Source: Bacteroidota bacterium
Lineage (GTDB): Bacteria > Bacteroidota > Bacteroidia > B-17B0 > Aurantibacillaceae
Assembly: GCA_025363015.1 (NCBI GenBank)
Contig: JANYEQ010000073.1
Coordinates: forward strand, 1 to 57,976
DNA: 57,976 nt
Direction: 5' to 3'
Made by a program: the position numbers and the translations under genes. Positions 1-57,976 of the stretch are shown piece after piece. Below the pieces are notes generated by a model. The model saw nothing but the letters and a program-made list of their open reading frames with translations, was not told the origin of the DNA and made no database searches. Numbering within the stretch: the first letter of the stretch is position 1; every line of letters starts with the position of its first letter.

Positions 1-755
1 CAAAGGGAGTTATTTCAAAAACAGATGTAGAAAACCGCAAAGTGAAATTGCAAGAAGCCCTTTCTAAAAAAGCGTCTGCCGACAATAAGTTTATGTCAAC
101 AAAAAACGAATTATTAAATGCAGAAATCGATTTAAATTCAACACAACAAGACTTTCAGGAAAAATTAATGAAAGCAGAATCCGATAAATTTTCGGCTCTT
201 TCTCTCCTATATGAAGGAGAAGGCTCATTAACAAAACTTCAAAACCAATTAGCGAATTACAGTATGCGAAAAGGGTTCTATTATGTCCTTTCTCCTCAAG
301 ATGGCCATATTGCTAAAACTTACATACAAGGTATAGGAGAAATTATCAAGGAAGGCTCGTCCCTTTGCAGCATAGTTCCTAAACAAACTGAACAGGCTGT
401 TGAATTATATATTAATCCTGTTGATTTGCCATTGATTAAGAAAGGCCAAAATATCCAACTTCAGTTTGATGGTTGGCCTGCATTTGTTTTCTCTGGTTGG
501 CCGGGTGTAAGTTATGGCACGTATTCTGCTGAAATAGTCGCCTTTGACAGAGTTTTATCAGAAAACGGAAAATTTAGAATATTAGCAAAAAGCACAGGCA
601 AGCCTTGGCCTGAAGCCATACAATTAGGGGGAGGAGTAGAAGGTTTTGCATTGCTTAATAATGTGCCTTTAATTTATGAGTTATGGCGGAAAGTAAATGG
701 TTTTCCTCCCGAATTTTATAGTAAAACTAGTACAGATAAAAAAAACAAAAAATAA
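1..755 (+). CDS. HlyD-family periplasmic adaptor (membrane fusion protein), 5' end outside window
   Basis: The reading frame is open to the first base of the window, so the gene starts upstream. A GTG at 42 is internal and not a credible start. The visible part begins with a long charged, Lys/Glu/Asn-rich coiled-coil hairpin (to about residue 75 after the GTG). It is followed by the second half of a lipoyl-like domain (SPQDGHI then IGEIIKEGSSLCSIVP) and a beta-barrel region ending in FDGWPA/FSGWPG motifs. This order is typical of adaptors that bridge an inner-membrane transporter to a TolC-type channel. A TolC homologue follows 7 bases downstream, so the two very likely form one export system. 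The transporter itself is presumably upstream and cannot be seen, so the substrate is unknown. Confidence 0.85.
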   Translation, partial: KGVISKTDVENRKVKLQEALSKKASADNKFMSTKNELLNAEIDLNSTQQDFQEKLMKAESDKFSALSLLYEGEGSLTKLQNQLANYSMRKGFYYVLSPQDGHIAKTYIQGIGEIIKEGSSLCSIVPKQTEQAVELYINPVDLPLIKKGQNIQLQFDGWPAFVFSGWPGVSYGTYSAEIVAFDRVLSENGKFRILAKSTGKPWPEAIQLGGGVEGFALLNNVPLIYELWRKVNGFPPEFYSKTSTDKKNKK

Positions 756-762
756 TCATAGT

Positions 763-2157
763 ATGAAGCGATTCTCCTTTTTTTTACTTGTAATGATTTC
801 CATTTTAGTGAAATCACAAACTAATTTGCAACTCAGCTATGATGCTTTTTTAGTAAATATATTGCAAAATAACCCATTAGCTAAACGGGCAGAAAACGAA
901 AAAAAATATGGGGACGTTCAATATAGAGCTTCAAAAGGAAATTACGACCCAATTGTAAGTGGAAATTATGAGCAAAAGCAATTTAATGGGAGTAATTATT
1001 TTTCAACTTTAAATAGCGAAGTGAAACAACCTATTTTCACGTCCCAGTATTTTAAATTTGGTTATGATTACGGTAATGGCAGATATATTAATCCTGAATA
1101 TAATACAACTCCTAATGGTTTGCCATATGTAGGAATTGAGGTGGGTGTTTTACAAGGATTATTAATTGATAAAAGGAGAGCAGAAGTTCTAAAGTCAAAA
1201 GAATATTTGAATTATTATGATGCAGAAAAGAGAATACAACTTAATACTTTACTTTTTGAAGCATCGCAACGCTATTTTGAATGGTTATTTAGCTTAAAGC
1301 AAATGGCCTTAAATAATTACTTTATGCAAGTTGCTAATCAAAGGCTTTTAGGCATTGAAGCACTTGCAAATATTGGAGAAAAAGCGGCTGTTGATACTGT
1401 TGAGGCTGCTATCTTCTATCAAACAAGGTTATTAGATTTTCAAAGCGCCTTAATTGAGAATCAAAAAACTATCAACGAAATATCATCTTTTAACTGGCAA
1501 AATAATAGTCCATCCTTGGTATCTGAAAATTATATTGCCATCGATAGCCTCGATTTATACTTTAATAAAGCAAAAATTTTGTTAATGGAAAGTCTTTATC
1601 AACACGTACCCTCAAATCCAATTTTATCAAAGTATGGTTCCTTACAAAAAGTTTTAGAAATAGATAACAGATTAAAAAAGGAAATGATAAAGCCCAGTTT
1701 AAATGTTAAATACAATTTTTTATCGAATAATGCGACTTCAATTAATCCAAGCTTTTCAAACAACAATTATAAATTTGGTGTGAATTTATCTTTCCCGTTA
1801 TTTTTAAGAAATCCTACCAATGAATACAAACTGGCAAAAATTATTTCTCAAAACAACAACTTAGAGCTATTAAATAAAACAAACGAATTAAGCTTTAAAA
1901 TAAATGCATTGAAAAAAACAATTAATATTTTAGCCGAACAGCTTAAAAATGCTGAGCGTTCGACACAATACAGTAAAATACTGGTGGAAGCTGAAAAACT
2001 TAAATTCTCAAATGGAGAAAGCACTTTATTTATGCTTAATACTAGGGAAAATAAATGGTTGGAGTCCGAAATAAAACTCGCAGAATACAAGCTAAAGTTC
2101 ATTAAAACTGTCTTAAACCTTATTTATTTAAACGGTGATTTGAACTATAAGTTTTAG
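763..2157 (+). CDS. TolC-family outer membrane efflux protein
   Basis: The product is about 464 residues. The ATG at 763 is chosen because it gives a clean signal peptide (MKRFSFFLLVMISILVKS, then Q) and sits 7 bases after the adaptor stop; an in-frame ATG at 697 would add 22 charged residues overlapping the adaptor. The body shows the TolC layout: two long alpha-helical coiled-coil halves separated by short beta-strand segments, with the NPLAKRAENEKKYGD motif near the N-terminus and a second helical half ending in an EIKLAEYKLKF segment. TolC-type proteins form trimeric outer-membrane channels. With the upstream HlyD-type adaptor this should be the exit duct of an export system whose pump lies outside the window. 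Confidence 0.85.
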   Translation: MKRFSFFLLVMISILVKSQTNLQLSYDAFLVNILQNNPLAKRAENEKKYGDVQYRASKGNYDPIVSGNYEQKQFNGSNYFSTLNSEVKQPIFTSQYFKFGYDYGNGRYINPEYNTTPNGLPYVGIEVGVLQGLLIDKRRAEVLKSKEYLNYYDAEKRIQLNTLLFEASQRYFEWLFSLKQMALNNYFMQVANQRLLGIEALANIGEKAAVDTVEAAIFYQTRLLDFQSALIENQKTINEISSFNWQNNSPSLVSENYIAIDSLDLYFNKAKILLMESLYQHVPSNPILSKYGSLQKVLEIDNRLKKEMIKPSLNVKYNFLSNNATSINPSFSNNNYKFGVNLSFPLFLRNPTNEYKLAKIISQNNNLELLNKTNELSFKINALKKTINILAEQLKNAERSTQYSKILVEAEKLKFSNGESTLFMLNTRENKWLESEIKLAEYKLKFIKTVLNLIYLNGDLNYKF

Positions 2158-2269
2158 ATACTTGATACTATTTAATCTTATCAATGGAATTTTATAAAAA
2201 CAACTATTTAGTCTCGGTTTTGTATTCTATATATCCTAAAGCACCTATAAATCTAAATTAGCCCTACTT

Positions 2270-2286
2270 ATTCGTTAAATTTTTGT
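2270..2286 (+). repeat. 17-base repeat, copy 1 (other copy at 52444)
   Basis: The 17 bases ATTCGTTAAATTTTTGT occur here and at 52444-52460. Both copies lie in non-coding DNA, and a CCTCAG appears shortly after each. This suggests two diverged copies of a longer dispersed intergenic repeat. No function can be assigned. Confidence 0.5.
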
Positions 2287-2350
2287 TAGTGTTTTTTTAC
2301 TTCGTGCCTCAGTCTGCTAGTAGGAAAAAAATTATAAAATTAAAATAAGT

Positions 2351-2947
2351 CTATTTTTTATATCTATAATGTCCAATAATCGTATAATCAAATAACATGT
2401 CTTCCAGTTGGTTTCCAGCACCAATGTTATGAGCAATTAAATAACGTTCGCCATCACTCGATTTTTGACTTGTAACAATACCTATATGCGTAATACCACT
2501 TACCACATTTTTGTTTTGTAAATTCCAAGTAACAATATCGCCTGGTTTATAATCCAAGGCTATTTTAGTAATTTTAAGTGCTGCATTTTTAGCTTTAAAA
2601 AAGGTCATTAAATTAGGTACTCTTCGGTGGTCAATATTTGTATCAGGGGCTTTTAACTTCCATAATTTTGGGTAATTATTAAAGTTCTTTACCATATCTT
2701 CGTGTACCTCCTTTTGTAAATCAATGTTTACACCTCTATAACTCCTTATTACCAAGTCTGTACAAACTCCAGTATTACTTGGCACATCGCCCATTGGGTA
2801 TTTAATGGTAACATATTGTGGCACATACTTTACTTGTACTTTTGTTTGATTTATTGCTTGTTGTATTAGTTTCTCAAAAAAATCATCTTTTTGATAAAAT
2901 GAAATAAAAACGCTTGCAAAAATTATTAAAATTATTTTTCGGCTCAT
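2351..2947 (-). CDS. DUF1287 domain protein, probable secreted NlpC/P60-like hydrolase
   Basis: This is a 198-residue protein with a short hydrophobic N-terminal segment (ILIIFASVFISFY), probably a signal peptide or anchor. The rest matches the DUF1287 family: a Cys in NTGVCTDLVIRSYRG (about residue 61), DHRRVPNLMTFF, DYKPGDIVTW and a His in THIGIV, ending with a GHYRY motif. The Cys and His positions resemble the catalytic pair of papain-like NlpC/P60 amidases, so a cell-wall or envelope amidase role is plausible but inferred. It is transcribed divergently from rfbA and has no obvious operon partner. The family call is fairly sure; the activity is not. Confidence 0.75.
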   Translation of the reverse strand: MSRKIILIIFASVFISFYQKDDFFEKLIQQAINQTKVQVKYVPQYVTIKYPMGDVPSNTGVCTDLVIRSYRGVNIDLQKEVHEDMVKNFNNYPKLWKLKAPDTNIDHRRVPNLMTFFKAKNAALKITKIALDYKPGDIVTWNLQNKNVVSGITHIGIVTSQKSSDGERYLIAHNIGAGNQLEDMLFDYTIIGHYRYKK

Positions 2948-2979
2948 TCGCTTAAGTGTTTTTAGTTTAATAATTATTA

Positions 2980-2987
2980 TAAATTTG
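2980..2987 (+). promoter_or_regulatory. Putative -7 promoter element upstream of rfbA
   Basis: TAAATTTG is an exact match to the Bacteroidota -7 consensus TAnnTTTG, 63 bases before the rfbA ATG. A good TTTG -33 partner is not evident, and the region is AT-rich, so this is suggestive only. Confidence 0.35.
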
Positions 2988-3050
2988 TAACTAATTTAAT
3001 CAAAAATAAATTTAAAAAAATACCAATTTACAAAAATTAAAAATATAAAC

Positions 3051-3917
3051 ATGAAAGGAATAATTTTAGCAGGAGGTTCAGGCACACGTTTACATCCATT
3101 AACTTTGGCAATGAGTAAACAAATGATGCCTATTTACGATAAACCAATGATTTACTATCCCCTATCCGTATTAATGATGGCGGGTATTAGCGAAATTTTA
3201 ATAATTAGCACCCCACACGATTTGCCTCACTTTGAAAAACTATTAGGTACTGGCGAAAGTATTGGCTGTAAATTTACATACGCCGTGCAAGAAATACCAA
3301 ACGGCTTAGCACAAGCTTTTGTTATTGGCGAAAAATTTATTGGGAACAATAAAGTAGCATTAGTTTTAGGTGATAATATTTTTTACGGTGTGGGCTTGGG
3401 CCAATCGCTAAAAGTAATTAATAACCCAGTGGGTGGTGTTGTATTTGCTTACCATGTTAGCGACCCTGAGCGCTATGGTGTTGTTGAGTTTGATAAAGAG
3501 TACAACGTACTTAGCATTGAAGAAAAACCTACCACCCCAAAAAGTAATTATGCTGTACCTGGTTTATATTTTTACGATAATAGTGTGGTTGAAATTGCAA
3601 AAAAATTAAAGCCAAGTTCACGTGGCGAATACGAAATAACAGATGTAAATAAAGAATACTTAAAACGCAAACAACTAAAAGTAAGTATTATGGATAGAGG
3701 CACTGCTTGGTTAGATACTGGTACTTTTGCCTCATTAATGCAAGCCGGACAATTTGTACAAGTAATTGAAGAGCGCCAAGGATTAAAAATTGGTTGTATT
3801 GAAGAGATAGCTTTTAAAATGGGATATATTACTAAAGAACAATTAATAAAAATTGCTACGCCTTTAACTAAAAGTGGCTATGGCACCTATTTATTGGAGG
3901 TAGCAAAAAACAGTTAA
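3051..3917 (+). CDS. rfbA: Glucose-1-phosphate thymidylyltransferase
   Basis: RfbA makes dTDP-glucose from glucose-1-phosphate and dTTP, the first step toward dTDP-rhamnose and other dTDP-sugars for surface polysaccharide. The 288-residue product has the family length. It shows the nucleotide-binding signature GGSGTRL at residues 8-14, the [17 protein letters not shown] segment, GDNIFYG, the EEKP motif and [11 protein letters not shown]. The other rfb genes (rfbB, C, D) are not nearby. The next gene, a polyprenyl synthase, starts about 10 bases later, so the two are probably cotranscribed. Undecaprenyl or isoprenoid supply and sugar-nucleotide supply would then be expressed together, though that link is inferred. 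Confidence 0.95.
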
Positions 3918-3927
3918 TCGTTTTTTT

Positions 3928-4965
3928 GTGAATTTTTTAACGTTAGTCAAAAAAAAACGCAAAACACTTAAACTAAAATCCTCCGTGAATAACTATCAAC
4001 CTCTTTTACAACTTTTTTTATCGCATTTAGAAAATTATACTTCTAACTTAAAAACAAAATTACCTACTGAGCTCTATGAGCCCGAAAATTATATTTTAAA
4101 TTTAGGTGGCAAGCGTTTACGCCCTTTACTAGCTTTAATAGCTATCGATTTATTTGATAAAGATCCTAAATTAGCCCTAAACTCAGCACTTTCGGTAGAA
4201 TTGTTTCATAATTTTTCACTCTTACACGATGATATTTTAGATGCTGCTCCACTTCGCCGCAACCAACCAACCGTGCATACTAAATGGAATACTAATATTG
4301 CCATTTTAAGTGGCGATGTAATGATGGTAAAAGCGTTTCAAGTATTAGAAAATTATAATAATGACGAATTTAAACAACTAAATGTATTGTTTACAAAAAC
4401 AGCCATTGAAGTGTGTGAAGGTCAGCAATTAGATATGAATTTTGAAACTGCTAATTTGGTAACTGTTACTAATTATATAGAAATGATTACCAAAAAAACG
4501 GCCGTATTATTAGGATGTAGTTTACAAATGGGCGCTATTAGTGCAAGTACAGATTTAGAAACCCAAAGTAATATATATGAATTTGGCAAACATATAGGTA
4601 TTGCCTTTCAGCTGTTAGACGATATGTTAGACGCCTTTGCCACTGATAAAGATAAATTTGGTAAACAAATAGGTGGCGATATTATTGCCAATAAAAAAAC
4701 TTTTTTACTTTTAAAAGCGTTTGAATTAGCTAACGATACCCAAAAACAAACCTTACAAAATTTAGCATTAGAAAAAGATAATATTAAAAAAGTACATCAC
4801 ACCTTAGAGTTATTTAATGCCTTAAATGTTAAAAATATATGCGGACAAGAAGCCGATATACACACGCAAATGGCTATAAATTGTTTAAATAAAATTAATG
4901 CCAATACGCAAAAGAAAAATAATTTAAAACAATTTGCTTTCGAGCTATTAAATAGAAAAATATAA
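3928..4965 (+). CDS. Polyprenyl (isoprenyl) diphosphate synthase
   Basis: The enzyme belongs to the trans-isoprenyl diphosphate synthase family, which condenses isopentenyl diphosphate onto an allylic primer. Diagnostic motifs, numbered from the GTG at 3928, are GGKRLRP at 60-66, the first Asp-rich motif DDILD at 101-105, and the second DDMLD at 229-233 followed by GKQIGGDIIANKKT. The start is uncertain: the GTG at 3928 gives 345 residues with a Lys-rich leader. An in-frame GTG at 3985 gives 326 residues, closer to the usual family length, and may be the real start. The chain length of the product cannot be read reliably. The stop overlaps the next ATG by one base (TAATG), implying translational coupling. 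Confidence 0.9.
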   Translation: MNFLTLVKKKRKTLKLKSSVNNYQPLLQLFLSHLENYTSNLKTKLPTELYEPENYILNLGGKRLRPLLALIAIDLFDKDPKLALNSALSVELFHNFSLLHDDILDAAPLRRNQPTVHTKWNTNIAILSGDVMMVKAFQVLENYNNDEFKQLNVLFTKTAIEVCEGQQLDMNFETANLVTVTNYIEMITKKTAVLLGCSLQMGAISASTDLETQSNIYEFGKHIGIAFQLLDDMLDAFATDKDKFGKQIGGDIIANKKTFLLLKAFELANDTQKQTLQNLALEKDNIKKVHHTLELFNALNVKNICGQEADIHTQMAINCLNKINANTQKKNNLKQFAFELLNRKI

Positions 4966-5396
4966 TGCAGTTTGAAGATTATAAACACCACATTGCTTTA
5001 CAAATTCGCTTTTGTGATATTGATAAACTAAACCATTTAAACAATTCAGTTTATCATAATTTTTTTGAATTAGGCCGAGTAACTTATTTTAATCAACTAT
5101 TTAAAAATACAATTAATTGGAACGAGCGTGGTTTTGTTTTGGCCCGTACAGAAATAAACCACTTACTATCCATATACCTTAATGATGAAATTTTTTGTTT
5201 TACTAAAGTTATAAAATTAGGCAACAAAAGTATTACAATAAAAAATAGTATTTGCAAATTACAAAACAATACATTAATTGAATGCGCCAATGGTATTGGT
5301 ATTTTAGTGGCGATGGACTACATAAAAAATCAAAGTACCAAGGTGCCAACCCTGTGGCGAGATGCAATGGAAAGATTCGAAAATAACACTAATTAA
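4965..5396 (+). CDS. Hotdog-fold acyl-CoA thioesterase (4HBT family)
   Basis: This 143-residue protein carries the 4-hydroxybenzoyl-CoA thioesterase-type N-terminal signature. An IRFCDIDKLNHLNNSVYHNF segment (residues 14-33) contains the catalytic-type Asp and the HxNN pattern, followed by FELGR. These enzymes hydrolyse acyl-CoA thioesters in the cytoplasm. The substrate cannot be predicted. The start codon overlaps the stop of the polyprenyl synthase by one base, so the two are translated together. It ends 12 bases before the convergent TonB receptor gene. Confidence 0.8.
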   Translation: MQFEDYKHHIALQIRFCDIDKLNHLNNSVYHNFFELGRVTYFNQLFKNTINWNERGFVLARTEINHLLSIYLNDEIFCFTKVIKLGNKSITIKNSICKLQNNTLIECANGIGILVAMDYIKNQSTKVPTLWRDAMERFENNTN

Positions 5397-5407
5397 TTTA
5401 TTATAAA

Positions 5408-7774
5408 TTAAAATAAAATTCTGTATTGTGGTAAAACAAAAAAACGTAATTGGTAATCAGTTTTTATAACTTGATTTGTAATATCGTACGTTTGCTGAAA
5501 CACATTTTGGTTATGTGTTATGTTTTGAATATCAACACTAAATTCGTGCGTTATTTTTTTTGAATTAAATTTATAACTTGGTTTTACATCTAACCTAAAA
5601 TAGTTTGAGTACTGAAATTTATAGGCATCCACGCCATTTTTAATCTCATCATTAGCAGCAATACTTTTTTGTAAATCAATAGGCACATAATGTTTTCCGC
5701 CCGCATATATTGCTCTAAAATCTAAGCTAAGGGTGTGTTTTTGACCAATTTTAACTTCTTTTCCACCTAAAAAATTAAACACAAAATTGCCATTAAAGGC
5801 CGTGTTACGTTCAATATTATCGCTGCCTTTATATTTACTTTCAAACAAGCTACTAGTAAATAAAAAGTAATAGCCTTTGCTATAAAATTTTTCTAAAGTA
5901 ATTTCTAAACCATAATTAAAACCAGTGCCCTTACTTACTAAATTAGTAACATTTGGGCTATTAAAATCGGCTCCTAAATTTAATGCGGAAAAATAGTTTG
6001 GATAATTTTTTACTGGCGCATTATAAATGTATTGATAATAAATTTCGGTTTTTAATCTAAAGTTATTTGTAAAACTATTATCATATGCTATTACACCATG
6101 TACAGCCCTTGTAAAATCAAGGTTTCTATTCGTCTCTACCCGTTTACCAAAAACGGTATCGCTTGCAAAATAAATATAAATAGGTTGTAGTTGTGAGTGC
6201 AAACCCCAACCCAAACTTATACTTTGTTTATTATTTATACTATATTTTAAACCCACACGGGGCTCTACAGCATTTGAATTGTTTAGCATAAAAAATTGAT
6301 TACTTATACCAATATTTAATAATAAATTATCAGTAAACTTATGTTGCCATTGTGCAAAGCCCCTTAAAAAACCCTTTACACCACTATATTTACGTAGCGT
6401 TCTAAAGGTATTATAACCAAATAAATTATCAACACTATCAACAAATAAAGTATTATAGACTTCGGCATACACACCGCCGTTTATAAAATTACGTGCATTA
6501 AATTTTTTATTATACGTAGTGTTAAATGAATAACGAATGTTTTGTGTTTTTTGTCGGTACTCGGGTTTTAAATTTTTTGGTGTTTTAAAAGCGGTATCTA
6601 TTCTATCGGCTAAAATATTATTGTACTGCCCGCTAATTCCAATATTTGTTTTTAGGTAGGCATTGTTATTAAATAAATAAGTATGCGTTATGCCGCTTGC
6701 ACCAACGTTTGAACGAAAATAAGTATCGCGGGCGCTGTAACCATATAAATCTTTTCCTACTTTTTTATCACTTTCTAAAAGGGCTATATAACTCAAGCCA
6801 CCAATACCCCAAAATGAAAATTTACCAATTTTTTTTGTATTAAAATCGGTTTTAAAAGTAGCATCTTGGTATTGTGGAATAGCATTACCCACACCAAAAT
6901 CAATATTTAAAGCTTTAAAAATAGAAAGTGTTGAGTAACGGTAATTAACCATAAAAGATGCATTTTTATTTTTAAATAAAGGGCCTTCGGCTCCCAATTC
7001 AAAGCCATTAAAACCTACTTGTCCTAAAAATTCAAATTTTTCATTATTGCCTTGTCGCATTTTTAAATCAAACACGCCCGCAGTTGCATTACCATAGTCT
7101 GCCGCAAAAGCACCGCTCATAAAATCACTATTATCTAGGGTATTGTTATTTAAAATACTTATTGGCCCACCTGTGCTGCCCGCATTACCAAAGTGATTTG
7201 GGTTTGGAATATCTAAACCATTTAAACGCCATAAAATACCTGTAGGCGAATTGCCTCTAATAATAATATCATTACGACTATCGTTGGCGCCGCTAACACC
7301 TGCAAAATTAGCTGCCATACGAGCGGGGTCATTTCTACTTCCGGCATAACGAGCAGCTTCTTCGGCACTAAAAATACGCGAACTAACGGTACTCATTTTA
7401 TTGTTTGTTTTTGTTTTATCCTGCTCGGCAGTAATAACAACTTCTTGGCCTTGTATTACACTTTCTTCTAACTCAATGTTAGTTACACTTTCTTTACCTG
7501 CGTTTAAAATTACGGTAATGTATTTTTCTTTATAGCTAGTGGTATTAAATTTAATTTGCCAACGCCCAATGGGTACATTGGTAATTTTAAATTCGCCTTT
7601 TTCGTTAGTGGCACCGCCTAATAAAGGATTTGAATTTAAAATTTGAACCACCACGCCAGGCAACGGTGTTTGGCTTTGTTTGTCTACTATTACACCTTTT
7701 ATAGTTTGGGTAATAGTTTGCGAAAAAGTAATATTAAAATAAAAAAGTAGAAAAAAAACTATACAACTTTTCAT
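5408..7774 (-). CDS. TonB-dependent receptor with carboxypeptidase-regulatory-like N-terminus
   Basis: This is a 788-residue outer-membrane receptor. After a signal peptide (MKSCIVFFLLFYFNITFS) comes a CarboxypepD_reg-like Ig module (about 25-110: IKGVIVDKQSQTPLPGVVV). Next is a plug domain (about 125-235: RNDIIIRGNSPTG, LNGLDIPNPNHFG, SGAFAADYGNATAGVFD) and then a long beta-barrel of alternating aromatic strands ending in a terminal Phe. Receptors of this type import siderophores, vitamins or other ligands using TonB energy. There is no SusD partner beside it, so a glycan-uptake role is not supported. Its ATG overlaps the stop of the upstream small secreted protein by one base (TAATG), so the two genes are coupled. 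Confidence 0.9.
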   Translation of the reverse strand: MKSCIVFFLLFYFNITFSQTITQTIKGVIVDKQSQTPLPGVVVQILNSNPLLGGATNEKGEFKITNVPIGRWQIKFNTTSYKEKYITVILNAGKESVTNIELEESVIQGQEVVITAEQDKTKTNNKMSTVSSRIFSAEEAARYAGSRNDPARMAANFAGVSGANDSRNDIIIRGNSPTGILWRLNGLDIPNPNHFGNAGSTGGPISILNNNTLDNSDFMSGAFAADYGNATAGVFDLKMRQGNNEKFEFLGQVGFNGFELGAEGPLFKNKNASFMVNYRYSTLSIFKALNIDFGVGNAIPQYQDATFKTDFNTKKIGKFSFWGIGGLSYIALLESDKKVGKDLYGYSARDTYFRSNVGASGITHTYLFNNNAYLKTNIGISGQYNNILADRIDTAFKTPKNLKPEYRQKTQNIRYSFNTTYNKKFNARNFINGGVYAEVYNTLFVDSVDNLFGYNTFRTLRKYSGVKGFLRGFAQWQHKFTDNLLLNIGISNQFFMLNNSNAVEPRVGLKYSINNKQSISLGWGLHSQLQPIYIYFASDTVFGKRVETNRNLDFTRAVHGVIAYDNSFTNNFRLKTEIYYQYIYNAPVKNYPNYFSALNLGADFNSPNVTNLVSKGTGFNYGLEITLEKFYSKGYYFLFTSSLFESKYKGSDNIERNTAFNGNFVFNFLGGKEVKIGQKHTLSLDFRAIYAGGKHYVPIDLQKSIAANDEIKNGVDAYKFQYSNYFRLDVKPSYKFNSKKITHEFSVDIQNITHNQNVFQQTYDITNQVIKTDYQLRFFVLPQYRILF

Positions 7775-8262
7775 TACCGTTTTAAAAGTGCAGGTAAATG
7801 CCTAACTTTTAAGCAGGCTAATTGGTGTGCGCATCTGCTGGCACTTATTTCGTAATAATCCATTGTAAAATCGCTTACGCTGGTAATGGTAACTTTATAA
7901 TTTGGTTTTAACCATTCTTTGGCCATACAGGCTTTGTTAAAATCGGCTATTGGCGAACCATCAGGAGTTTTTTTAAAGTGTTTCCAAGCTTCAAACAAAA
8001 AATATGTGCCAGGTAAATATTTTATAACTACCGCACCACTATCGTTAGTTTTAATGGTATCAATACATTTATTATTTTGATATACATAAAATTTCTGATG
8101 GTCTAGGGGACGCTCTTTTTGAGTTTCGGCAATTATTTCGGCAGTTGGTTTAGCGCCACCGCAATAGGGCTGTTTGTATTTAAATTCTAATTGTATTTTA
8201 ACTTTTTGTGCATTACAAATACAGGTAACACAAATTAATAATAATAGTAGGTTTAACTTCAT
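7774..8262 (-). CDS. Small secreted Cys-containing protein coupled to TonB receptor
   Basis: I do not recognise a named family with certainty. The 162-residue product has a signal peptide (MKLNLLLLLICVTCICNA, then Q). A Tyr-Cys-Gly-Gly-Ala motif follows near residue 33 (KQPYCGGAKPTAEI), and then a small beta-rich module whose pattern (DTIKTNDSGAVVIKYLPGTYFLFE) looks like the end of a carboxypeptidase-regulatory or prealbumin-like Ig fold. Five Cys residues remain in the mature part, which would allow disulfides in the periplasm. It ends by sharing one base with the TonB receptor start, suggesting a receptor-accessory or periplasmic partner role. That role is inferred from position only. Confidence 0.7.
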   Translation of the reverse strand: MKLNLLLLLICVTCICNAQKVKIQLEFKYKQPYCGGAKPTAEIIAETQKERPLDHQKFYVYQNNKCIDTIKTNDSGAVVIKYLPGTYFLFEAWKHFKKTPDGSPIADFNKACMAKEWLKPNYKVTITSVSDFTMDYYEISASRCAHQLACLKVRHLPALLKR

Positions 8263-8291
8263 TAGGTAAAAATAATAAAATAATTGTAAAA

Positions 8292-9005
8292 TTAGACAGC
8301 TTGTAATTCAGCTTCAAATAATTTGCAAAAATTTATTTTTAATTTTTCTTTTATTTCGGTCATATTTACCTCTGTACCAAGCTCTTTATTTAAACTTGTA
8401 ACCGCTTTATTTTGTATACCGCAAGGAATGATATTATTAAAATAATTTAAATTAGCATTTACGTTAAATCCCCAGCCATGCATTGTTACCCAGCGGCTAC
8501 AACGTACACCCATGGCGCAAATTTTACGTGCTTTTTGTTCATCATCGGCATCTAACCAAACTCCGGTTTCGCCCGTACTTCGTTCGCTTTTTATACCGTA
8601 TTCTTTTAACGTAGTAATTATTGTTTCTTCTAACAAGCGTAAATATTTATGAATATCGGTAAAAAAATTATCTAAATCTAAAATAGGGTAAGCCACTAAT
8701 TGCCCTGGGCCATGGTAGGTAATATCGCCCCCACGATTAATTTTATAATAAGTAGCGTTATTTTGAGAAAGTTGCTGTTGATTGAGTAATAAATTTTTCT
8801 CGTCGCCACTTTTACCTAAAGTATAAACGTGTGGATGTTCTACAAACAATAAATAATTTTTTGTGGGCACTTGCTCTTCGGGCTTTAAATTGCGATTGGC
8901 AATTTTTTGAGCGATGGTATTATTAAACAATTCCTCTTGGTAATCCCAACAGGTTTTGTAATCCATTACTCCTAAATCTATAAATATAATGTGTTTGTTT
9001 TGCAC
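8292..9005 (-). CDS. lipB: Octanoyl-[acyl-carrier-protein]:protein N-octanoyltransferase (LipB)
   Basis: LipB transfers octanoyl groups from acyl-ACP to lipoyl domains of 2-oxoacid dehydrogenases and the glycine cleavage H protein. The 237-residue product contains EHPHVYTLGKSG (57-68), RGGDITYHGPGQLVAYPI (91-108), the conserved Lys161 in ARKICAMGVRCSRW, and the catalytic Cys195 in IIPCGI. The start is a GTG at 9005. It is supported because the N-terminus MQNKHIIFIDLGVMDY matches the usual LipB start, and because a promoter-like element sits just upstream. No lipA is visible in the window. Confidence 0.95.
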   Translation of the reverse strand: MQNKHIIFIDLGVMDYKTCWDYQEELFNNTIAQKIANRNLKPEEQVPTKNYLLFVEHPHVYTLGKSGDEKNLLLNQQQLSQNNATYYKINRGGDITYHGPGQLVAYPILDLDNFFTDIHKYLRLLEETIITTLKEYGIKSERSTGETGVWLDADDEQKARKICAMGVRCSRWVTMHGWGFNVNANLNYFNNIIPCGIQNKAVTSLNKELGTEVNMTEIKEKLKINFCKLFEAELQAV

Positions 9006-9018
9006 TAATTTTATAATG

Positions 9019-9026
9019 CAAATATA
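9019..9026 (-). promoter_or_regulatory. -7 promoter element for lipB
   Basis: On the minus strand this reads TATATTTG, an exact match to TAnnTTTG. It lies 13 bases before the GTG start, which would give a leader of only about six bases. A convincing -33 TTTG is not visible. Confidence 0.4.
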
Positions 9027-9061
9027 CGTTTGTAAACGTAATACGAGTTTTGTTTTTAAAA

Positions 9062-9907
9062 CTAAAAAGTACTGTTTATTATAATTTTTACAGTTTTTTG
9101 CGTAGAGCCATTTTGTATTTTAACAAAATAAATTCCGGCATGCATATCCGAAACATTAAAGTTTAATTTTTCAGCATCTACTAAGGTTTTAGTACTTAAG
9201 TTTTTAATTAATTTACCATCAATAGAATATAAGTTAAATGAATAGGCTGTTGCCAATGGGTTTTTTACTAAAAAACTAATTGTATTATTGGTTGGGTTAG
9301 CCGAAATTAATTCTATTTCAGAATTAATTAAGTTGTTTAATTTATTAATTGCCGTAACACTACTTGGTTTCATTATCCAATTGGTAATAGCAGTATCCAT
9401 TGGACTAACGGTAGATGGGTGGTAAGCTACCCATTGACCTGATTCGTTAATTAAAAATTTATTAAAATTCCAACCTACATTTGCATTAGACACGCCATTT
9501 AACTGTATGTGTTGTAACCACTTATATACTGGTGCTGTATCGCCCGCAACAATAGCAATTTTGCGCATCATTTTAAAAGTAACACCATAATTGGTAGTAC
9601 AAAAACTGTTTATGGCAGAATCTTTAGCGGGCTCTTGTCCCCCAAAATCGTTACACGGAAAACCTAATATTTCAAAGTTATATTGATGGTAATTTTGATA
9701 AAGCTGTTGCAAACTGCTATATTGAGGGGTATAACCACAGTAACTAGCCGTGTTTACAATTAATATTTTTTTGCCGAAAAAAGCATTAAAATTAAATACG
9801 CTTGAATCAATAGCTAAAGCGGTATAGGTATGTAAGGATGTTTGTGCTTTTGATGAACTTAAATTAAGTATTAGCGCTAAACAAAAAAAAGGTATAATTT
9901 TTTTCAT
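9062..9907 (-). CDS. Secreted glutathione peroxidase-like protein with T9SS type A sorting domain
   Basis: The protein has 281 residues. After a signal peptide (ending SSSKA, then Q) lies a glutathione peroxidase domain (about 25-175). It has peroxidatic Cys57 in NTASYCGYTPQY, Gln91 in FGGQEP, resolving-type Cys103 in SFCTTNYGVTF and the Trp146-Asn147 pair in GWNFNKF. The Cys57-Cys103 spacing of 46 equals that of thioredoxin-dependent Gpx enzymes, so it is probably a thiol peroxidase using a thioredoxin-like donor. The last 80 residues form a Por/T9SS type A sorting module (ISANPTNNTISF, YSIDGKLI, GIYFVKIQNG). This predicts export across the outer membrane and attachment or release outside the cell, which is unusual for this enzyme. 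Confidence 0.88.
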   Translation of the reverse strand: MKKIIPFFCLALILNLSSSKAQTSLHTYTALAIDSSVFNFNAFFGKKILIVNTASYCGYTPQYSSLQQLYQNYHQYNFEILGFPCNDFGGQEPAKDSAINSFCTTNYGVTFKMMRKIAIVAGDTAPVYKWLQHIQLNGVSNANVGWNFNKFLINESGQWVAYHPSTVSPMDTAITNWIMKPSSVTAINKLNNLINSEIELISANPTNNTISFLVKNPLATAYSFNLYSIDGKLIKNLSTKTLVDAEKLNFNVSDMHAGIYFVKIQNGSTQKTVKIIINSTF

Positions 9908-9967
9908 CTTAATTATTTTTAAGTATTGAATATACGAATAAAATAAGGTAAGAGTTTTATAAAATGC

Positions 9968-10948
9968 TTAAAACTTAGCCAATTCAGCTTTTAAATAATC
10001 TATTACGTTTACTTCAACCGGGTCTATGCCTCTACTATCTGCAATATAGCAGCTAATCCAATCGCCTATATTTATTAAATATAAAAATTGTTCTAATTTA
10101 CTGTTGCCTTTTGCAGTAATATCAATTACGGTATTACTATATTTTTCAAAAATAGGTTTACATACTTGGTAGCGTTTTTTTGTACGATCAAAATCAAACG
10201 ACGTATGAAAAGTGACTACTACTAAATTATCGTTTTTGTTTGTCCAACCCACCAGTTCATTGTGATTCATTTCTGGGAATGTATGGTGCCAACACAGTTG
10301 TTTGCTGTTTTCGTTTATTTGTTGGCGAAAACGAACTGCCACACCCTCGCAAGTACCAAGCGAATATATTACTGCCAATTTATTGGTTAATTTTTGCGCT
10401 ATTGTGTGCGCTTCTATCTTAATAATTTCGTTTTGATTTTCTAATAAGGCAATACTTTTTTCAATATCCGTTAATAGTGTAGCTGGTGCAAAGCCTTTAG
10501 TAACTAGTATTTGTATTAGTTGTATTAATGAGTAACCAATACAAGAGCGGGGTGGGTTACCACCAGGAATTTCTATAAAATCAAACTGGTGTTGCTTAGC
10601 TAATTGTAGTACTTTACCACCACTAGTAACACAAGCAACTTGCGCTTTTTTAGCAATAGCTTGCTGCATAGCGCTAAGTGTTTCTTCGGTATTGCCCGAA
10701 TAACTTGATATAATGACTAAGGTGTTTTTGTTTACAAATGCAGGTAAAAAATAATCTTTGTTAATGGTAATTGGTACAGGGCAAGTATCAGAAATTAATT
10801 CTTGTAAAATTGTGCCACCAATACCCGAACCGCCAAGCCCCGTTACTACTATATTTAAAACATTTTGAGCTTGGCTAACAATAGCTCTATCAGCAATTTG
10901 TTTAGCTTCTTTTAATTGGCTAGTAAAGTTTTGAACTAAGTTTTTCAT
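9968..10948 (-). CDS. Bifunctional phosphoglucose/phosphomannose isomerase
   Basis: This 326-residue SIS-domain enzyme interconverts glucose-6-phosphate, fructose-6-phosphate and mannose-6-phosphate. It resembles the short bifunctional PGI/PMI family rather than classical PGI. Visible signatures are GLGGSGIGGTILQEL (about 37-51), ISSYSGNTEETLSAM (about 79-93), CVTSGGKV, IPGGNPPRSCIGYSL and, toward the C-terminus, FPEMNHNELVGW with the catalytic-type Glu and His. The start codon is 8 bases downstream of the stop of the secreted protein gene at 10957, so the two are probably in one transcript. It could feed glycolysis and also supply mannose for surface polysaccharide. Confidence 0.9.
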   Translation of the reverse strand: MKNLVQNFTSQLKEAKQIADRAIVSQAQNVLNIVVTGLGGSGIGGTILQELISDTCPVPITINKDYFLPAFVNKNTLVIISSYSGNTEETLSAMQQAIAKKAQVACVTSGGKVLQLAKQHQFDFIEIPGGNPPRSCIGYSLIQLIQILVTKGFAPATLLTDIEKSIALLENQNEIIKIEAHTIAQKLTNKLAVIYSLGTCEGVAVRFRQQINENSKQLCWHHTFPEMNHNELVGWTNKNDNLVVVTFHTSFDFDRTKKRYQVCKPIFEKYSNTVIDITAKGNSKLEQFLYLINIGDWISCYIADSRGIDPVEVNVIDYLKAELAKF

Positions 10949-10956
10949 TTATACTT

Positions 10957-11601
10957 TTATTTTTCGCTATCATTAGCGGTTTGTAAACCTAGTTGCGGAT
11001 TTTGTGGGTCAAAATTTAATTCGTAAAACGTTGAGCCTCGGTGATAATCAATTTTTAAAATACTACTTTTATCCCAATCTAAAATGGGTGCTTTGGTCAT
11101 ATTAGTAATAGTTTTTAAGCAAGAATTAATGCTTTTATGTTTCCATTTTGCTTGATTGGTTTTTGTATTCCAACGCACAAACGATAGTTTGGTTTCTTTA
11201 CCAGCATTGCAAACGCCACCATCTGATTTGGATTTACTAAACGCATCAACATAAATTAAAACATAATTGGTATCGCCTTTTTGTTGTTCAAATAAAATTT
11301 TTGTTACCTCGGGGTCTTTACACAATGAATCGTTAAAACAGGTATAAAGTATGGTATCTTTTGTTACTAAATTATAACACAATTGAAATTTATCTTTATC
11401 TGTTTTTGGACGTTTTGTATAAATAAAAAATGCATGTGGCACTTTTACCTCTACATACCCTGGGTTAGCCAATTTAGTGCTTGCTGCAGCAATAGAATCG
11501 GCTTTTAACTTCTTCTTATCCACTTTTTTAGCTGTGGTTTTAGTTTGTGCATTTGCAAAAGATGTAATTAAAACTACAATTATTAATAAATGTTTTAACA
11601 T
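10957..11601 (-). CDS. Unknown secreted protein
   Basis: No family is recognised. The 214-residue product has a signal peptide (MLKHLLIIVVLITSFANA, then Q), then a Lys-rich linker (about 20-45), then a domain with five Cys residues (LCYNLV, YTCFNDSLC, GGVCNAG, NSCLKT). The Cys spacing suggests periplasmic disulfides. It ends in an acidic tail. It lies directly upstream of the PGI/PMI gene, separated by 8 bases, but nothing links the functions. The coding assignment rests on length, signal peptide and codon usage like its neighbours. Confidence 0.7.
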   Translation of the reverse strand: MLKHLLIIVVLITSFANAQTKTTAKKVDKKKLKADSIAAASTKLANPGYVEVKVPHAFFIYTKRPKTDKDKFQLCYNLVTKDTILYTCFNDSLCKDPEVTKILFEQQKGDTNYVLIYVDAFSKSKSDGGVCNAGKETKLSFVRWNTKTNQAKWKHKSINSCLKTITNMTKAPILDWDKSSILKIDYHRGSTFYELNFDPQNPQLGLQTANDSEK

Positions 11602-11863
11602 AATTTTTAAGGGTTATTTTTGTAAAGTTATATATTTTATATCAGAATATTTACAATTTTTTTGGACAATAATTACTTTTTTTGGCAGAGTAATATTTTT
11701 TACTGTAAAATTATGTGTATACTTTCTACTATTTTTATGTTTTATTTTTAAACTGTGTAAAAACGTTTTAAAATGGTTATTAATAGCTTTGAAAAAAAAC
11801 TAAACCAAATTATTCACAATTAAAAAATATCTCCATTTAAAAGAATTATTTTTTGAAAAATTT

Positions 11864-14296
11864 TTAATCATTCGAAAATTTATTCTCCAATAATTCTTCT
11901 TTAAACTTAATTCCAAACGCATATGCAAAAGTTATTAAAACAGCACGTGTATCTATTTTAAATGTACGGCTGTAATTAAAGTCTGAGGCATGCGCTGTTA
12001 AACCGCTTTTTTGCGTATTAAAAACATCTGTTACTACCAAGCCAAAAGCGCCTTTTCCTTTTATTATTTTTTGCTGAAAGCCCAAATCGACATTATACAC
12101 CGCAATTCGCTGCCCCTGCGGTGTGGCGGTTGGCGAATTATAATTACTAATTACCTGTAGTTTACTACCTTTCCACAAAGTAAAATTATTTATAAGTTTT
12201 CCGTACCAACTCAATACATTATTTGCCACATCGGCGCTTATATTACTGCCACTTATATTTTGCTGAAAAATAGAAACGCTCGTATTTAAACTCCAAAATT
12301 TAGTGGGATATAAGGACACAATCGCTTCAGTACCATAAGTTGTTGCGTTGCCAAAATTAGTAGGCTGTGTTAGCGCTACGCCGTTATTTAATAATAAAAT
12401 ATAAGGGCGAATGATATTTGTAGAATAACGATAAAATACATTTGCTGTTAATGATATTTTTTTCCATTCTTTATTATAACCTGCTTCCAAAGCATTTATT
12501 AATTCAGGTTTTAAATAAGGATTGCCACCGTGTTGATTAAGCGAGTCGGTAATATCCACAAAAGGGTTTAATTGCCCTAAGCCCGGGCGGTTTATTCTAC
12601 GGCTAAAACTTAATTTTATAAAATCCGATTGGGTTAAATAATAAGCAATATTTGCTGTTGGAAAAAAATTAAAATAATCACGTTTAATGGTTGTGTTTGT
12701 GGTAACAACGTTTCCAACATTATATACTTGTTCCACTCTTAAGCCAACATCATAAGTCAGTTTAATACTGTCTTTGCTGCCAATGTAACTCTTGTATTGC
12801 AAATATGCAGCGTGAACCTGTTCGCTGAAATTAAAAATATTACTGGCTTTTGGATTAATAAGAAATTCGTTGTTTTGAAAATATTTACTTTTAAAATCCG
12901 CATTTGTAAAGCGGGTTATGGCTTTATAGCCTGTTTCTAATGTTCCTTTTTTTGCTATTGGTTGAGCATAATCTATTTTAAAATTGCTAACGTTCGAGTT
13001 TTGATCATTACTGGTTTGTTGTAAAAAATTTAAACCAATAATTATGTCATTTGCATCTAAAGAGTGTGTTGTAATATTTGTATTTTCAGTTTCGTAATTA
13101 ATTGATGAGCTTGCATTTATTGCTAATTTTTGTCGTTTATCATTAAATTTTTTAATGTAGGAAAAAGCAAACTCGGCCACTTTTTCTCTGCCTAATTCAA
13201 TGGAGTTGCGTGAGTTTTTTGTATTAAAACTATCACTTTGTGTTTTAAATAACGATGCTAAAGCTTCGTTATTGTCTTGTTCATCCATATTTCCGAGTGC
13301 TTCAAAATGAAAACTGTTTTTAGAATTCGGATTAAAATCAACATTAAATTTCAGGTTCTGTGTTTGTTCATAACGGTTGTCGTTTCTGTTCTGTGATAAA
13401 TAGTATTCACCAGGTAAATAAAAATTGGTGCGATAGGCATCTGCTTTTCGTGTACGATTTGCAAAGCGGTTATCGTAAGTCAACCCAAAATTAAATTTAC
13501 CTGTTTGATGATTTATGCTAAACGAACTGTTTAACCTTCCTTTGGCACCATAACCTGCACCTAAAGCCACAGAGCCATTTGTGCCTTTTGCATTATTTTT
13601 TTTAAGCGTAATATTAATTATTCCGCCTTCTGCATCCGCATCATATTGCGCCGATGGATTATTAATAATTTCAATGCTTTCAATGCTGCTTGCAGGAATT
13701 CTATCCGTAGAACCTAAACTTGAATTTCGACCGTTTATTAAAATCAAAGGGCTTTTGCCTCTAATTGTAATTCCTCCTTCGGCATCTACTACTACGGTTG
13801 GGGTATTGCGAAGTAAATCTGTTGCCGTGCCACCCGCCTGTGTAATATTATCTTTTGCATTAATAATAAATCCTTGCGGTGTTTTTTTAATTAATTGTTT
13901 TTGTGTAACAACATCTACAGCTTGTAAAATTTTACTATCACGTTGTATTTGAATAGTTGCTAAGTCAATACTTGAATTCGCAGAATCTAAACTCACATTC
14001 ATTCTCACAGGCCGGTAACCAATAATTTGTATTTTAAGAATGTAATTATTGGAAGGTAAATTTGAACTGATGGAAAAATTGCCTAAACTATCGGTAACAG
14101 TATTTTTAATTAATTTGAGGCTGTCTTTTGACGATGTTAAGATAACATTTGCAAACTCAACAGGCATGGTATTTTCCAACAGTTGACCTCTAATGCTAAC
14201 TAAATTCTGCGCACTATTTTTTGTAAACAGAACAACAAAAATTAATAATAGAATTTTTGTTGTTTTATAATTTGAAATATGATTTAAATTCTGCAA
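11864..14296 (-). CDS. Outer-membrane beta-barrel receptor (TonB-dependent-receptor-like, OMP_b-brl_3 type)
   Basis: The protein has 810 residues. A basic N-terminus and hydrophobic stretch (ILLLIFVVLFTKNSA) form the signal peptide. A CarboxypepD_reg-like module follows (about 32-115: IRGQLLENTMPVEFANVIL). A plug-like domain comes next (about 125-235: TPQGFIINAKDNITQ, DLLRNTPTVVVDAEGG, IRGKSPLILINGR, IEIINNPSAQYDADAEGGIINI). The rest is an outer-membrane barrel. The DAEGGIINI plug end and SFSRRINRPGLGQLNPF barrel motif are typical of the OMP_b-brl_3 subgroup. The ligand is unknown and there is no SusD neighbour. It probably forms a monocistronic unit, because leuS ends 15 bases further on with its own strong coding boundaries. 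Confidence 0.88.
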   Translation of the reverse strand: MQNLNHISNYKTTKILLLIFVVLFTKNSAQNLVSIRGQLLENTMPVEFANVILTSSKDSLKLIKNTVTDSLGNFSISSNLPSNNYILKIQIIGYRPVRMNVSLDSANSSIDLATIQIQRDSKILQAVDVVTQKQLIKKTPQGFIINAKDNITQAGGTATDLLRNTPTVVVDAEGGITIRGKSPLILINGRNSSLGSTDRIPASSIESIEIINNPSAQYDADAEGGIINITLKKNNAKGTNGSVALGAGYGAKGRLNSSFSINHQTGKFNFGLTYDNRFANRTRKADAYRTNFYLPGEYYLSQNRNDNRYEQTQNLKFNVDFNPNSKNSFHFEALGNMDEQDNNEALASLFKTQSDSFNTKNSRNSIELGREKVAEFAFSYIKKFNDKRQKLAINASSSINYETENTNITTHSLDANDIIIGLNFLQQTSNDQNSNVSNFKIDYAQPIAKKGTLETGYKAITRFTNADFKSKYFQNNEFLINPKASNIFNFSEQVHAAYLQYKSYIGSKDSIKLTYDVGLRVEQVYNVGNVVTTNTTIKRDYFNFFPTANIAYYLTQSDFIKLSFSRRINRPGLGQLNPFVDITDSLNQHGGNPYLKPELINALEAGYNKEWKKISLTANVFYRYSTNIIRPYILLLNNGVALTQPTNFGNATTYGTEAIVSLYPTKFWSLNTSVSIFQQNISGSNISADVANNVLSWYGKLINNFTLWKGSKLQVISNYNSPTATPQGQRIAVYNVDLGFQQKIIKGKGAFGLVVTDVFNTQKSGLTAHASDFNYSRTFKIDTRAVLITFAYAFGIKFKEELLENKFSND

Positions 14297-14310
14297 ACAA
14301 TATTTCTATA

Positions 14311-17300
14311 TTACACCACAATATTCACAATTTTCTTTGGAACAATAATTACTTTTTTAGGCGTTTTACCTTCTAAGTATTTTTGAACGTCTTCGCGTGC
14401 CATTACTTCCTGTTCAATCTGCTGAATAGTATGAGTAGCCGGAAATTCTAACTGCAAACGTGTTTTACCGTTAAACGAAATGGGGTAATTAAAAGTATCA
14501 TCTAACAAATAACTTTCATTACACATCGGAAAGTCTGAAAAGGCAATGCTTTCTGTATGCCCGAGTAAGCTCCAAAGTTCTTCGGTAATGTGCGGTGCAT
14601 AAGGCGATATTAAAATCAATAATGGCTCTAAAATAGCACGCTTGTTGCATTTTAGGTCGGTTAATTCGTTTACACAAATCATAAAATTACTAACGGAAGT
14701 GTTGAACGAGAAGCGCTCAATGTCTTCTGTAATTTTTTTAATAGTTTTGTGTAAAGTTTTTAATTCTGCTTTTGTAGGTTCTGTATCTGTCACGCTGAGC
14801 GGAGTCGAAGCGTCTACACTAGTAGGATAAAATAAACGCCACAATTTTTTTAAGAAACCGCTCACACCTGTAATGCCATTGGTATTCCACGGTTTGCTTT
14901 GCTCTAAGGGACCTAAAAACATTTCGTACAAACGCAAGGTATCTGCACCAAATTTTTCGCAAATATCGTCAGGAGAAACAACATTGTATTTGGATTTGGA
15001 CATTTTTTCTATCTCATGCCCACAAATATATTGTTCATTTTCAAATACAAATTCTGCATCTCTATATTCCTCTCTCCAATTTCTGAATTTTTCAATATTA
15101 AGAATATCATTTTCAACTATATTGACATCAACGTTTATAGGGGTAAAACTGATTGATGTTGTTCTATCAATAATAAAATTCTTAGGCCCTGGTAAAGTTT
15201 TTTCTAATTTGGAGTTAAAATCTTTAAGAAAATCTTCGTCAACATTCGTTGATTTTGTTGCAAGATTTTTTGATACAAAAAGTGGTTTAATACGAGCTCC
15301 AGAATCTGATTTCAAATCATATCTATAAACAAAATTACTTCTTCCCTGTATCATCCCTTGGTTAATCAACTTCTTGGCTGGTTCTTCAATATTAATATAA
15401 CCAAGGTCTTTTAAAAATTTTGTCCAAAAGCGTACATACAACAAATGCCCGGTGGCATGTTCGCTGCCGCCAATGTATAAGTCAACTTGTTGCCAGTAAT
15501 CAGTTAGTTTCTTGTCTGCAAATTGCAAACCATTATGAGCATCCATGTAACGTAAAAAGTACCAGCTGCTGCCAGCCCAACCCGGCATAGTACTTAGTTC
15601 ATATTCGTATTCCTCCTCCGTTGCTTTTGCGCCACCTCCTCCAAAGGAGGATAAAGGGCGGTATCTCCAATCTTTAGCACGTGCTAAAGGTGGTTCGCCA
15701 TCTTCGGTGGGTAAATATTTATCTACTTCGGGTAATATTAAAGGCAGTTCGTTTTCGGGTAATGCATAAGGAATTCCATTTTTATAATAAATGGGAATAG
15801 GCTCACCCCAATAACGTTGGCGACCAAACACGGCATCGCGTAAACGGTAATTTGTTTTGCCTTTGCCAATATTTTTTTTCTCAATTTCTGCAATTGCCTG
15901 TTTAATGGCCGCTTTTACATCTAAGCCATTTAAAAAGTCGGAGTTAATTAATTTTCCTTCTTTAGCGTCATAAGCCGCCTCGACTTCCGTTTCGACTTCG
16001 CTCAACATCCGTTCCGATTTAACTACTTGTAAAATAGGTAAACCAAAGTGTTTTGCGAATTTAAAATCACGCTCATCATGCGCAGGCACTGCCATTACCG
16101 CGCCTGTGCCGTAACCTGCCAATACATAATCTCCTACCCAAATAGGAATTTGTTTTCCGGTAAACGGATGTAAAACATAAGAACCGGTGAATACACCGCT
16201 TACTTTATCAACCTCAGCTTGGCGTTCGCGTTCGCTACGGTTTTTAGAAACAGTTACATATTCTTCTACAGCATTTTTATTTTCGGCTGTTGTTAATGAT
16301 GAAACAAGATTATGTTCCGGTGCAAGCGTTACAAAGGATACTCCAAATACTGTATCAGGACGAGTGGTGAAGACTTCTAAAAAAATTGACGATTGATGAT
16401 TGATGATTGGCAATTGTTGTACTTTGAATTTTAGTGATGTTCCTTCGCTTTTTCCAATCCAATTGCGTTGACTTTCTTTTAAACTTTCGGTCCAATCTAA
16501 GGTATCTAATCCATCCAATAAACGTTGAGCGTAAGCGGTAATGCGCATGCTCCATTGTTTCATTAATTTACGTTCAACGGGATGTCCGCCACGTTCGCTT
16601 ACGCCATCTTTTACCTCATCGTTGGCAAGTACAGTTCCTAAAGCGGGGCACCAGTTAACATAGGCTTCGCCCAAATAAGCCAAACGGTAATTCATTAAAA
16701 TATCCGATTGTTGTTTTTCGGTAAATGCTTTCCAATCTGCCGTCGAAAATTGTTTTGTATCATCATCGCAAACAGCGTTTACATTTGTATTTCCGTTTGC
16801 TTCGAATTCTTTTATTAAAGAAGAAATATCTTCTGCTTTATCTGAATTTTTATTGTACCACGAATTAAATATTTGAATAAAAATCCATTGTGTCCATTTA
16901 TAATATTCAGGGTCTGATGTCCGTACTTCTCTATCCCAATCAAAACTAAAACCAATTTTATCCATTTGTTGGCGGTAACGTGCAATGTTTTCTTCGGTAG
17001 TAATTTTTGGATGTTGCCCTGTTTGTATGGCATATTGTTCGGCTGGTAAACCAAAACTATCATAACCCATAGGGTGCAATACATTAAAGCCTTTGTGGCG
17101 TTTGTAGCGGGCGATAATATCGCTGGCAATGTAGCCTAAGGGATGCCCCACATGTAAACCCGCCCCGCTGGGGTAAGGGAACATATCTAATACATAATAT
17201 TTTGGTTTAGGTTGCCCTTCGACTTCGCTCAGGGTACCGTCGGAAGCCTTAAATGTTTTATGAGCAGCCCAGTTTGCTTGCCATTTTTTTTCTATTTCGG

Positions 17301-17316
17301 TAAAATTGTAGTCCAT
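14311..17316 (-). CDS. leuS: Leucyl-tRNA synthetase with five in-frame repeat insertions
   Basis: LeuRS charges tRNA-Leu. The 1001-residue product has the class I HIGH-type motif [10 protein letters not shown] (about 53-62), the CP1 editing domain ([27 protein letters not shown]), [12 protein letters not shown], and KMSKS in [13 protein letters not shown]. All catalytic motifs look intact. Against the generic family pattern, five stretches look inserted: about residues 25-36 (LSEVEG), 299-312 (INHQSS), 433-447 (LSEVETEVE), 552-572 (SSFGGGG) and 829-842 (STPLSV). Each coincides with a DNA repeat listed separately. The insertions keep frame and lie in what should be surface loops or linkers. 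The ATG at 17316 matches the usual MDYNF N-terminus. Confidence 0.96.
14787..14809 (-). repeat. Palindromic-family repeat inside leuS (copy 3)
   Basis: On the minus strand this contains TTCGACTCCGCTCA followed by GCGTGACAG. TCCGCTCAGCGTGACAG matches the aroA element at 53424-53440 in 16 of 17 bases. The first 14 bases differ by one from copies 1 and 2 in leuS. It is translated as STPLSVT. Confidence 0.8.
15639..15660 (-). repeat. CCTCC/GGAGG inverted repeat inside leuS
   Basis: The plus strand holds CCTCCTCCAAAGGAGG, a short hairpin with CCTCC/GGAGG arms. It encodes the LSSFGGGG stretch, which is not expected in LeuRS. A similar pyrimidine/purine hairpin occurs in non-coding DNA near 35673. 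Confidence 0.55.
15991..16004 (+). repeat. Palindromic-family repeat inside leuS (copy 2)
   Basis: TTCGACTTCGCTCA is identical over 14 bases to copy 1 at 17218-17231 and is translated on the minus strand within [13 protein letters not shown] partial tandem TCGACTTCCG lies immediately before it. Confidence 0.75.
16385..16412 (+). repeat. Heptanucleotide tandem array inside leuS
   Basis: Four consecutive 7-base units read ATTGACG, ATTGATG, ATTGATG and ATTGGCA. The array is translated on the minus strand as the PIINHQSSI stretch just before the conserved FTTRPDT editing motif. Confidence 0.75.
17215..17234 (+). repeat. Palindromic-family repeat inside leuS (copy 1)
   Basis: CCCTTCGACTTCGCTCAGGG has CCCT/AGGG ends and shares 14 bases with copy 2. 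It is translated as the TLSEVEGQ stretch between the N-terminal helix and the [16 protein letters not shown] region. Confidence 0.8.
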
Positions 17317-17368
17317 ATACTTTTGAGCTACAAATATAGAATTTTAGTGGGTTTTGGCAAGGGTAGAT

Positions 17369-18430
17369 TTATACAAGCTTCTTTCTATTAAACCTTAGGG
17401 CTTTTAGCATCCAATTAGGCAAGGGTTTTTCTGCAGGGCGTTTTGTTAAATCTAAATACCAATTTAATTTTTTTAAAATGGGCATTTTTTTTGTTTCTAC
17501 AAATTCTATTAGAGCACCATCGGGGTCTTCAATATAGGTAAAATGGCCTGCTGCTTCGCCCATTTCAAAACCTGCACCACCATCAACAGTAAAAGGATAC
17601 CCTAAGGTTTCGCAATTTTGTTGTAAGGCTTTCATGTTTTTAATATCAAAACATAGATGTATAAAGCCTAAATCGCCCCAAAAACGGTTTTCGAACAGTT
17701 TGCGTGGTGTGTAATTTTTTGCTTCAACCAACTCAATATAACTATTACCAAATAAATTGCTAAAGGGTCCTACACGTTTTGTGCTGTGAGTTAATTTAGC
17801 ACGTTTTACATGAACGCTTCCACCGGGCAAAACGGCTATATCGCTAAAACTATTTTCGGTATTATAAAGTACTTTATCGTAGCCTAAAATTTTAGTATAA
17901 AATTGTATTGATTTTTCAATATTACTCACGCCAATTATCATACCAATTGGGCCACCAGTGGTTTTTAAGCCTTTTCCAAACCAAGTATCGTCTTCTATAA
18001 TTTCGAATAAATTACCAAAAGCATCTTCTATAAAAAAATGTTTTTTACCAATGGGGTTGGTACTAATTTCGCCTAATAATTTTACGTTTTGAGATTTTAA
18101 ATAATTGTAAGATGCCATAACATCTTCGCTTTTTATTTTTGTACAAAACAAGCCTAAATCACCTAATTGGGGTTTAAATGCTGGGGCTTGTGGCGTACGG
18201 CTAGTGTATTGCCAAATTTCGAAACCACCACCACCTTTTAAATTTATTGCTAAAATAGCGTGGCGTTTATGGGGTTTGCCTCCTGTGTAGGGCAGCATTA
18301 AATTAGCTTCGGCTGCTTCTTCAAATATGGGTATATCCATACCAAAATGTTTGTTATACCAATTAAAAGCCTGGTGCACGTTTGCTACACCAATACCTAC
18401 TTGTTGAATGCCAGAAATTATATACTTCAT
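17369..18430 (-). CDS. VOC-superfamily (glyoxalase/dioxygenase fold) protein
   Basis: The 353-residue protein contains two vicinal-oxygen-chelate modules. The first (about 5-145) runs from GIQQVGIGVANVHQAFNWY to HFFIEDAFGNLFEIIE; the second (about 160-320) runs from GMIIGVSNIEKSIQFYTKIL to HFTYIEDPDGALIEFVE. The repeated pattern of an ExDPxG-type strand followed by an E-rich strand is typical of metal-dependent lyases, isomerases and dioxygenases of this fold. Candidate metal ligands are His in FIHLCFDI and Glu in IEFVE. The substrate is unknown. It lies only 5 bases downstream of the rnpA fusion stop, so the two are very likely cotranscribed. Confidence 0.8.
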   Translation of the reverse strand: MKYIISGIQQVGIGVANVHQAFNWYNKHFGMDIPIFEEAAEANLMLPYTGGKPHKRHAILAINLKGGGGFEIWQYTSRTPQAPAFKPQLGDLGLFCTKIKSEDVMASYNYLKSQNVKLLGEISTNPIGKKHFFIEDAFGNLFEIIEDDTWFGKGLKTTGGPIGMIIGVSNIEKSIQFYTKILGYDKVLYNTENSFSDIAVLPGGSVHVKRAKLTHSTKRVGPFSNLFGNSYIELVEAKNYTPRKLFENRFWGDLGFIHLCFDIKNMKALQQNCETLGYPFTVDGGAGFEMGEAAGHFTYIEDPDGALIEFVETKKMPILKKLNWYLDLTKRPAEKPLPNWMLKALRFNRKKLV

Positions 18431-18435
18431 AAAAT

Positions 18436-19272
18436 TTAAATTAAATCGTATTGTTTAAAATGATGCGAAAAATGTTTGTTCTGAAAGATTGTCCACTCCT
18501 CTATATTTAAACTATTCATTCGTGGATGAACCGCCATAAACGTAGGATTATTTTGTTTAAAATTATAAAAATAATTTAGTTCGTTTTTTAGTTCTTGTTT
18601 AGCAAGTTCAAGGCTATTAAATTTTAATGCCCCTAGCTCATTGGTTAATAAAGGATTTTTTACGCCTTGAGGTATTTCATCAGTAGAATAGATGATGCTT
18701 GCTTTTATTTTGTCGGCTATTTCTTGTTGCCCTTTAAACTCAATTTGTATTTTACCCGTTGATAAATGTAGCGACATGATTAAATGTTCTAAAACATGCT
18801 GTGGGGTCATTACACCAAATAAGGGTTTAGCACCTTCTTTAAACTTATCAATGCTTGCAAATAGTGTTTCTTTATCGTTTATATTTATCATTTTATAAGG
18901 TTTAGGTAAAAAAAGATTTAGATGTTGTTGCATGCTTTTTTCAATGGTTTTATATTCTTCGGGCTTTTTACCAACATAAATAAAAGCAGCAATAATTATT
19001 TTATTAGATGTTTTTAAGCTATTATAAAAATTAAGTTTGTTTAATCGATACGCTTCGCGCATACGGCGTTTTAATTTATTACGGTCGTGTGCTTTTTTAA
19101 ACTGGCGTTTAGGCACTACAAACATAGTTTGGGCAGGATATTGCAACTTTGTATTAACTTCTATAAAAATAAATTTAAGTGGGTGTGCAAAGTTATTTTT
19201 GCCTTTACTAAAAAGTAATTCCATTTGTTTTTTGCTACAAAGGCGCTCTTGTTTATTAAAGGTTAACTTCAT
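18436..19272 (-). CDS. rnpA: RNase P protein subunit fused to a DUF1569 (DinB-like) domain
   Basis: The N-terminal 125 residues are RnpA, the protein cofactor of RNase P for tRNA 5' processing. They begin LTFNKQERLCSKKQMELLFSKG and include the RNA-binding signature DRNKLKRRMREAYRLNK (63-79). From Met128 the protein continues in frame into about 150 residues resembling the DUF1569 branch of the DinB four-helix superfamily (TPQHVLEHLIMSLHLSTGK, HPRMNSLNIEEW, HFSHHFKQYDL). The His residues fit a DinB-like metal site. RnpA is normally about 110-130 residues alone. No stop or Shine-Dalgarno separates the halves. A run of seven Ts just before the junction leaves open either real gene fusion by stop loss or a homopolymer sequencing error. 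Confidence 0.88.
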   Translation of the reverse strand: MKLTFNKQERLCSKKQMELLFSKGKNNFAHPLKFIFIEVNTKLQYPAQTMFVVPKRQFKKAHDRNKLKRRMREAYRLNKLNFYNSLKTSNKIIIAAFIYVGKKPEEYKTIEKSMQQHLNLFLPKPYKMININDKETLFASIDKFKEGAKPLFGVMTPQHVLEHLIMSLHLSTGKIQIEFKGQQEIADKIKASIIYSTDEIPQGVKNPLLTNELGALKFNSLELAKQELKNELNYFYNFKQNNPTFMAVHPRMNSLNIEEWTIFQNKHFSHHFKQYDLI

Positions 19273-19274
19273 TA

Positions 19275-19305
19275 TTTGTTTGGTAAATATAATTCTTTAC
19301 TTTTA
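19275..19305 (+). promoter_or_regulatory. Probable promoter of the bTHX gene
   Basis: A TTTG at 19275-19278 is followed 19 bases later by TACTTTTA (19298-19305), one base from the TAnnTTTG consensus. The arrangement fits the Bacteroidota -33/-7 pattern. It would start transcription about 15 bases before the ATG at 19327. Confidence 0.5.
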
Positions 19306-19326
19306 TGCAATAAATAAAAATATATT

Positions 19327-19506
19327 ATGGGAAAAGGAGATAAAAAAACAAAACGTGGAAAAATTCACATTGGAAGTACAGGAGTTGTTCGACCTAAAAA
19401 AAAGAAAGTAGCTAAAAAATCTACTAAAGCAACTGCTACAGCCGAAACAAAAAAGGCTGCACCAAAAAAAGCTGCTGCTAAAAAGGCTGCAAAAAAAGCA
19501 GAATAA
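19327..19506 (+). CDS. 30S ribosomal protein bTHX with Lys/Ala-rich tail
   Basis: This 59-residue protein is short and easily missed. Its first 27 residues (MGKGDKKTKRGKIHIGSTGV, then VRPKKKK) match bTHX, the small basic protein that sits in the head of the 30S subunit in Thermus and Bacteroidota. The remaining 32 residues are almost only Lys, Ala and Thr, with AAPKKAAAKKAAKKA repeats like the tail of histone H1 or bacterial HU-like proteins. The tail is longer than in the 27-residue Thermus protein and may contact rRNA or DNA. A promoter-like pair lies upstream and a strong hairpin terminator downstream, so the gene is monocistronic. It is divergent from rnpA. Confidence 0.9.
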   Translation: MGKGDKKTKRGKIHIGSTGVVRPKKKKVAKKSTKATATAETKKAAPKKAAAKKAAKKAE

Positions 19507-19524
19507 TTTTTTGTAATTAATTTT

Positions 19525-19563
19525 ATACGAAGTTGATGTTATTATTCAACTTCGTATTTTTAA
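19525..19563 (+). terminator. Rho-independent terminator after bTHX
   Basis: ATACGAAGTTGA (19525-19536) and TCAACTTCGTAT (19546-19557) form a perfect 12-base stem with a 9-base loop, followed by a T-tract. It lies 18 bases after the bTHX stop. Confidence 0.85.
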
Positions 19564-19596
19564 TATACAGGGTATAAGTACGGTAATTTTAATGCG

Positions 19597-20250
19597 TTAA
19601 TCACGCTCATCATTTATTTGATCGGCTTTAAGACCCTTGGCATCAAACACAAATAAAACATCGGCCATTTCGGTATTAGGCTTAAATATTTTTATTTCAT
19701 AAATTTGTTTACCGCCATCCTTCATAAGCATTTTAAGCTGGGCAACTTGTTTTTTAACTTTATCTACATATAATTTTATAGTATGAAATTTCTTTTTTTC
19801 GGGTTTATCAGCAGGAAATAAATCAATAGTAGCGCAATTTACTAATCCAACTTTTTCATCTTTTTCGTATTTAAACTTATACCCTTTTTCGTACATAGTA
19901 AAAATTTTGCTAGGGTTTAGTTGATCTTCGTTAGTGGCGTCAAAATTTTTAATAGTTACTTCTTTGGCATCTTTATTATAATTCCATAATGTTTTTCCAT
20001 CACACACAATGGTATTTCCTGGAATTTCTAACTTAAATTTTTCGCCTTTTATTTGAACTTTACCACTTTGTTTTTCTAATTGTTTACCTTCTTTATTAAG
20101 AATAGTAAAATTATACTCCGCAAAAATAGTTTTGTAGGTTTTAGTAGTTTTACTTAAATCGTCTAAAATTGCCTTTGCTTTAGGGTCTTGATCTTGTGCA
20201 TTAACAATTAAAGTAAAAAATAGTGCGAATAGTGTGAATAGTTTTTTCAT
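19597..20250 (-). CDS. LolA-like outer-membrane lipoprotein carrier
   Basis: The 217-residue protein has a signal peptide (MKKLFTLFALFFTLIVNA, then Q). It is followed by the LolA fold pattern: an N-terminal helix (KAKAILDDLSKTTKTYKTI), strand-rich KQSGKVQIKGEKFKLEI, the DGKTLWNYN segment (about 83-91), and later amphipathic strands. LolA binds lipoprotein acyl chains in the periplasm and ferries them to the outer membrane. The Bacteroidota members are divergent, so a related carrier role cannot be excluded. It follows ftsK by 65 bases in the same direction and appears to have its own promoter element at 20265. Confidence 0.8.
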   Translation of the reverse strand: MKKLFTLFALFFTLIVNAQDQDPKAKAILDDLSKTTKTYKTIFAEYNFTILNKEGKQLEKQSGKVQIKGEKFKLEIPGNTIVCDGKTLWNYNKDAKEVTIKNFDATNEDQLNPSKIFTMYEKGYKFKYEKDEKVGLVNCATIDLFPADKPEKKKFHTIKLYVDKVKKQVAQLKMLMKDGGKQIYEIKIFKPNTEMADVLFVFDAKGLKADQINDERD

Positions 20251-20264
20251 ATTTTATAATACTA

Positions 20265-20272
20265 CAAATGTA
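20265..20272 (-). promoter_or_regulatory. -7 promoter element for the LolA-like gene
   Basis: The minus strand reads TACATTTG, an exact TAnnTTTG match, 15 bases before the start codon. No good -33 element is visible. Confidence 0.4.
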
Positions 20273-20314
20273 ATACCAAATTGGACTTTAGAATTACATA
20301 AAAGTTTAATTTAT

Positions 20315-22972
20315 CTATTTATTTCTTAATTTTTGCAAAATTTCTTCTAATTGTTGCATATCGCGGCAAATAACCTCGCGTGCTTTACTGCCTTCAAAAG
20401 GGCCAATAATTCCAGCTGCTTCTAGTTGGTCAACAATACGGCCAGCACGGTTATATCCTAATTTTAATTTACGCTGTAAAAACGAAGCTGAGCCTTGTTG
20501 AAACTGCACTACTAATTTAGCAGCATCGTCAAACATTTTGTCGCGTTCGCTTAAATCAACAGCTTCTTTGCCATCGCTTCCGTCTTCGCCCACATATTCG
20601 GGTAATAAAAAAGCGGTTGGGTAAGCACGCTGGTTGCCAATAAAGTCGGTAATCTTTTCTACTTCTGGTGTATCTACAAAAGCACACTGAATACGAATTA
20701 AATCATTTCCTGTGCTTAAAAGCATATCTCCTCGCCCAATTAATTGGTCAGCTCCACCGCTATCTAAAATAGTACGGCTATCAATTTTGCTAGTAACTCT
20801 AAACGCAATACGAGCTGGGAAGTTGGCTTTAATTGTGCCAGTAATAATATTTACGCTTGGGCGTTGAGTGGCAATAATTAAATGAATGCCTATGGCACGT
20901 GCTAACTGGGCTAGGCGGGCAATGGGCGCCTCTACTTCTTTACCAGCCGTCATAATTAAATCAGCAAACTCATCTACTACCAAAACAATGTATGGCAAAA
21001 ATTTATGTCCGTCGTTAGGGTTTAATTTGCGGTTAATAAACTTAGTATTATATTCTTTTATATTTCGAACTTGCGCATCTTCTAATAAAGCATAACGGTT
21101 ATCCATTTCAATACATAAACTATTTAGGGTATGAATAACCTTGGTGTTATCAGTAATAATAGCATCTTCGGCATTTGGCAGTTTAGCTAAAAAATGGCGC
21201 TCAATTTTTTTAAATAAGGTTAATTCTACTTTTTTAGGATCGACTAATACAAATTTTACTTGCGATGGATGTTTTTTGTAGAGTAAAGAAACCAATACTG
21301 CGTTTAAACCTACTGATTTACCTTGCCCTGTAGCACCTGCCATTAGTAAGTGAGGCATTTTTGTAAGATCGGCAATAAAAATTTCGTTACTAATTGTTTT
21401 ACCTAAAGCTATGGGCAATTCGTAATTAGAATTATTAAATTTTTCAGAAGCTAAAATATTGCGCATGGGCACAATTTCGGGGTTTTGGTTGGGCACTTCA
21501 ATACCAATAGTGCCTTTGCCTGGTATAGGCGCAATAATACGAATACCAAGGGCTGCAAGGTTTAGTGCAATGTCATCTTCTAAATTTTTTATTTTGCTAA
21601 TGCGTACACCTGCGGCTGGAATAATTTCGTAAAGGGTTACTGTTGGTCCAACAGTAGCCATAATTTTTTCAATTTCTATTCCAAAGTTTTTTAGGGTGCT
21701 AACAATTTTATCTTTATTGGCAACTAATTCTTCTTGTGTTACTTTGCCTTTGGCATCGCCATAATCGGTTAGTAAATCAAAACTTGGGAATTTATATGAG
21801 CCTAAATCTAAGGTGGGATCGTACTCTCCAAACTGCGCTACCAATTTTTGTGCTTTGTTTTCATCGTCTAAAACTTCAGGCTCATCAATAGTAGGTTCAA
21901 TTTCAAATTCAGGTTCAGTCTTATTTTCGGGCACTATAAGGCTTTCTAGTTTTGTATCTAAGTCAATTTTAGTTTCGTCAATTTTTTTTAAAATAGTATC
22001 GTCTCCTGTTACTACTACTTCAAAACCTACATTATTATTAGTGGCGGGGTTTACGGGCTCTATAATTAAATCGTTACCTTTTTGTTTAATTTCAAAATTT
22101 AATAACTCAGCTTCTTCTTCAGGTGTTAATTTTAATTCTTTAATTTCGTTAAACGAAGCATTGCTTTCTTTAGCTAAATTTACTGGTGTTTCGGTTAATT
22201 CTTGTTCAATAAGTTCATCGTCTTCAATTACAGGCTTTGACGGAAGTTTAAAACTTAAATTAATACTAAGTACTAAAAACGATAGCATACTAAAACCTAT
22301 AAGTGCCAATAAACCAGCGTTACCAACAAAGTTAGAAATTTGCGCATTTACAAAATAACCAAATCCACCACCTAAATAAAATAATTTGTCGCTAAAAATA
22401 TACCCTAGTAAAAGCGACGTCCACACCATTAAAAACAACCATTTGGCGTTAAACGAACCAATGTAGATGAATTTTTTTTGCATCATTTTTTGCACCCCAT
22501 AAGCAAATATTACAGGCACTAAAAAAAACGAGGCTACGCCAAAACCTTTGTAAATAAAAAAGTGCGAAACCAAAGCGCCAATTTTACCTAACCAATTTAC
22601 AACTTTAGTTTCGGGTAAAAACAAATCGGTAGTTGTACCAAGCACTTTATCTTGGTCAATATCCCAAGTAAAAAAATAAGATGTAAAAGCAAGCGCTAAA
22701 TATATAGATGAAAGTACAAGCGATAATCCTAAAATTTTTTGTGTGCGCTCGTTTGTGTAAAATGCAACAAATTGCTGCCAGCGTTGTACTAATGTAATTT
22801 TTTCAATTTTTGGTTTGATGATTTCTGTCTTTATTTTTTGGGTAGATTTTGCTTTATTTTTTTTATCCAAATTTGTTTTATCCGAAGTTATATCTTCAAC
22901 AATATCGTGTTGTGGTAAATCTTTTTCGGTAAAAGTTACATCGTCAAGTTTTGTTCTATACTTATTACTCAT
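20315..22972 (-). CDS. ftsK: DNA translocase FtsK/SpoIIIE family
   Basis: FtsK is the septal DNA pump that clears and resolves chromosomes at division. The 885-residue product has a cytoplasmic Lys-rich start, four membrane segments (about 80-105, 135-165, 178-200, 215-240) and an acidic linker (about 245-375). The RecA-like motor carries Walker A GATGQGKS near 545 and Walker B IVLVVDEFADL near 665. The C-terminal winged-helix gamma domain (LQRKLKLGYNRAGRIVDQLE near 835) normally reads KOPS sequences. All parts of the family architecture are present, with a linker much shorter than in E. coli, as is usual outside Enterobacteria. Confidence 0.96.
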   Translation of the reverse strand: MSNKYRTKLDDVTFTEKDLPQHDIVEDITSDKTNLDKKNKAKSTQKIKTEIIKPKIEKITLVQRWQQFVAFYTNERTQKILGLSLVLSSIYLALAFTSYFFTWDIDQDKVLGTTTDLFLPETKVVNWLGKIGALVSHFFIYKGFGVASFFLVPVIFAYGVQKMMQKKFIYIGSFNAKWLFLMVWTSLLLGYIFSDKLFYLGGGFGYFVNAQISNFVGNAGLLALIGFSMLSFLVLSINLSFKLPSKPVIEDDELIEQELTETPVNLAKESNASFNEIKELKLTPEEEAELLNFEIKQKGNDLIIEPVNPATNNNVGFEVVVTGDDTILKKIDETKIDLDTKLESLIVPENKTEPEFEIEPTIDEPEVLDDENKAQKLVAQFGEYDPTLDLGSYKFPSFDLLTDYGDAKGKVTQEELVANKDKIVSTLKNFGIEIEKIMATVGPTVTLYEIIPAAGVRISKIKNLEDDIALNLAALGIRIIAPIPGKGTIGIEVPNQNPEIVPMRNILASEKFNNSNYELPIALGKTISNEIFIADLTKMPHLLMAGATGQGKSVGLNAVLVSLLYKKHPSQVKFVLVDPKKVELTLFKKIERHFLAKLPNAEDAIITDNTKVIHTLNSLCIEMDNRYALLEDAQVRNIKEYNTKFINRKLNPNDGHKFLPYIVLVVDEFADLIMTAGKEVEAPIARLAQLARAIGIHLIIATQRPSVNIITGTIKANFPARIAFRVTSKIDSRTILDSGGADQLIGRGDMLLSTGNDLIRIQCAFVDTPEVEKITDFIGNQRAYPTAFLLPEYVGEDGSDGKEAVDLSERDKMFDDAAKLVVQFQQGSASFLQRKLKLGYNRAGRIVDQLEAAGIIGPFEGSKAREVICRDMQQLEEILQKLRNK

Positions 22973-23084
22973 AGCTACTAAAAATACAAGTAAAAAATTA
23001 TGTTATTTTATACTAAAAAACAATGTTTTAAACGTGTAGCTGTTAATGAAAGATACATTTTAACCCCACTAAATTAGTGTAAAA

Positions 23085-23128
23085 ACAAAAAACCTCAATA
23101 GTTTAAACTATTGAGGTTTTTTGTTTTT
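23085..23128 (-). terminator. Strong palindromic terminator after the adhesin gene
   Basis: AACCTCAATAGTT and its complement meet at a central TTTAAAC region, giving a perfect palindrome (about 23091-23118) flanked by A and T runs on both sides. It directly follows the minus-strand adhesin stop at 23140 and could act in both directions. Confidence 0.85.
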
Positions 23129-23139
23129 ATTTATCGCTA

Positions 23140-26100
23140 TTAATACTGCAACTGAACATAGCCTTTAAAGGTGGTTTTGGCATCGTCTCCAAGATCTAGA
23201 ATATAATAATAAGTGCCTGTAGGTAATTTATCGCTACCTGTTTTGCCTGCTACGTTTGGTGTGCCAACCCAATCATTTTTATATGGCGATGCTTTGTAAA
23301 CCTCGTTACCCCATCGGTTAAATACTTGTAAACTATTTTTTGGATAGCTATCTAAACCCTTAATTTCAAAGGTAGCGTTATATAAATCACCGTTTGGTGT
23401 AAATACTTCTGGTATTACTCCTAGGGCCTCTAACACTTTAATAATAATGGTAGCGGTATCACTACATGGGCCATTATAGGCTGTTAATACTACAGTATAT
23501 GTGCCACTAACTGGGTAAGAATTTTGGGGATTTGTTTGTGTAGATGTACCATTACCAAAATTCCACATATAAGTAGTAGAACCTATACTTTGATTAGTAA
23601 AGTTTATATTTAACGGTGCAGGACCTGTTAATGGTGTAGCTGTAAATTGTGCTATTACCGAACTATTTGATACACTAATGGTTTGCGTTACACTACAACT
23701 TGTTGTATTATCTGTAACTAACAAAGTATAAGTACCCACACTTCCAACTACAGGATTTGCCGTAGTAGCTCCATTTAAAATACCGCCGCCTGGACCACCC
23801 CAAAGGTAACTTACATTGGTATTACTACTTGTAGCATTTAACGCTGTTGTTGAGCTTCCGCATGGTATAACAGAATTTGCTACCGCTGTAAAACTTGGTA
23901 AACTTGTGCCACCACCAACAGTAAAGTTTTGTGTAGTTTGGCAACCATTAACAGTATTTGTAGCAACCACACTATAACTACCTGCCAATGTAATATTTAT
24001 GTTTGGCGTAGTAGCACCATTACTCCATAAATAAGTGACACCACTTGTAGGCGAACCCGAAGCACTGTAGTTTAAGGTTTGTGTTTGGCATGTTAAATTA
24101 GTGCCACCTGTAGTGGTGGTTAAAGAAACTGTAGGCGCCATAATATTTATTACTGGCGCTAGTACTAACGAATTTACACAACCATTAGCGGTATTTGTAA
24201 AATTAACAGTTATAGGAGTATTGCTATTTGTTTGTACCGATGAGTTAGTTGTAGTTCCAACAATGTTTGTACCTGTCCAATCAAATACTAAACCAGTACT
24301 TGGTGTATAAACAGGGCTTATCGTCACTAATGTATTTGTACAATTTATAGTAGGTACACTTGTAGCATTTGCATTTGGTGGCATATTATTATTAATAACC
24401 GTTACAATTAAATTACTTCCAGCTGCCGAACAATTATTTGTTGTATTAGTTACAACCACACTATATGTACCACTTTGTGTAAACGTAACGGTAGCACCAG
24501 TTGTACTTCCTGCTATACCTGTACCTGGTAACCAAGAATAAGTAACCCCCGTAACCGTAGTATTTGCCGTAGCAGATGGGCTTGTAGAAGAACACGTTAT
24601 TGCCAATACACTATTACTTAGCACAACACTTGGTGCGCCTGCTGGTGCATTAACCGTAGCTGTTACTGGAAAAAATGCGGTATTACAACCATTACCACCA
24701 ATGGCAACAACTGTATAAACACCTGCACCTACTATATTTGCCGTTGCCGTGTTACTACCAGATGTAATGGCTCCACCAACTGGGGCTGTCCAAGAATAAG
24801 ATGTTGCACCTGTTGAATTTGCTGTAATAACAGTTGCATTTGAAGCACACGTTAAAGTAATATTGTTTACCGAAATTGTAGGTGTACTTGGTGCTGTAAC
24901 ATTTGCAACAGCGGTAATATTAGTAGTGCCAGTACAACCACTTGATGTGTTAGTTACCGTAACATTATAAACACCTGCTGTATTTGTTGTAAAGTTAGCT
25001 GCTGAAGAAGTAAATGCAGCGGGCCCCGTCCAATTATAAGTAAAAGGCCCTGCACCCGATACATTTGAGGCAATTGTGGTTGTATTTACACAGGTTATAG
25101 TATTTGATGAATTTGCACTTGGTGTTACAGGTGTATTATTTGCCGTAATAACATAAGATATAGAATTATTACAATTGTTACTAGTATTTGTTACCAATAA
25201 ATTATATGTACCAGCCACGCTTCCAGTTATTGAAGCTCCTGTTGATGAACCTACGATGCCTGGTCCCGTCCAGGTGTATGTTACTCCAGAAGCTGGATTT
25301 GAAGTAACCGTATTGGATTGTGTTAAATTTAAACAAGTAATAACACCTGTGGCAGATGAAGCTGTCAAACTGGGTTGATTGATAGATGGAATTACTGTAA
25401 ATACCAAAGATGCTATACAGCCCGTTACTGGATGCGAAGATATTAAAGTATAAGTGTTTGCACCATTTGCAATAACCGAAGAACTGTTTACTCCGCTTGA
25501 AAAACCTCCCGAAGAAACCCATGTATAAGTACTTCCTGCTGGCGTGCTTGTACCTGACAACGTTACTAAACTTGAGGTACCACAACCCGAACTGGCTGTT
25601 TGACTCGTTGCGCTTAATACAGGTTGAGTTAAAGATTGTGTAACATTTACTGTTGTAGGGGTGCTTGGGCAACCGTTAGCTGAATTTGTTAAGGTTAAAG
25701 TATATGTGCCTGGTGCATTTACACCTATGGCTTGAATATTATTTGAAGTAACAATATTAGTAGCATTTGGAGCCGCCCAAACGTAACTTACACCTGTGCC
25801 TGGGTTACCAGTTAAGTTTATAGTGGTTGTACTACATGTTAAAACACTTGGCGTATTAATACTTGCAGCTATTGTAGTTGTATTTACTGTTGGGGTAATT
25901 GTTTTTGTGACAGTACATCCATTTGCAGGATTGGTAACTAATACATAATAAGAGCCATTACCATTACCAGTTGCTGATTGCGATGTGGCGCCTGATGTTA
26001 TAGCACCACCACCACTAGCTGTCCAATTATAGCTATACCCAGCAGGATTTACACTTAAAGCTAGTGCTGTATTAGTACAGGTTATTACCCCTGCAATACT

Positions 26101-28239
26101 TGCAGTTGCTGTAGGAATGGTAGTATTTACATTAACTGCAATAGCACCAATTTGCGTACATCCATTACTGTTGTTAAATACAGTAACCGTATAAGTACCA
26201 GCGTTAGAACCCGTAGCTGCTGCTGAATTTGCACCAGATACAATATTAGCTCCACTTGGCGCTGTCCAAGTATAACTTTGACTAGCAACATTTGGTGTAC
26301 TTAAATTTATTAATGAATTAGAGCAGGTAACAACACCACTTGTACTTGGTGAAACAGTTACTGCGTTGCTAGATTGCACATTGACAACAGCACTGGCCGA
26401 ACAACCATTTCCACTTGTATTTGTAACAACAACAGTATAATTACCAGCAGCATTTACTAAAGCTGAAGAGGTTGTACCACCACTTATAATACTTGGCCCT
26501 GTCCAATTATAAGATACACCTGCAGTTGCTGTTACTGCAACATTTACATTTGGCGTACCACAAGTAATTGCGCTAGGCACTAAAGTATTAGGTCCTGGTG
26601 GGGTTGTATTTGTTCCAACAACTACAGATGCTGGTGCAGAAACGCAACCAAAACTATTGGTAACTGTTAGGTTATATGTGCCTGCTACATTTACAGATGG
26701 ATTCGCTGTCGTTCCGTTTGCAACAATACCAGGACCAGACCAACTATAAGTTCCGCCCCCACTACCAGATAAAATGGTAGTAGTATTAGAACAGGTTAAA
26801 TTTTGTGTAGGCCCAGCATTAGCAATTGGTAACGGTATAAAAGATACTGTTTGAGTGACAGTGTAAGCACACGTTACGCCTTGAGGGGGAATTAAAGAAC
26901 AAGAATAAGTACCAGAGGTATTTACAGAAACTGTTTGGGTAGTTAATCCTGTAACACCCGTACCCGACCATGAATAAGAACCGCCCTGAATAGAAGGGGC
27001 CGTTAAAATAACATTAGAGCCAGCGCATGGATTAGCATTTGAACTATTAATTGTTAAGGGGCCACAAATGGCATCGACATAAGCATAACCAGGGTGAGCG
27101 CCAAAAGTACAACCCGCCGCTACAAACGAAATTTTTACATTTGTACCTATATAAGGTGTTAAATTTATACTATTTGATGTCCAATTTTTATAATAAAAAA
27201 CGCTATTGTCGAAAGTATTCACATAACCTGAATTTACAAAACCTGCAGGCGGAACACCAGCAGCAGCCTGCACAAAATATTGTGTGCAAGAAGATAAAAC
27301 CACACCTGCCAAATTAGTTACAAACACATGAAAATAGGGTTGGCTACCATTAGCGTGTCCTCCATCGTTTAGTACTACTGCATAATCATAAGTAAGTAAT
27401 GCATTTGCAGCACTAACCAGAACTGTTTTTTCAATTTTTTCGCCATTGGCATACGATCCGTTTGTCCAATGAGATCCAGCACAGCCAAAACCATAGCCAT
27501 CTGCAGCGTTTATATTAAAACCTCCTAATCTTATGGATGTTGAAGCACCATTAGGATCTAAACCTGGGAACCCAATTGGGTCGTTACCATACGCTGCTGT
27601 AATTAAATTTACATCGCTACAGCTATAAATATTTTGATTGGTACTTATAACGCCTACTGTAAAAGCAGAAGCTGGTATTGTTAGTGGTGCGTTTGAATTT
27701 TGATTATAGCCACTAATAACTGTCCAAGTACCTGTATTACCATCCTCAAAATCTATATTATTACAAACACTTGCAGAGATATTGTTTTGCGAAGATATTT
27801 TGCTTGTTACATCTACAAATGGTTGCTGTTGGCTTACTTTTTTATCGCTAATATTATATTTAGTTTTAACAAAGCTCACTTGCTTTCTATACATAGCCGC
27901 TTTAAACTCTAATAACAATTTAAGTCCATCTTCATTAATAATTTCTTTTGCCACTTTTTCAAAAACAAAACCATTTAAGCTATCACCGCCAAAAAAGGTA
28001 CATTCATTTACCAGTTGCTGTTGTGAAAGACTATTAATAAAAACACCTGTTGGAGCTTTTTGACCATAGCTAATCATTCCTGAAAAATTGTATGGACTTG
28101 TTTTAGAGGCAAATTGTGGTTTTTCCCTCATCAACTTTTCTTCAATAAGTTTAATTGGATTTGCAACATTTTGCTGTGCATTTATGTGGCTTAAAGAGAT
28201 GAAAAATAAAATAGATACAAATAGTAATTTTGTTTTCAT
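23140..28239 (-). CDS. Giant repetitive T9SS-secreted adhesin-like protein (PKD and CHU_C domains)
   Basis: The ATG at 28239 is preferred because it starts a clean signal peptide (MKTKLLFVSILFFISLSHINA, Q following), giving 1699 residues; an upstream ATG adds only 12 residues. After about 370 residues with a jelly-roll-like segment (CNNIDFEDGNTGTWTV ... YAYVDAICGP) come about 14 Ig-like repeats of roughly 80 residues. Each has a Cys near both ends and patterns such as YNWTGP and GTYTVTVTN, similar to SprB-type repeats. A PKD domain (NFTNQSIGSTTYMWNFGNG) and a C-terminal CHU_C/T9SS type B sorting domain (EVFTPNGD, VFNRWGNEVY, GTYYYILDL) follow. A cell-surface adhesin or gliding-associated filament is likely; the ligand is unknown. 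Confidence 0.92.
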   Translation of the reverse strand: MKTKLLFVSILFFISLSHINAQQNVANPIKLIEEKLMREKPQFASKTSPYNFSGMISYGQKAPTGVFINSLSQQQLVNECTFFGGDSLNGFVFEKVAKEIINEDGLKLLLEFKAAMYRKQVSFVKTKYNISDKKVSQQQPFVDVTSKISSQNNISASVCNNIDFEDGNTGTWTVISGYNQNSNAPLTIPASAFTVGVISTNQNIYSCSDVNLITAAYGNDPIGFPGLDPNGASTSIRLGGFNINAADGYGFGCAGSHWTNGSYANGEKIEKTVLVSAANALLTYDYAVVLNDGGHANGSQPYFHVFVTNLAGVVLSSCTQYFVQAAAGVPPAGFVNSGYVNTFDNSVFYYKNWTSNSINLTPYIGTNVKISFVAAGCTFGAHPGYAYVDAICGPLTINSSNANPCAGSNVILTAPSIQGGSYSWSGTGVTGLTTQTVSVNTSGTYSCSLIPPQGVTCAYTVTQTVSFIPLPIANAGPTQNLTCSNTTTILSGSGGGTYSWSGPGIVANGTTANPSVNVAGTYNLTVTNSFGCVSAPASVVVGTNTTPPGPNTLVPSAITCGTPNVNVAVTATAGVSYNWTGPSIISGGTTSSALVNAAGNYTVVVTNTSGNGCSASAVVNVQSSNAVTVSPSTSGVVTCSNSLINLSTPNVASQSYTWTAPSGANIVSGANSAAATGSNAGTYTVTVFNNSNGCTQIGAIAVNVNTTIPTATASIAGVITCTNTALALSVNPAGYSYNWTASGGGAITSGATSQSATGNGNGSYYVLVTNPANGCTVTKTITPTVNTTTIAASINTPSVLTCSTTTINLTGNPGTGVSYVWAAPNATNIVTSNNIQAIGVNAPGTYTLTLTNSANGCPSTPTTVNVTQSLTQPVLSATSQTASSGCGTSSLVTLSGTSTPAGSTYTWVSSGGFSSGVNSSSVIANGANTYTLISSHPVTGCIASLVFTVIPSINQPSLTASSATGVITCLNLTQSNTVTSNPASGVTYTWTGPGIVGSSTGASITGSVAGTYNLLVTNTSNNCNNSISYVITANNTPVTPSANSSNTITCVNTTTIASNVSGAGPFTYNWTGPAAFTSSAANFTTNTAGVYNVTVTNTSSGCTGTTNITAVANVTAPSTPTISVNNITLTCASNATVITANSTGATSYSWTAPVGGAITSGSNTATANIVGAGVYTVVAIGGNGCNTAFFPVTATVNAPAGAPSVVLSNSVLAITCSSTSPSATANTTVTGVTYSWLPGTGIAGSTTGATVTFTQSGTYSVVVTNTTNNCSAAGSNLIVTVINNNMPPNANATSVPTINCTNTLVTISPVYTPSTGLVFDWTGTNIVGTTTNSSVQTNSNTPITVNFTNTANGCVNSLVLAPVINIMAPTVSLTTTTGGTNLTCQTQTLNYSASGSPTSGVTYLWSNGATTPNINITLAGSYSVVATNTVNGCQTTQNFTVGGGTSLPSFTAVANSVIPCGSSTTALNATSSNTNVSYLWGGPGGGILNGATTANPVVGSVGTYTLLVTDNTTSCSVTQTISVSNSSVIAQFTATPLTGPAPLNINFTNQSIGSTTYMWNFGNGTSTQTNPQNSYPVSGTYTVVLTAYNGPCSDTATIIIKVLEALGVIPEVFTPNGDLYNATFEIKGLDSYPKNSLQVFNRWGNEVYKASPYKNDWVGTPNVAGKTGSDKLPTGTYYYILDLGDDAKTTFKGYVQLQY
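23650..27060 (-). repeat. About 14 tandem ~80-residue Cys-bounded Ig-like repeats in the adhesin
   Basis: Units are recognised in the translation by a Cys at the start (TCSNTT, TCGTP, TCTNT, TCVNT and similar), a central YxW and a closing GTYxVxVTNxxxxC. DNA identity between units is low, so the array is old and unlikely to recombine. Confidence 0.8.
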
Positions 28240-28343
28240 AGTATTTTTTATAAAAAAGATTAAACGAAAATACAAATATTTTTTAACAATTACATATTAT
28301 AACTGTTAAAATTAAAAATCTAAATTAATTTAGTAATGGTTTT

Positions 28344-29564
28344 TTAACCGCTAGTACAAAATTGTGCTAATAAACCCATTCCAATTTGCAGGGCTTTTTC
28401 ATCAACGTTAAAAGTTGGTGTATGCACACCCGAAATTATATTTTTTTTAACATTACCTGTTCCTAATCTAAAAAAACAGCTTGGTACTTTTTGGCTAATA
28501 AAGGCAAAATCTTCGGCGGTCATTCTTAGTGGCAATTGTTCCACATTTTTAACTCCCAAAAAACTCTGTGCATTATCAATGCATTGGTTTGTAAACACCT
28601 CATCGTTTACTAAAAACGGGTAACCTTTTTCTATTCTTAAAACAGATTTAATGCCATATTTTAAGGAATATTTTTTTACAATTTTTTGGAGTTGCACATG
28701 CACTTTGTTTCTCCATTCTTCGTTCATGGTTCTAAACGTGCCTTTTAGCTCAACTTTATCTGGAATAACATTGGTGGCACCTTTGCCCTCAATATTACCA
28801 AAAGCCACAACGGTAGGTATTTCGTTCCGCTGGATTTGAAATCCTGCGGTGCTCTTATCAAATCCCGAGGCGCTTTTAGTCATAAATATATTATTTATTT
28901 CTACTAAAATTTCGGAGGCAATAATTAATGGGTTGACGTATTCGTTAGGCATAGCGGCATGCCCCCCTTTGCCATTAACGGTTAAATACAACTCATCGGT
29001 ACTAGCCATATACATACCCGTTTTAAAGCCTACTTTGCCTACTTCCATACTCGGAAATACGTGTAGAGCAATTGCTTTATCAACTTTAGGATTTTTTAAA
29101 ACGCCAGCTTCAATCATTAATTTTGCACCGCCTGGCAACACCTCTTCGCCAGGCTGAAACATAATTTTTACCGTTCCCTCCCACTCTGCTTTTAAATCGT
29201 TTAAAATAAAAGCTGCACCTAAAGCGCAGGCACTGTGCACATCGTGTCCGCAAGCGTGCATTACCCCTTGGTTACACGATTTGTAAGGAACATTATTTTT
29301 TTCGGTAATGGGTAATGCGTCCATATCGGCACGCAATAAAATTGTTTTTTTAGTAGGATTTTTTCCCTTTATAATGGCAACGATGCCTGTTTTTACATAG
29401 CCCGTTTTAAACTCAATATTGGCTTTAAGTAACTGTTGCTGAATATATTTTGAGGTTTCAAACTCGTTAAACGACAATTCGGGGTATTGGTGTAAATGCC
29501 TACGAATAGCTTGTACTTGTATAAAGTAATGTTTTGAAAGTTGTTTTATTTTTTTACTGAGCAT
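28344..29564 (-). CDS. M20-family amidohydrolase (IAA-amino acid/hippurate hydrolase type)
   Basis: The 406-residue enzyme removes acyl or amino groups from N-acyl amino acids or peptides with a two-metal centre. It shows LRADMDALPI (about 77-86) and the metal-binding MHACGHDVHS (about 103-112). FQPGEEVLPGGAKLMIEAG has the catalytic Glu, and the lid domain (TVNGKGGHAAMPNEYVNPL) and a C-terminal MTAEDFAF follow. These are the M20D subfamily signatures. There is no signal peptide, so it acts in the cytoplasm. It follows ferritin on the same strand by about 37 bases, but no functional link is apparent. Confidence 0.9.
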   Translation of the reverse strand: MLSKKIKQLSKHYFIQVQAIRRHLHQYPELSFNEFETSKYIQQQLLKANIEFKTGYVKTGIVAIIKGKNPTKKTILLRADMDALPITEKNNVPYKSCNQGVMHACGHDVHSACALGAAFILNDLKAEWEGTVKIMFQPGEEVLPGGAKLMIEAGVLKNPKVDKAIALHVFPSMEVGKVGFKTGMYMASTDELYLTVNGKGGHAAMPNEYVNPLIIASEILVEINNIFMTKSASGFDKSTAGFQIQRNEIPTVVAFGNIEGKGATNVIPDKVELKGTFRTMNEEWRNKVHVQLQKIVKKYSLKYGIKSVLRIEKGYPFLVNDEVFTNQCIDNAQSFLGVKNVEQLPLRMTAEDFAFISQKVPSCFFRLGTGNVKKNIISGVHTPTFNVDEKALQIGMGLLAQFCTSG

Positions 29565-29601
29565 TAAAAATTATATCATTACTTTAAAGCTTAGTTAAAA
29601 T

Positions 29602-30123
29602 TTATTTAGTTTTTTCTTCTGCTTTGCTTTCGCCCTGTGCCATTACTTCCATGTCTCTATCAAAAAAATAAAGGCCGCCTTTATCATCGCCAATTAGTTT
29701 TAATTTATCTACTATTTTACGGGCTAAAGCTTCTTCTTCTAATTGCTCGCTAACATACCATTGTAGGAAATTATGTGTAGTATAATCTTTTTCTTTTAAG
29801 GTAATTTCTACTAAATTATTTATTTCGGCAGTTACTTTCATTTCGTGTTTTAAAACTTCTTCAAAAACCGATTTTACCGATTTAAAGGTTACAGGAGGTT
29901 GTGTTAATGTTGGGACAATGCCATGTCCGCCACGCTCGTTAACAAATTTAATTAGCTTTAGCATGTGCATACGCTCTTCATCAGCATGCGTGTATAAAAA
30001 AGCCGACACGCCATTTAAGCCCTGTGTTTCGGCCCAACTAGCCATTGCTAAATAATATTGAGAAGATGAGCCTTCGAATTGAATTTGCTTATTTAAAGCT
30101 GCACTTAATTTTGTAGATAGCAT
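29602..30123 (-). CDS. Ferritin (FtnA type)
   Basis: Ferritin oxidises and stores iron in a 24-subunit shell. The 173-residue four-helix protein has the ferroxidase-centre residues in context: Glu in NKQIQFEGSSSQYYLAMASW (helix A), the HADEERMHM motif (about 46-54, Glu and His) on helix B, and Gln/Glu in NFLQWYVSEQLEEEALA on helix C/D. Haem ligands of bacterioferritin are not evident. The acidic/Lys tail (KAEEKTK) is slightly longer than usual. It has its own promoter element between it and the upstream methyltransferase gene. Confidence 0.93.
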   Translation of the reverse strand: MLSTKLSAALNKQIQFEGSSSQYYLAMASWAETQGLNGVSAFLYTHADEERMHMLKLIKFVNERGGHGIVPTLTQPPVTFKSVKSVFEEVLKHEMKVTAEINNLVEITLKEKDYTTHNFLQWYVSEQLEEEALARKIVDKLKLIGDDKGGLYFFDRDMEVMAQGESKAEEKTK

Positions 30124-30140
30124 GATGACTTATTTTAATA

Positions 30141-30148
30141 CAAATATA
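30141..30148 (-). promoter_or_regulatory. -7 promoter element for ferritin
   Basis: The minus strand reads TATATTTG, an exact TAnnTTTG match, 18 bases before the ferritin ATG and immediately after the stop of the upstream gene. This supports separate iron-responsive or stress control, although no operator can be seen. Confidence 0.5.
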
Positions 30149-30149
30149 A

Positions 30150-31349
30150 CTAATTTTGATTGTCTTTTATTTTATGCACTTTTTTTGTTCCGCCATACAA
30201 TTCGTACTTTAAATAACGGCACTCTAAAGCGCCATTATAAATCTGTATTCGGCGCGATGGGCGTAAACCAATGCTATGAATAGCTTCGGGGCTACTGCTA
30301 ATTATCCAGGCATTAAAGTTTTGAAAATCTTTTTTTAATTTACTTCCAATTTCTTTATACATGGCTTGTATATCGGCAACAGGTAAACGCTCCCCATAGG
30401 GTGGATTTAAAATAATAGTACCTGTTGGCCTGTCGGGCACAATATCAAAAAATGATTGGTTAGAGCAGGTGATAACGTCGTCTACCTTTGCATTTTTTAC
30501 ATTAATACTTGCCTTTTTTAAAGTTTGGTTATCAATATCGTTGCTAAGAATAGTTACTGGATTATTTTTTATTTTACTAATACTACTTTCAAAAATAGTT
30601 TCATATAATTTTTCATCAAAATTATGCCAACGCATAAATGTAAAATCGTTTCGGTAATAACCCGGCGGAATATTGTTTGCCCATAACGCTGCCTCAATGC
30701 CAATAGTAGCGGCGCCGCACATGCCATCTATTAATAATAAATGAGGTTCCCAACCGCTTAGTTTCACCAGCCCTGATGCTAACACTTCTTTCATAGGCGC
30801 TTCGTTAATATCACTTCGGTAACCACGTTTGTAAAGAGGGTCGCCACTGCTATCTAAATTTAAACTCACTTCGTTTTTATACACGTGAATATAGAGTTTA
30901 AACATAGGGCGAATAATGTCTACATCGGGACGTTTGCCTGTTTTTTCTCTAAAGCGGTCAACAATAGCATCTTTTGCTTTTTGCGAAACAAATAAACTAT
31001 GGGCAAATAACTCGGTGTTTAAAACACTTTCTACCATTATACTATCAGTAGTATCAATAAATTTTTCCCACTCAATTAGTTTAATGGCGTCGTATAATTC
31101 ATGCTCATTATTGGCTGTAAATTTTGTAATAGGAATTAACACTTTTAAAGCCGTGTGCAAACATAAATTAGCTTTGTATAAAAAACCTAAATCGCCTGTA
31201 ACGGATACACCACGTTTAAAGGGCTCAATATTTTTGCCGCCTAATTGTAACAATTCTTTTGCTAAAATTTCTTCTAAACCAAAAAAGGTAGTTACTTTAA
31301 TTTCAAAATCGCCAGTATTGGCAAATGTATAATTTAGTTGGTTGCTCAC
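30150..31349 (-). CDS. THUMP-domain class I rRNA/RNA methyltransferase (RlmL N-domain type)
   Basis: The 399-residue product joins an N-terminal ferredoxin-like/THUMP region (about 15-165: TTFFGLEEILAKELLQLGGK) to a Rossmann methyltransferase. The latter has the SAM motif LLIDGMCGAATIGIEAALWA (about 204-223), acidic motif SNDID and catalytic motif IV ILNPPYGERL (about 311-320). The NPPYGERL motif marks N2-guanine or N6-adenine methylation of RNA. The family includes the m2G2445 half of E. coli RlmL. Its start overlaps the stop of the bestrophin gene by 4 bases, so the two are translationally coupled. Confidence 0.9.
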   Translation of the reverse strand: MSNQLNYTFANTGDFEIKVTTFFGLEEILAKELLQLGGKNIEPFKRGVSVTGDLGFLYKANLCLHTALKVLIPITKFTANNEHELYDAIKLIEWEKFIDTTDSIMVESVLNTELFAHSLFVSQKAKDAIVDRFREKTGKRPDVDIIRPMFKLYIHVYKNEVSLNLDSSGDPLYKRGYRSDINEAPMKEVLASGLVKLSGWEPHLLLIDGMCGAATIGIEAALWANNIPPGYYRNDFTFMRWHNFDEKLYETIFESSISKIKNNPVTILSNDIDNQTLKKASINVKNAKVDDVITCSNQSFFDIVPDRPTGTIILNPPYGERLPVADIQAMYKEIGSKLKKDFQNFNAWIISSSPEAIHSIGLRPSRRIQIYNGALECRYLKYELYGGTKKVHKIKDNQN

Positions 31350-32218
31350 GATAATAAAATTTCTTGTATATTTAATTTAATTTTTTCGGCAATTTCATCT
31401 GTTGGTAAATCGTTTTCATCCGTACCAAAAGGATCTTCAATTTCTTCGGAGATTAATTCTAAAGAAGCAAAGGCGTAAAACATAATCATCACAATTGGTA
31501 TGCTCCAAAAACCAGCTGTTAAGCCAAAGGCAATGGGCATAGTAATGATGTAAATAAATACAATTTTTTTTATAAAAATACTGTAGGAATATGGTATGGG
31601 AGTGTTTTTTATACGTTCGCAAGCACCACAAATTTCGGTCATATCATCAATGTTTTCACTAATTAATAAATAATCGTTTTGTGTTTTTTGAGATTTTTGG
31701 CAAATATTAATTGCATAGTTTGTTAATTCCTTTGCAATATAATTGGGCTTGTGAAAGGCATTTTCATACTTTTCTATATTTACCGTAGCACAATCAATAA
31801 TTAATTTTGGATAAGGATTATTGCGTAAATGTTCTTTTAAAACATATGCGTAATTAGCAATTAAGGCACTAATTTCGTTCCGTTCGTTATTATTTTGTGG
31901 GATAAGTACGTGCAATTTAATAGCTAGGTTACGCGAATTATTTAAAAGCGAGCCCCACAGTTTACGTCCTTCCCACCATCTGTCGTATGCAGAATTAATA
32001 CGAAATACTAATACCAACGAAATTATGAACCCCGAAATTTGATGAAAAATAGTAATATTGCCTTGAATAGGTTCTGTTATATAAAAATGTTCAATAACCG
32101 TAACCGCAGCAGTTATAGAGCCAATTAACAGCATAGCAGGAAACAGAATACGAATGGTATCTGATTTATGAAATTGTAAAATTAGGCGTATCCAGTCTTT
32201 AGGATTATAAGTTACCAT
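31346..32218 (-). CDS. Bestrophin-family ion channel
   Basis: The 290-residue membrane protein has the bestrophin/UPF0187 layout. An amphipathic N-terminus (MVTYNPKDWIRLILQFHKSD) is followed by a first hydrophobic hairpin (about 22-70), the RINSAYDRWWEGRKLWGSLL motif (73-92) and a long cytoplasmic helical part. A second membrane hairpin (about 215-252) includes PIAFGLT, and there is an acidic EEIEDPFGTDENDLPTD tail. Prokaryotic bestrophins form pentameric channels, known examples being cation-selective. The ion conducted here cannot be predicted. It overlaps the methyltransferase gene by 4 bases. Confidence 0.88.
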   Translation of the reverse strand: MVTYNPKDWIRLILQFHKSDTIRILFPAMLLIGSITAAVTVIEHFYITEPIQGNITIFHQISGFIISLVLVFRINSAYDRWWEGRKLWGSLLNNSRNLAIKLHVLIPQNNNERNEISALIANYAYVLKEHLRNNPYPKLIIDCATVNIEKYENAFHKPNYIAKELTNYAINICQKSQKTQNDYLLISENIDDMTEICGACERIKNTPIPYSYSIFIKKIVFIYIITMPIAFGLTAGFWSIPIVMIMFYAFASLELISEEIEDPFGTDENDLPTDEIAEKIKLNIQEILLS

Positions 32219-32243
32219 TTATAATTTTTTGCTATTTTTTTAG

Positions 32244-32414
32244 TCACTCTTGTTCTTTGGACGTTTGTATTTCGTAAATAAATTGGGCGGTTTCTTCTAC
32301 CCAATTAATAATTTCTTCGGCGGTCATTTTACCAGGTGCTTCCATCTGTTCATTGGTTACAGTGTAATGAAAGCCAACATTTTCGTTTTCTTTTATGGGG
32401 GTGATGTTTAGCAT
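32244..32414 (-). CDS. Small hypothetical protein (56 residues)
   Basis: This short frame lies in the gap between ornithine aminotransferase and bestrophin on the same strand. The product is acidic with no membrane segment. Its second half is a predicted amphipathic helix (MTAEEIINWVEETAQFIYEI). Codon use looks like that of its neighbours and third positions are AT-rich. The frame starts with ATG and ends 25 bases before the bestrophin start, so it may lead that operon. No family is recognised, and it could be a chance frame. Confidence 0.5.
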   Translation of the reverse strand: MLNITPIKENENVGFHYTVTNEQMEAPGKMTAEEIINWVEETAQFIYEIQTSKEQE

Positions 32415-32433
32415 TATTTAATACTTTTTTTCT

Positions 32434-32460
32434 CGCAGATTATTAAGATTTCGCAGATTT
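32434..32460 (+). repeat. Short CGCAGATT direct repeat
   Basis: CGCAGATT occurs twice (32434 and 32452), the copies 18 bases apart, in non-coding DNA between the ornithine aminotransferase gene and the small upstream frame. It is a low-complexity dispersed element of unknown role. Confidence 0.4.
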
Positions 32461-32495
32461 ATTTATCTATATAATTTACAAAATCAGCAGTACTA

Positions 32496-33725
32496 TTAAT
32501 ACTCTAAAATAACCTTACGAATAATGTTTACGCATTCCATTAATTGCTCTTTAGTAATTACCAAAGGTGGTGCAAAACGAATAATATCGCCATGTGTAGG
32601 CTTTGCTAATAAGCCAGCTGCTGCAAATTGCAAGCAAACATCCCATGCAGTTTTACCATTTTTTTCTTTTATAACAATGGCATTAAATAACCCTTTGCCT
32701 CTAACTTCGGTAACTACATCGGTATCGGCTTTTAGTTTATTCATTTCTGCTCTAAAAATAATTCCTAATGCTTCTGCATTTTCGGCTAATTTTTCGTCTT
32801 TTAAAACTTGTAATGCTTCCATTGCTACGGCACAGGCCAAAGGATTGCCTCCATAAGTACTGCCGTGTTCACCTGGCTTAATGGTTAAAATAATTTCGTT
32901 ACTTGCTAAAACTGCACTAACAGGCATAACACCGCCACTTAGGGCTTTGCCTAGAACTAAAATATCAGGTTTTACACCTTCGTGATCGCAAGCTAGCATT
33001 TTACCTGTGCGTGCTAAACCTGTTTGCACTTCGTCAGCTATAAATAACACATTGTATTTTGTGCATAGGGCACGCACTCCTTTTAAATATCCTTCTGTTG
33101 GCACAATAACACCCGCTTCGCCCTGTATAGGCTCTACCATAAAAGCGGCAGTGCTTGGATCTTTAATGGCATTTTCTAAGGCGGTTAAATCATTATAATC
33201 TACCAATTCGTAACCCGTCATGTAGGGGCCAAAGCCTTTGTAACTGCTAGGGTCGTTACTACTCGATATGGCGGCTAGAGTTCTGCCCCAAAAATTACCA
33301 TTTGCAAAAACAATCTTAGCTTTATTTTCAGGAATTCCTTTTACATCATAGCCCCATCGGCGCGCTAGTTTAATAGCTGTTTCGCCACCTTCTACACCTG
33401 TATTCATTGGCAATACTTTATCGTAGCCAAAAAAAGTAGTAATGTATTTTTCGTATTCGCCCAATATATTATTGTAAAAAGCGCGAGACGTTAGTGTTAA
33501 TTTTTGTGCTTGCGTAACTAATGCTTTTATAATACGTGGGTGACAATGCCCTTGGTTAACCGCACTGTAAGCAGCTAAAAAGTCGAAATATTTTTTACCA
33601 TCCACATCCCACACATAAACACCTTCGCCACGTTCAATTACAACGGGAATTGGGTGATAATTATGCGCACCAAACTCATTTTCTAAGTCCATTAAATATT
33701 CGCTTTTTGTCATTGTTTCAGTCAT
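32496..33725 (-). CDS. rocD: Ornithine--oxo-acid aminotransferase
   Basis: RocD converts ornithine and 2-oxoglutarate to glutamate semialdehyde and glutamate, linking arginine and proline metabolism. The 409-residue class III aminotransferase shows [20 protein letters not shown] (about 20-39), [19 protein letters not shown] in the substrate region and [18 protein letters not shown]. It also has [20 protein letters not shown] and the PLP lysine at about residue 260 in LGKALSGG. Tyr and Phe in the N-terminal part are those typical of ornithine rather than acetylornithine enzymes. It has an exact TAnnTTTG element upstream. Confidence 0.93.
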
Positions 33726-33747
33726 AAAAATTAGTTTTATTGCTAAA

Positions 33748-33755
33748 CAAAGATA
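33748..33755 (-). promoter_or_regulatory. -7 promoter element for rocD
   Basis: The minus strand reads TATCTTTG, an exact TAnnTTTG match, 23 bases before the rocD ATG. A near-TTTG sequence lies about 15-20 bases further upstream. Confidence 0.45.
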
Positions 33756-33948
33756 AGAAAAATTAATTTGAAACAGATTTTTAGCGTTAATGTCACTATA
33801 TGATTGGTTTATAGTTTAGTTAAAAAAAATGTGTGGGTACGTTTTTTTACATTTATGAAAAGATTCAGAAAAATAACATAAAGCTATAAAGTTATAGCAT
33901 AAATTAAAATTGTATAAAGGGGTAAAAACTATATCTTTATACCCTATT

Positions 33949-35346
33949 ATGGAACAAAAAATTATAACCGATTACATTAGTCAAAACAAAGAGCGTGTAT
34001 TAAACGAACTTTTAGATTTATTAAAAATACCATCTATTAGCGCTGATAAAAAATATAGCGCCGATGTTTTAAAAACAGCGCAAGCCGTTAAGCAACGCTT
34101 AATTGAAGCTGGAGCCGATAAGGTGGAAATATCTGAAACAAGTGGCTTTCCGGTGGTATATGGCGAAAAAATAATAGACCCTAACAAACCCACCATTATT
34201 GTTTATGGACATTATGATGTACAACCCGCCGACCCTTTAAATTTATGGGACAGCCCACCCTTTGAACCCGTTATTAAAAAAACAGATTTACACCCAACTG
34301 GCGCCATTTATGCCCGTGGAAGTTGTGATGATAAAGGGCAAATGTATATGCACGTTAAGGCCTTTGAATTAATGATGAAAACAAATACCCTGCCCTGCAA
34401 CGTTAAATTTATGATTGAGGGCGAGGAAGAAGTAGGTTCACCAAGCCTTGGCCCATGGATTATTGCTAATAAAGAGAAACTAAAAGGCGATGTTATTTTG
34501 ATTTCAGATACTAGCATAATTGCAAACGATACCCCAAGTATTGATACCGGCTTGCGTGGTTTAGCCTACATGGAAGTAGAAGTTACAGGTCCTAACCGAG
34601 ATTTACACAGCGGCGTATATGGTGGCGCTGTTGCAAATCCTATAAATATTTTATGTAAATTGATAGCGAGTTGCCACGATGAAAATAACCATATTACCAT
34701 ACCCGCTTTTTATGATAAGGTAGTAGATGAAAGTAAAGAATACAGAGAAGAATTAAATAATGCTCCTTTTAATTTACAAGAATTTAAAAAAGATTTAGCT
34801 ATTGCTGAGGAGCATGGCGAGAAAGGATTTACTACAAACGAGCGCACCGGCATACGCCCAACGCTTGATGTAAATGGTATTTGGGGTGGCTACACTGGCG
34901 AAGGCGCTAAAACCGTATTGCCAAGTAAAGCCTTTGCAAAAATAAGTATGCGCTTGGTGCCTAACCAAAATTCAGACGAAATAAGCAAACTATTTAGTAC
35001 TTATTTTGAAAGCATTGCGCCACAAAGCGTTACTGTAAAAGTAACCGCACACCACGGTGGCGAACCCATTGTAGTAAGTACACAAAGTGCTGGCTACAAA
35101 GCAGCAAGTATGGCCATGGCCGATACGTATGGCAAAAAGCCAGTGCCAACTCGTGGTGGGGGCAGTATACCCATAGTAGCTTTATTTAAAAAAGAATTGG
35201 GCTTAGATAGTATATTGTTTGGCTTTGGTTTAGATAGTGATGCCTTACACTCGCCAAACGAACACTATGGCTTATTTAATTACTATAAAGGAATAGAAAC
35301 TATACCTTTATTTTATAAATACTTTACACAATTAACAGCTAAATAA
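33949..35346 (+). CDS. M20-family dipeptidase
   Basis: The ATG at 33949 starts a typical N-terminus (MEQKIITDYISQNKERVLNE); an in-frame codon at 33910 would add 13 unlikely residues. The 465-residue enzyme has YGHYDVQPADPLNLWDSPPF (about 82-101, zinc His and Asp), ARGSCDDKGQ, the catalytic EGEEEVGS and the dimerisation or lid domain. A C-terminal LHSPNEHYGLFNY contains the last metal His. This fits the dipeptidase/carnosinase-like M20 group, which hydrolyses dipeptides in the cytoplasm. The downstream membrane protein gene starts one base after its stop, so the two are coupled. Confidence 0.92.
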   Translation: MEQKIITDYISQNKERVLNELLDLLKIPSISADKKYSADVLKTAQAVKQRLIEAGADKVEISETSGFPVVYGEKIIDPNKPTIIVYGHYDVQPADPLNLWDSPPFEPVIKKTDLHPTGAIYARGSCDDKGQMYMHVKAFELMMKTNTLPCNVKFMIEGEEEVGSPSLGPWIIANKEKLKGDVILISDTSIIANDTPSIDTGLRGLAYMEVEVTGPNRDLHSGVYGGAVANPINILCKLIASCHDENNHITIPAFYDKVVDESKEYREELNNAPFNLQEFKKDLAIAEEHGEKGFTTNERTGIRPTLDVNGIWGGYTGEGAKTVLPSKAFAKISMRLVPNQNSDEISKLFSTYFESIAPQSVTVKVTAHHGGEPIVVSTQSAGYKAASMAMADTYGKKPVPTRGGGSIPIVALFKKELGLDSILFGFGLDSDALHSPNEHYGLFNYYKGIETIPLFYKYFTQLTAK

Positions 35347-35347
35347 A

Positions 35348-35581
35348 ATGAGCTTAAGCGATTGGATAGGTACAATAGGCGTTACACTTTTATTAATTGC
35401 ATTTGCATTAAACATTACAAAAAAAATAAATCCCGATACTACAACTTATTTATTATTAAATATTTTTGGTGCAGGTTTAGCTGGTGTTAGCAGTTACATG
35501 ATACAGTTTTGGCCCTTTGTGGTGTTAGAGAGTGTTTGGGTAATAGCCTCGTTAATACCTTTGTTTAAAAAAAACAAGTAG
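35348..35581 (+). CDS. Small CBU_0592-like membrane protein
   Basis: The 77-residue protein has three predicted membrane segments: about 6-24 (IGTIGVTLLLIAFALNI), 34-52 (YLLLNIFGAGLAGVSSYMI) and 53-71 (QFWPFVVLESVWVIASLIPL). It has a short basic linker (TKKINPDTT) and a Lys-rich C-terminus. The length and pattern match a small family named CBU_0592, of unknown function. It starts one base after the dipeptidase stop, and a strong terminator follows 15 bases after its own stop. The two genes therefore form a closed operon. Confidence 0.7.
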   Translation: MSLSDWIGTIGVTLLLIAFALNITKKINPDTTTYLLLNIFGAGLAGVSSYMIQFWPFVVLESVWVIASLIPLFKKNK

Positions 35582-35595
35582 TAGTTTTATAGTAT

Positions 35596-35630
35596 AAAAA
35601 AAAGCCACTTAAAAGTGGCTTTTTTTATTT
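35596..35630. terminator. Bidirectional terminator between the dipeptidase operon and clpP
   Basis: AGCCACTT (35603-35610) and AAGTGGCT (35613-35620) form a stem with a tiny loop, flanked by an A-run before and a T-run after. This suits termination from both convergent sides. Confidence 0.85.
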
Positions 35631-35672
35631 ATACCAAAGTGATTTAACATTTAGCTTTTCTTTTAACTCTCC

Positions 35673-35698
35673 CTACCCCCTCTCATTGAAAGGGGTAT
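35673..35698 (+). repeat. Pyrimidine/purine hairpin in intergenic DNA
   Basis: ACCCCCTCTCATTGAAAGGGGT has ACCCC/GGGGT arms. It is comparable to the CCTCC/GGAGG element inside leuS and may be a member of the same loose repeat class. A role as a second clpP terminator is possible, but the T-tract is poor. Confidence 0.35.
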
Positions 35699-35736
35699 AA
35701 ACTGGAATAAACATTAAATTATTATAGTATTAAAGG

Positions 35737-36411
35737 TTATGGTCTGCGTTCTAAAACTTCGTCAATCATTCCGTATTCTTTAGCTTCTTGGGCTATCATC
35801 CAATAATCACGATCGCTATCGGCCCACACTTTATCGTACGTTTGCCCACTATGGTGTGCAATAATTTCGTACAATTCTTTTTTTAATTTTTGTATTTCGC
35901 GTGCCGTAATTTCAATATCGGTTGCTTGTCCTTCGGCACCACCCATTGGCTGATGAATCATTACACGCGCATGTTTTAAAGCCGTACGTTTGCCTTTAGC
36001 GCCTGCACATTGTAGCACTGCACCCATACTTGCTGCCATGCCTGTACATATAGTAGCCACATCTGGCTTAATAATTTGCATGGTATCGTAAATACCTAAA
36101 CCCGCATAAACACTACCTCCTGGCGAGTTAATGTAAATTTGAATATCTTTTTTAGAATCGGCACTTTCTAAAAATAACAATTGCGCTTGCACAATATTTG
36201 CAACTTGGTCGTTAATTCCGGTTCCTAAAAAAATAATACGGTCCATCATTAAACGACTAAAAACGTCCATTTGTGCTACGTTTAATTGGCGTTCTTCAAT
36301 AATATAAGGAGTTAATGAAGAGGTAATGCGCGAAGAGTAGTTTTCGTAAGTTAAACTGCTAATGCCTGCGTGCTTAGTGGCATATTTTTTAAATTCATTT
36401 TGGTCAAACAT
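35737..36411 (-). CDS. clpP: ATP-dependent Clp protease proteolytic subunit
   Basis: ClpP forms the double-heptamer chamber that degrades unfolded or tagged proteins delivered by ClpX or ClpA/C. The 224-residue product has the Ser-His-Asp triad: Ser128 in GMAASMGA, His153 in MIHQPMGG and Asp202 in RDYWM. The spacings (25 and 49) are those of E. coli ClpP. It has the short propeptide-length N-terminus usual for the family. No clpX or tig gene is adjacent, unlike in many bacteria. A good promoter lies upstream. Confidence 0.96.
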   Translation of the reverse strand: MFDQNEFKKYATKHAGISSLTYENYSSRITSSLTPYIIEERQLNVAQMDVFSRLMMDRIIFLGTGINDQVANIVQAQLLFLESADSKKDIQIYINSPGGSVYAGLGIYDTMQIIKPDVATICTGMAASMGAVLQCAGAKGKRTALKHARVMIHQPMGGAEGQATDIEITAREIQKLKKELYEIIAHHSGQTYDKVWADSDRDYWMIAQEAKEYGMIDEVLERRP

Positions 36412-36436
36412 AATTTTTTGGGTTTTAGTGAGTAAT

Positions 36437-36468
36437 CAAATGTAAGTGTTGCTTTTGGTATTTTCAAA
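36437..36468 (-). promoter_or_regulatory. clpP promoter
   Basis: On the minus strand a TTTG (36465-36468) is followed after 20 bases by TACATTTG (36437-36444), an exact TAnnTTTG. This is a complete Bacteroidota -33/-7 pair. It implies a start site about 20 bases before the clpP ATG. Confidence 0.6.
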
Positions 36469-36579
36469 TACTGTGCAAAATTTTATTAACGCTATTTTGT
36501 CATAATTTTAATTTAGCGATTAACTAGCTATTGTTATTAAGTTAATTGATTGTTAGGCATTTACATGTTTTTTAGTGAT

Positions 36580-36587
36580 TAAATTTG
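36580..36587 (+). promoter_or_regulatory. -7 promoter element for the class IV aminotransferase
   Basis: TAAATTTG is an exact TAnnTTTG match, 12 bases before the ATG at 36600. It would give a very short leader of about 6 bases, so translation may start with little or no upstream ribosome-binding sequence. Confidence 0.4.
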
Positions 36588-36599
36588 AAATAGTCAAAA

Positions 36600-37448
36600 A
36601 TGGCAAAAGATACATATTGCATATTAAATGGGCACTTAATTAGTGTTTACGAACCAAGCGTAGCCTTTAACAACCGTGCCTTTAGGTATGGCGATTCGTT
36701 ATTTGAAAGCATTAGAACTTGCAATAATAAACTAATGTTTTTGCGCGACCATATTACCCGCCTTAAATTAGGAATGACCGTTTTACGAATGAACGTACCT
36801 GCCGAATTTAATACCGAAAACATACACGAACAAATTATACAATTACTAAAACACAATACCCACGCACCTAATGCGCGTATACGCTTAACGGTGTTTAGAA
36901 ACGAAGGTGGCTTTTATACCCCCGAAACAAACGACATTTCATTTTTAATTGAAAGCACTGAATTAACAAGTGTTTACGAACTTAACCAAAAAGGGTTTTG
37001 GGTAGATACGTATACGGACATAAAAAAAAGCGTAAATAAATTAGCTAATATAAAAACAGGTAATGCTTTACTATACGTAATGGCAGGACTTGCCAAGCAA
37101 AGCATGCGCTTAGATGATTGTTTTTTAATTAACGAAAATGGCATTATTTGCGAGAGCATAAACTCAAATATTTTTTTAGTAAAAAATGGTACAATTTATA
37201 CACCTCCTTTAAGTGATGGCTGTGTGGCGGGGGTAATGCGCAAACAAATAATGGCACTGGCAACACAACATAAAGTTTTGGTATTTGAAAGCAGTATTAC
37301 CGACTACACATTAAGTAATGCCGACGAAGTTTTTTTAAGCAATAGTATTAATGGTGTACAATGGGTGGGCCAATACAAACAAAAATATTACACTAATAAA
37401 ATGGCTGTTTTTTTTAATGAAAAATTAAACCAATTAACTATTAATTAA
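36600..37448 (+). CDS. Class IV PLP aminotransferase (branched-chain aminotransferase / aminodeoxychorismate lyase-like)
   Basis: The 282-residue fold-type IV enzyme has the FRYGDSLFESIR segment (28-39), RDHITRLKLGM, the PLP lysine Lys152 in LANIKTGNALLYVMA and the C-terminal SNSINGVQWVG motif. The family includes BCAT, D-amino acid aminotransferase and PabC. The length and the GDSLFESIR pattern suggest an aminodeoxychorismate-lyase-like or general aminotransferase rather than a full-length BCAT, but the substrate cannot be settled. A YbjN-like gene follows 62 bases downstream on the same strand. Confidence 0.82.
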   Translation: MAKDTYCILNGHLISVYEPSVAFNNRAFRYGDSLFESIRTCNNKLMFLRDHITRLKLGMTVLRMNVPAEFNTENIHEQIIQLLKHNTHAPNARIRLTVFRNEGGFYTPETNDISFLIESTELTSVYELNQKGFWVDTYTDIKKSVNKLANIKTGNALLYVMAGLAKQSMRLDDCFLINENGIICESINSNIFLVKNGTIYTPPLSDGCVAGVMRKQIMALATQHKVLVFESSITDYTLSNADEVFLSNSINGVQWVGQYKQKYYTNKMAVFFNEKLNQLTIN

Positions 37449-37510
37449 TAATTTTTTTAGTGCTAATTTTAATATTAAAAACTAAAAATTTACAACTAAA
37501 AAAATAAAAT

Positions 37511-37909
37511 ATGTACCAACAAATACTCTCATTAATTGAAAACACCCTTAAAACATTAGGTATTGAGCCCGAACAAGCAAAAATTGGCGAAGGGCAGTTT
37601 AATATAAATAAAGATAAAAATACTGAAGTGCTAATTGATGTTTGGGAAGAAAATAACCATGTGTTTTTTCAGGTGCTATGCCCTGTTACAAAAATAAATG
37701 ATATAGCCCGAACAGAAGTTTTAAAAATGTTATTAGAAGAAAATCATGGCCTGGTAGAAGCGAGCTTTGCCATTGCTAAAGATGATATTATTATTAAAGA
37801 AACCATTGAATGCTCTGCCTTTTTTAATCAAGAGCGTGCTTTAGCAACTATTACACGCATTGCCTACTATTGCGAGTTGTACAGAGAAAAATGGAATTAT
37901 ACTATTTAG
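37511..37909 (+). CDS. YbjN/CesT-like small protein
   Basis: The 132-residue cytoplasmic protein has an alpha-beta pattern: helix (YQQILSLIENTLKTLGI), strands (EVLIDVWEENNHVFFQVLCPV), helix (TEVLKMLLEENHG), strand (DDIIIKETIE) and a final helix. This resembles YbjN or type III chaperone-like folds. Such proteins are small and of poorly known function in Bacteroidota, so the call rests on fold pattern and length only. It may be cotranscribed with the aminotransferase upstream. Confidence 0.5.
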   Translation: MYQQILSLIENTLKTLGIEPEQAKIGEGQFNINKDKNTEVLIDVWEENNHVFFQVLCPVTKINDIARTEVLKMLLEENHGLVEASFAIAKDDIIIKETIECSAFFNQERALATITRIAYYCELYREKWNYTI

Positions 37910-38014
37910 AGTTATAGTAATACTTTATTACGAATTGCTATTACAACACCTAACTCACAATTTTACGCTTCTCTTACTCTTTAGTTTTATGTGATGTAGA
38001 TAAGGGAATGTAAT

Positions 38015-39145
38015 TTATTCCTCAGTTTTATTTTTTAATTTCATCAGTAAAGTATAGGCCCCTTTTGTAACAATTGATTTATCTGTTAACACATTTGGAT
38101 TTAATACTTCCTTAAATCCTTTTTGTTTAATTCCTATTTTTACTTCCATTAATTTGTACTCCTTTTCTTTTTCTACTACAAAAACAAAATCTTTTCCTTC
38201 GTAACTAACTATTGCATCTTCTGAAATTACCGCCGCATTATTTTTTACAGTTTCAATCTCAGCATTCATGTACATGCCAGGCAGCAAGGTTTTATCATAA
38301 TCTTCAAAATGGCAATGCACTTCTGCGGTTCTTTCTGCTGACAAATCTTGACTAATTAAAATGATTTCGCAATTGTGTTTTTTGTCGGATTGATTATTAT
38401 ACGCTATTACTTTTTGTCCGATAAATAATTTATCTAAATCTTTTTCAAACACTTTTATATTTAAATGTATATCGGTGGTGTTTACTAATTCGAATAAAAT
38501 ATCCGAAGGATTAACGTACTTGCCAATGTTTACATTTACCTTTGATACAAAACCATCAATTGGTGAATAAATATTTACACTTTTTGATAACGAATTTTCA
38601 GATAAGTTTTGAGGATTAATATTGATTAATTTCAATTTTTCAGCTAAAGCGCTTAACGTAATTCTTTGAGAAACATACTCCATTTGCGCTTGTTGTAAAA
38701 TTTTATCGCTACTGGCTTTACTTTGATTCAATTCTTTTTGGCGCGCTAATTCCGTTTCGGCAAATACTAATTTTGATTTAGTAGTTAAATACTCTTGTTG
38801 CAACTGAATGTATTGCAAGTCTTCCATAGTAGCAATTACCTCACCTTTTGCTATATGCATGCCGGGCAAAAGTTTAGTAGTTTTTAGATAGCCCCCTAAT
38901 GGCATACTTACCGATACCATATTTTGTGGAGGCACATCAATTTTACCATTTACTTTAATAATGGCAGAAATTTTTTGTTGCTCAATTTTGGAAGTACTTA
39001 TAGCAACATTTTTTAACTGCGCTTGTGTTAAAATTACTACTTGATTTTGAACTGCTATAGTTTCAATTGCATTTTCAGTTTCTGGTTTTGAACCACAAGA
39101 AGAAACCAAAATAAAAACGGTAATTATTAAAAATAATTTTTTCAT
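38015..39145 (-). CDS. RND efflux periplasmic adaptor (CusB/CzcB-like lipoprotein)
   Basis: The 376-residue protein is a predicted lipoprotein, with lipobox-like LVSSCGSKPE (Cys about 17). Its domains are an N-terminal beta region (VNGKIDVPPQNMVSVSMPLGGYL), a coiled-coil hairpin (QLQQEYLTTKSKLVFAETEL), a lipoyl half (IYSPIDGFVSKVNVNIGKYV), a barrel and a membrane-proximal domain (KIGIKQKGFKEVL). It bridges the inner-membrane pump to the outer channel. It is the last gene of the metal-efflux cluster, 4 bases after the CDF gene. No His/Cys-rich metal-binding N-terminus is apparent. Confidence 0.88.
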   Translation of the reverse strand: MKKLFLIITVFILVSSCGSKPETENAIETIAVQNQVVILTQAQLKNVAISTSKIEQQKISAIIKVNGKIDVPPQNMVSVSMPLGGYLKTTKLLPGMHIAKGEVIATMEDLQYIQLQQEYLTTKSKLVFAETELARQKELNQSKASSDKILQQAQMEYVSQRITLSALAEKLKLININPQNLSENSLSKSVNIYSPIDGFVSKVNVNIGKYVNPSDILFELVNTTDIHLNIKVFEKDLDKLFIGQKVIAYNNQSDKKHNCEIILISQDLSAERTAEVHCHFEDYDKTLLPGMYMNAEIETVKNNAAVISEDAIVSYEGKDFVFVVEKEKEYKLMEVKIGIKQKGFKEVLNPNVLTDKSIVTKGAYTLLMKLKNKTEE

Positions 39146-39149
39146 ATAC

Positions 39150-40136
39150 TTATATTTTATGTTTGTTATTAGAAATTAATTTTTCGGTTGTCCATTCAAT
39201 GGTTTGAACAAAATTTTCTTTTCGCGATTTGCATTCCGAAACTTTACAAATATTGCATTGATATAACTGACAAGCATCTACATGAATAAAAAATTCAACC
39301 CGCTCATTAAAATGTTTTGAAAGTATGATTGATAATTTCTCTAAAATATCATGGCCTTCATTTATAGTTAAATAAAAAGGCACGGTTAAATGGCAATCAA
39401 TGTGAAAAAAACCAGCGTAGTTAATAATGCGCATGTTGTGCACATCAATCCAGTTGTATTCTCGTGATTTATTTAAAACCTCTTTTACTTCTTCAATAAT
39501 TTCATTATCGGCTTCATCCATAATTCCAGAAATAGCTTTGCGAATAATTTTGTATCCAGTAAAAATAATAATGAAAGCAAATATCATTGCCGCTATGCTA
39601 TCAATCCACTTATACCCAGTAAGTAACATTAGGCCTAAACCTATTAATAAGCCAATGGTAGAATACGTATCAGAAATTAAATGCTTCCCTCCTGCAACCA
39701 AAATGGGCGAATTTTCTTTCTTTCCCTTTTTTACGCAAAAATATCCTACAATAAAATTTATACCCGCAGAAAAGGCAATTAAAATTAAACCATAATCTAA
39801 CTTTTGAATAATGTGAGGATGAATGATATTGTTTAAAGCTTCATAAATTATAATTAGTCCTGCTACACTAATTAAAATACCTTCAAAAGCAGATGAAATA
39901 AATTCAATTTTCCCATGACCATAAGGATGCTCTTTATCTTTGGGTTTAGCCGAAATAATAATGCTATACAATCCTATAAAGCCAGCAATTACATTTACAG
40001 TGCTTTCTAAGGCATCGGTTAATATAGCAACAGAAGATGTAATGTGCCAAGCAAAAATTTTAATTAAAAATAAAGCTACTGATACCGCAACTAAAAGTTG
40101 TTGCGTTTTTATTGTAGTTGATTTCTTCTCCTGCAT
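39150..40136 (-). CDS. Cation diffusion facilitator (CDF) transporter with Cys-rich tail
   Basis: The 328-residue protein has six predicted membrane segments and a cytoplasmic C-terminal domain. CDF signatures are ITDALESTVNVIAGFIGLYS (TM2), HPYGHGKIEFI, HLISDTYSTIG (TM5, HxxxD metal site) and the C-terminal ferredoxin-like domain (IDVHNMRIINYAGFFHIDCHL). TM2 shows ExxxN rather than the HxxxD or DxxxD often seen. Near the end, DACQLYQCNICKVSEC places four Cys within 14 residues, a likely regulatory metal site. It lies in the middle of the RND cluster, with 4-base gaps on both sides. Confidence 0.9.
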   Translation of the reverse strand: MQEKKSTTIKTQQLLVAVSVALFLIKIFAWHITSSVAILTDALESTVNVIAGFIGLYSIIISAKPKDKEHPYGHGKIEFISSAFEGILISVAGLIIIYEALNNIIHPHIIQKLDYGLILIAFSAGINFIVGYFCVKKGKKENSPILVAGGKHLISDTYSTIGLLIGLGLMLLTGYKWIDSIAAMIFAFIIIFTGYKIIRKAISGIMDEADNEIIEEVKEVLNKSREYNWIDVHNMRIINYAGFFHIDCHLTVPFYLTINEGHDILEKLSIILSKHFNERVEFFIHVDACQLYQCNICKVSECKSRKENFVQTIEWTTEKLISNNKHKI

Positions 40137-40140
40137 TTTA

Positions 40141-43100
40141 CTAAAGTTTAGATGTTATGTAATTGAATTGAATAACGAGTTCGTTATAGGATTTTACCGC
40201 ATCTATATAATTACTTTTAATATTAATGGCTTGATTCGTTAACATAACCCAATCTAAATAATTTATTTCGCCATTTACAAATTGTTTATTGGCCGTTTCT
40301 AAAATTAATTTAGCGTTTGGCAAAGCGGTTTGTTCATAATAATTAATTGCTTCTGCTTGATTTTTATACTGAAGGTAAAAAGCTTGGTATTGCTTTTGAA
40401 GTAACTGCTTTTGAAGTAAATAATTATTTTCATTGAAGCTTTGATATATTTTTGATGTTGAAATTTTTGCCTTTTGTGCACCATAAAACAATGGAATACC
40501 AATACTAAATTGTGCAGATTGAAAACGAGAAGAGCCACTGTACAAAACATTGTCCGCTCCAGTTCCCCGCATACTCATACTGTAATAGCCTAAATTAATC
40601 TCGGGTAGTAATTTTGATTTTTCTAATTTTAAAGCGGCAAGACTTGCTTTTTGTTGTTGGTCTACAATTTTTAAAATCGGATGATTTGTGATTAAATTAC
40701 TATCTGCAGTAATAGGTGTTGTTATTTTAAAAGCGCTTTCATTGGGCGCTACTTTAAATTCAGTGTTTAATAACAGTTGAAATTGTAAGTTGATAGTTTC
40801 TTTTTCTATCATCAATTGCTTTAATTGCAGAGCAATGTTTCCTCTTTGACTCTCGGCAGTAATTTTTTCTAAAATATTACTTTCTCCATTCTTTAACCTG
40901 AGTTCCGATTTCTTTAAAAATTCAGAATAAATTGAATCGCTTTTTAAGAGTAATGTTTCTTTTTCTTTCAAATAAATTAATTCGTAAAAAGTTTGCGAAA
41001 CAGCTTTCTTTAACTCCGCTTCTTTTAATGTCAAATCAAGCAAAGCTACTTTCCAATGTTCAGTTAAAAGATTTTTTTGCTTTTTATAAACTGTTGGAAA
41101 ATTAAATGATTGAGAAATGCCAAAACGATTATCTGCATAAATACTATTTATTTGTCCGTATTCAGCTAAAATAGTTGTAAGTGGGATATTAAACGCAGTT
41201 TTAATTATTTTTTGCTGATAGTCTAACTTTTGTTTTTCGCCCTTTATTTGCAAATTATTTTTTAATGCCATGTCAATAGCACCTTGCAGGGTAACAAGTG
41301 TTTGCGCTTGGGTTTTGCTGTTTGTGCTACATAAAAAAAGTGCTAGTATTAAAATAGTAAGCCGCTTAGTTTTTAATTTAAACTTTCTTTCTGAAGAAAT
41401 ATATAAAATTGGTAAAACAAAAAGCGTTAGAAAAGTGGCTAACATTAAGCCTCCAATTACAACGGTTGCAAGCGGACGCTGAACTTCTGCCCCTGCTCCA
41501 TTACTTAATGCCATTGGCAAAAAGCCGAGTGATGCTACAAAAGCTGTCATTAAAACCGGACGTAAACGTAACTTAGTGCCTTCTAAAACTATTTGTTTTA
41601 AATCCGTTAACCCATCTTTTTTCAATCGGTTAAATTCTGCAATTAAAACAATTCCGTTTAATACTGCTACGCCAAACAATGCAATAAATCCCACACCTGC
41701 ACTAATGCTAAACGGCATACCTCTCATTGCTAAAAAAAAGATACCTCCAATAGCAGAAAGCGGAATAGCAGAGTAAATTAATAAACCTTGTTTAGCAGAA
41801 TTAAATGCAAAAAATAATAATATAAAAATTAAAACTAACGATACTGGTACTGCAATCATTAAACGATTTTTAGCGGCATTTAAATTTTCAAAAGTACCGC
41901 CGTAGGTTACATAATAGCCTGTAGGAAATTTTAATTGTTTATCTACTTTTTTCTGTAATTCCTCTACAATACTTTGCACATCTCTACCTCTTACATTAAA
42001 CCCAACAATGATTCTACGTTTGGCATCTTCGCGCTGAATTTGATTTGGACCATTTTTAATTTTAACGTCTGCTAATAGATATAACGGAATTTGTGTTGCT
42101 AACGGCGTTGGAATTAATAGATTTTGTATGTCTTCTAAGCTATTGCGTTTACTGGTATCTAACCTAACCACTAAATCAAAACGCTTTTCATCTTCAAATA
42201 CCAAACCGGCACTTTGCCCTGCAAAAGCAGAATTAATTACTCTATTTACATCTGAAATATTTAAATTATATTGCGCAATATTTGCACGATTGTATTCTAT
42301 AACCACCTGAGGCATGCCCGTTACAGGCTCTACGTATACGTTTTTTGCGCCATTTACAGTAGTTACAATTTCGCCCAATTTATCGGCATATAGCGACAAT
42401 GTATCTAAATTTTCTCCAAATATTTTACATACTACATCTTGTTTAGCACCCGTCATCAATTCATTAAAACGCATTTGTACGGGGTATTGAAAACTAGTTG
42501 TAATACCTGGAACATCCTCAATTGCCTTTCCCATTTTTTCAGCTAATTCGTTAAATGTTTTTGCAGATGTCCAATCACTTTTGTTTTTTAAAATAATCAT
42601 TATGTCTGCTGCTTCAATAGGCATAGGGTCTGTGGGTATTTCGCCACTGCCAATTTTAGTGACTACTTTTTCTACTTCTGGAAATTTATCTTTTAAAATT
42701 TTTGCAGTTTTTGAAAATGATTGAATGCTCACTTTTAAATTACTTCCCGTTAAAATTCTTGACTCAACTGCAAAATCACCCTCTTCAAGAGCAGGAATAA
42801 ATTCACCACCTAAACATGTTATTGTTATAATAGCACTTACAAATAATAAAATTACGATTAATAAAATTGTTTTTGGAAAACGAATAACTTTACCCAATCT
42901 ACTTTGGTAGGCCGTTTCAATTATTGTCATTATTTTATCAGATATGTTGGGTTTGTGTTTACTTTTTTTGCTTAATACCAATGCACTCATCATTGGAATA
43001 TACGTTAATGAAAGTATAAAAGCCCCCAATAAAGCAAAAGCAACCGTTTGCGCCATGGGTTTAAACATTTTGCCTTCAATACCTTGTAACGTAAAAATTG

Positions 43101-44493
43101 GCAAATAGACAATTAAAATTATAATTTGCCCAAATACAGCACTGTTCATCATTTTTCCTGCGGAATATTTCACCTCCTTATCCATATCCCCTTGTGATAG
43201 AGGCGAGATGGTATTAGGTTTTTTATTATGTGTTAACTGATGCATAACCGCTTCTACAATAATTACAGCGCCATCTACAATCAATCCAAAATCTAATGCC
43301 CCTAAACTCATTAAATTTCCACTAACACCAAACGTATTCATCAATATAATTGCAAATAACATGGCAAGTGGGATAACAGAGGCCACTAATAAACCAGCGC
43401 GTACATTACCTAAAAACAAAACCAAAACAAAAATAACAATGAGCGCCCCTTCCATTAAATTTTGTTCAACAGTACCAATGGCATTATTTACCATTTTAGT
43501 TCTATCTAAAAAAGGCTCAATAATTACCCCTTCTGGTAAAGTTTTTTGAATTTGTACAACACGCTTTTTTACATTTTTTATAACCTCACTACTATTTGCT
43601 CCTTTCAGCATCATAACTACAGCGCCAGACACCTCACCCTTATCGTTATAACACATGGCACCATAACGTGTTGCATACCCAATATTTACATCTGCTACAT
43701 CCCTAATAAATAAAGGTAATCCGCCTTGAGTAGCCTTTATAGAAATATTTTTAATATCATCTATAGAACCAATTAATCCTTCGCTTCTAATAAACAATAC
43801 TGTGGCACCCTTTTCAATATAGGCTCCGCCCGTGTTTTGATTATTTTTTTCGAGTGCAGAAAAAACATCGTTAATAGTAATGTTGTAAGACTGCAGCTTA
43901 TTTGGGTTAACGGCTATTTCGTACTGTTTTAATTTTCCACCAAAACTACTAACCTCAGCAACTCCTTTAACGCCTAATAACTGACGACGAACTATCCAAT
44001 CTTGTATCGTTCGTAAATCTGTTTCATTAAATTTATTTTCATACCCTTCTTTTGGTCTTACAACATATTGATATATTTCGCCGAGGCCTGTTGTAACTGG
44101 TCCTAATTCGGGTATACCAATGTTTGCTGGAATTTGAGTTTGTACCTTTTGCAAACGTTCGGCTACTTGTTGCCGTGCCCAATAAATATCTATTTCATCA
44201 TTAAAAACAATGGTTACTAATGATAATCCAAATCTAGAAAAACTACGAATTTCTTTTAATCCAGAAATATTATTATTGGCTTGTTCGATAGGAAAAGTAA
44301 CTAGTCGTTCAATATCTACAGCGCCATAAGATGGGGCTACAGTAATAACCTGCACCTGATTATTAGTAATATCAGGCACAGCATCTATTGGCAACTTGGT
44401 TACTTGAAGTACACCATAAACTATAAGTGCAATGGTAAAGAGCCCTACAATGAGTTTGTTTTTTATAGAAAACTCTATAATTTTATTAAGCAT
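40141..44493 (-). CDS. CusA/CzcA-type RND pump fused to a TolC-like outer-membrane factor
   Basis: The 1450-residue product joins a complete heavy-metal RND permease (about 1-1040) to a TolC-type channel (about 1060-1450). Pump features are the N-terminal IPIDAVPDITNNQVQV segment, periplasmic pore loops, GLIVDGAVIIVEAVMHQL and twelve membrane segments. A hydrophobic stretch then a signal-peptide-like end (LTILILALFLCSTNSKTQAQ, about 1035-1054) leads into a TolC domain with paired coiled coils. This fusion is known in Bacteroidota. Since the RND C-terminus is cytoplasmic, the internal hydrophobic segment is needed to carry the TolC part across the membrane, and cleavage after QAQ may release it. 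Together with the adaptor and CDF it should export divalent or monovalent metals. Confidence 0.9.
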   Translation of the reverse strand: MLNKIIEFSIKNKLIVGLFTIALIVYGVLQVTKLPIDAVPDITNNQVQVITVAPSYGAVDIERLVTFPIEQANNNISGLKEIRSFSRFGLSLVTIVFNDEIDIYWARQQVAERLQKVQTQIPANIGIPELGPVTTGLGEIYQYVVRPKEGYENKFNETDLRTIQDWIVRRQLLGVKGVAEVSSFGGKLKQYEIAVNPNKLQSYNITINDVFSALEKNNQNTGGAYIEKGATVLFIRSEGLIGSIDDIKNISIKATQGGLPLFIRDVADVNIGYATRYGAMCYNDKGEVSGAVVMMLKGANSSEVIKNVKKRVVQIQKTLPEGVIIEPFLDRTKMVNNAIGTVEQNLMEGALIVIFVLVLFLGNVRAGLLVASVIPLAMLFAIILMNTFGVSGNLMSLGALDFGLIVDGAVIIVEAVMHQLTHNKKPNTISPLSQGDMDKEVKYSAGKMMNSAVFGQIIILIVYLPIFTLQGIEGKMFKPMAQTVAFALLGAFILSLTYIPMMSALVLSKKSKHKPNISDKIMTIIETAYQSRLGKVIRFPKTILLIVILLFVSAIITITCLGGEFIPALEEGDFAVESRILTGSNLKVSIQSFSKTAKILKDKFPEVEKVVTKIGSGEIPTDPMPIEAADIMIILKNKSDWTSAKTFNELAEKMGKAIEDVPGITTSFQYPVQMRFNELMTGAKQDVVCKIFGENLDTLSLYADKLGEIVTTVNGAKNVYVEPVTGMPQVVIEYNRANIAQYNLNISDVNRVINSAFAGQSAGLVFEDEKRFDLVVRLDTSKRNSLEDIQNLLIPTPLATQIPLYLLADVKIKNGPNQIQREDAKRRIIVGFNVRGRDVQSIVEELQKKVDKQLKFPTGYYVTYGGTFENLNAAKNRLMIAVPVSLVLIFILLFFAFNSAKQGLLIYSAIPLSAIGGIFFLAMRGMPFSISAGVGFIALFGVAVLNGIVLIAEFNRLKKDGLTDLKQIVLEGTKLRLRPVLMTAFVASLGFLPMALSNGAGAEVQRPLATVVIGGLMLATFLTLFVLPILYISSERKFKLKTKRLTILILALFLCSTNSKTQAQTLVTLQGAIDMALKNNLQIKGEKQKLDYQQKIIKTAFNIPLTTILAEYGQINSIYADNRFGISQSFNFPTVYKKQKNLLTEHWKVALLDLTLKEAELKKAVSQTFYELIYLKEKETLLLKSDSIYSEFLKKSELRLKNGESNILEKITAESQRGNIALQLKQLMIEKETINLQFQLLLNTEFKVAPNESAFKITTPITADSNLITNHPILKIVDQQQKASLAALKLEKSKLLPEINLGYYSMSMRGTGADNVLYSGSSRFQSAQFSIGIPLFYGAQKAKISTSKIYQSFNENNYLLQKQLLQKQYQAFYLQYKNQAEAINYYEQTALPNAKLILETANKQFVNGEINYLDWVMLTNQAINIKSNYIDAVKSYNELVIQFNYITSKL

Positions 44494-44576
44494 AATTTTT
44501 TATTATTAATTTTTTAAATTACATTAAAGGATAACGAAAGCAACGCTTACTTTATCACAAAAAAAGAAAATAAGAA

Positions 44577-44966
44577 TTAACAAAATTTTGGCGGTTGCCA
44601 GATAGAAGAAAGATACGCTGAACTAATAAAATCAGCTGAATGAGTATTGTAAAATTTATATACCGTAGAAACAGGTTTTAATGCTAATTGAAAATTAGTA
44701 AAAGGCAAAAAACCAATACTGGTTATATTGTTACAGGTAGTGTCAGATTTAAATGGCAACTGCATATCCTCTGGTGTATTGCCATCACCATCATCGGCCA
44801 AAACATAGTGATTTACTAAAAAATCAACTGGCGAAATGGTTTCGTTTTGTTTTTTATGATCAATATAATGTTTTACAAGTAAGGGTAGTTTTAACAACTG
44901 ATGAGCTTCTGTATTTGCACACAAAAAAACAAACAGTAAAAATATTGAGATTGATTTTTTCAACAT
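44577..44966 (-). CDS. Small secreted protein at the head of the metal-efflux operon
   Basis: The start is taken at the ATG at 44966, giving 129 residues with a signal peptide (MLKKSISIFLLFVFLCANTEA, H following); an earlier in-frame ATG adds 5 residues. The mature part has three His-rich turns (HQLLKLPLLVKHYIDHKK, then LVNHY), an Asp-rich loop (ADDGDGNTPEDM) like an EF-hand or calcium loop, LPFKSDTTCNN, and an IWQPPKFC end. I do not recognise a named family. Its place 83 bases before the CusA gene, in the same direction, suggests a periplasmic metal-binding partner, inferred from context. Confidence 0.65.
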   Translation of the reverse strand: MLKKSISIFLLFVFLCANTEAHQLLKLPLLVKHYIDHKKQNETISPVDFLVNHYVLADDGDGNTPEDMQLPFKSDTTCNNITSIGFLPFTNFQLALKPVSTVYKFYNTHSADFISSAYLSSIWQPPKFC

Positions 44967-45034
44967 TATAAAGGTAAGCAAAAAAATTAAATTAACTAAA
45001 ATGCACTATTATTAAAAAATGCCATTATTATTGG

Positions 45035-45358
45035 CTATTGAAGAACGCCTATATCTTTGCCCACTTGCATAAAAAATGTTTTTACAGCTTCGGCAGTTTT
45101 TGTATCGCTGGTAGCGCGAACATAAGTATCGGTAAGCGTCATTATATTTTGATGGTAAAATTTTTTCATTTCATCAATGCTCATGTCTTTTGTCCATAAA
45201 TCAATCCGCATGGTATTATTTTCTTTGGCATCCCAAAGTGCTAACATAATGCTTTTGCTTTCGCTTTTTTCGCCACTATCGGGGGCTTCCCAAAGTATTT
45301 GTGTGGGTAAATGATTTTCATCTACGGTAACAGTAAATTTTATTTCGGTGGTTTTCAT
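45035..45358 (-). CDS. gldC: Gliding motility protein GldC
   Basis: The 107-residue protein matches GldC, a small cytoplasmic protein found in gliding Bacteroidota. It has the N-terminal KFTVTVDENHLPTQILWEAP (about 7-26), a central ESKSIMLALWDAKENNTMRIDLWTKDM region and a final SIDEMKKFYHQNIMTLTDTY. GldC is usually near gldB; here no gldB is visible. It is not itself a T9SS signal protein but fits with the T9SS-type signals found in this window. It starts 67 bases downstream of the OmpA-family gene on the same strand, so the two may be cotranscribed. Confidence 0.88.
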   Translation of the reverse strand: MKTTEIKFTVTVDENHLPTQILWEAPDSGEKSESKSIMLALWDAKENNTMRIDLWTKDMSIDEMKKFYHQNIMTLTDTYVRATSDTKTAEAVKTFFMQVGKDIGVLQ

Positions 45359-45418
45359 TTTGTAATTACAATAAAACTATCTGCAGATGATGCGAATAGA
45401 GATGGTTAAATGCTTATA

Positions 45419-47320
45419 CTAATTTTCTAATATTTTAAATTCTACTCTTCGGTTTTGGGCATGTTCAATTTCGTTACACGTAGCAGTATTGCCGCATTTG
45501 TTTAATAATTTAGCTTCGCCATAACCAACAGAAATAATACGCTCGCGTTCAATACCTGAAGCACAAATATAATCAGTAGCCGATTTTGCCCTTAGTTGGC
45601 TTAGTTTTAAGTTATCAGCATCATTACCCTTACTATCGGTGTGGGCACTTAATTCTATTTTTAATGTTTTGTTTGTGTTTAATACCAATATTACTTTATC
45701 TAATACTTCTTTTGCTGGCGGAAGCAAATCCGTTTTATTACTTTCAAATAAAATACTTTCAATAATTGTTTTTGTTTTGTTATTTTTCTTGGGTTCTAAT
45801 AAACCTAACCAGGGGTCATCAATATCTATTTCGCGTAAGCGAGTAATTTCTGATTCTAAGGGTTTATAATTAAATTTTGTACCGCGTTCATGCGTCATAA
45901 TTTTTACCAAATTGTCATCGCTACTATACACAACAATATTATTAAACACATCTAAAATGTTTTCAGTGTTTTCGGCACTTAAATAAAAACGTTTTAAAAA
46001 AGGTAAGTATTTAAATTTAAAAGAACCAAAATCATCAGTTGTAGCGCTATCAATTACCTGATAGGCATCGTTTAATAAAACAATTTTTAATTTGCCAATA
46101 GGGTTATTTACATTATCACCAAATAACTTTGCTTTTACATCCATTTTCATTTCCTCATCTGCCACACTTATATCATTGTATGTTTGGTTGTAATCTGAAG
46201 TTACTTTAAACGATTTTCGGCCCCCAGCCAATGTATCAAAGTTGCCAATTAATTTATCGTCTTTATTCAAAAAATCTAATTTTTCGCCGCCACCTACTTC
46301 ACCAGCATCAACGCCAATAAAGTAGGTATTATCGGGTTTAATGTTTTCGAACACAAAAGTACCTAGTATGTTTGTGGTTGTTTTTTTAATAATAGTATTA
46401 CGCTTATTTGATAAATAAATTGTTTTTTTTGCAAAAAACTTTTTTTGTTTGGTCGAAGCCAATACCAATTTACCACCAATGTTGGTTGTATAATTATTAT
46501 CAATGCCATTTTTTACTTCTTCGGGGCTTAACTGCCATTCGCAAAAATTAGCAATGGATTTAGATGTGGCAATGGTTTTATTTTTAGATGTAATTAAGGT
46601 AAACATACTTGTATTCGCATCTAAACCCCTAGTATCTAATTTAATTTTAGAAATAACACTGGCTTTTACACCTGTAAACGAAAAAGCTCCAAAACGATTG
46701 GTAAACGTGCTTTTTATAGTTTTGTTTTTTGAATCTACTAAATAAATTTGGCAATTATTTATAGTAAGCTTTGTGTTATTATTTAAACAAATTTTTCCTG
46801 CATAAATAACCGTGGGTTCGCTAATTTGTTGAGGACTAATTACAGCTTCTAGTTCGGGTTTTTGAGATTTAATTATCTTAGTTAAAAAATGATTGTTGTA
46901 GGCTGTATCGTCAATCATTTTTGATTTACCATCAAATATTATTTTGTGAAAAGCTTTTTTAAAAACAGTAGTATCAACGTCTTCATCGGTTTTATAATAA
47001 AAGGGTACGTTTAATTCATATATCATTTCAATATGTTGTTTATCTTCGGGAATGTTGTTTGCAACAATTTCTAAAAACATAACAGGGCATTGTGGATGCT
47101 GAAAATAAACATGATAAATTTTACCAAAACCAAATTTTAATTGAACATCTGCTTTATTTTTTGTATTAACGCTTTGTAAAGTTGTAGTGCCATTTTTAAC
47201 GGTTATAGCTACTTTGGTAACAGGCTCGTTATTTAATTGTGTATGCCCTATAACAACTATTTGCGAAAAATAATTAGTAATAAACAAAAAAGAAAGTACT
47301 AAAAAAAGAAACTGTTTCAT
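45419..47320 (-). CDS. OmpA-family outer membrane protein
   Basis: The 633-residue protein has a signal peptide (MKQFLFLVLSFLFITNYFS, Q next). Three or four carboxypeptidase-regulatory-like Ig modules (about 25-110, 165-260, 275-345, 385-460) precede the C-terminal OmpA peptidoglycan-binding domain (about 515-633). The latter includes ILFESNKTDL, IELSAHTDSKG, LSQLRAKSATDYI, RIISVGYGEA and HAQNRRVEF. It should sit at the outer membrane or periplasm and grip the cell wall. It ends at 45419 and is followed by gldC. It is 6 bases after the subtilase stop, so a transcript subtilase-OmpA-gldC is likely. Confidence 0.87.
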   Translation of the reverse strand: MKQFLFLVLSFLFITNYFSQIVVIGHTQLNNEPVTKVAITVKNGTTTLQSVNTKNKADVQLKFGFGKIYHVYFQHPQCPVMFLEIVANNIPEDKQHIEMIYELNVPFYYKTDEDVDTTVFKKAFHKIIFDGKSKMIDDTAYNNHFLTKIIKSQKPELEAVISPQQISEPTVIYAGKICLNNNTKLTINNCQIYLVDSKNKTIKSTFTNRFGAFSFTGVKASVISKIKLDTRGLDANTSMFTLITSKNKTIATSKSIANFCEWQLSPEEVKNGIDNNYTTNIGGKLVLASTKQKKFFAKKTIYLSNKRNTIIKKTTTNILGTFVFENIKPDNTYFIGVDAGEVGGGEKLDFLNKDDKLIGNFDTLAGGRKSFKVTSDYNQTYNDISVADEEMKMDVKAKLFGDNVNNPIGKLKIVLLNDAYQVIDSATTDDFGSFKFKYLPFLKRFYLSAENTENILDVFNNIVVYSSDDNLVKIMTHERGTKFNYKPLESEITRLREIDIDDPWLGLLEPKKNNKTKTIIESILFESNKTDLLPPAKEVLDKVILVLNTNKTLKIELSAHTDSKGNDADNLKLSQLRAKSATDYICASGIERERIISVGYGEAKLLNKCGNTATCNEIEHAQNRRVEFKILEN

Positions 47321-47326
47321 TAAAAG

Positions 47327-48937
47327 TTACATTTTACTTTTTGTAAATTTTTCGGCTAATTTAATGGCTTCATATAAATTTACAATACCGCCATTTTTAC
47401 CTAACGAGTTAAATTTAACTAGTTCATCTTTACTACCCGGCTTTAAAACCTTAGCTTTTTTGTATGTTTTTAAACTACTTTTAATAAGTATTTTTTTAAT
47501 TTGCTGTGGGGTTAAACTTGGGTAATACGATTTTAAAACTGCCGCAACACCACAAGTAACAGGCGTTGCCATACTTGTACCACTTGCATCTTTATATTCG
47601 TTTTTTGGTGTAGTTGAATAAATATCTACGCCAGGCGCAAAAATATCAACCGTTTTTTTACCATAATTACTAAAGGTTGCTACAATTTTTTCGTTTGGTT
47701 TCCAGCTTAAAGCGCCTACATCCATAAAGTTTGTAGCTTCTTTTCCGCTTTCGTATTTTTTACAAGGGTAATGTACTACTTCATCAATATTTGTATGATC
47801 GTTACCGGCTGCGTGCATTAATAAAACGCCTTTACTTTCGGCATATTTAACGGCATCGTCAACTACTTTTTTATCCCAACTGTATTTTTTACCAAAGCTC
47901 ATATTTAATATTTTAGCTCCGTTGTCAACAGCATATCTAATACCATTTGCTATGTCTTTATCGCGCTCATCGCCACTTGGCACGCAACGTATAGCCATAA
48001 TTTTTACGTCGGCAGCTACGCCATCCATACCCACACCATTTTTACGAGAGGCTGCTATAATACCCGATACGTGTGTGCCATGAAAACTATTAGGTCCATT
48101 ACAATCGGCATTACCATAAAATCTATCGTTAGGGTTGTTGTAGTCGTCGCCCACTATGTTGCGAGGATCAAATGCTAAATTTAAACCACATTCAACGTAC
48201 GAACGATAGGTGTCATAGCCTTCATTAATATTTTCTAAAGCTTCGTCTAAGGTTGCACCATCTTTAGCAAGCATAGTGCCTGCAATTAACTTCATTTGTT
48301 TGTCTTGCTTATCGGTTGCATCAAACTTTTTTAAGTTTTCGCCCGTTACCTTATCTACTTTTTGTTGTTCTTTAATGGTAGTGTTTAATTTTGTTAAGCC
48401 TTCTTTTAAAAACTTTAGTTGGTTATAGCCCCCTTCAAATTTATCTTTAGTAGTTGTAAATTCTTTCAGCAGTTCTTGATAAAAAGCATATTCTTTTTTA
48501 TCTTCTTTCGTGGAAAAATCGGCTAAGCTTTTACCATCGTATTTTGGTTTTAGTTTACGAATTAAGCGTGTAACCTCTAGGTTTTCGTCATCTACATTTT
48601 TACCATCTTTTCCGCCAATAAAATTCCAACCATGTATATCATCAATGTATCCGTTTTTGTCGTCATCAATACCGTTACCAGCAATTTCGCCAGGGTTTGT
48701 CCACATTACCTCTTTTAAATCTTCGTGGTTAAAATCAACACCACTATCAATTACACCTACAATAACAGTGGTAGATTTTTTGTCTTTTAAAAGCTCTTGG
48801 TAGCTTCGCTCTGTACTTACCCCATTTACTTTATCGTTGGTGGGATCTAAATTAAACCAATTATCGGGGCGTTTGGTATCTTGGGCTTTAAAAAATAAAG
48901 CGGATAATAGAGCTACTGAAAGAAATATTTTTTTCAT
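47327..48937 (-). CDS. Secreted subtilisin-like serine peptidase (S8 family)
   Basis: The 536-residue protein has a signal peptide (MKKIFLSVALLSALFFKA, Q next). The catalytic triad is intact: Asp64 in IVGVIDSGVDFNHEDL, His286 in FHGTHVSGII and Ser455 in SGTSMATPVTCGVAA. A large charged, Lys-rich insertion of about 150 residues (about 100-250) separates the Asp and His motifs, longer than in plain subtilisins. There is no recognisable T9SS C-terminal domain, so it probably stays in the periplasm or outer membrane. It lies directly upstream of the OmpA-family gene. Confidence 0.93.
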   Translation of the reverse strand: MKKIFLSVALLSALFFKAQDTKRPDNWFNLDPTNDKVNGVSTERSYQELLKDKKSTTVIVGVIDSGVDFNHEDLKEVMWTNPGEIAGNGIDDDKNGYIDDIHGWNFIGGKDGKNVDDENLEVTRLIRKLKPKYDGKSLADFSTKEDKKEYAFYQELLKEFTTTKDKFEGGYNQLKFLKEGLTKLNTTIKEQQKVDKVTGENLKKFDATDKQDKQMKLIAGTMLAKDGATLDEALENINEGYDTYRSYVECGLNLAFDPRNIVGDDYNNPNDRFYGNADCNGPNSFHGTHVSGIIAASRKNGVGMDGVAADVKIMAIRCVPSGDERDKDIANGIRYAVDNGAKILNMSFGKKYSWDKKVVDDAVKYAESKGVLLMHAAGNDHTNIDEVVHYPCKKYESGKEATNFMDVGALSWKPNEKIVATFSNYGKKTVDIFAPGVDIYSTTPKNEYKDASGTSMATPVTCGVAAVLKSYYPSLTPQQIKKILIKSSLKTYKKAKVLKPGSKDELVKFNSLGKNGGIVNLYEAIKLAEKFTKSKM

Positions 48938-48983
48938 TGATGTGTGTATTAATGTTTAACAAATATAATTGTTTAAATAGATA

Positions 48984-49388
48984 TTAAAAACTGAAGAAAA
49001 AGAATACTACCGCAGCCCACTCGCGCTTTACATTACCTGCATGCCCAATGGTGGAGTGCGATGCGTTTTCAACAGTGCCATCGCTTTTTACATAGCCAAT
49101 GGTGGAGTGCGATGCGTTTTCAATAGTACCATCGCTTTTTACATAACCTTTTGTACTGTGACTACTGTTTTCAATAGTGCCATCGCTTTTAATGTAGCCA
49201 ATGGTAGAGTGCGATGAATTTTCAATAGTGCCATCGCTTTTTATATATCCTTTTGTGCTGTGGCTGCTGTTTTCAATAGTACCATCGCTTTTAACGTAAC
49301 CCGTGGTTGAATGGCTTCCGTTTTCAATGGTTTGAGCATTTACTCCGAATGTTAAACCTAATAATACTGTTGCTATTACTTTTTTCAT
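48984..49388 (-). CDS. Secreted 17-residue-repeat protein (beta-flower type)
   Basis: The 134-residue product has a signal peptide (MKKVIATVLLGLTFGVNA). Five near-identical 17-residue repeats of the form GYVKSDGTIENSSHSTK follow, with alternate last residues Lys and Ile, then a partial unit. It ends with GNVKREWAAVVFFFFSF, a short hydrophobic tail. A five-fold repeat of small strands with an aromatic end matches proteins described as five-fold beta-flower, but the assignment is by pattern only. It is a small surface or periplasmic protein. The gene starts 46 bases after the subtilase gene on the same strand and may be cotranscribed. Confidence 0.75.
   Translation of the reverse strand: MKKVIATVLLGLTFGVNAQTIENGSHSTTGYVKSDGTIENSSHSTKGYIKSDGTIENSSHSTIGYIKSDGTIENSSHSTKGYVKSDGTIENASHSTIGYVKSDGTVENASHSTIGHAGNVKREWAAVVFFFFSF
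49046..49300 (-). repeat. Five tandem 51-base coding repeats
   Basis: Units start at 49046, 49097, 49148, 49199 and 49250, each 51 bases, encoding 17 residues. Units are similar but not identical at the DNA level, so slippage or recombination could alter copy number without a frameshift. Confidence 0.85.
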
Positions 49389-49459
49389 AAAACCCGAGGT
49401 TAGTTTTTTAAATTTACAATTTATTTCAAAAATATAGTATTTATACTAAAGATTAGTTT

Positions 49460-49467
49460 TAATTTTG
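49460..49467 (+). promoter_or_regulatory. -7 promoter element for rpe
   Basis: TAATTTTG is an exact TAnnTTTG match, 16 bases before the rpe ATG. No clear -33 partner. Confidence 0.35.
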
Positions 49468-49482
49468 TTAAAACTATATAAA

Positions 49483-50133
49483 ATGAGCCATTTAATTGCC
49501 CCCTCTGTACTAAGCGCCAATTTTGCTAATTTACAAAGTGATATTGAAATGATTAATACAAGTGCTGCCGATTGGTTTCATGTAGATGTGATGGATGGAG
49601 TGTTTGTGCCTAATATTTCGTTTGGTTTCCCGGTAATTAAAGCTTTAAAAAAATTAGCAAAAAAACCTTTAGATGTACATTTAATGATTGTAGACCCTGA
49701 TAAATATACGCAAGCTTTTAAAGAGGTAGGAGCCGACATTTTAACGTTACATATTGAGGCCTGTAATCATTTACACCGCAGCATACAAAACATAAAAAAT
49801 TGTGGCATGAAGGCAGGCGTTGCCATTAATCCACACACTAATATTAGTTTGTTACATGATGTAATTACCGATATTGATTTGGTGTGTGTAATGAGTGTAA
49901 ACCCTGGCTTTGGTGGTCAAAAGTTTATTGAAAATACTTACGATAAAGTAAAAAGCTTAAAACAATTAATAGTAGCTAAAAATTCAAATGCGCTAATAGA
50001 AATTGATGGCGGTGTAGATTTAACTAATTATAAAAAACTAATTAGTTGTGGCGCTAATGTTTTAGTAGCGGGCAACACCGTGTTTTCGGCCCAAAAGCCA
50101 ATAGAGATGATTAGCCAATTAAAAACGGTATAG
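49483..50133 (+). CDS. rpe: Ribulose-phosphate 3-epimerase
   Basis: Rpe interconverts ribulose-5-phosphate and xylulose-5-phosphate in the pentose phosphate pathway. The start is placed at the ATG at 49483, giving 216 residues and the standard N-terminus MSHLIAPSVLSANF; a codon at 49465 would add six residues. Diagnostic motifs are HVDVMDGVFVPNISFG (about 32-47, metal His and Asp), DVHLMI (His), VNPGFGGQKFI and the second catalytic Asp in EIDGGV. It is probably monocistronic, with htpG 107 bases downstream on the same strand having its own promoter element. Confidence 0.95.
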   Translation: MSHLIAPSVLSANFANLQSDIEMINTSAADWFHVDVMDGVFVPNISFGFPVIKALKKLAKKPLDVHLMIVDPDKYTQAFKEVGADILTLHIEACNHLHRSIQNIKNCGMKAGVAINPHTNISLLHDVITDIDLVCVMSVNPGFGGQKFIENTYDKVKSLKQLIVAKNSNALIEIDGGVDLTNYKKLISCGANVLVAGNTVFSAQKPIEMISQLKTV

Positions 50134-50172
50134 TTTTATAATTGAAAAGCCACTTTTTAAATTACAATTTGT

Positions 50173-50215
50173 AATTGTCAAATTGTCACACTTTTACACA
50201 CTGGTATTATATTTG
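50173..50215 (+). promoter_or_regulatory. htpG promoter region with a duplicated AATTGTCA
   Basis: TATATTTG (50208-50215) is an exact TAnnTTTG -7 element 25 bases before the ATG. Upstream the octamer AATTGTCA occurs twice in tandem (50173-50188), overlapping the region where a -33 or an operator would sit. Heat-shock control is expected but not demonstrated. Confidence 0.5.
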
Positions 50216-50240
50216 ATTACCTTTTTTAAAATAAAACATT

Positions 50241-52145
50241 ATGAGCACAACAGGTAAAATAAACGTACAAACCGAAAACATTTTTCCGATTATTAAAAAA
50301 TTTCTTTACAGCGATAATGAAATTTTTTTACGTGAGTTAGTAAGTAACGCCACCGACGCCACTCAAAAACTAAAAGCCCTTACCAATATGGGCGAAGCCA
50401 AAGGTGATTTAGGCGATACCAAAATTGAAGTAGAGGTTGATAAAACCTCAAAAACCATTACCATAAAAGATAAGGGTATTGGTATGACGAAAGATGAAAT
50501 TGAAAAATACATTGCACAAATTGCCTTTAGTGGTGCCGAAGAGTTTGTAAATAAATACAAAGATAAGGTAGATAAAAATGTTGTAATCGGTCATTTTGGC
50601 TTAGGTTTTTACTCTGCTTTTATGGTAGCAAAAAAAGTAGAAATTTTTTCATTATCTTACAAAAAAGATGCCAAAGCGGTGCATTGGGAGTGTGATGGCA
50701 GCCCTGAATACCAAATTGAAGAAATTGGAAACCGCACCCAACGCGGCACCAATATTATTTTACATATTGCCGACGATTGTGAAGAGTATTTAGAACAGAG
50801 CAAAATAGAAGGTTTATTAAAAAAATACTGTAAGTTTTTACCAGTTGAAATAAAATTTGGCACTAAAAAAGAGTATGTGAAAGAACCTTTAATAGAAGGT
50901 GAAAAAGAAGAAGATAGAAAAGAAAAAGAAATTGAAGTTGATAATATCATCAACAATCCCACACCAGCTTGGACAAAAAAACCAACTGATTTAACTGAAG
51001 AAGATTACAAGGCCTTTTATCATGAATTGTATCCAATGCAATTTGAGGAACCTTTATTTAACATTCATTTAAATGTGGATTATCCGTTTAACTTAACAGG
51101 TATTTTATATTTTCCAAAACTGACAAATAAATTGGAAATGCCTAAGGACAAAATTCAACTCTATTCTAATCAAGTATTTGTTACAGATAATTGCGAGAAC
51201 ATTGTTCCTGATTTTTTAACCCTGTTACGCGGTGTAATTGATAGTCCAGATATTCCATTAAATGTAAGCCGCAGTTATTTACAAGCTGATGGAAATGTGA
51301 AGAAAATATCGAGCCATATTACTAAAAAAGTAGCCGATAAATTAGAAGAATTATTTAAAAAAGACCGAGCAGAATTTGAGAAAAAATGGGACGATATTAA
51401 AATATTTGTTCAGTACGGAATTATTAGTGATGAAAAATTTTACGATAAAGCTGCTAAATTTAGTTTAGTAAAAACTACTGATAATAAATTTTATACGTTT
51501 GATGAATTTGAAAATCAAGTAAAGCCAACGCAAACCGATAAAGACAAAAAATTAATTTACTTATATGCCACTAATATTGCCGAACAACACGCTTACATTG
51601 ATGCCGCCAAAAGCCGAGGATATGAGGTGTTGTTAATGGAAACCATGTTAGACCCGCATTACATTAATTATTTAGAAGGCAAACTAAAAGACATTCAGTT
51701 TGTACGTGTGGATGCGGATACCATTGATAAGTTAATTAAAAAAGATGAAAATACCATTAGTAAATTAACCGAAGAGCAACAAAAAACACTTCAACCCATT
51801 ATTGAAAATACAGTAACTAAAGAACAGTTTAATGTTGTATTTGAAAACTTAAGTGAAAAAGATCAACCCATGTTAATTACTCGCCCTGAATTTATGCGTA
51901 GGATGAAAGACATGAACCAACTTGGTGGCGGCGGTATGGGTAGTTTTTATGGTAATATGCCTGATATGTATAATTTAGTGGTTAACTCTAATCACCCATT
52001 AATAGGGCGTATTTTAAGCGAAACAAATGCCGATGTACAAAAAAATTTAGCAAAACAAGCCGCAGATTTAGCGTTACTATCGCAAGGTTTATTAAAAGGC
52101 GAAGGTTTAACTAATTTTATTAAGAGAAGTGTGGAGTTGATTTAA
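50241..52145 (+). CDS. htpG: Chaperone HtpG (Hsp90)
   Basis: HtpG is the bacterial Hsp90, an ATP-dependent foldase. The 634-residue product has the GHKL ATPase domain (residues 1-220: FLRELVSNATDATQKL, IKDKGIGMTKDEI, IGHFGLGFYSAFMVA, TNIILHI). The middle domain has the LTGILYFPKL and LNVSRSYLQAD motifs, and the C-terminal dimerisation domain ends after LLSQGLLKGEGL. Family hallmarks and length are all as expected. The charged linker (EKEEDRKEKEIEVDN) is short. The ATG at 50241 is preceded by a plausible promoter. Confidence 0.97.
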   Translation: MSTTGKINVQTENIFPIIKKFLYSDNEIFLRELVSNATDATQKLKALTNMGEAKGDLGDTKIEVEVDKTSKTITIKDKGIGMTKDEIEKYIAQIAFSGAEEFVNKYKDKVDKNVVIGHFGLGFYSAFMVAKKVEIFSLSYKKDAKAVHWECDGSPEYQIEEIGNRTQRGTNIILHIADDCEEYLEQSKIEGLLKKYCKFLPVEIKFGTKKEYVKEPLIEGEKEEDRKEKEIEVDNIINNPTPAWTKKPTDLTEEDYKAFYHELYPMQFEEPLFNIHLNVDYPFNLTGILYFPKLTNKLEMPKDKIQLYSNQVFVTDNCENIVPDFLTLLRGVIDSPDIPLNVSRSYLQADGNVKKISSHITKKVADKLEELFKKDRAEFEKKWDDIKIFVQYGIISDEKFYDKAAKFSLVKTTDNKFYTFDEFENQVKPTQTDKDKKLIYLYATNIAEQHAYIDAAKSRGYEVLLMETMLDPHYINYLEGKLKDIQFVRVDADTIDKLIKKDENTISKLTEEQQKTLQPIIENTVTKEQFNVVFENLSEKDQPMLITRPEFMRRMKDMNQLGGGGMGSFYGNMPDMYNLVVNSNHPLIGRILSETNADVQKNLAKQAADLALLSQGLLKGEGLTNFIKRSVELI

Positions 52146-52543
52146 AAATTAACTCCTATTTTAATAATAGTTAATAACACTAATAACTAAATATAATATA
52201 CTACAAAGCTTAGCAACACTATTATTTAAAAGTAGTTATACTTGAGTATGTTGTTAAAAAATTATACACCACTTGCTGTAGAAAATAAAAATAATTATTA
52301 TTTAAATTTTGAAGACTAAAAATGCACTACTCCGTTTGAAGATTATTTTAACAAACTAAATTATGAATACGACCATTTTGAAAACCCTAACTATTGTAGA
52401 TTGAATAGATGTATTTAAACGAAAAATTACAAGCTAGTAGTTGATTCGTTAAATTTTTGTATCAGCTATAAGGTGTTCCTCAGCAGTTGCAAAGCAAAAT
52501 ATGCGCCAAATCAACACAGCCCATTTTTATGCTATAAAAACGT
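52146..52543. other. Non-coding gap with possible decayed frame and a dispersed repeat
   Basis: This 398-base AT-rich stretch has no intact gene. From 52249 a frame reads MLLKNYTPLAVENKNNYYL, stops at a TAA, and continues in the same frame through about 33 more residues rich in Tyr and Asn. This may be a degraded gene or chance. A 17-base repeat shared with 2270-2286 lies at 52444-52460. No promoter, hairpin terminator or RNA gene is evident. Confidence 0.4.
52444..52460 (+). repeat. 17-base repeat, copy 2 (other copy at 2270)
   Basis: This copy is identical to the one at 2270-2286 over 17 bases and, like it, is followed shortly after by CCTCAG. It lies in the non-coding gap after htpG. Confidence 0.5.
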
Positions 52544-52774
52544 TTATTTCACCTTTCGCATCTGCTCATACATATCATTAAATCTATCGCGTGTACTTTC
52601 TATAAAATCGTCGTTTATTTTTTGTTTTAATCCTTCTAAGCCTTTAACCTCTTCTACTAAAAATTTAAAAATTTGTTCCATTTGTCCTGCTTCAAACTTA
52701 ACTTGGTATTTATCATTCATTTGAAAAATACTAATGGTCATACTTTTATGCGGAATTCTATCTATTATTCTCAT
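52544..52774 (-). CDS. Small unknown protein downstream of aroA
   Basis: The 76-residue acidic/basic mixed protein shows a short beta start (MTISIFQMNDKYQVKFEAG) and then two amphipathic helices (MEQIFKFLVEEVKGLEGLK, DDFIESTRDRFNDMYEQM). There is no signal peptide. Its start overlaps the end of the preceding unknown gene by 17 bases, an arrangement usual for real coupled genes. No family is recognised. Confidence 0.6.
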   Translation of the reverse strand: MRIIDRIPHKSMTISIFQMNDKYQVKFEAGQMEQIFKFLVEEVKGLEGLKQKINDDFIESTRDRFNDMYEQMRKVK

Positions 52775-53213
52775 CTTTTTTTAAGGCTTTTTTAAAGTTT
52801 AATAAATTACTCATTACTCCCCATGGGCTTACATTTCTATCGCCATCTTCGTGAATACGGCTTTGTATGGCGTGTGCTAATAATACAAAATGTTTTTTAT
52901 TTAATTTATTTAAAGCTTCCTCGGCTTTATCATCGCCATTAATAATATTAGCGCAGGCTGCCCAATCAAAAGCTTTAACATCTAACAAAAATTTTAAGGC
53001 TTTAGAGTCTTCCCAAATCGCATTAACAAAAGCTAATAATACAAAGTGTTTGCCATCCATTAAATATTTAAAAGCCATTTTATCATCTCGAATAGCATCT
53101 AAGGTGGCAATTAATTCGCGATAACCATTATTCATTAACCAATTAAACCCACTCGTATCGTTTAATGTGTGGCGGGTAAACTGGTCTATTGCGTGTGTAG
53201 AGTAATGTTTCAT
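52758..53213 (-). CDS. Unknown helical-repeat protein downstream of aroA
   Basis: The 151-residue protein lacks a signal peptide. It contains about four degenerate 25-residue helical units with the pattern FxxLMxxKxFxLLAxxxAIxxDxK: FNWLMNNGYRELIATL, FKYLMDGKHFVLLAF, LKFLLDVKAFDWAACA and LNKLNKKHFVLLAHAI. This suggests a small alpha-solenoid or HEAT-like scaffold. It follows aroA by 27 bases on the same strand and overlaps the next gene. No family is recognised. A role in the shikimate pathway is not supported by the sequence itself. Confidence 0.65.
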   Translation of the reverse strand: MKHYSTHAIDQFTRHTLNDTSGFNWLMNNGYRELIATLDAIRDDKMAFKYLMDGKHFVLLAFVNAIWEDSKALKFLLDVKAFDWAACANIINGDDKAEEALNKLNKKHFVLLAHAIQSRIHEDGDRNVSPWGVMSNLLNFKKALKKDENNR

Positions 53214-53240
53214 TGCTGATGTAATAATTACAAAGATAAT

Positions 53241-54566
53241 TTATTTGCTATTAATTTTAAAATCTACTTTTTTTAAATCTTCCCAAAACTGCGGATACGA
53301 TTTTGTGACCACTTCAGGGTTTTTAATTTGAATGGAAGGATATTTTAAACACAAAGGCGCAAAAGCCATGGCCATGCGGTGGTCATTGTATGTTTCAATA
53401 TCAATTGTTGATTGCCCTTTAATTCCGCTCAGGGTGACAGGAGTTTTGTCATCTTGAGCGGAATTGAAAGAGGAACTTAATATTTTACTATTTTTTTTGA
53501 TAGTGATAATCGTAATTGAATTATTTGTGATTTGTACCTCTGCACCAAATTTTTCTAACTCATTTTTTAGTGCAATAATTCTATCGGTTTCTTTTACTTT
53601 TAAAGTTTGTAAGCCTGTTAAATTTGCATTTATACCTAAGGCTAAACAAGTAACCGCAATGGTTTGAGCAATATCGGGGCAATTGGTAAAATCGTAATTA
53701 AATTCGGTGATATTAATTTGTTTTTTAGTTAAGAATATATAATCCTTTTTAAACTCGGTATTAACACCTAAACTATTATATAGCTGCGGCAAAACAGAAT
53801 CGGCTTGTAAACTTTTTTCGTTAAAATAATTTAATTTAATACTTGCGTTGGCACTTAGGGCGCAAATGCTGAACCAGTAAGAGGCCGAGGACCAATCAGA
53901 TTCAACACTAATGGAAGATGGAAGATGGAAGATGGAAGGTGGATTATGTTTGATAACAAGTTTTGTATTGCGCTCAATAGCATTTATTTCTACCGCTATC
54001 CCAAACTGTTGCAATAAGGAGATGGTCATTTGGATATAAGGCCACGAAACAATTTTATTATTTATACTTAACTCTAAACCATTTTTAAATGTGTGCGCAA
54101 TTAAAAGTAATGCTGAAATAAATTGACTGCTGATACTTCCATCAATTTCGATGGTGCCGCCCAATAATTCTTTTCCAATAATTTTTAAGGGAGGATAATT
54201 TTGTTTTTCTAAGTAGGTAATATCTGCGCCTAAATTTTTTAAAGCGTTTACTAATTCGCCAATAGGGCGTTGTTTCATACGCTCAGAGCCTGTTAATACC
54301 CACTCGCCTTTTTTACACGAAAGTAATGCGGTTAAAAAACGCATATCAGTACCTGCATGATGAATATTAATTGTTGCCGAGGTTATATTTTCTATTTGTG
54401 CTAAGGCTTCTTGTAAAAGAGCAGTATCTTCGGCATCAGAGATGTTATTTAAATCAATATCCAGTCCTAAAACATGTTTTATAATTAATATTCGGTTGCT
54501 AATACTTTTAGAACCAGATATAGAAATAGTTGCGTTTATATTTTGATTGGCAATTAACGCTATCAT
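53241..54566 (-). CDS. aroA: 3-phosphoshikimate 1-carboxyvinyltransferase (EPSP synthase) with two repeat insertions
   Basis: AroA joins shikimate-3-phosphate and phosphoenolpyruvate in the shikimate pathway. The 441-residue product has SGSKSISNRILII (17-29), HHAGTDMRFLTALLS, LTGSERMKQRPIGELVNAL, GSISSQFISALLLIA, ESDWSSASYW, LKVKETDRI and TYNDHRMAMAFAPL. It is some 30 residues longer than expected. Two stretches look inserted: residues 209-220 (PSIFHLPSSIS), encoded by a heptanucleotide array, and residues 366-383 (SSFNSAQDDKTPVTLSG), encoded by a 19-base inverted repeat. Active-site motifs are intact. Its ATG overlaps the aroB stop by one base. Confidence 0.95.
   Translation of the reverse strand: MIALIANQNINATISISGSKSISNRILIIKHVLGLDIDLNNISDAEDTALLQEALAQIENITSATINIHHAGTDMRFLTALLSCKKGEWVLTGSERMKQRPIGELVNALKNLGADITYLEKQNYPPLKIIGKELLGGTIEIDGSISSQFISALLLIAHTFKNGLELSINNKIVSWPYIQMTISLLQQFGIAVEINAIERNTKLVIKHNPPSIFHLPSSISVESDWSSASYWFSICALSANASIKLNYFNEKSLQADSVLPQLYNSLGVNTEFKKDYIFLTKKQINITEFNYDFTNCPDIAQTIAVTCLALGINANLTGLQTLKVKETDRIIALKNELEKFGAEVQITNNSITIITIKKNSKILSSSFNSAQDDKTPVTLSGIKGQSTIDIETYNDHRMAMAFAPLCLKYPSIQIKNPEVVTKSYPQFWEDLKKVDFKINSK
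53421..53465. repeat. 19-base inverted repeat inside aroA
   Basis: Left arm AATTCCGCTCAGGGTGACA (53421-53439) and right arm TGTCATCTTGAGCGGAATT (53447-53465) pair at 17 of 19 positions around a 7-base loop. The left arm shares TCCGCTCAG-GTGACAG with the leuS element at 14787. It is translated as extra residues in aroA. Confidence 0.85.
53911..53938 (+). repeat. Heptanucleotide tandem array inside aroA
   Basis: Four exact copies of ATGGAAG run in tandem. They are translated on the minus strand as the PSIFHLPSSI insertion immediately before the conserved ESDWSSASYW motif. Confidence 0.85.
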
Positions 54567-55624
54567 TAATAATTAGTTTTAAAGTAAGTAATTGCTTTTT
54601 GTATTTGGTCTAGAGTAACCTCTGCATCTACTTTACAGCCCCCAATTTTATTTACTAAGGCAAATTTTAATTTAGAGTTGCTATTTTTTTTATCGTTTTT
54701 AATTAATTGTAATAATTGGTTTGATGTAAACGATAGGTGTTTTTTAAGTTCGAAGTTTGAATATAATACGGTTATAATTTCTACAAATTCGGTTTTAGTA
54801 ACTAATTTTTTTTGTAAAGCAATGTGGCTTTCTAAAATCATACCAATAACGATGGCTTCGCCGTGTAGCAATTCATTTTTAGTATTTAAATACAAACTTT
54901 CAATAGCATGCCCAATGGTATGGCCAAAATTTAAAGCTTTACGAACGCCTTTATCGGTGGGGTCTTTTAAAACAACTTTATTTTTTAAGGCTACACTTTT
55001 AGTGATAAGTTGTAAATAATTTTTAGTGTTGGTTTTTAAATAATCCCAAAAAACTTTATTATTAATAAGTGCAATTTTAAACACTTCGGCTAAGCCATTA
55101 TTAATGTGCCGTTGGCTAAGTGTGTTTAAAAATGCGGGGTAAATAAAAACGGCTTTGGGTTGTGTAATAGTACCAATACTATTTTTTAATCCACCAAAAT
55201 CAAAACCTGTTTTACCCCCCACACTAGCATCAGCCATAGCCAATAACGTAGTAGGTATGTTTATAAAATCAATGCCCCGCTTATACGTAGATGCCGTAAA
55301 GCCTCCTAAATCACTTATTACACCGCCGCCTAAATTTATAAGTAATGCGTTTTTATCGGCATTGTTTTCAAGCAAGGTGTGCCAGCAATTTATAACAATT
55401 TCAATAGTTTTGTTTGTTTCGCCACTTTCAATTTCAATAATATGTGCATTTACTAATGGTGTACAATTTGTAATTACTAGTGGTAAACAATGTTGCAAAG
55501 TGTTTTCATCGCACAAAATAAAATAATTTGAGTACTTATTTTTTTTTAAAAAAATAGTCAACTCTTTTAAAACCGTATCGCCCGTATTTATCGTATATTT
55601 TAATGATTTTATATGTGTAACCAT
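54566..55624 (-). CDS. aroB: 3-dehydroquinate synthase
   Basis: AroB cyclises DAHP to 3-dehydroquinate. The 352-residue product has the NAD-binding and metal motifs NLGGGVISDLGGFTASTYKR (about 96-115), IPTTLLAMADASVGGKTGFD, GLAEVFKIALI, the zinc His and Glu region GKNFGHTIGHAIE-like (LNFGHTIGHAIESLYL) and LLHGEAIVIGM. Length and motifs are as expected for the family. It starts the aroB-aroA operon, with a one-base stop/start overlap, and is transcribed divergently from the SGNH hydrolase. Confidence 0.95.
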   Translation of the reverse strand: MVTHIKSLKYTINTGDTVLKELTIFLKKNKYSNYFILCDENTLQHCLPLVITNCTPLVNAHIIEIESGETNKTIEIVINCWHTLLENNADKNALLINLGGGVISDLGGFTASTYKRGIDFINIPTTLLAMADASVGGKTGFDFGGLKNSIGTITQPKAVFIYPAFLNTLSQRHINNGLAEVFKIALINNKVFWDYLKTNTKNYLQLITKSVALKNKVVLKDPTDKGVRKALNFGHTIGHAIESLYLNTKNELLHGEAIVIGMILESHIALQKKLVTKTEFVEIITVLYSNFELKKHLSFTSNQLLQLIKNDKKNSNSKLKFALVNKIGGCKVDAEVTLDQIQKAITYFKTNY

Positions 55625-55666
55625 GTTTGCAAAATAAAATATAAATTTATACTAAATATTAATACC

Positions 55667-56341
55667 ATGCGTTTTTTTAAATACAGTATTTTAACAATAC
55701 TAGGCATACTGCTTGCATCTTTTAAAGTGCAAACTACACAGCAAATACTGTATTTGCCTTTGGGTGATTCTTATACCATCTGCACTGGTGCAAGTGCTAA
55801 CGAGGCTTGGCCCAAATTATTGACACAGCATTTAAACGATGCAAAAATAAAAACTACACTTTTAGATAACCCAGCCCGTAATGGTTTTAGTACGCAAAAT
55901 TTAATAGATAGAGAATTGCCTTTATTAAAAAAACTAAAACCAAATTTTGTAACGTTATTAATTGGTGTTAACGATTGGGTAAGAGAAGTACCCATAGCAA
56001 CCTTTGAAAAAAATTTAATATTTATAATAGATGAAGTACAAAACCAATTGACTGATAAAACAAAATTAATTTTAATTACCATACCCGATTTTGGAATAAC
56101 ACCAACAGGAAAAGGGTATGGCGCAGGAAGAAACATTAGTAAAGGCATTTTAGAGTTTAACACCATAATTATAAACCAAGGAAAAAAATATAATTTACTG
56201 GTTGTAGATATTTTTGATCTATCTAAAAAAATGAAAGACGATGCTACCTTAGTAGCCAACGATGGCCTACACCCTAGCGCCAAAGAGTATGCCGAATGGG
56301 AAAAATTAATTTTACCAGTAACAGTAAAGCTACTTAAATAA
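55667..56341 (+). CDS. SGNH/GDSL-family hydrolase
   Basis: The start is taken at the ATG at 55667 because it gives a signal peptide (MRFFKYSILTILGILLASFK); an upstream frame would overlap aroB. The 224-residue protein has block I GDSYTICTGAS with Ser35, the Asn-containing block III (TLLIGVNDWVREV), and block V DGLHPSAKEYAEWE with the Asp-His pair. This matches secreted lysophospholipase-like or acyl esterase members of the family. The real substrate is unknown. It ends 5 bases before the convergent aminotransferase gene. Confidence 0.88.
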   Translation: MRFFKYSILTILGILLASFKVQTTQQILYLPLGDSYTICTGASANEAWPKLLTQHLNDAKIKTTLLDNPARNGFSTQNLIDRELPLLKKLKPNFVTLLIGVNDWVREVPIATFEKNLIFIIDEVQNQLTDKTKLILITIPDFGITPTGKGYGAGRNISKGILEFNTIIINQGKKYNLLVVDIFDLSKKMKDDATLVANDGLHPSAKEYAEWEKLILPVTVKLLK

Positions 56342-56346
56342 TTTTT

Positions 56347-57489
56347 TTAAATTTTATTAATAATTTCGGCGGCTTGTTGTAAGGTTTCATTTTTTTTAGC
56401 AAAACAAAAACGCAACAATTTATTATCAGTTTTGTGGGTATAAAAAACCGATAAAGGCACACTTGCCAATTTAAACTCTTTTGTTAAACGAATTGCAAAA
56501 TCGGTATCGGCTTCTTGTGTAATATTTTTAAAATTTAATAATTGAAAATAAGTCCCCGTACATTTTTCAATACCAAAACGCGAACCTGAAATTAATTTTT
56601 TAAAATAATTCCTTTTTTCTTCGTAAAAAAAATGTAAGTCTTTATAGGTTGTTTCATCTGCTAAATAATCTGCCAATGCCAATTGAAAAGGGTGGTTAAC
56701 ACAAAATACTAAAAACTGATGTACCTTTCTAAACTCTGCCATTAACTCTTTTGGTGCGGCTACGTAACCAATTTTCCAACCAGTAGTGTGAACGGTTTTA
56801 CCAAAACTTGATACAATAATACTTTGATTTTTTAAAGTTGTAAAGCGTGCTACACTATGGTGTGGCTCATTATCAAAAGCCATGTGTTCGTATACTTCGT
56901 CGCTTATTACAATAATGTTTTTGCCCGCTATTATTTTTTCAAGTTGTACTAAATCACTTTTTTTAAGCGTTGTGCCGCTTGGGTTGTGGGGCGAATTAAT
57001 AATTATTAATTTTGTTTGTGTGGTTATTTTTTGAGTTACCAATTCCCAATTAATATTAAAATTTGGATAACTTAAGGGAATTGGCACGGCAATACCTCCA
57101 TGTACTTCTATAGCGGGAATGTAGCAATCGTAACAAGGCTCAAACACAATTACCTCATCGCCTTTATTTACAAACGCAGCAATGCTTGTGTAAATGCCTT
57201 GTGTAGCACCTGCGGTAATTGTAATTTCGGTATCGGGATGGTAAGTGGCATTGTAACTATTTAAAATTATTTGCGCAATACGTTCGCGCAATTGAATAAC
57301 ACCTTGCATGGGCGCATATTGGTTAAACCCATTATTCATGTGGGTTTGAACAAGTTGTAATAATTTTTTATCACATTCAAAATCAGGAAACCCTTGCGAT
57401 AAATTTATAGCGTTATGTTCTTTAGCCAAAGCACTCATTACCGAAAATATGGTGGTGCCTACATTTGGGAGTTTAGATAAAAATTGCAT
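56347..57489 (-). CDS. Class I/II PLP aminotransferase (methionine/kynurenine aminotransferase-like)
   Basis: The 380-residue enzyme has NLSQGFPDFECD (about 29-40), GATQGIYTSIAAFV, FEPCYDCYIPAIEV, NSPHNPSGTTL, ISDEVYEHMAFD and the PLP lysine Lys231 in SFGKTVHTTGWKIGY. A C-terminal RFCFAKKNETL carries the substrate-carboxylate Arg. The DFECD N-terminus and the GKTVHTTGWKIGY motif match the methionine aminotransferase/kynurenine aminotransferase group, thought to work in methionine salvage. The precise substrate is inferred only. Confidence 0.88.
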   Translation of the reverse strand: MQFLSKLPNVGTTIFSVMSALAKEHNAINLSQGFPDFECDKKLLQLVQTHMNNGFNQYAPMQGVIQLRERIAQIILNSYNATYHPDTEITITAGATQGIYTSIAAFVNKGDEVIVFEPCYDCYIPAIEVHGGIAVPIPLSYPNFNINWELVTQKITTQTKLIIINSPHNPSGTTLKKSDLVQLEKIIAGKNIIVISDEVYEHMAFDNEPHHSVARFTTLKNQSIIVSSFGKTVHTTGWKIGYVAAPKELMAEFRKVHQFLVFCVNHPFQLALADYLADETTYKDLHFFYEEKRNYFKKLISGSRFGIEKCTGTYFQLLNFKNITQEADTDFAIRLTKEFKLASVPLSVFYTHKTDNKLLRFCFAKKNETLQQAAEIINKI

Positions 57490-57527
57490 TATTTTTTAAA
57501 TTTAGTGGCAAATTGCAAAAAAAATCT

Positions 57528-57535
57528 TACTTTTG
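57528..57535 (+). promoter_or_regulatory. -7 promoter element for tRNA-Cys
   Basis: TACTTTTG is an exact TAnnTTTG match about 47 bases before the tRNA, giving a leader of roughly 40 bases to be trimmed by RNase P. The -33 partner is weak. Confidence 0.45.
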
Positions 57536-57582
57536 ACTTCGTTAATTTTAATTTAACATTTAAAATTATCGTTTTACAAAAA

Positions 57583-57653
57583 GGTCCTGTGGCCGAGTGG
57601 TTAGGCTCAGCTCTGCAAAAGCTGCTACTCCAGTTCGAACCTGGACGGGACCT
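57583..57653 (+). tRNA. tRNA-Cys (anticodon GCA)
   Basis: The 71-base sequence folds completely. The acceptor stem is GGTCCTG/CGGGACC (one G-T pair), the D arm GCC/GGC, and the anticodon stem CAGCT/AGCTG with loop CTGCAAA and anticodon GCA. The T arm is TCCAG/CTGGA with loop TTCGAAC. The discriminator base is U (T at 57653), required for cysteinyl-tRNA synthetase. The 3' CCA is not encoded. A rho-independent terminator follows. Confidence 0.97.
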
Positions 57654-57658
57654 CGAAC
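57646..57658 (+). repeat. 13-base direct repeat at the tRNA-Cys 3' end (copy 1)
   Basis: CGGGACCTCGAAC covers the acceptor 3' strand and five bases beyond the tRNA. An identical copy lies at 57811-57823. Confidence 0.85.
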
Positions 57659-57660
57659 CA

Positions 57661-57693
57661 AGCCCCGAAAATCATCTTTTCGGGGCTTTTTTT
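57661..57693 (+). terminator. Rho-independent terminator after tRNA-Cys
   Basis: AGCCCCGAAAA (57661-57671) and TTTTCGGGGCT (57677-57687) form an 11-base stem with a 5-base loop and a following T-tract. Confidence 0.92.
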
Positions 57694-57810
57694 ATTCCAA
57701 AAATATATCTGCTACTATTACCTGCGTTCCGCACTTGCTCTGCGCTATCAGCGTTCGGCTAATAAAAGCCAACGGTGCCAAGCGTCAGGAGAGCAAGGCT
57801 CTCACCCGCT

Positions 57811-57823
57811 CGGGACCTCGAAC
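57811..57823 (+). repeat. 13-base direct repeat of the tRNA-Cys 3' end (copy 2)
   Basis: CGGGACCTCGAAC is identical to 57646-57658 but has no tRNA body before it. It is preceded by GAGAGCAAGGCTCTC, a small hairpin, and followed two bases later by a second terminator. Confidence 0.8.
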
Positions 57824-57825
57824 GT

Positions 57826-57864
57826 ATCCCCTGATAGTAAAAACTGTCAGGGGATTTTGTTTTT
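57826..57864 (+). terminator. Second rho-independent terminator
   Basis: ATCCCCTGATAG (57826-57837) and CTGTCAGGGGAT (57844-57855) form a 12-base stem with one wobble pair and a 6-base loop, followed by TTTGTTTTT. It sits directly after the second tRNA-end repeat, just as the first terminator does. Confidence 0.85.
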
Positions 57865-57976
57865 AAAACGTTCAGTTCTTAGAGAATATCTGTACCTTTA
57901 TTAGAGGATAACGTTCCGCACTTGCTCCGCAGGGAGAGAGTGGCTTAACAAGAAATTAATGGTACCAAGCTTTCGG

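Follow-up and report, generated by a model that had tools for sequence, protein, structure and literature searches.

A dispersed palindromic element in frame in the leucyl-tRNA synthetase gene of a Bacteroidota bacterium

The described repeats closest to the one reported here are the CGTC-tagged REPs, hairpins with an unpaired terminal CGTC, often replaced by TGTC or CCTC, that were reported in Bacteroidetes (Di Nocera, De Gregorio, Rocco 2013, PMC3733652; the account given here follows portions of that paper). Their stems of 8-9 bp enclose a loop of 4-5 and start almost invariably with complementary AT residues. Four families are described, inverted dimers are common, and these portions of the paper state that there are no associated transposase genes. 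In-frame intragenic REPs are described there for several species, and the REP-bearing genes mentioned include those for DNA polymerase I and tRNA synthetases, the type of REP being unspecified in the passages concerned. The intragenic CGTC repeats of R. conorii are RPE-4 and RPE-6, and RPE-1 is a longer palindromic insertion (PMC3733652, same portions). The main text of this paper has no mention of leuS.

The window studied here is the whole stretch of 57,976 nucleotides that was analysed from a Bacteroidota genome (G000; 3,325,576 bases in 143 contigs). Its leucyl-tRNA synthetase (LeuRS) gene, leuS, carries three copies of a small palindrome, hereafter element A. Like the Rickettsia palindromic elements (RPEs), element A is a small palindrome found in frame and translated in conserved genes (leuS, aroA and others). 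It differs from them by its phylum and by an insert shorter than RPE-1, a comparison with RPEs drawn by description only from the portions of the paper cited above.

Three copies of element A in leuS

The leuS features are the following (coordinates of the window):
14311..17316, minus strand: leuS, leucyl-tRNA synthetase, 1001 aa, host of three element A copies (ORF, translation, Pfam, PDB homologues)
17215..17234, minus strand: element A copy at site 1, CCCTGAGCGAAGTCGAAGGG, translated within residues 28-34 (alignment, net +21 nt)
15988..16008, minus strand: element A copy at site 2, ATGTTGAGCGAAGTCGAAACG, residues about 437-443 (alignment, net +21 or +12 nt)
14788..14812, plus strand: element A copy at site 3 with full TGTCA tag, TGTCACGCTGAGCGGAGTCGAAGCG, opposite-strand reading ASTPLSVT
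15622..15660, minus strand: another insert, residues about 553-565, palindromic CCTCCTTTGGAGG, not element A (sequence comparison)
16381..16416, minus strand: insertion-prone loop of the CP1 editing domain, residues about 301-312 (DUF559 or element A in some relatives)

The original prediction placed a palindromic repeat at three positions of leuS. These coordinates and the core repeats are correct and all lie inside the 14311..17316 ORF: TTCGACTTCGCTCA is found at 15991-16004 and 17218-17231 (both plus strand) and TTCGACTCCGCTCA at 14796-14809 (minus strand). All three exact copies of the core TTCGACTNCGCTCA in the window are in leuS. The residues coded by the repeats are TLSEVEGQ at positions 28-35 (site 1), positions 435-446 (site 2) and STPLSVT at positions 837-843 (site 3).

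Comparisons across species used one genome per species. The repeat-coded residues of sites 1 and 2 are present in none of the 29 other rows of the alignment with LeuRS of relatives. At the codon level site 1 spans 84 nt versus 63 nt in nearly all relatives, a clean gain of 21 nt, and an element A insert at this site is found in one out of 81 LeuRS rows, the residues thus not being conserved in Bacteroidota LeuRS. Site 2 has 105 nt. The 12 relatives whose loop is short have 84 nt there (+21), and the 10 whose loop is long have 93 nt (+12); the nearest congeners are among these 10, which leaves the exact inserted unit at this site uncertain. Judged from sequence, the first two sites have gained element A when compared with the orthologues.

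Site 3 behaves differently, the same in-frame copy being present in G013 and G011. The claim that the repeat residues depart from the LeuRS family pattern holds for the first two sites, with the qualification that the third is common to congeners. Relative to most relatives, site 3 looks like a loop replacement rather than a clean insertion, and G013 is one residue longer there than G001. The G011 gene has a second element A copy nested in the loop of an older, broken copy. The site-3 copy also occurs in one of the two different, overlapping leuS fragments (L115, L116) of the G010 bin, whose contamination is given as 6%. The leuS of G010 on contig C468 lacks the copy, so the fragment that bears it may be foreign to the bin.

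The proposal that the repeats are translated as loops, in principle like RPEs, agrees with their in-frame position in leuS and with an AF2 model built for the protein from 45 sequences (mean pLDDT 72.5), in which the three sites are coil. For residues 28-34, 305-308, 437-442 and 557-565 the pLDDT is under 50 and there is no secondary structure, and site 3 is coil except for one residue, at moderate confidence. Conserved segments (e.g., 45-59 and 83-107) also have low pLDDT, so that the model, taken alone, lends weak support to the insert sites being harmless surface loops.

Structure, distribution and relatives of element A

The core is far more frequent than expected by chance, both in the window and in the genome, and neither of the conditions that would have refuted the original prediction (residues conserved in most Bacteroidota LeuRS, or a core at chance frequency) was observed. 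Up to two mismatches being allowed, the window has four matches, versus a mean of 0.27 and a maximum of 2 in 100 shuffles. The G000 genome has 22 exact copies of TTCGACTNCGCTCA and none of the reversed pattern; the 16-mer CTGAGCGNAGTCGAAG is found 18 times exactly and 62 times with up to two mismatches, again with no match to its reversed control. The exact 16-mer occurs in 101 of 395 Bacteroidota genomes, versus one reversed-control match across all 395. A genus scan with up to one mismatch detected the 16-mer in 29 of 40 genomes (reversed control: single matches in five genomes), and a 14-mer scan of relatives gave a reversed-control match in one genome. Copies per genome range from 0 to 162, the complete genome G042 having 162 exact copies and G033 having 16; a role as DNA-uptake signal was judged not to fit such copy numbers.

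The unit defined by 136 distinct copies is TGTCA-NNC-TGAGCGNAGTCGAA-GNN, about 25 nt long, and is formed by a tag and a hairpin. Composition is nearly flat beyond positions -8 and +4. Positions -2/+2 are Watson-Crick pairs in 93% of the 136 copies, versus 33% when partners are shuffled (z 16), and positions -3/+3 in 89% versus 37% (z 14). Watson-Crick pairing at -1 to -3 amounts to 89-95%, and the outer pairs use GC, CG, AT and TA alike. The enlarged set of 177 copies gives 93% and 90% for pairs -2/+2 and -3/+3, respectively. The outer stem covaries strongly, among copies that are related and hence not independent. Positions -4/+4 are A-T in 41 of 136 copies, the next position is not AT and the inner pairs would be non-canonical; a GNA-type mini-hairpin with tandem G-A pairs may be one form open to the core. 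For the copies tried, nearest-neighbour folding as DNA or RNA gave results no better than shuffles, so the hairpin structure is deduced from covariation alone. At -8 to -5 the tag is TGTC in 84 copies and CGTC in 19, which makes 103 of 177, a majority but not all; GTCA is present in 106 of the 177 copies and CCTC in none. Element A is often found as inverted pairs, spaced by 38-44 bp in G042 and G006. A single copy adds about 7 residues to a protein and a pair about 20.

The TGTC/CGTC tag on one side, the inverted pairs and the in-frame copies in genes are shared with CGTC REPs, as a short hairpin would be, as portrayed in the portions of PMC3733652 used here, and the lack of Y1_Tnp linkage in 54 loci (see below) matches the statement made there on transposases. 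Element A differs from that description in the outer two or three stem pairs, which vary freely but covary, where the CGTC stems start almost invariably with AT. Element A would belong to the CGTC/TGTC-tagged REP superfamily described in these portions, or be a close sister of it. It seems to be a known kind of element with a new sequence type; a search of the open-licence PMC full text with the core sequences retrieved no related paper, as judged by title, and for palindromic elements in frame in Bacteroidetes the same literature yielded PMC3733652 alone.

GTAG REPs with their RAYTs (REPtrons) are the other system to be considered. Element A shares with them tagged hairpins, often in inverted pairs, and differs by having neither a GTAG tag nor linkage to the Y1 loci examined. 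It might be a REP of the GTAG type that a RAYT (a Y1/HUH transposase) resident in the genome mobilises, as happens in E. coli or Pseudomonas: a hairpin with an unpaired 5′ tag and inverted pairs resembles REPs, and some Y1_Tnp is present in 20 of the 22 A-bearing genomes searched, G000 having one at E ≤ 0.001. However, GTAG is found in none of the 177 copies, and the 54 Y1_Tnp loci examined (172,269 bases; 24 loci from A-rich genomes and 30 that are each genome's best match, some of them A-free) showed no linkage between element A and Y1 transposases. With up to two mismatches allowed, these loci hold one 16-mer match at one mismatch (L347) and one 14-mer at two mismatches (L087). Linkage was read at the 30 of 68 profile matches that have a locus and may occur at others. 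In addition, neither G042 nor G033 has a PF01797 match, and the Y1_Tnp of G000 is flanked by a different palindrome. The absent GTAG, the absence of linkage at the loci examined and a G042 genome with no PF01797 match disfavour a RAYT as the mobiliser of element A, which we hold to be highly improbable. The G000 locus (L023, contig C136) is the only Y1_Tnp above the cut-off in this genome and is flanked by CCGCAGGGTTACAAACCCTGCGG with GCGGGG arms.

Element A in aroA and other genes

The window carries two further, decayed copies in aroA (window 53241-54566; the gene was named by eye and by the original prediction):
53415..53439, minus strand: decayed element A copy 2, TGTCACCCTGAGCGGAATTAAAGGG, translated VTLSGIKG, extra residues before YNDHRMAM
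53447..53470, plus strand: decayed element A copy 1, coding strand CTTTCAATTCCGCTCAAGATGACA, FNSAQDD, inverted relative to copy 2

The 16/17 match to aroA that had been noticed for the third leuS copy is real. It lies at 53424 and is part of one of these two copies, which form an inverted pair in the loop before YNDHRMAM. The compared aroA stretch has 73 residues, versus 48-56 in 24 of 26 aligned relatives (26 of the 29 relatives, the three missed by the motif search being left out), and 75 in G001 and 64 in G021, both with other inserts. This loop is insertion-prone in the genus: low-complexity repeats are found in G001, another insert in G021, and ETRNKKPETRN-type repeats in G005, G018 and G020.

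That element A is a dispersed palindrome residing also in coding DNA, as first proposed, is borne out across G000. From the 62 copies of the 16-mer (up to two mismatches), 27 are in ORFs of at least 200 aa, a tally that omits contig-edge copies (in bioF on C96, in thiD on C138 and, on C74, in a T9SS-like gene) and counts one copy where the N-terminus is in doubt (C108:37213). Their reading frames are LSxVE in 18 cases, AERSRS-like in six and ASTxLS-like in three; the frame in which element A has a TGA cannot be open. Bacterial coding density is usually 85-90%. If that of G000 is near this value, 27 out of 62 is below random placement, which gives no sign of a preference for genes. The exact 16-mers are more often in such ORFs (12 of 18) than the diverged ones (15 of 44; Fisher P 0.025), an excess that decay of the intergenic copies would fit. 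For the 14-mer, 15 of 21 distinct G000 copies are in such ORFs, versus 6 of 30 in relatives (P 0.0004; the relatives' sample holds one or two loci per genome).

Host genes supported by PDB homologues code for DNA polymerase I (polA), ThiD, an esterase-like hydrolase, BioF and IleRS (ileS). Among the matches listed, the best PDB homologues of IleRS and of the esterase-like hydrolase lack the repeat-coded residues. Putative hosts, named by eye, are FtsZ, where the copy sits in a linker region whose length varies anyway, an E2 acyltransferase, an AsmA-like protein, an ABC-F protein, and SPOR and T9SS proteins. Two thiD-like stretches at the starts of contigs C43 and C138 (L142 and L174) both have an in-frame element A. 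They were considered as a possible strain polymorphism; being 93% identical over 632 bases with the element in both, the pair is uninformative on presence or absence. Four loci (L009, L014, L183, L190) code for T9SS-type proteins similar by eye, with element-A-like DNA at matching places, which suggests that these copies may have multiplied together with their genes.

The occurrence of the same DNA in unrelated genes and in intergenic regions bears on the possibility that the repeat residues are ordinary LeuRS family variation, their DNA identity being a coincidence or an effect of codon bias. LeuRS loops do vary in length across the family and the site-3 loop is very variable. This would nevertheless not account for an identical core with covarying flanks and a tag, nor for 22 copies versus 0 in the control. 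Ordinary variation is refuted for sites 1 and 2 on the basis of these sequence comparisons, and the probability that we leave to it overall is close to negligible.

Recurrent insertions in LeuRS loops

Among LeuRS genes of Bacteroidota (the best 80 of 418 named loci, all from MAGs), element A with up to one mismatch is inside the ORF in seven: L256, L258 (three copies), L259, L260, L264 (two copies), L266 and L301. The copies are in the CP1 loop, at site 2 or at site 3. The presence of three copies in one leuS, first seen as striking, is real but not unique, as L258 also has three. The site-2 loop is used in L258, L259, L260, L264 and L266; in L259 and L264 five residues are added there, so that the gain departs from a clean 21 nt. 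L256 and L301 seem to come from the genomes G013 and G011. Fitch counts on an 87-tip LeuRS tree, with gains and losses pooled, give five changes for element A at site 2, two at site 3, two in the CP1 loop and five for DUF559.

leuS is over-represented among the exact 14-mer copies of 41 genomes, at least 6 of 343 versus about 0.27 expected for genomes assumed to be of 3.8 Mb; in these multi-genome scans the leuS copies in genomes beyond the matches listed were taken from the leuS loci scanned. Without G000 there are 3 of 321 versus 0.25 expected (P about 0.002), one of the three being the doubtful G010 fragment.

Other sequences occupy the same loops. The inserts at residues about 301-312 and 553-565 were absent from the original prediction; the latter is common to G018 and G006 and absent in G020. 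Inspection by eye found SPSGGG- and SPLQGGAQG-type inserts at site 3 and PSPxGE-type inserts at sites 1 and 2 and in CP1. In L261 and L262 the CP1 loop holds yet another repeat family, an inverted dimer with a GTCA tag that lies in frame and codes for HPELVSGSQEMLKQVQHD. Judging from these comparisons, LeuRS loops are repeatedly invaded by several repeat families in different Bacteroidota lineages.

A further insert is a DUF559 (PF04480) nuclease domain, found in the leuS frame of at least six of 41 genomes; the regular expression applied to the 80 LeuRS loci would miss divergent domains. It is in the CP1 loop of G006, G007, G010, G029 and G037 (loci L113, L114, L115, L121 and L387) and in the residue-555 loop of G038 (L388). 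Pfam confirmed two of these inserts (E 8e-37 and 5e-35), the scan of the two returning only DUF559 and a related nuclease model, and no intein. The five CP1 cassettes (146-168 residues) have inverted hairpin repeats at both borders, the typical form being GCCTCATCCC..CCCTTCTCCAAAGGAGAAGGG with the inverse at the other end. Their left end is GCCTC in all five and their right end TGAGGC in three, with a variant in G010 and G037. Of 49 DUF559 matches, 13 are in open frames of more than 500 aa without stops; outside LeuRS, long ORFs with the domain correspond by eye to HsdR (L194), RecJ (L218), MetH (L195, L196), a SpoIIE-type phosphatase (L390) and a CoA-transferase (L391). The one DUF559 match of G000 (L392, contig C64) is broken by three stops. 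No paper related to DUF559 together with leucyl-tRNA synthetase or with palindromic or mobile elements was found among the matches listed from the open-licence PMC literature, as judged by title and start of abstract. We tentatively put forward, with somewhat more doubt than belief, that the DUF559 gene between inverted hairpins could be a second, apparently undescribed and putatively mobile element, of which solo hairpins would be non-autonomous derivatives moved by DUF559.

Our main reading concerns element A itself. With a probability of about 0.77, element A is a REP-like hairpin with the 14-bp core in its middle; it is dispersed, is copied in trans or by replication, and its in-gene survivors are near-neutral loop spacers. 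A trans-acting enzyme or a replication-linked process would produce the copies and place them at many positions of the chromosome; the analysis found no mobilising enzyme. Insertions within genes would survive only if their net length is a multiple of three and the frame is open, LSxVE most often; the surviving target would be a surface loop or a linker in which the insert acts as a near-neutral spacer. A variable but complementary outer stem might mean that pairing is maintained, or regenerated for each copy, e.g., by hairpin-templated correction. The over-representation of LeuRS would be due to its length and to its several loops that tolerate insertions.

The multiple LeuRS copies could instead reflect targeting of leuS, through a site preference of the element or of its enzyme, rather than tolerance. 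The over-representation of leuS and the use of the same loops in separate branches (the Fitch changes for element A at site 2 and in CP1, and for DUF559) would agree with this, and in the congeners G019 and G009 the codons at site 2 resemble CTGAGC or TTGAGC, a possible microhomology. Against targeting, unrelated repeat families and low-complexity inserts occupy the same loops, orientation and frame vary between the LeuRS copies, and most G000 copies are in other genes or intergenic. We consider targeting unlikely, and retain tolerance of near-neutral spacers as the preferred reading.

Small palindromes in frame in essential enzymes, best known from Rickettsia, thus also occur in uncultured Bacteroidota. 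For annotation this is a warning that stretches coded by repeats (e.g., LSxVEG or HPELVSGS) do not represent conserved domains. The surprising parts are that LeuRS loops are used recurrently and that a nuclease cassette lies in frame. The recurrent insertions provide a natural insertion-tolerance map of an aminoacyl-tRNA synthetase, and a set in which the mobiliser of CGTC-type REPs may be sought. The DUF559 cassettes, if our tentative view of them is true, would be selfish nuclease genes hiding as protein domains inside an essential enzyme and, if mobile, a new way for old proteins to acquire new domains.
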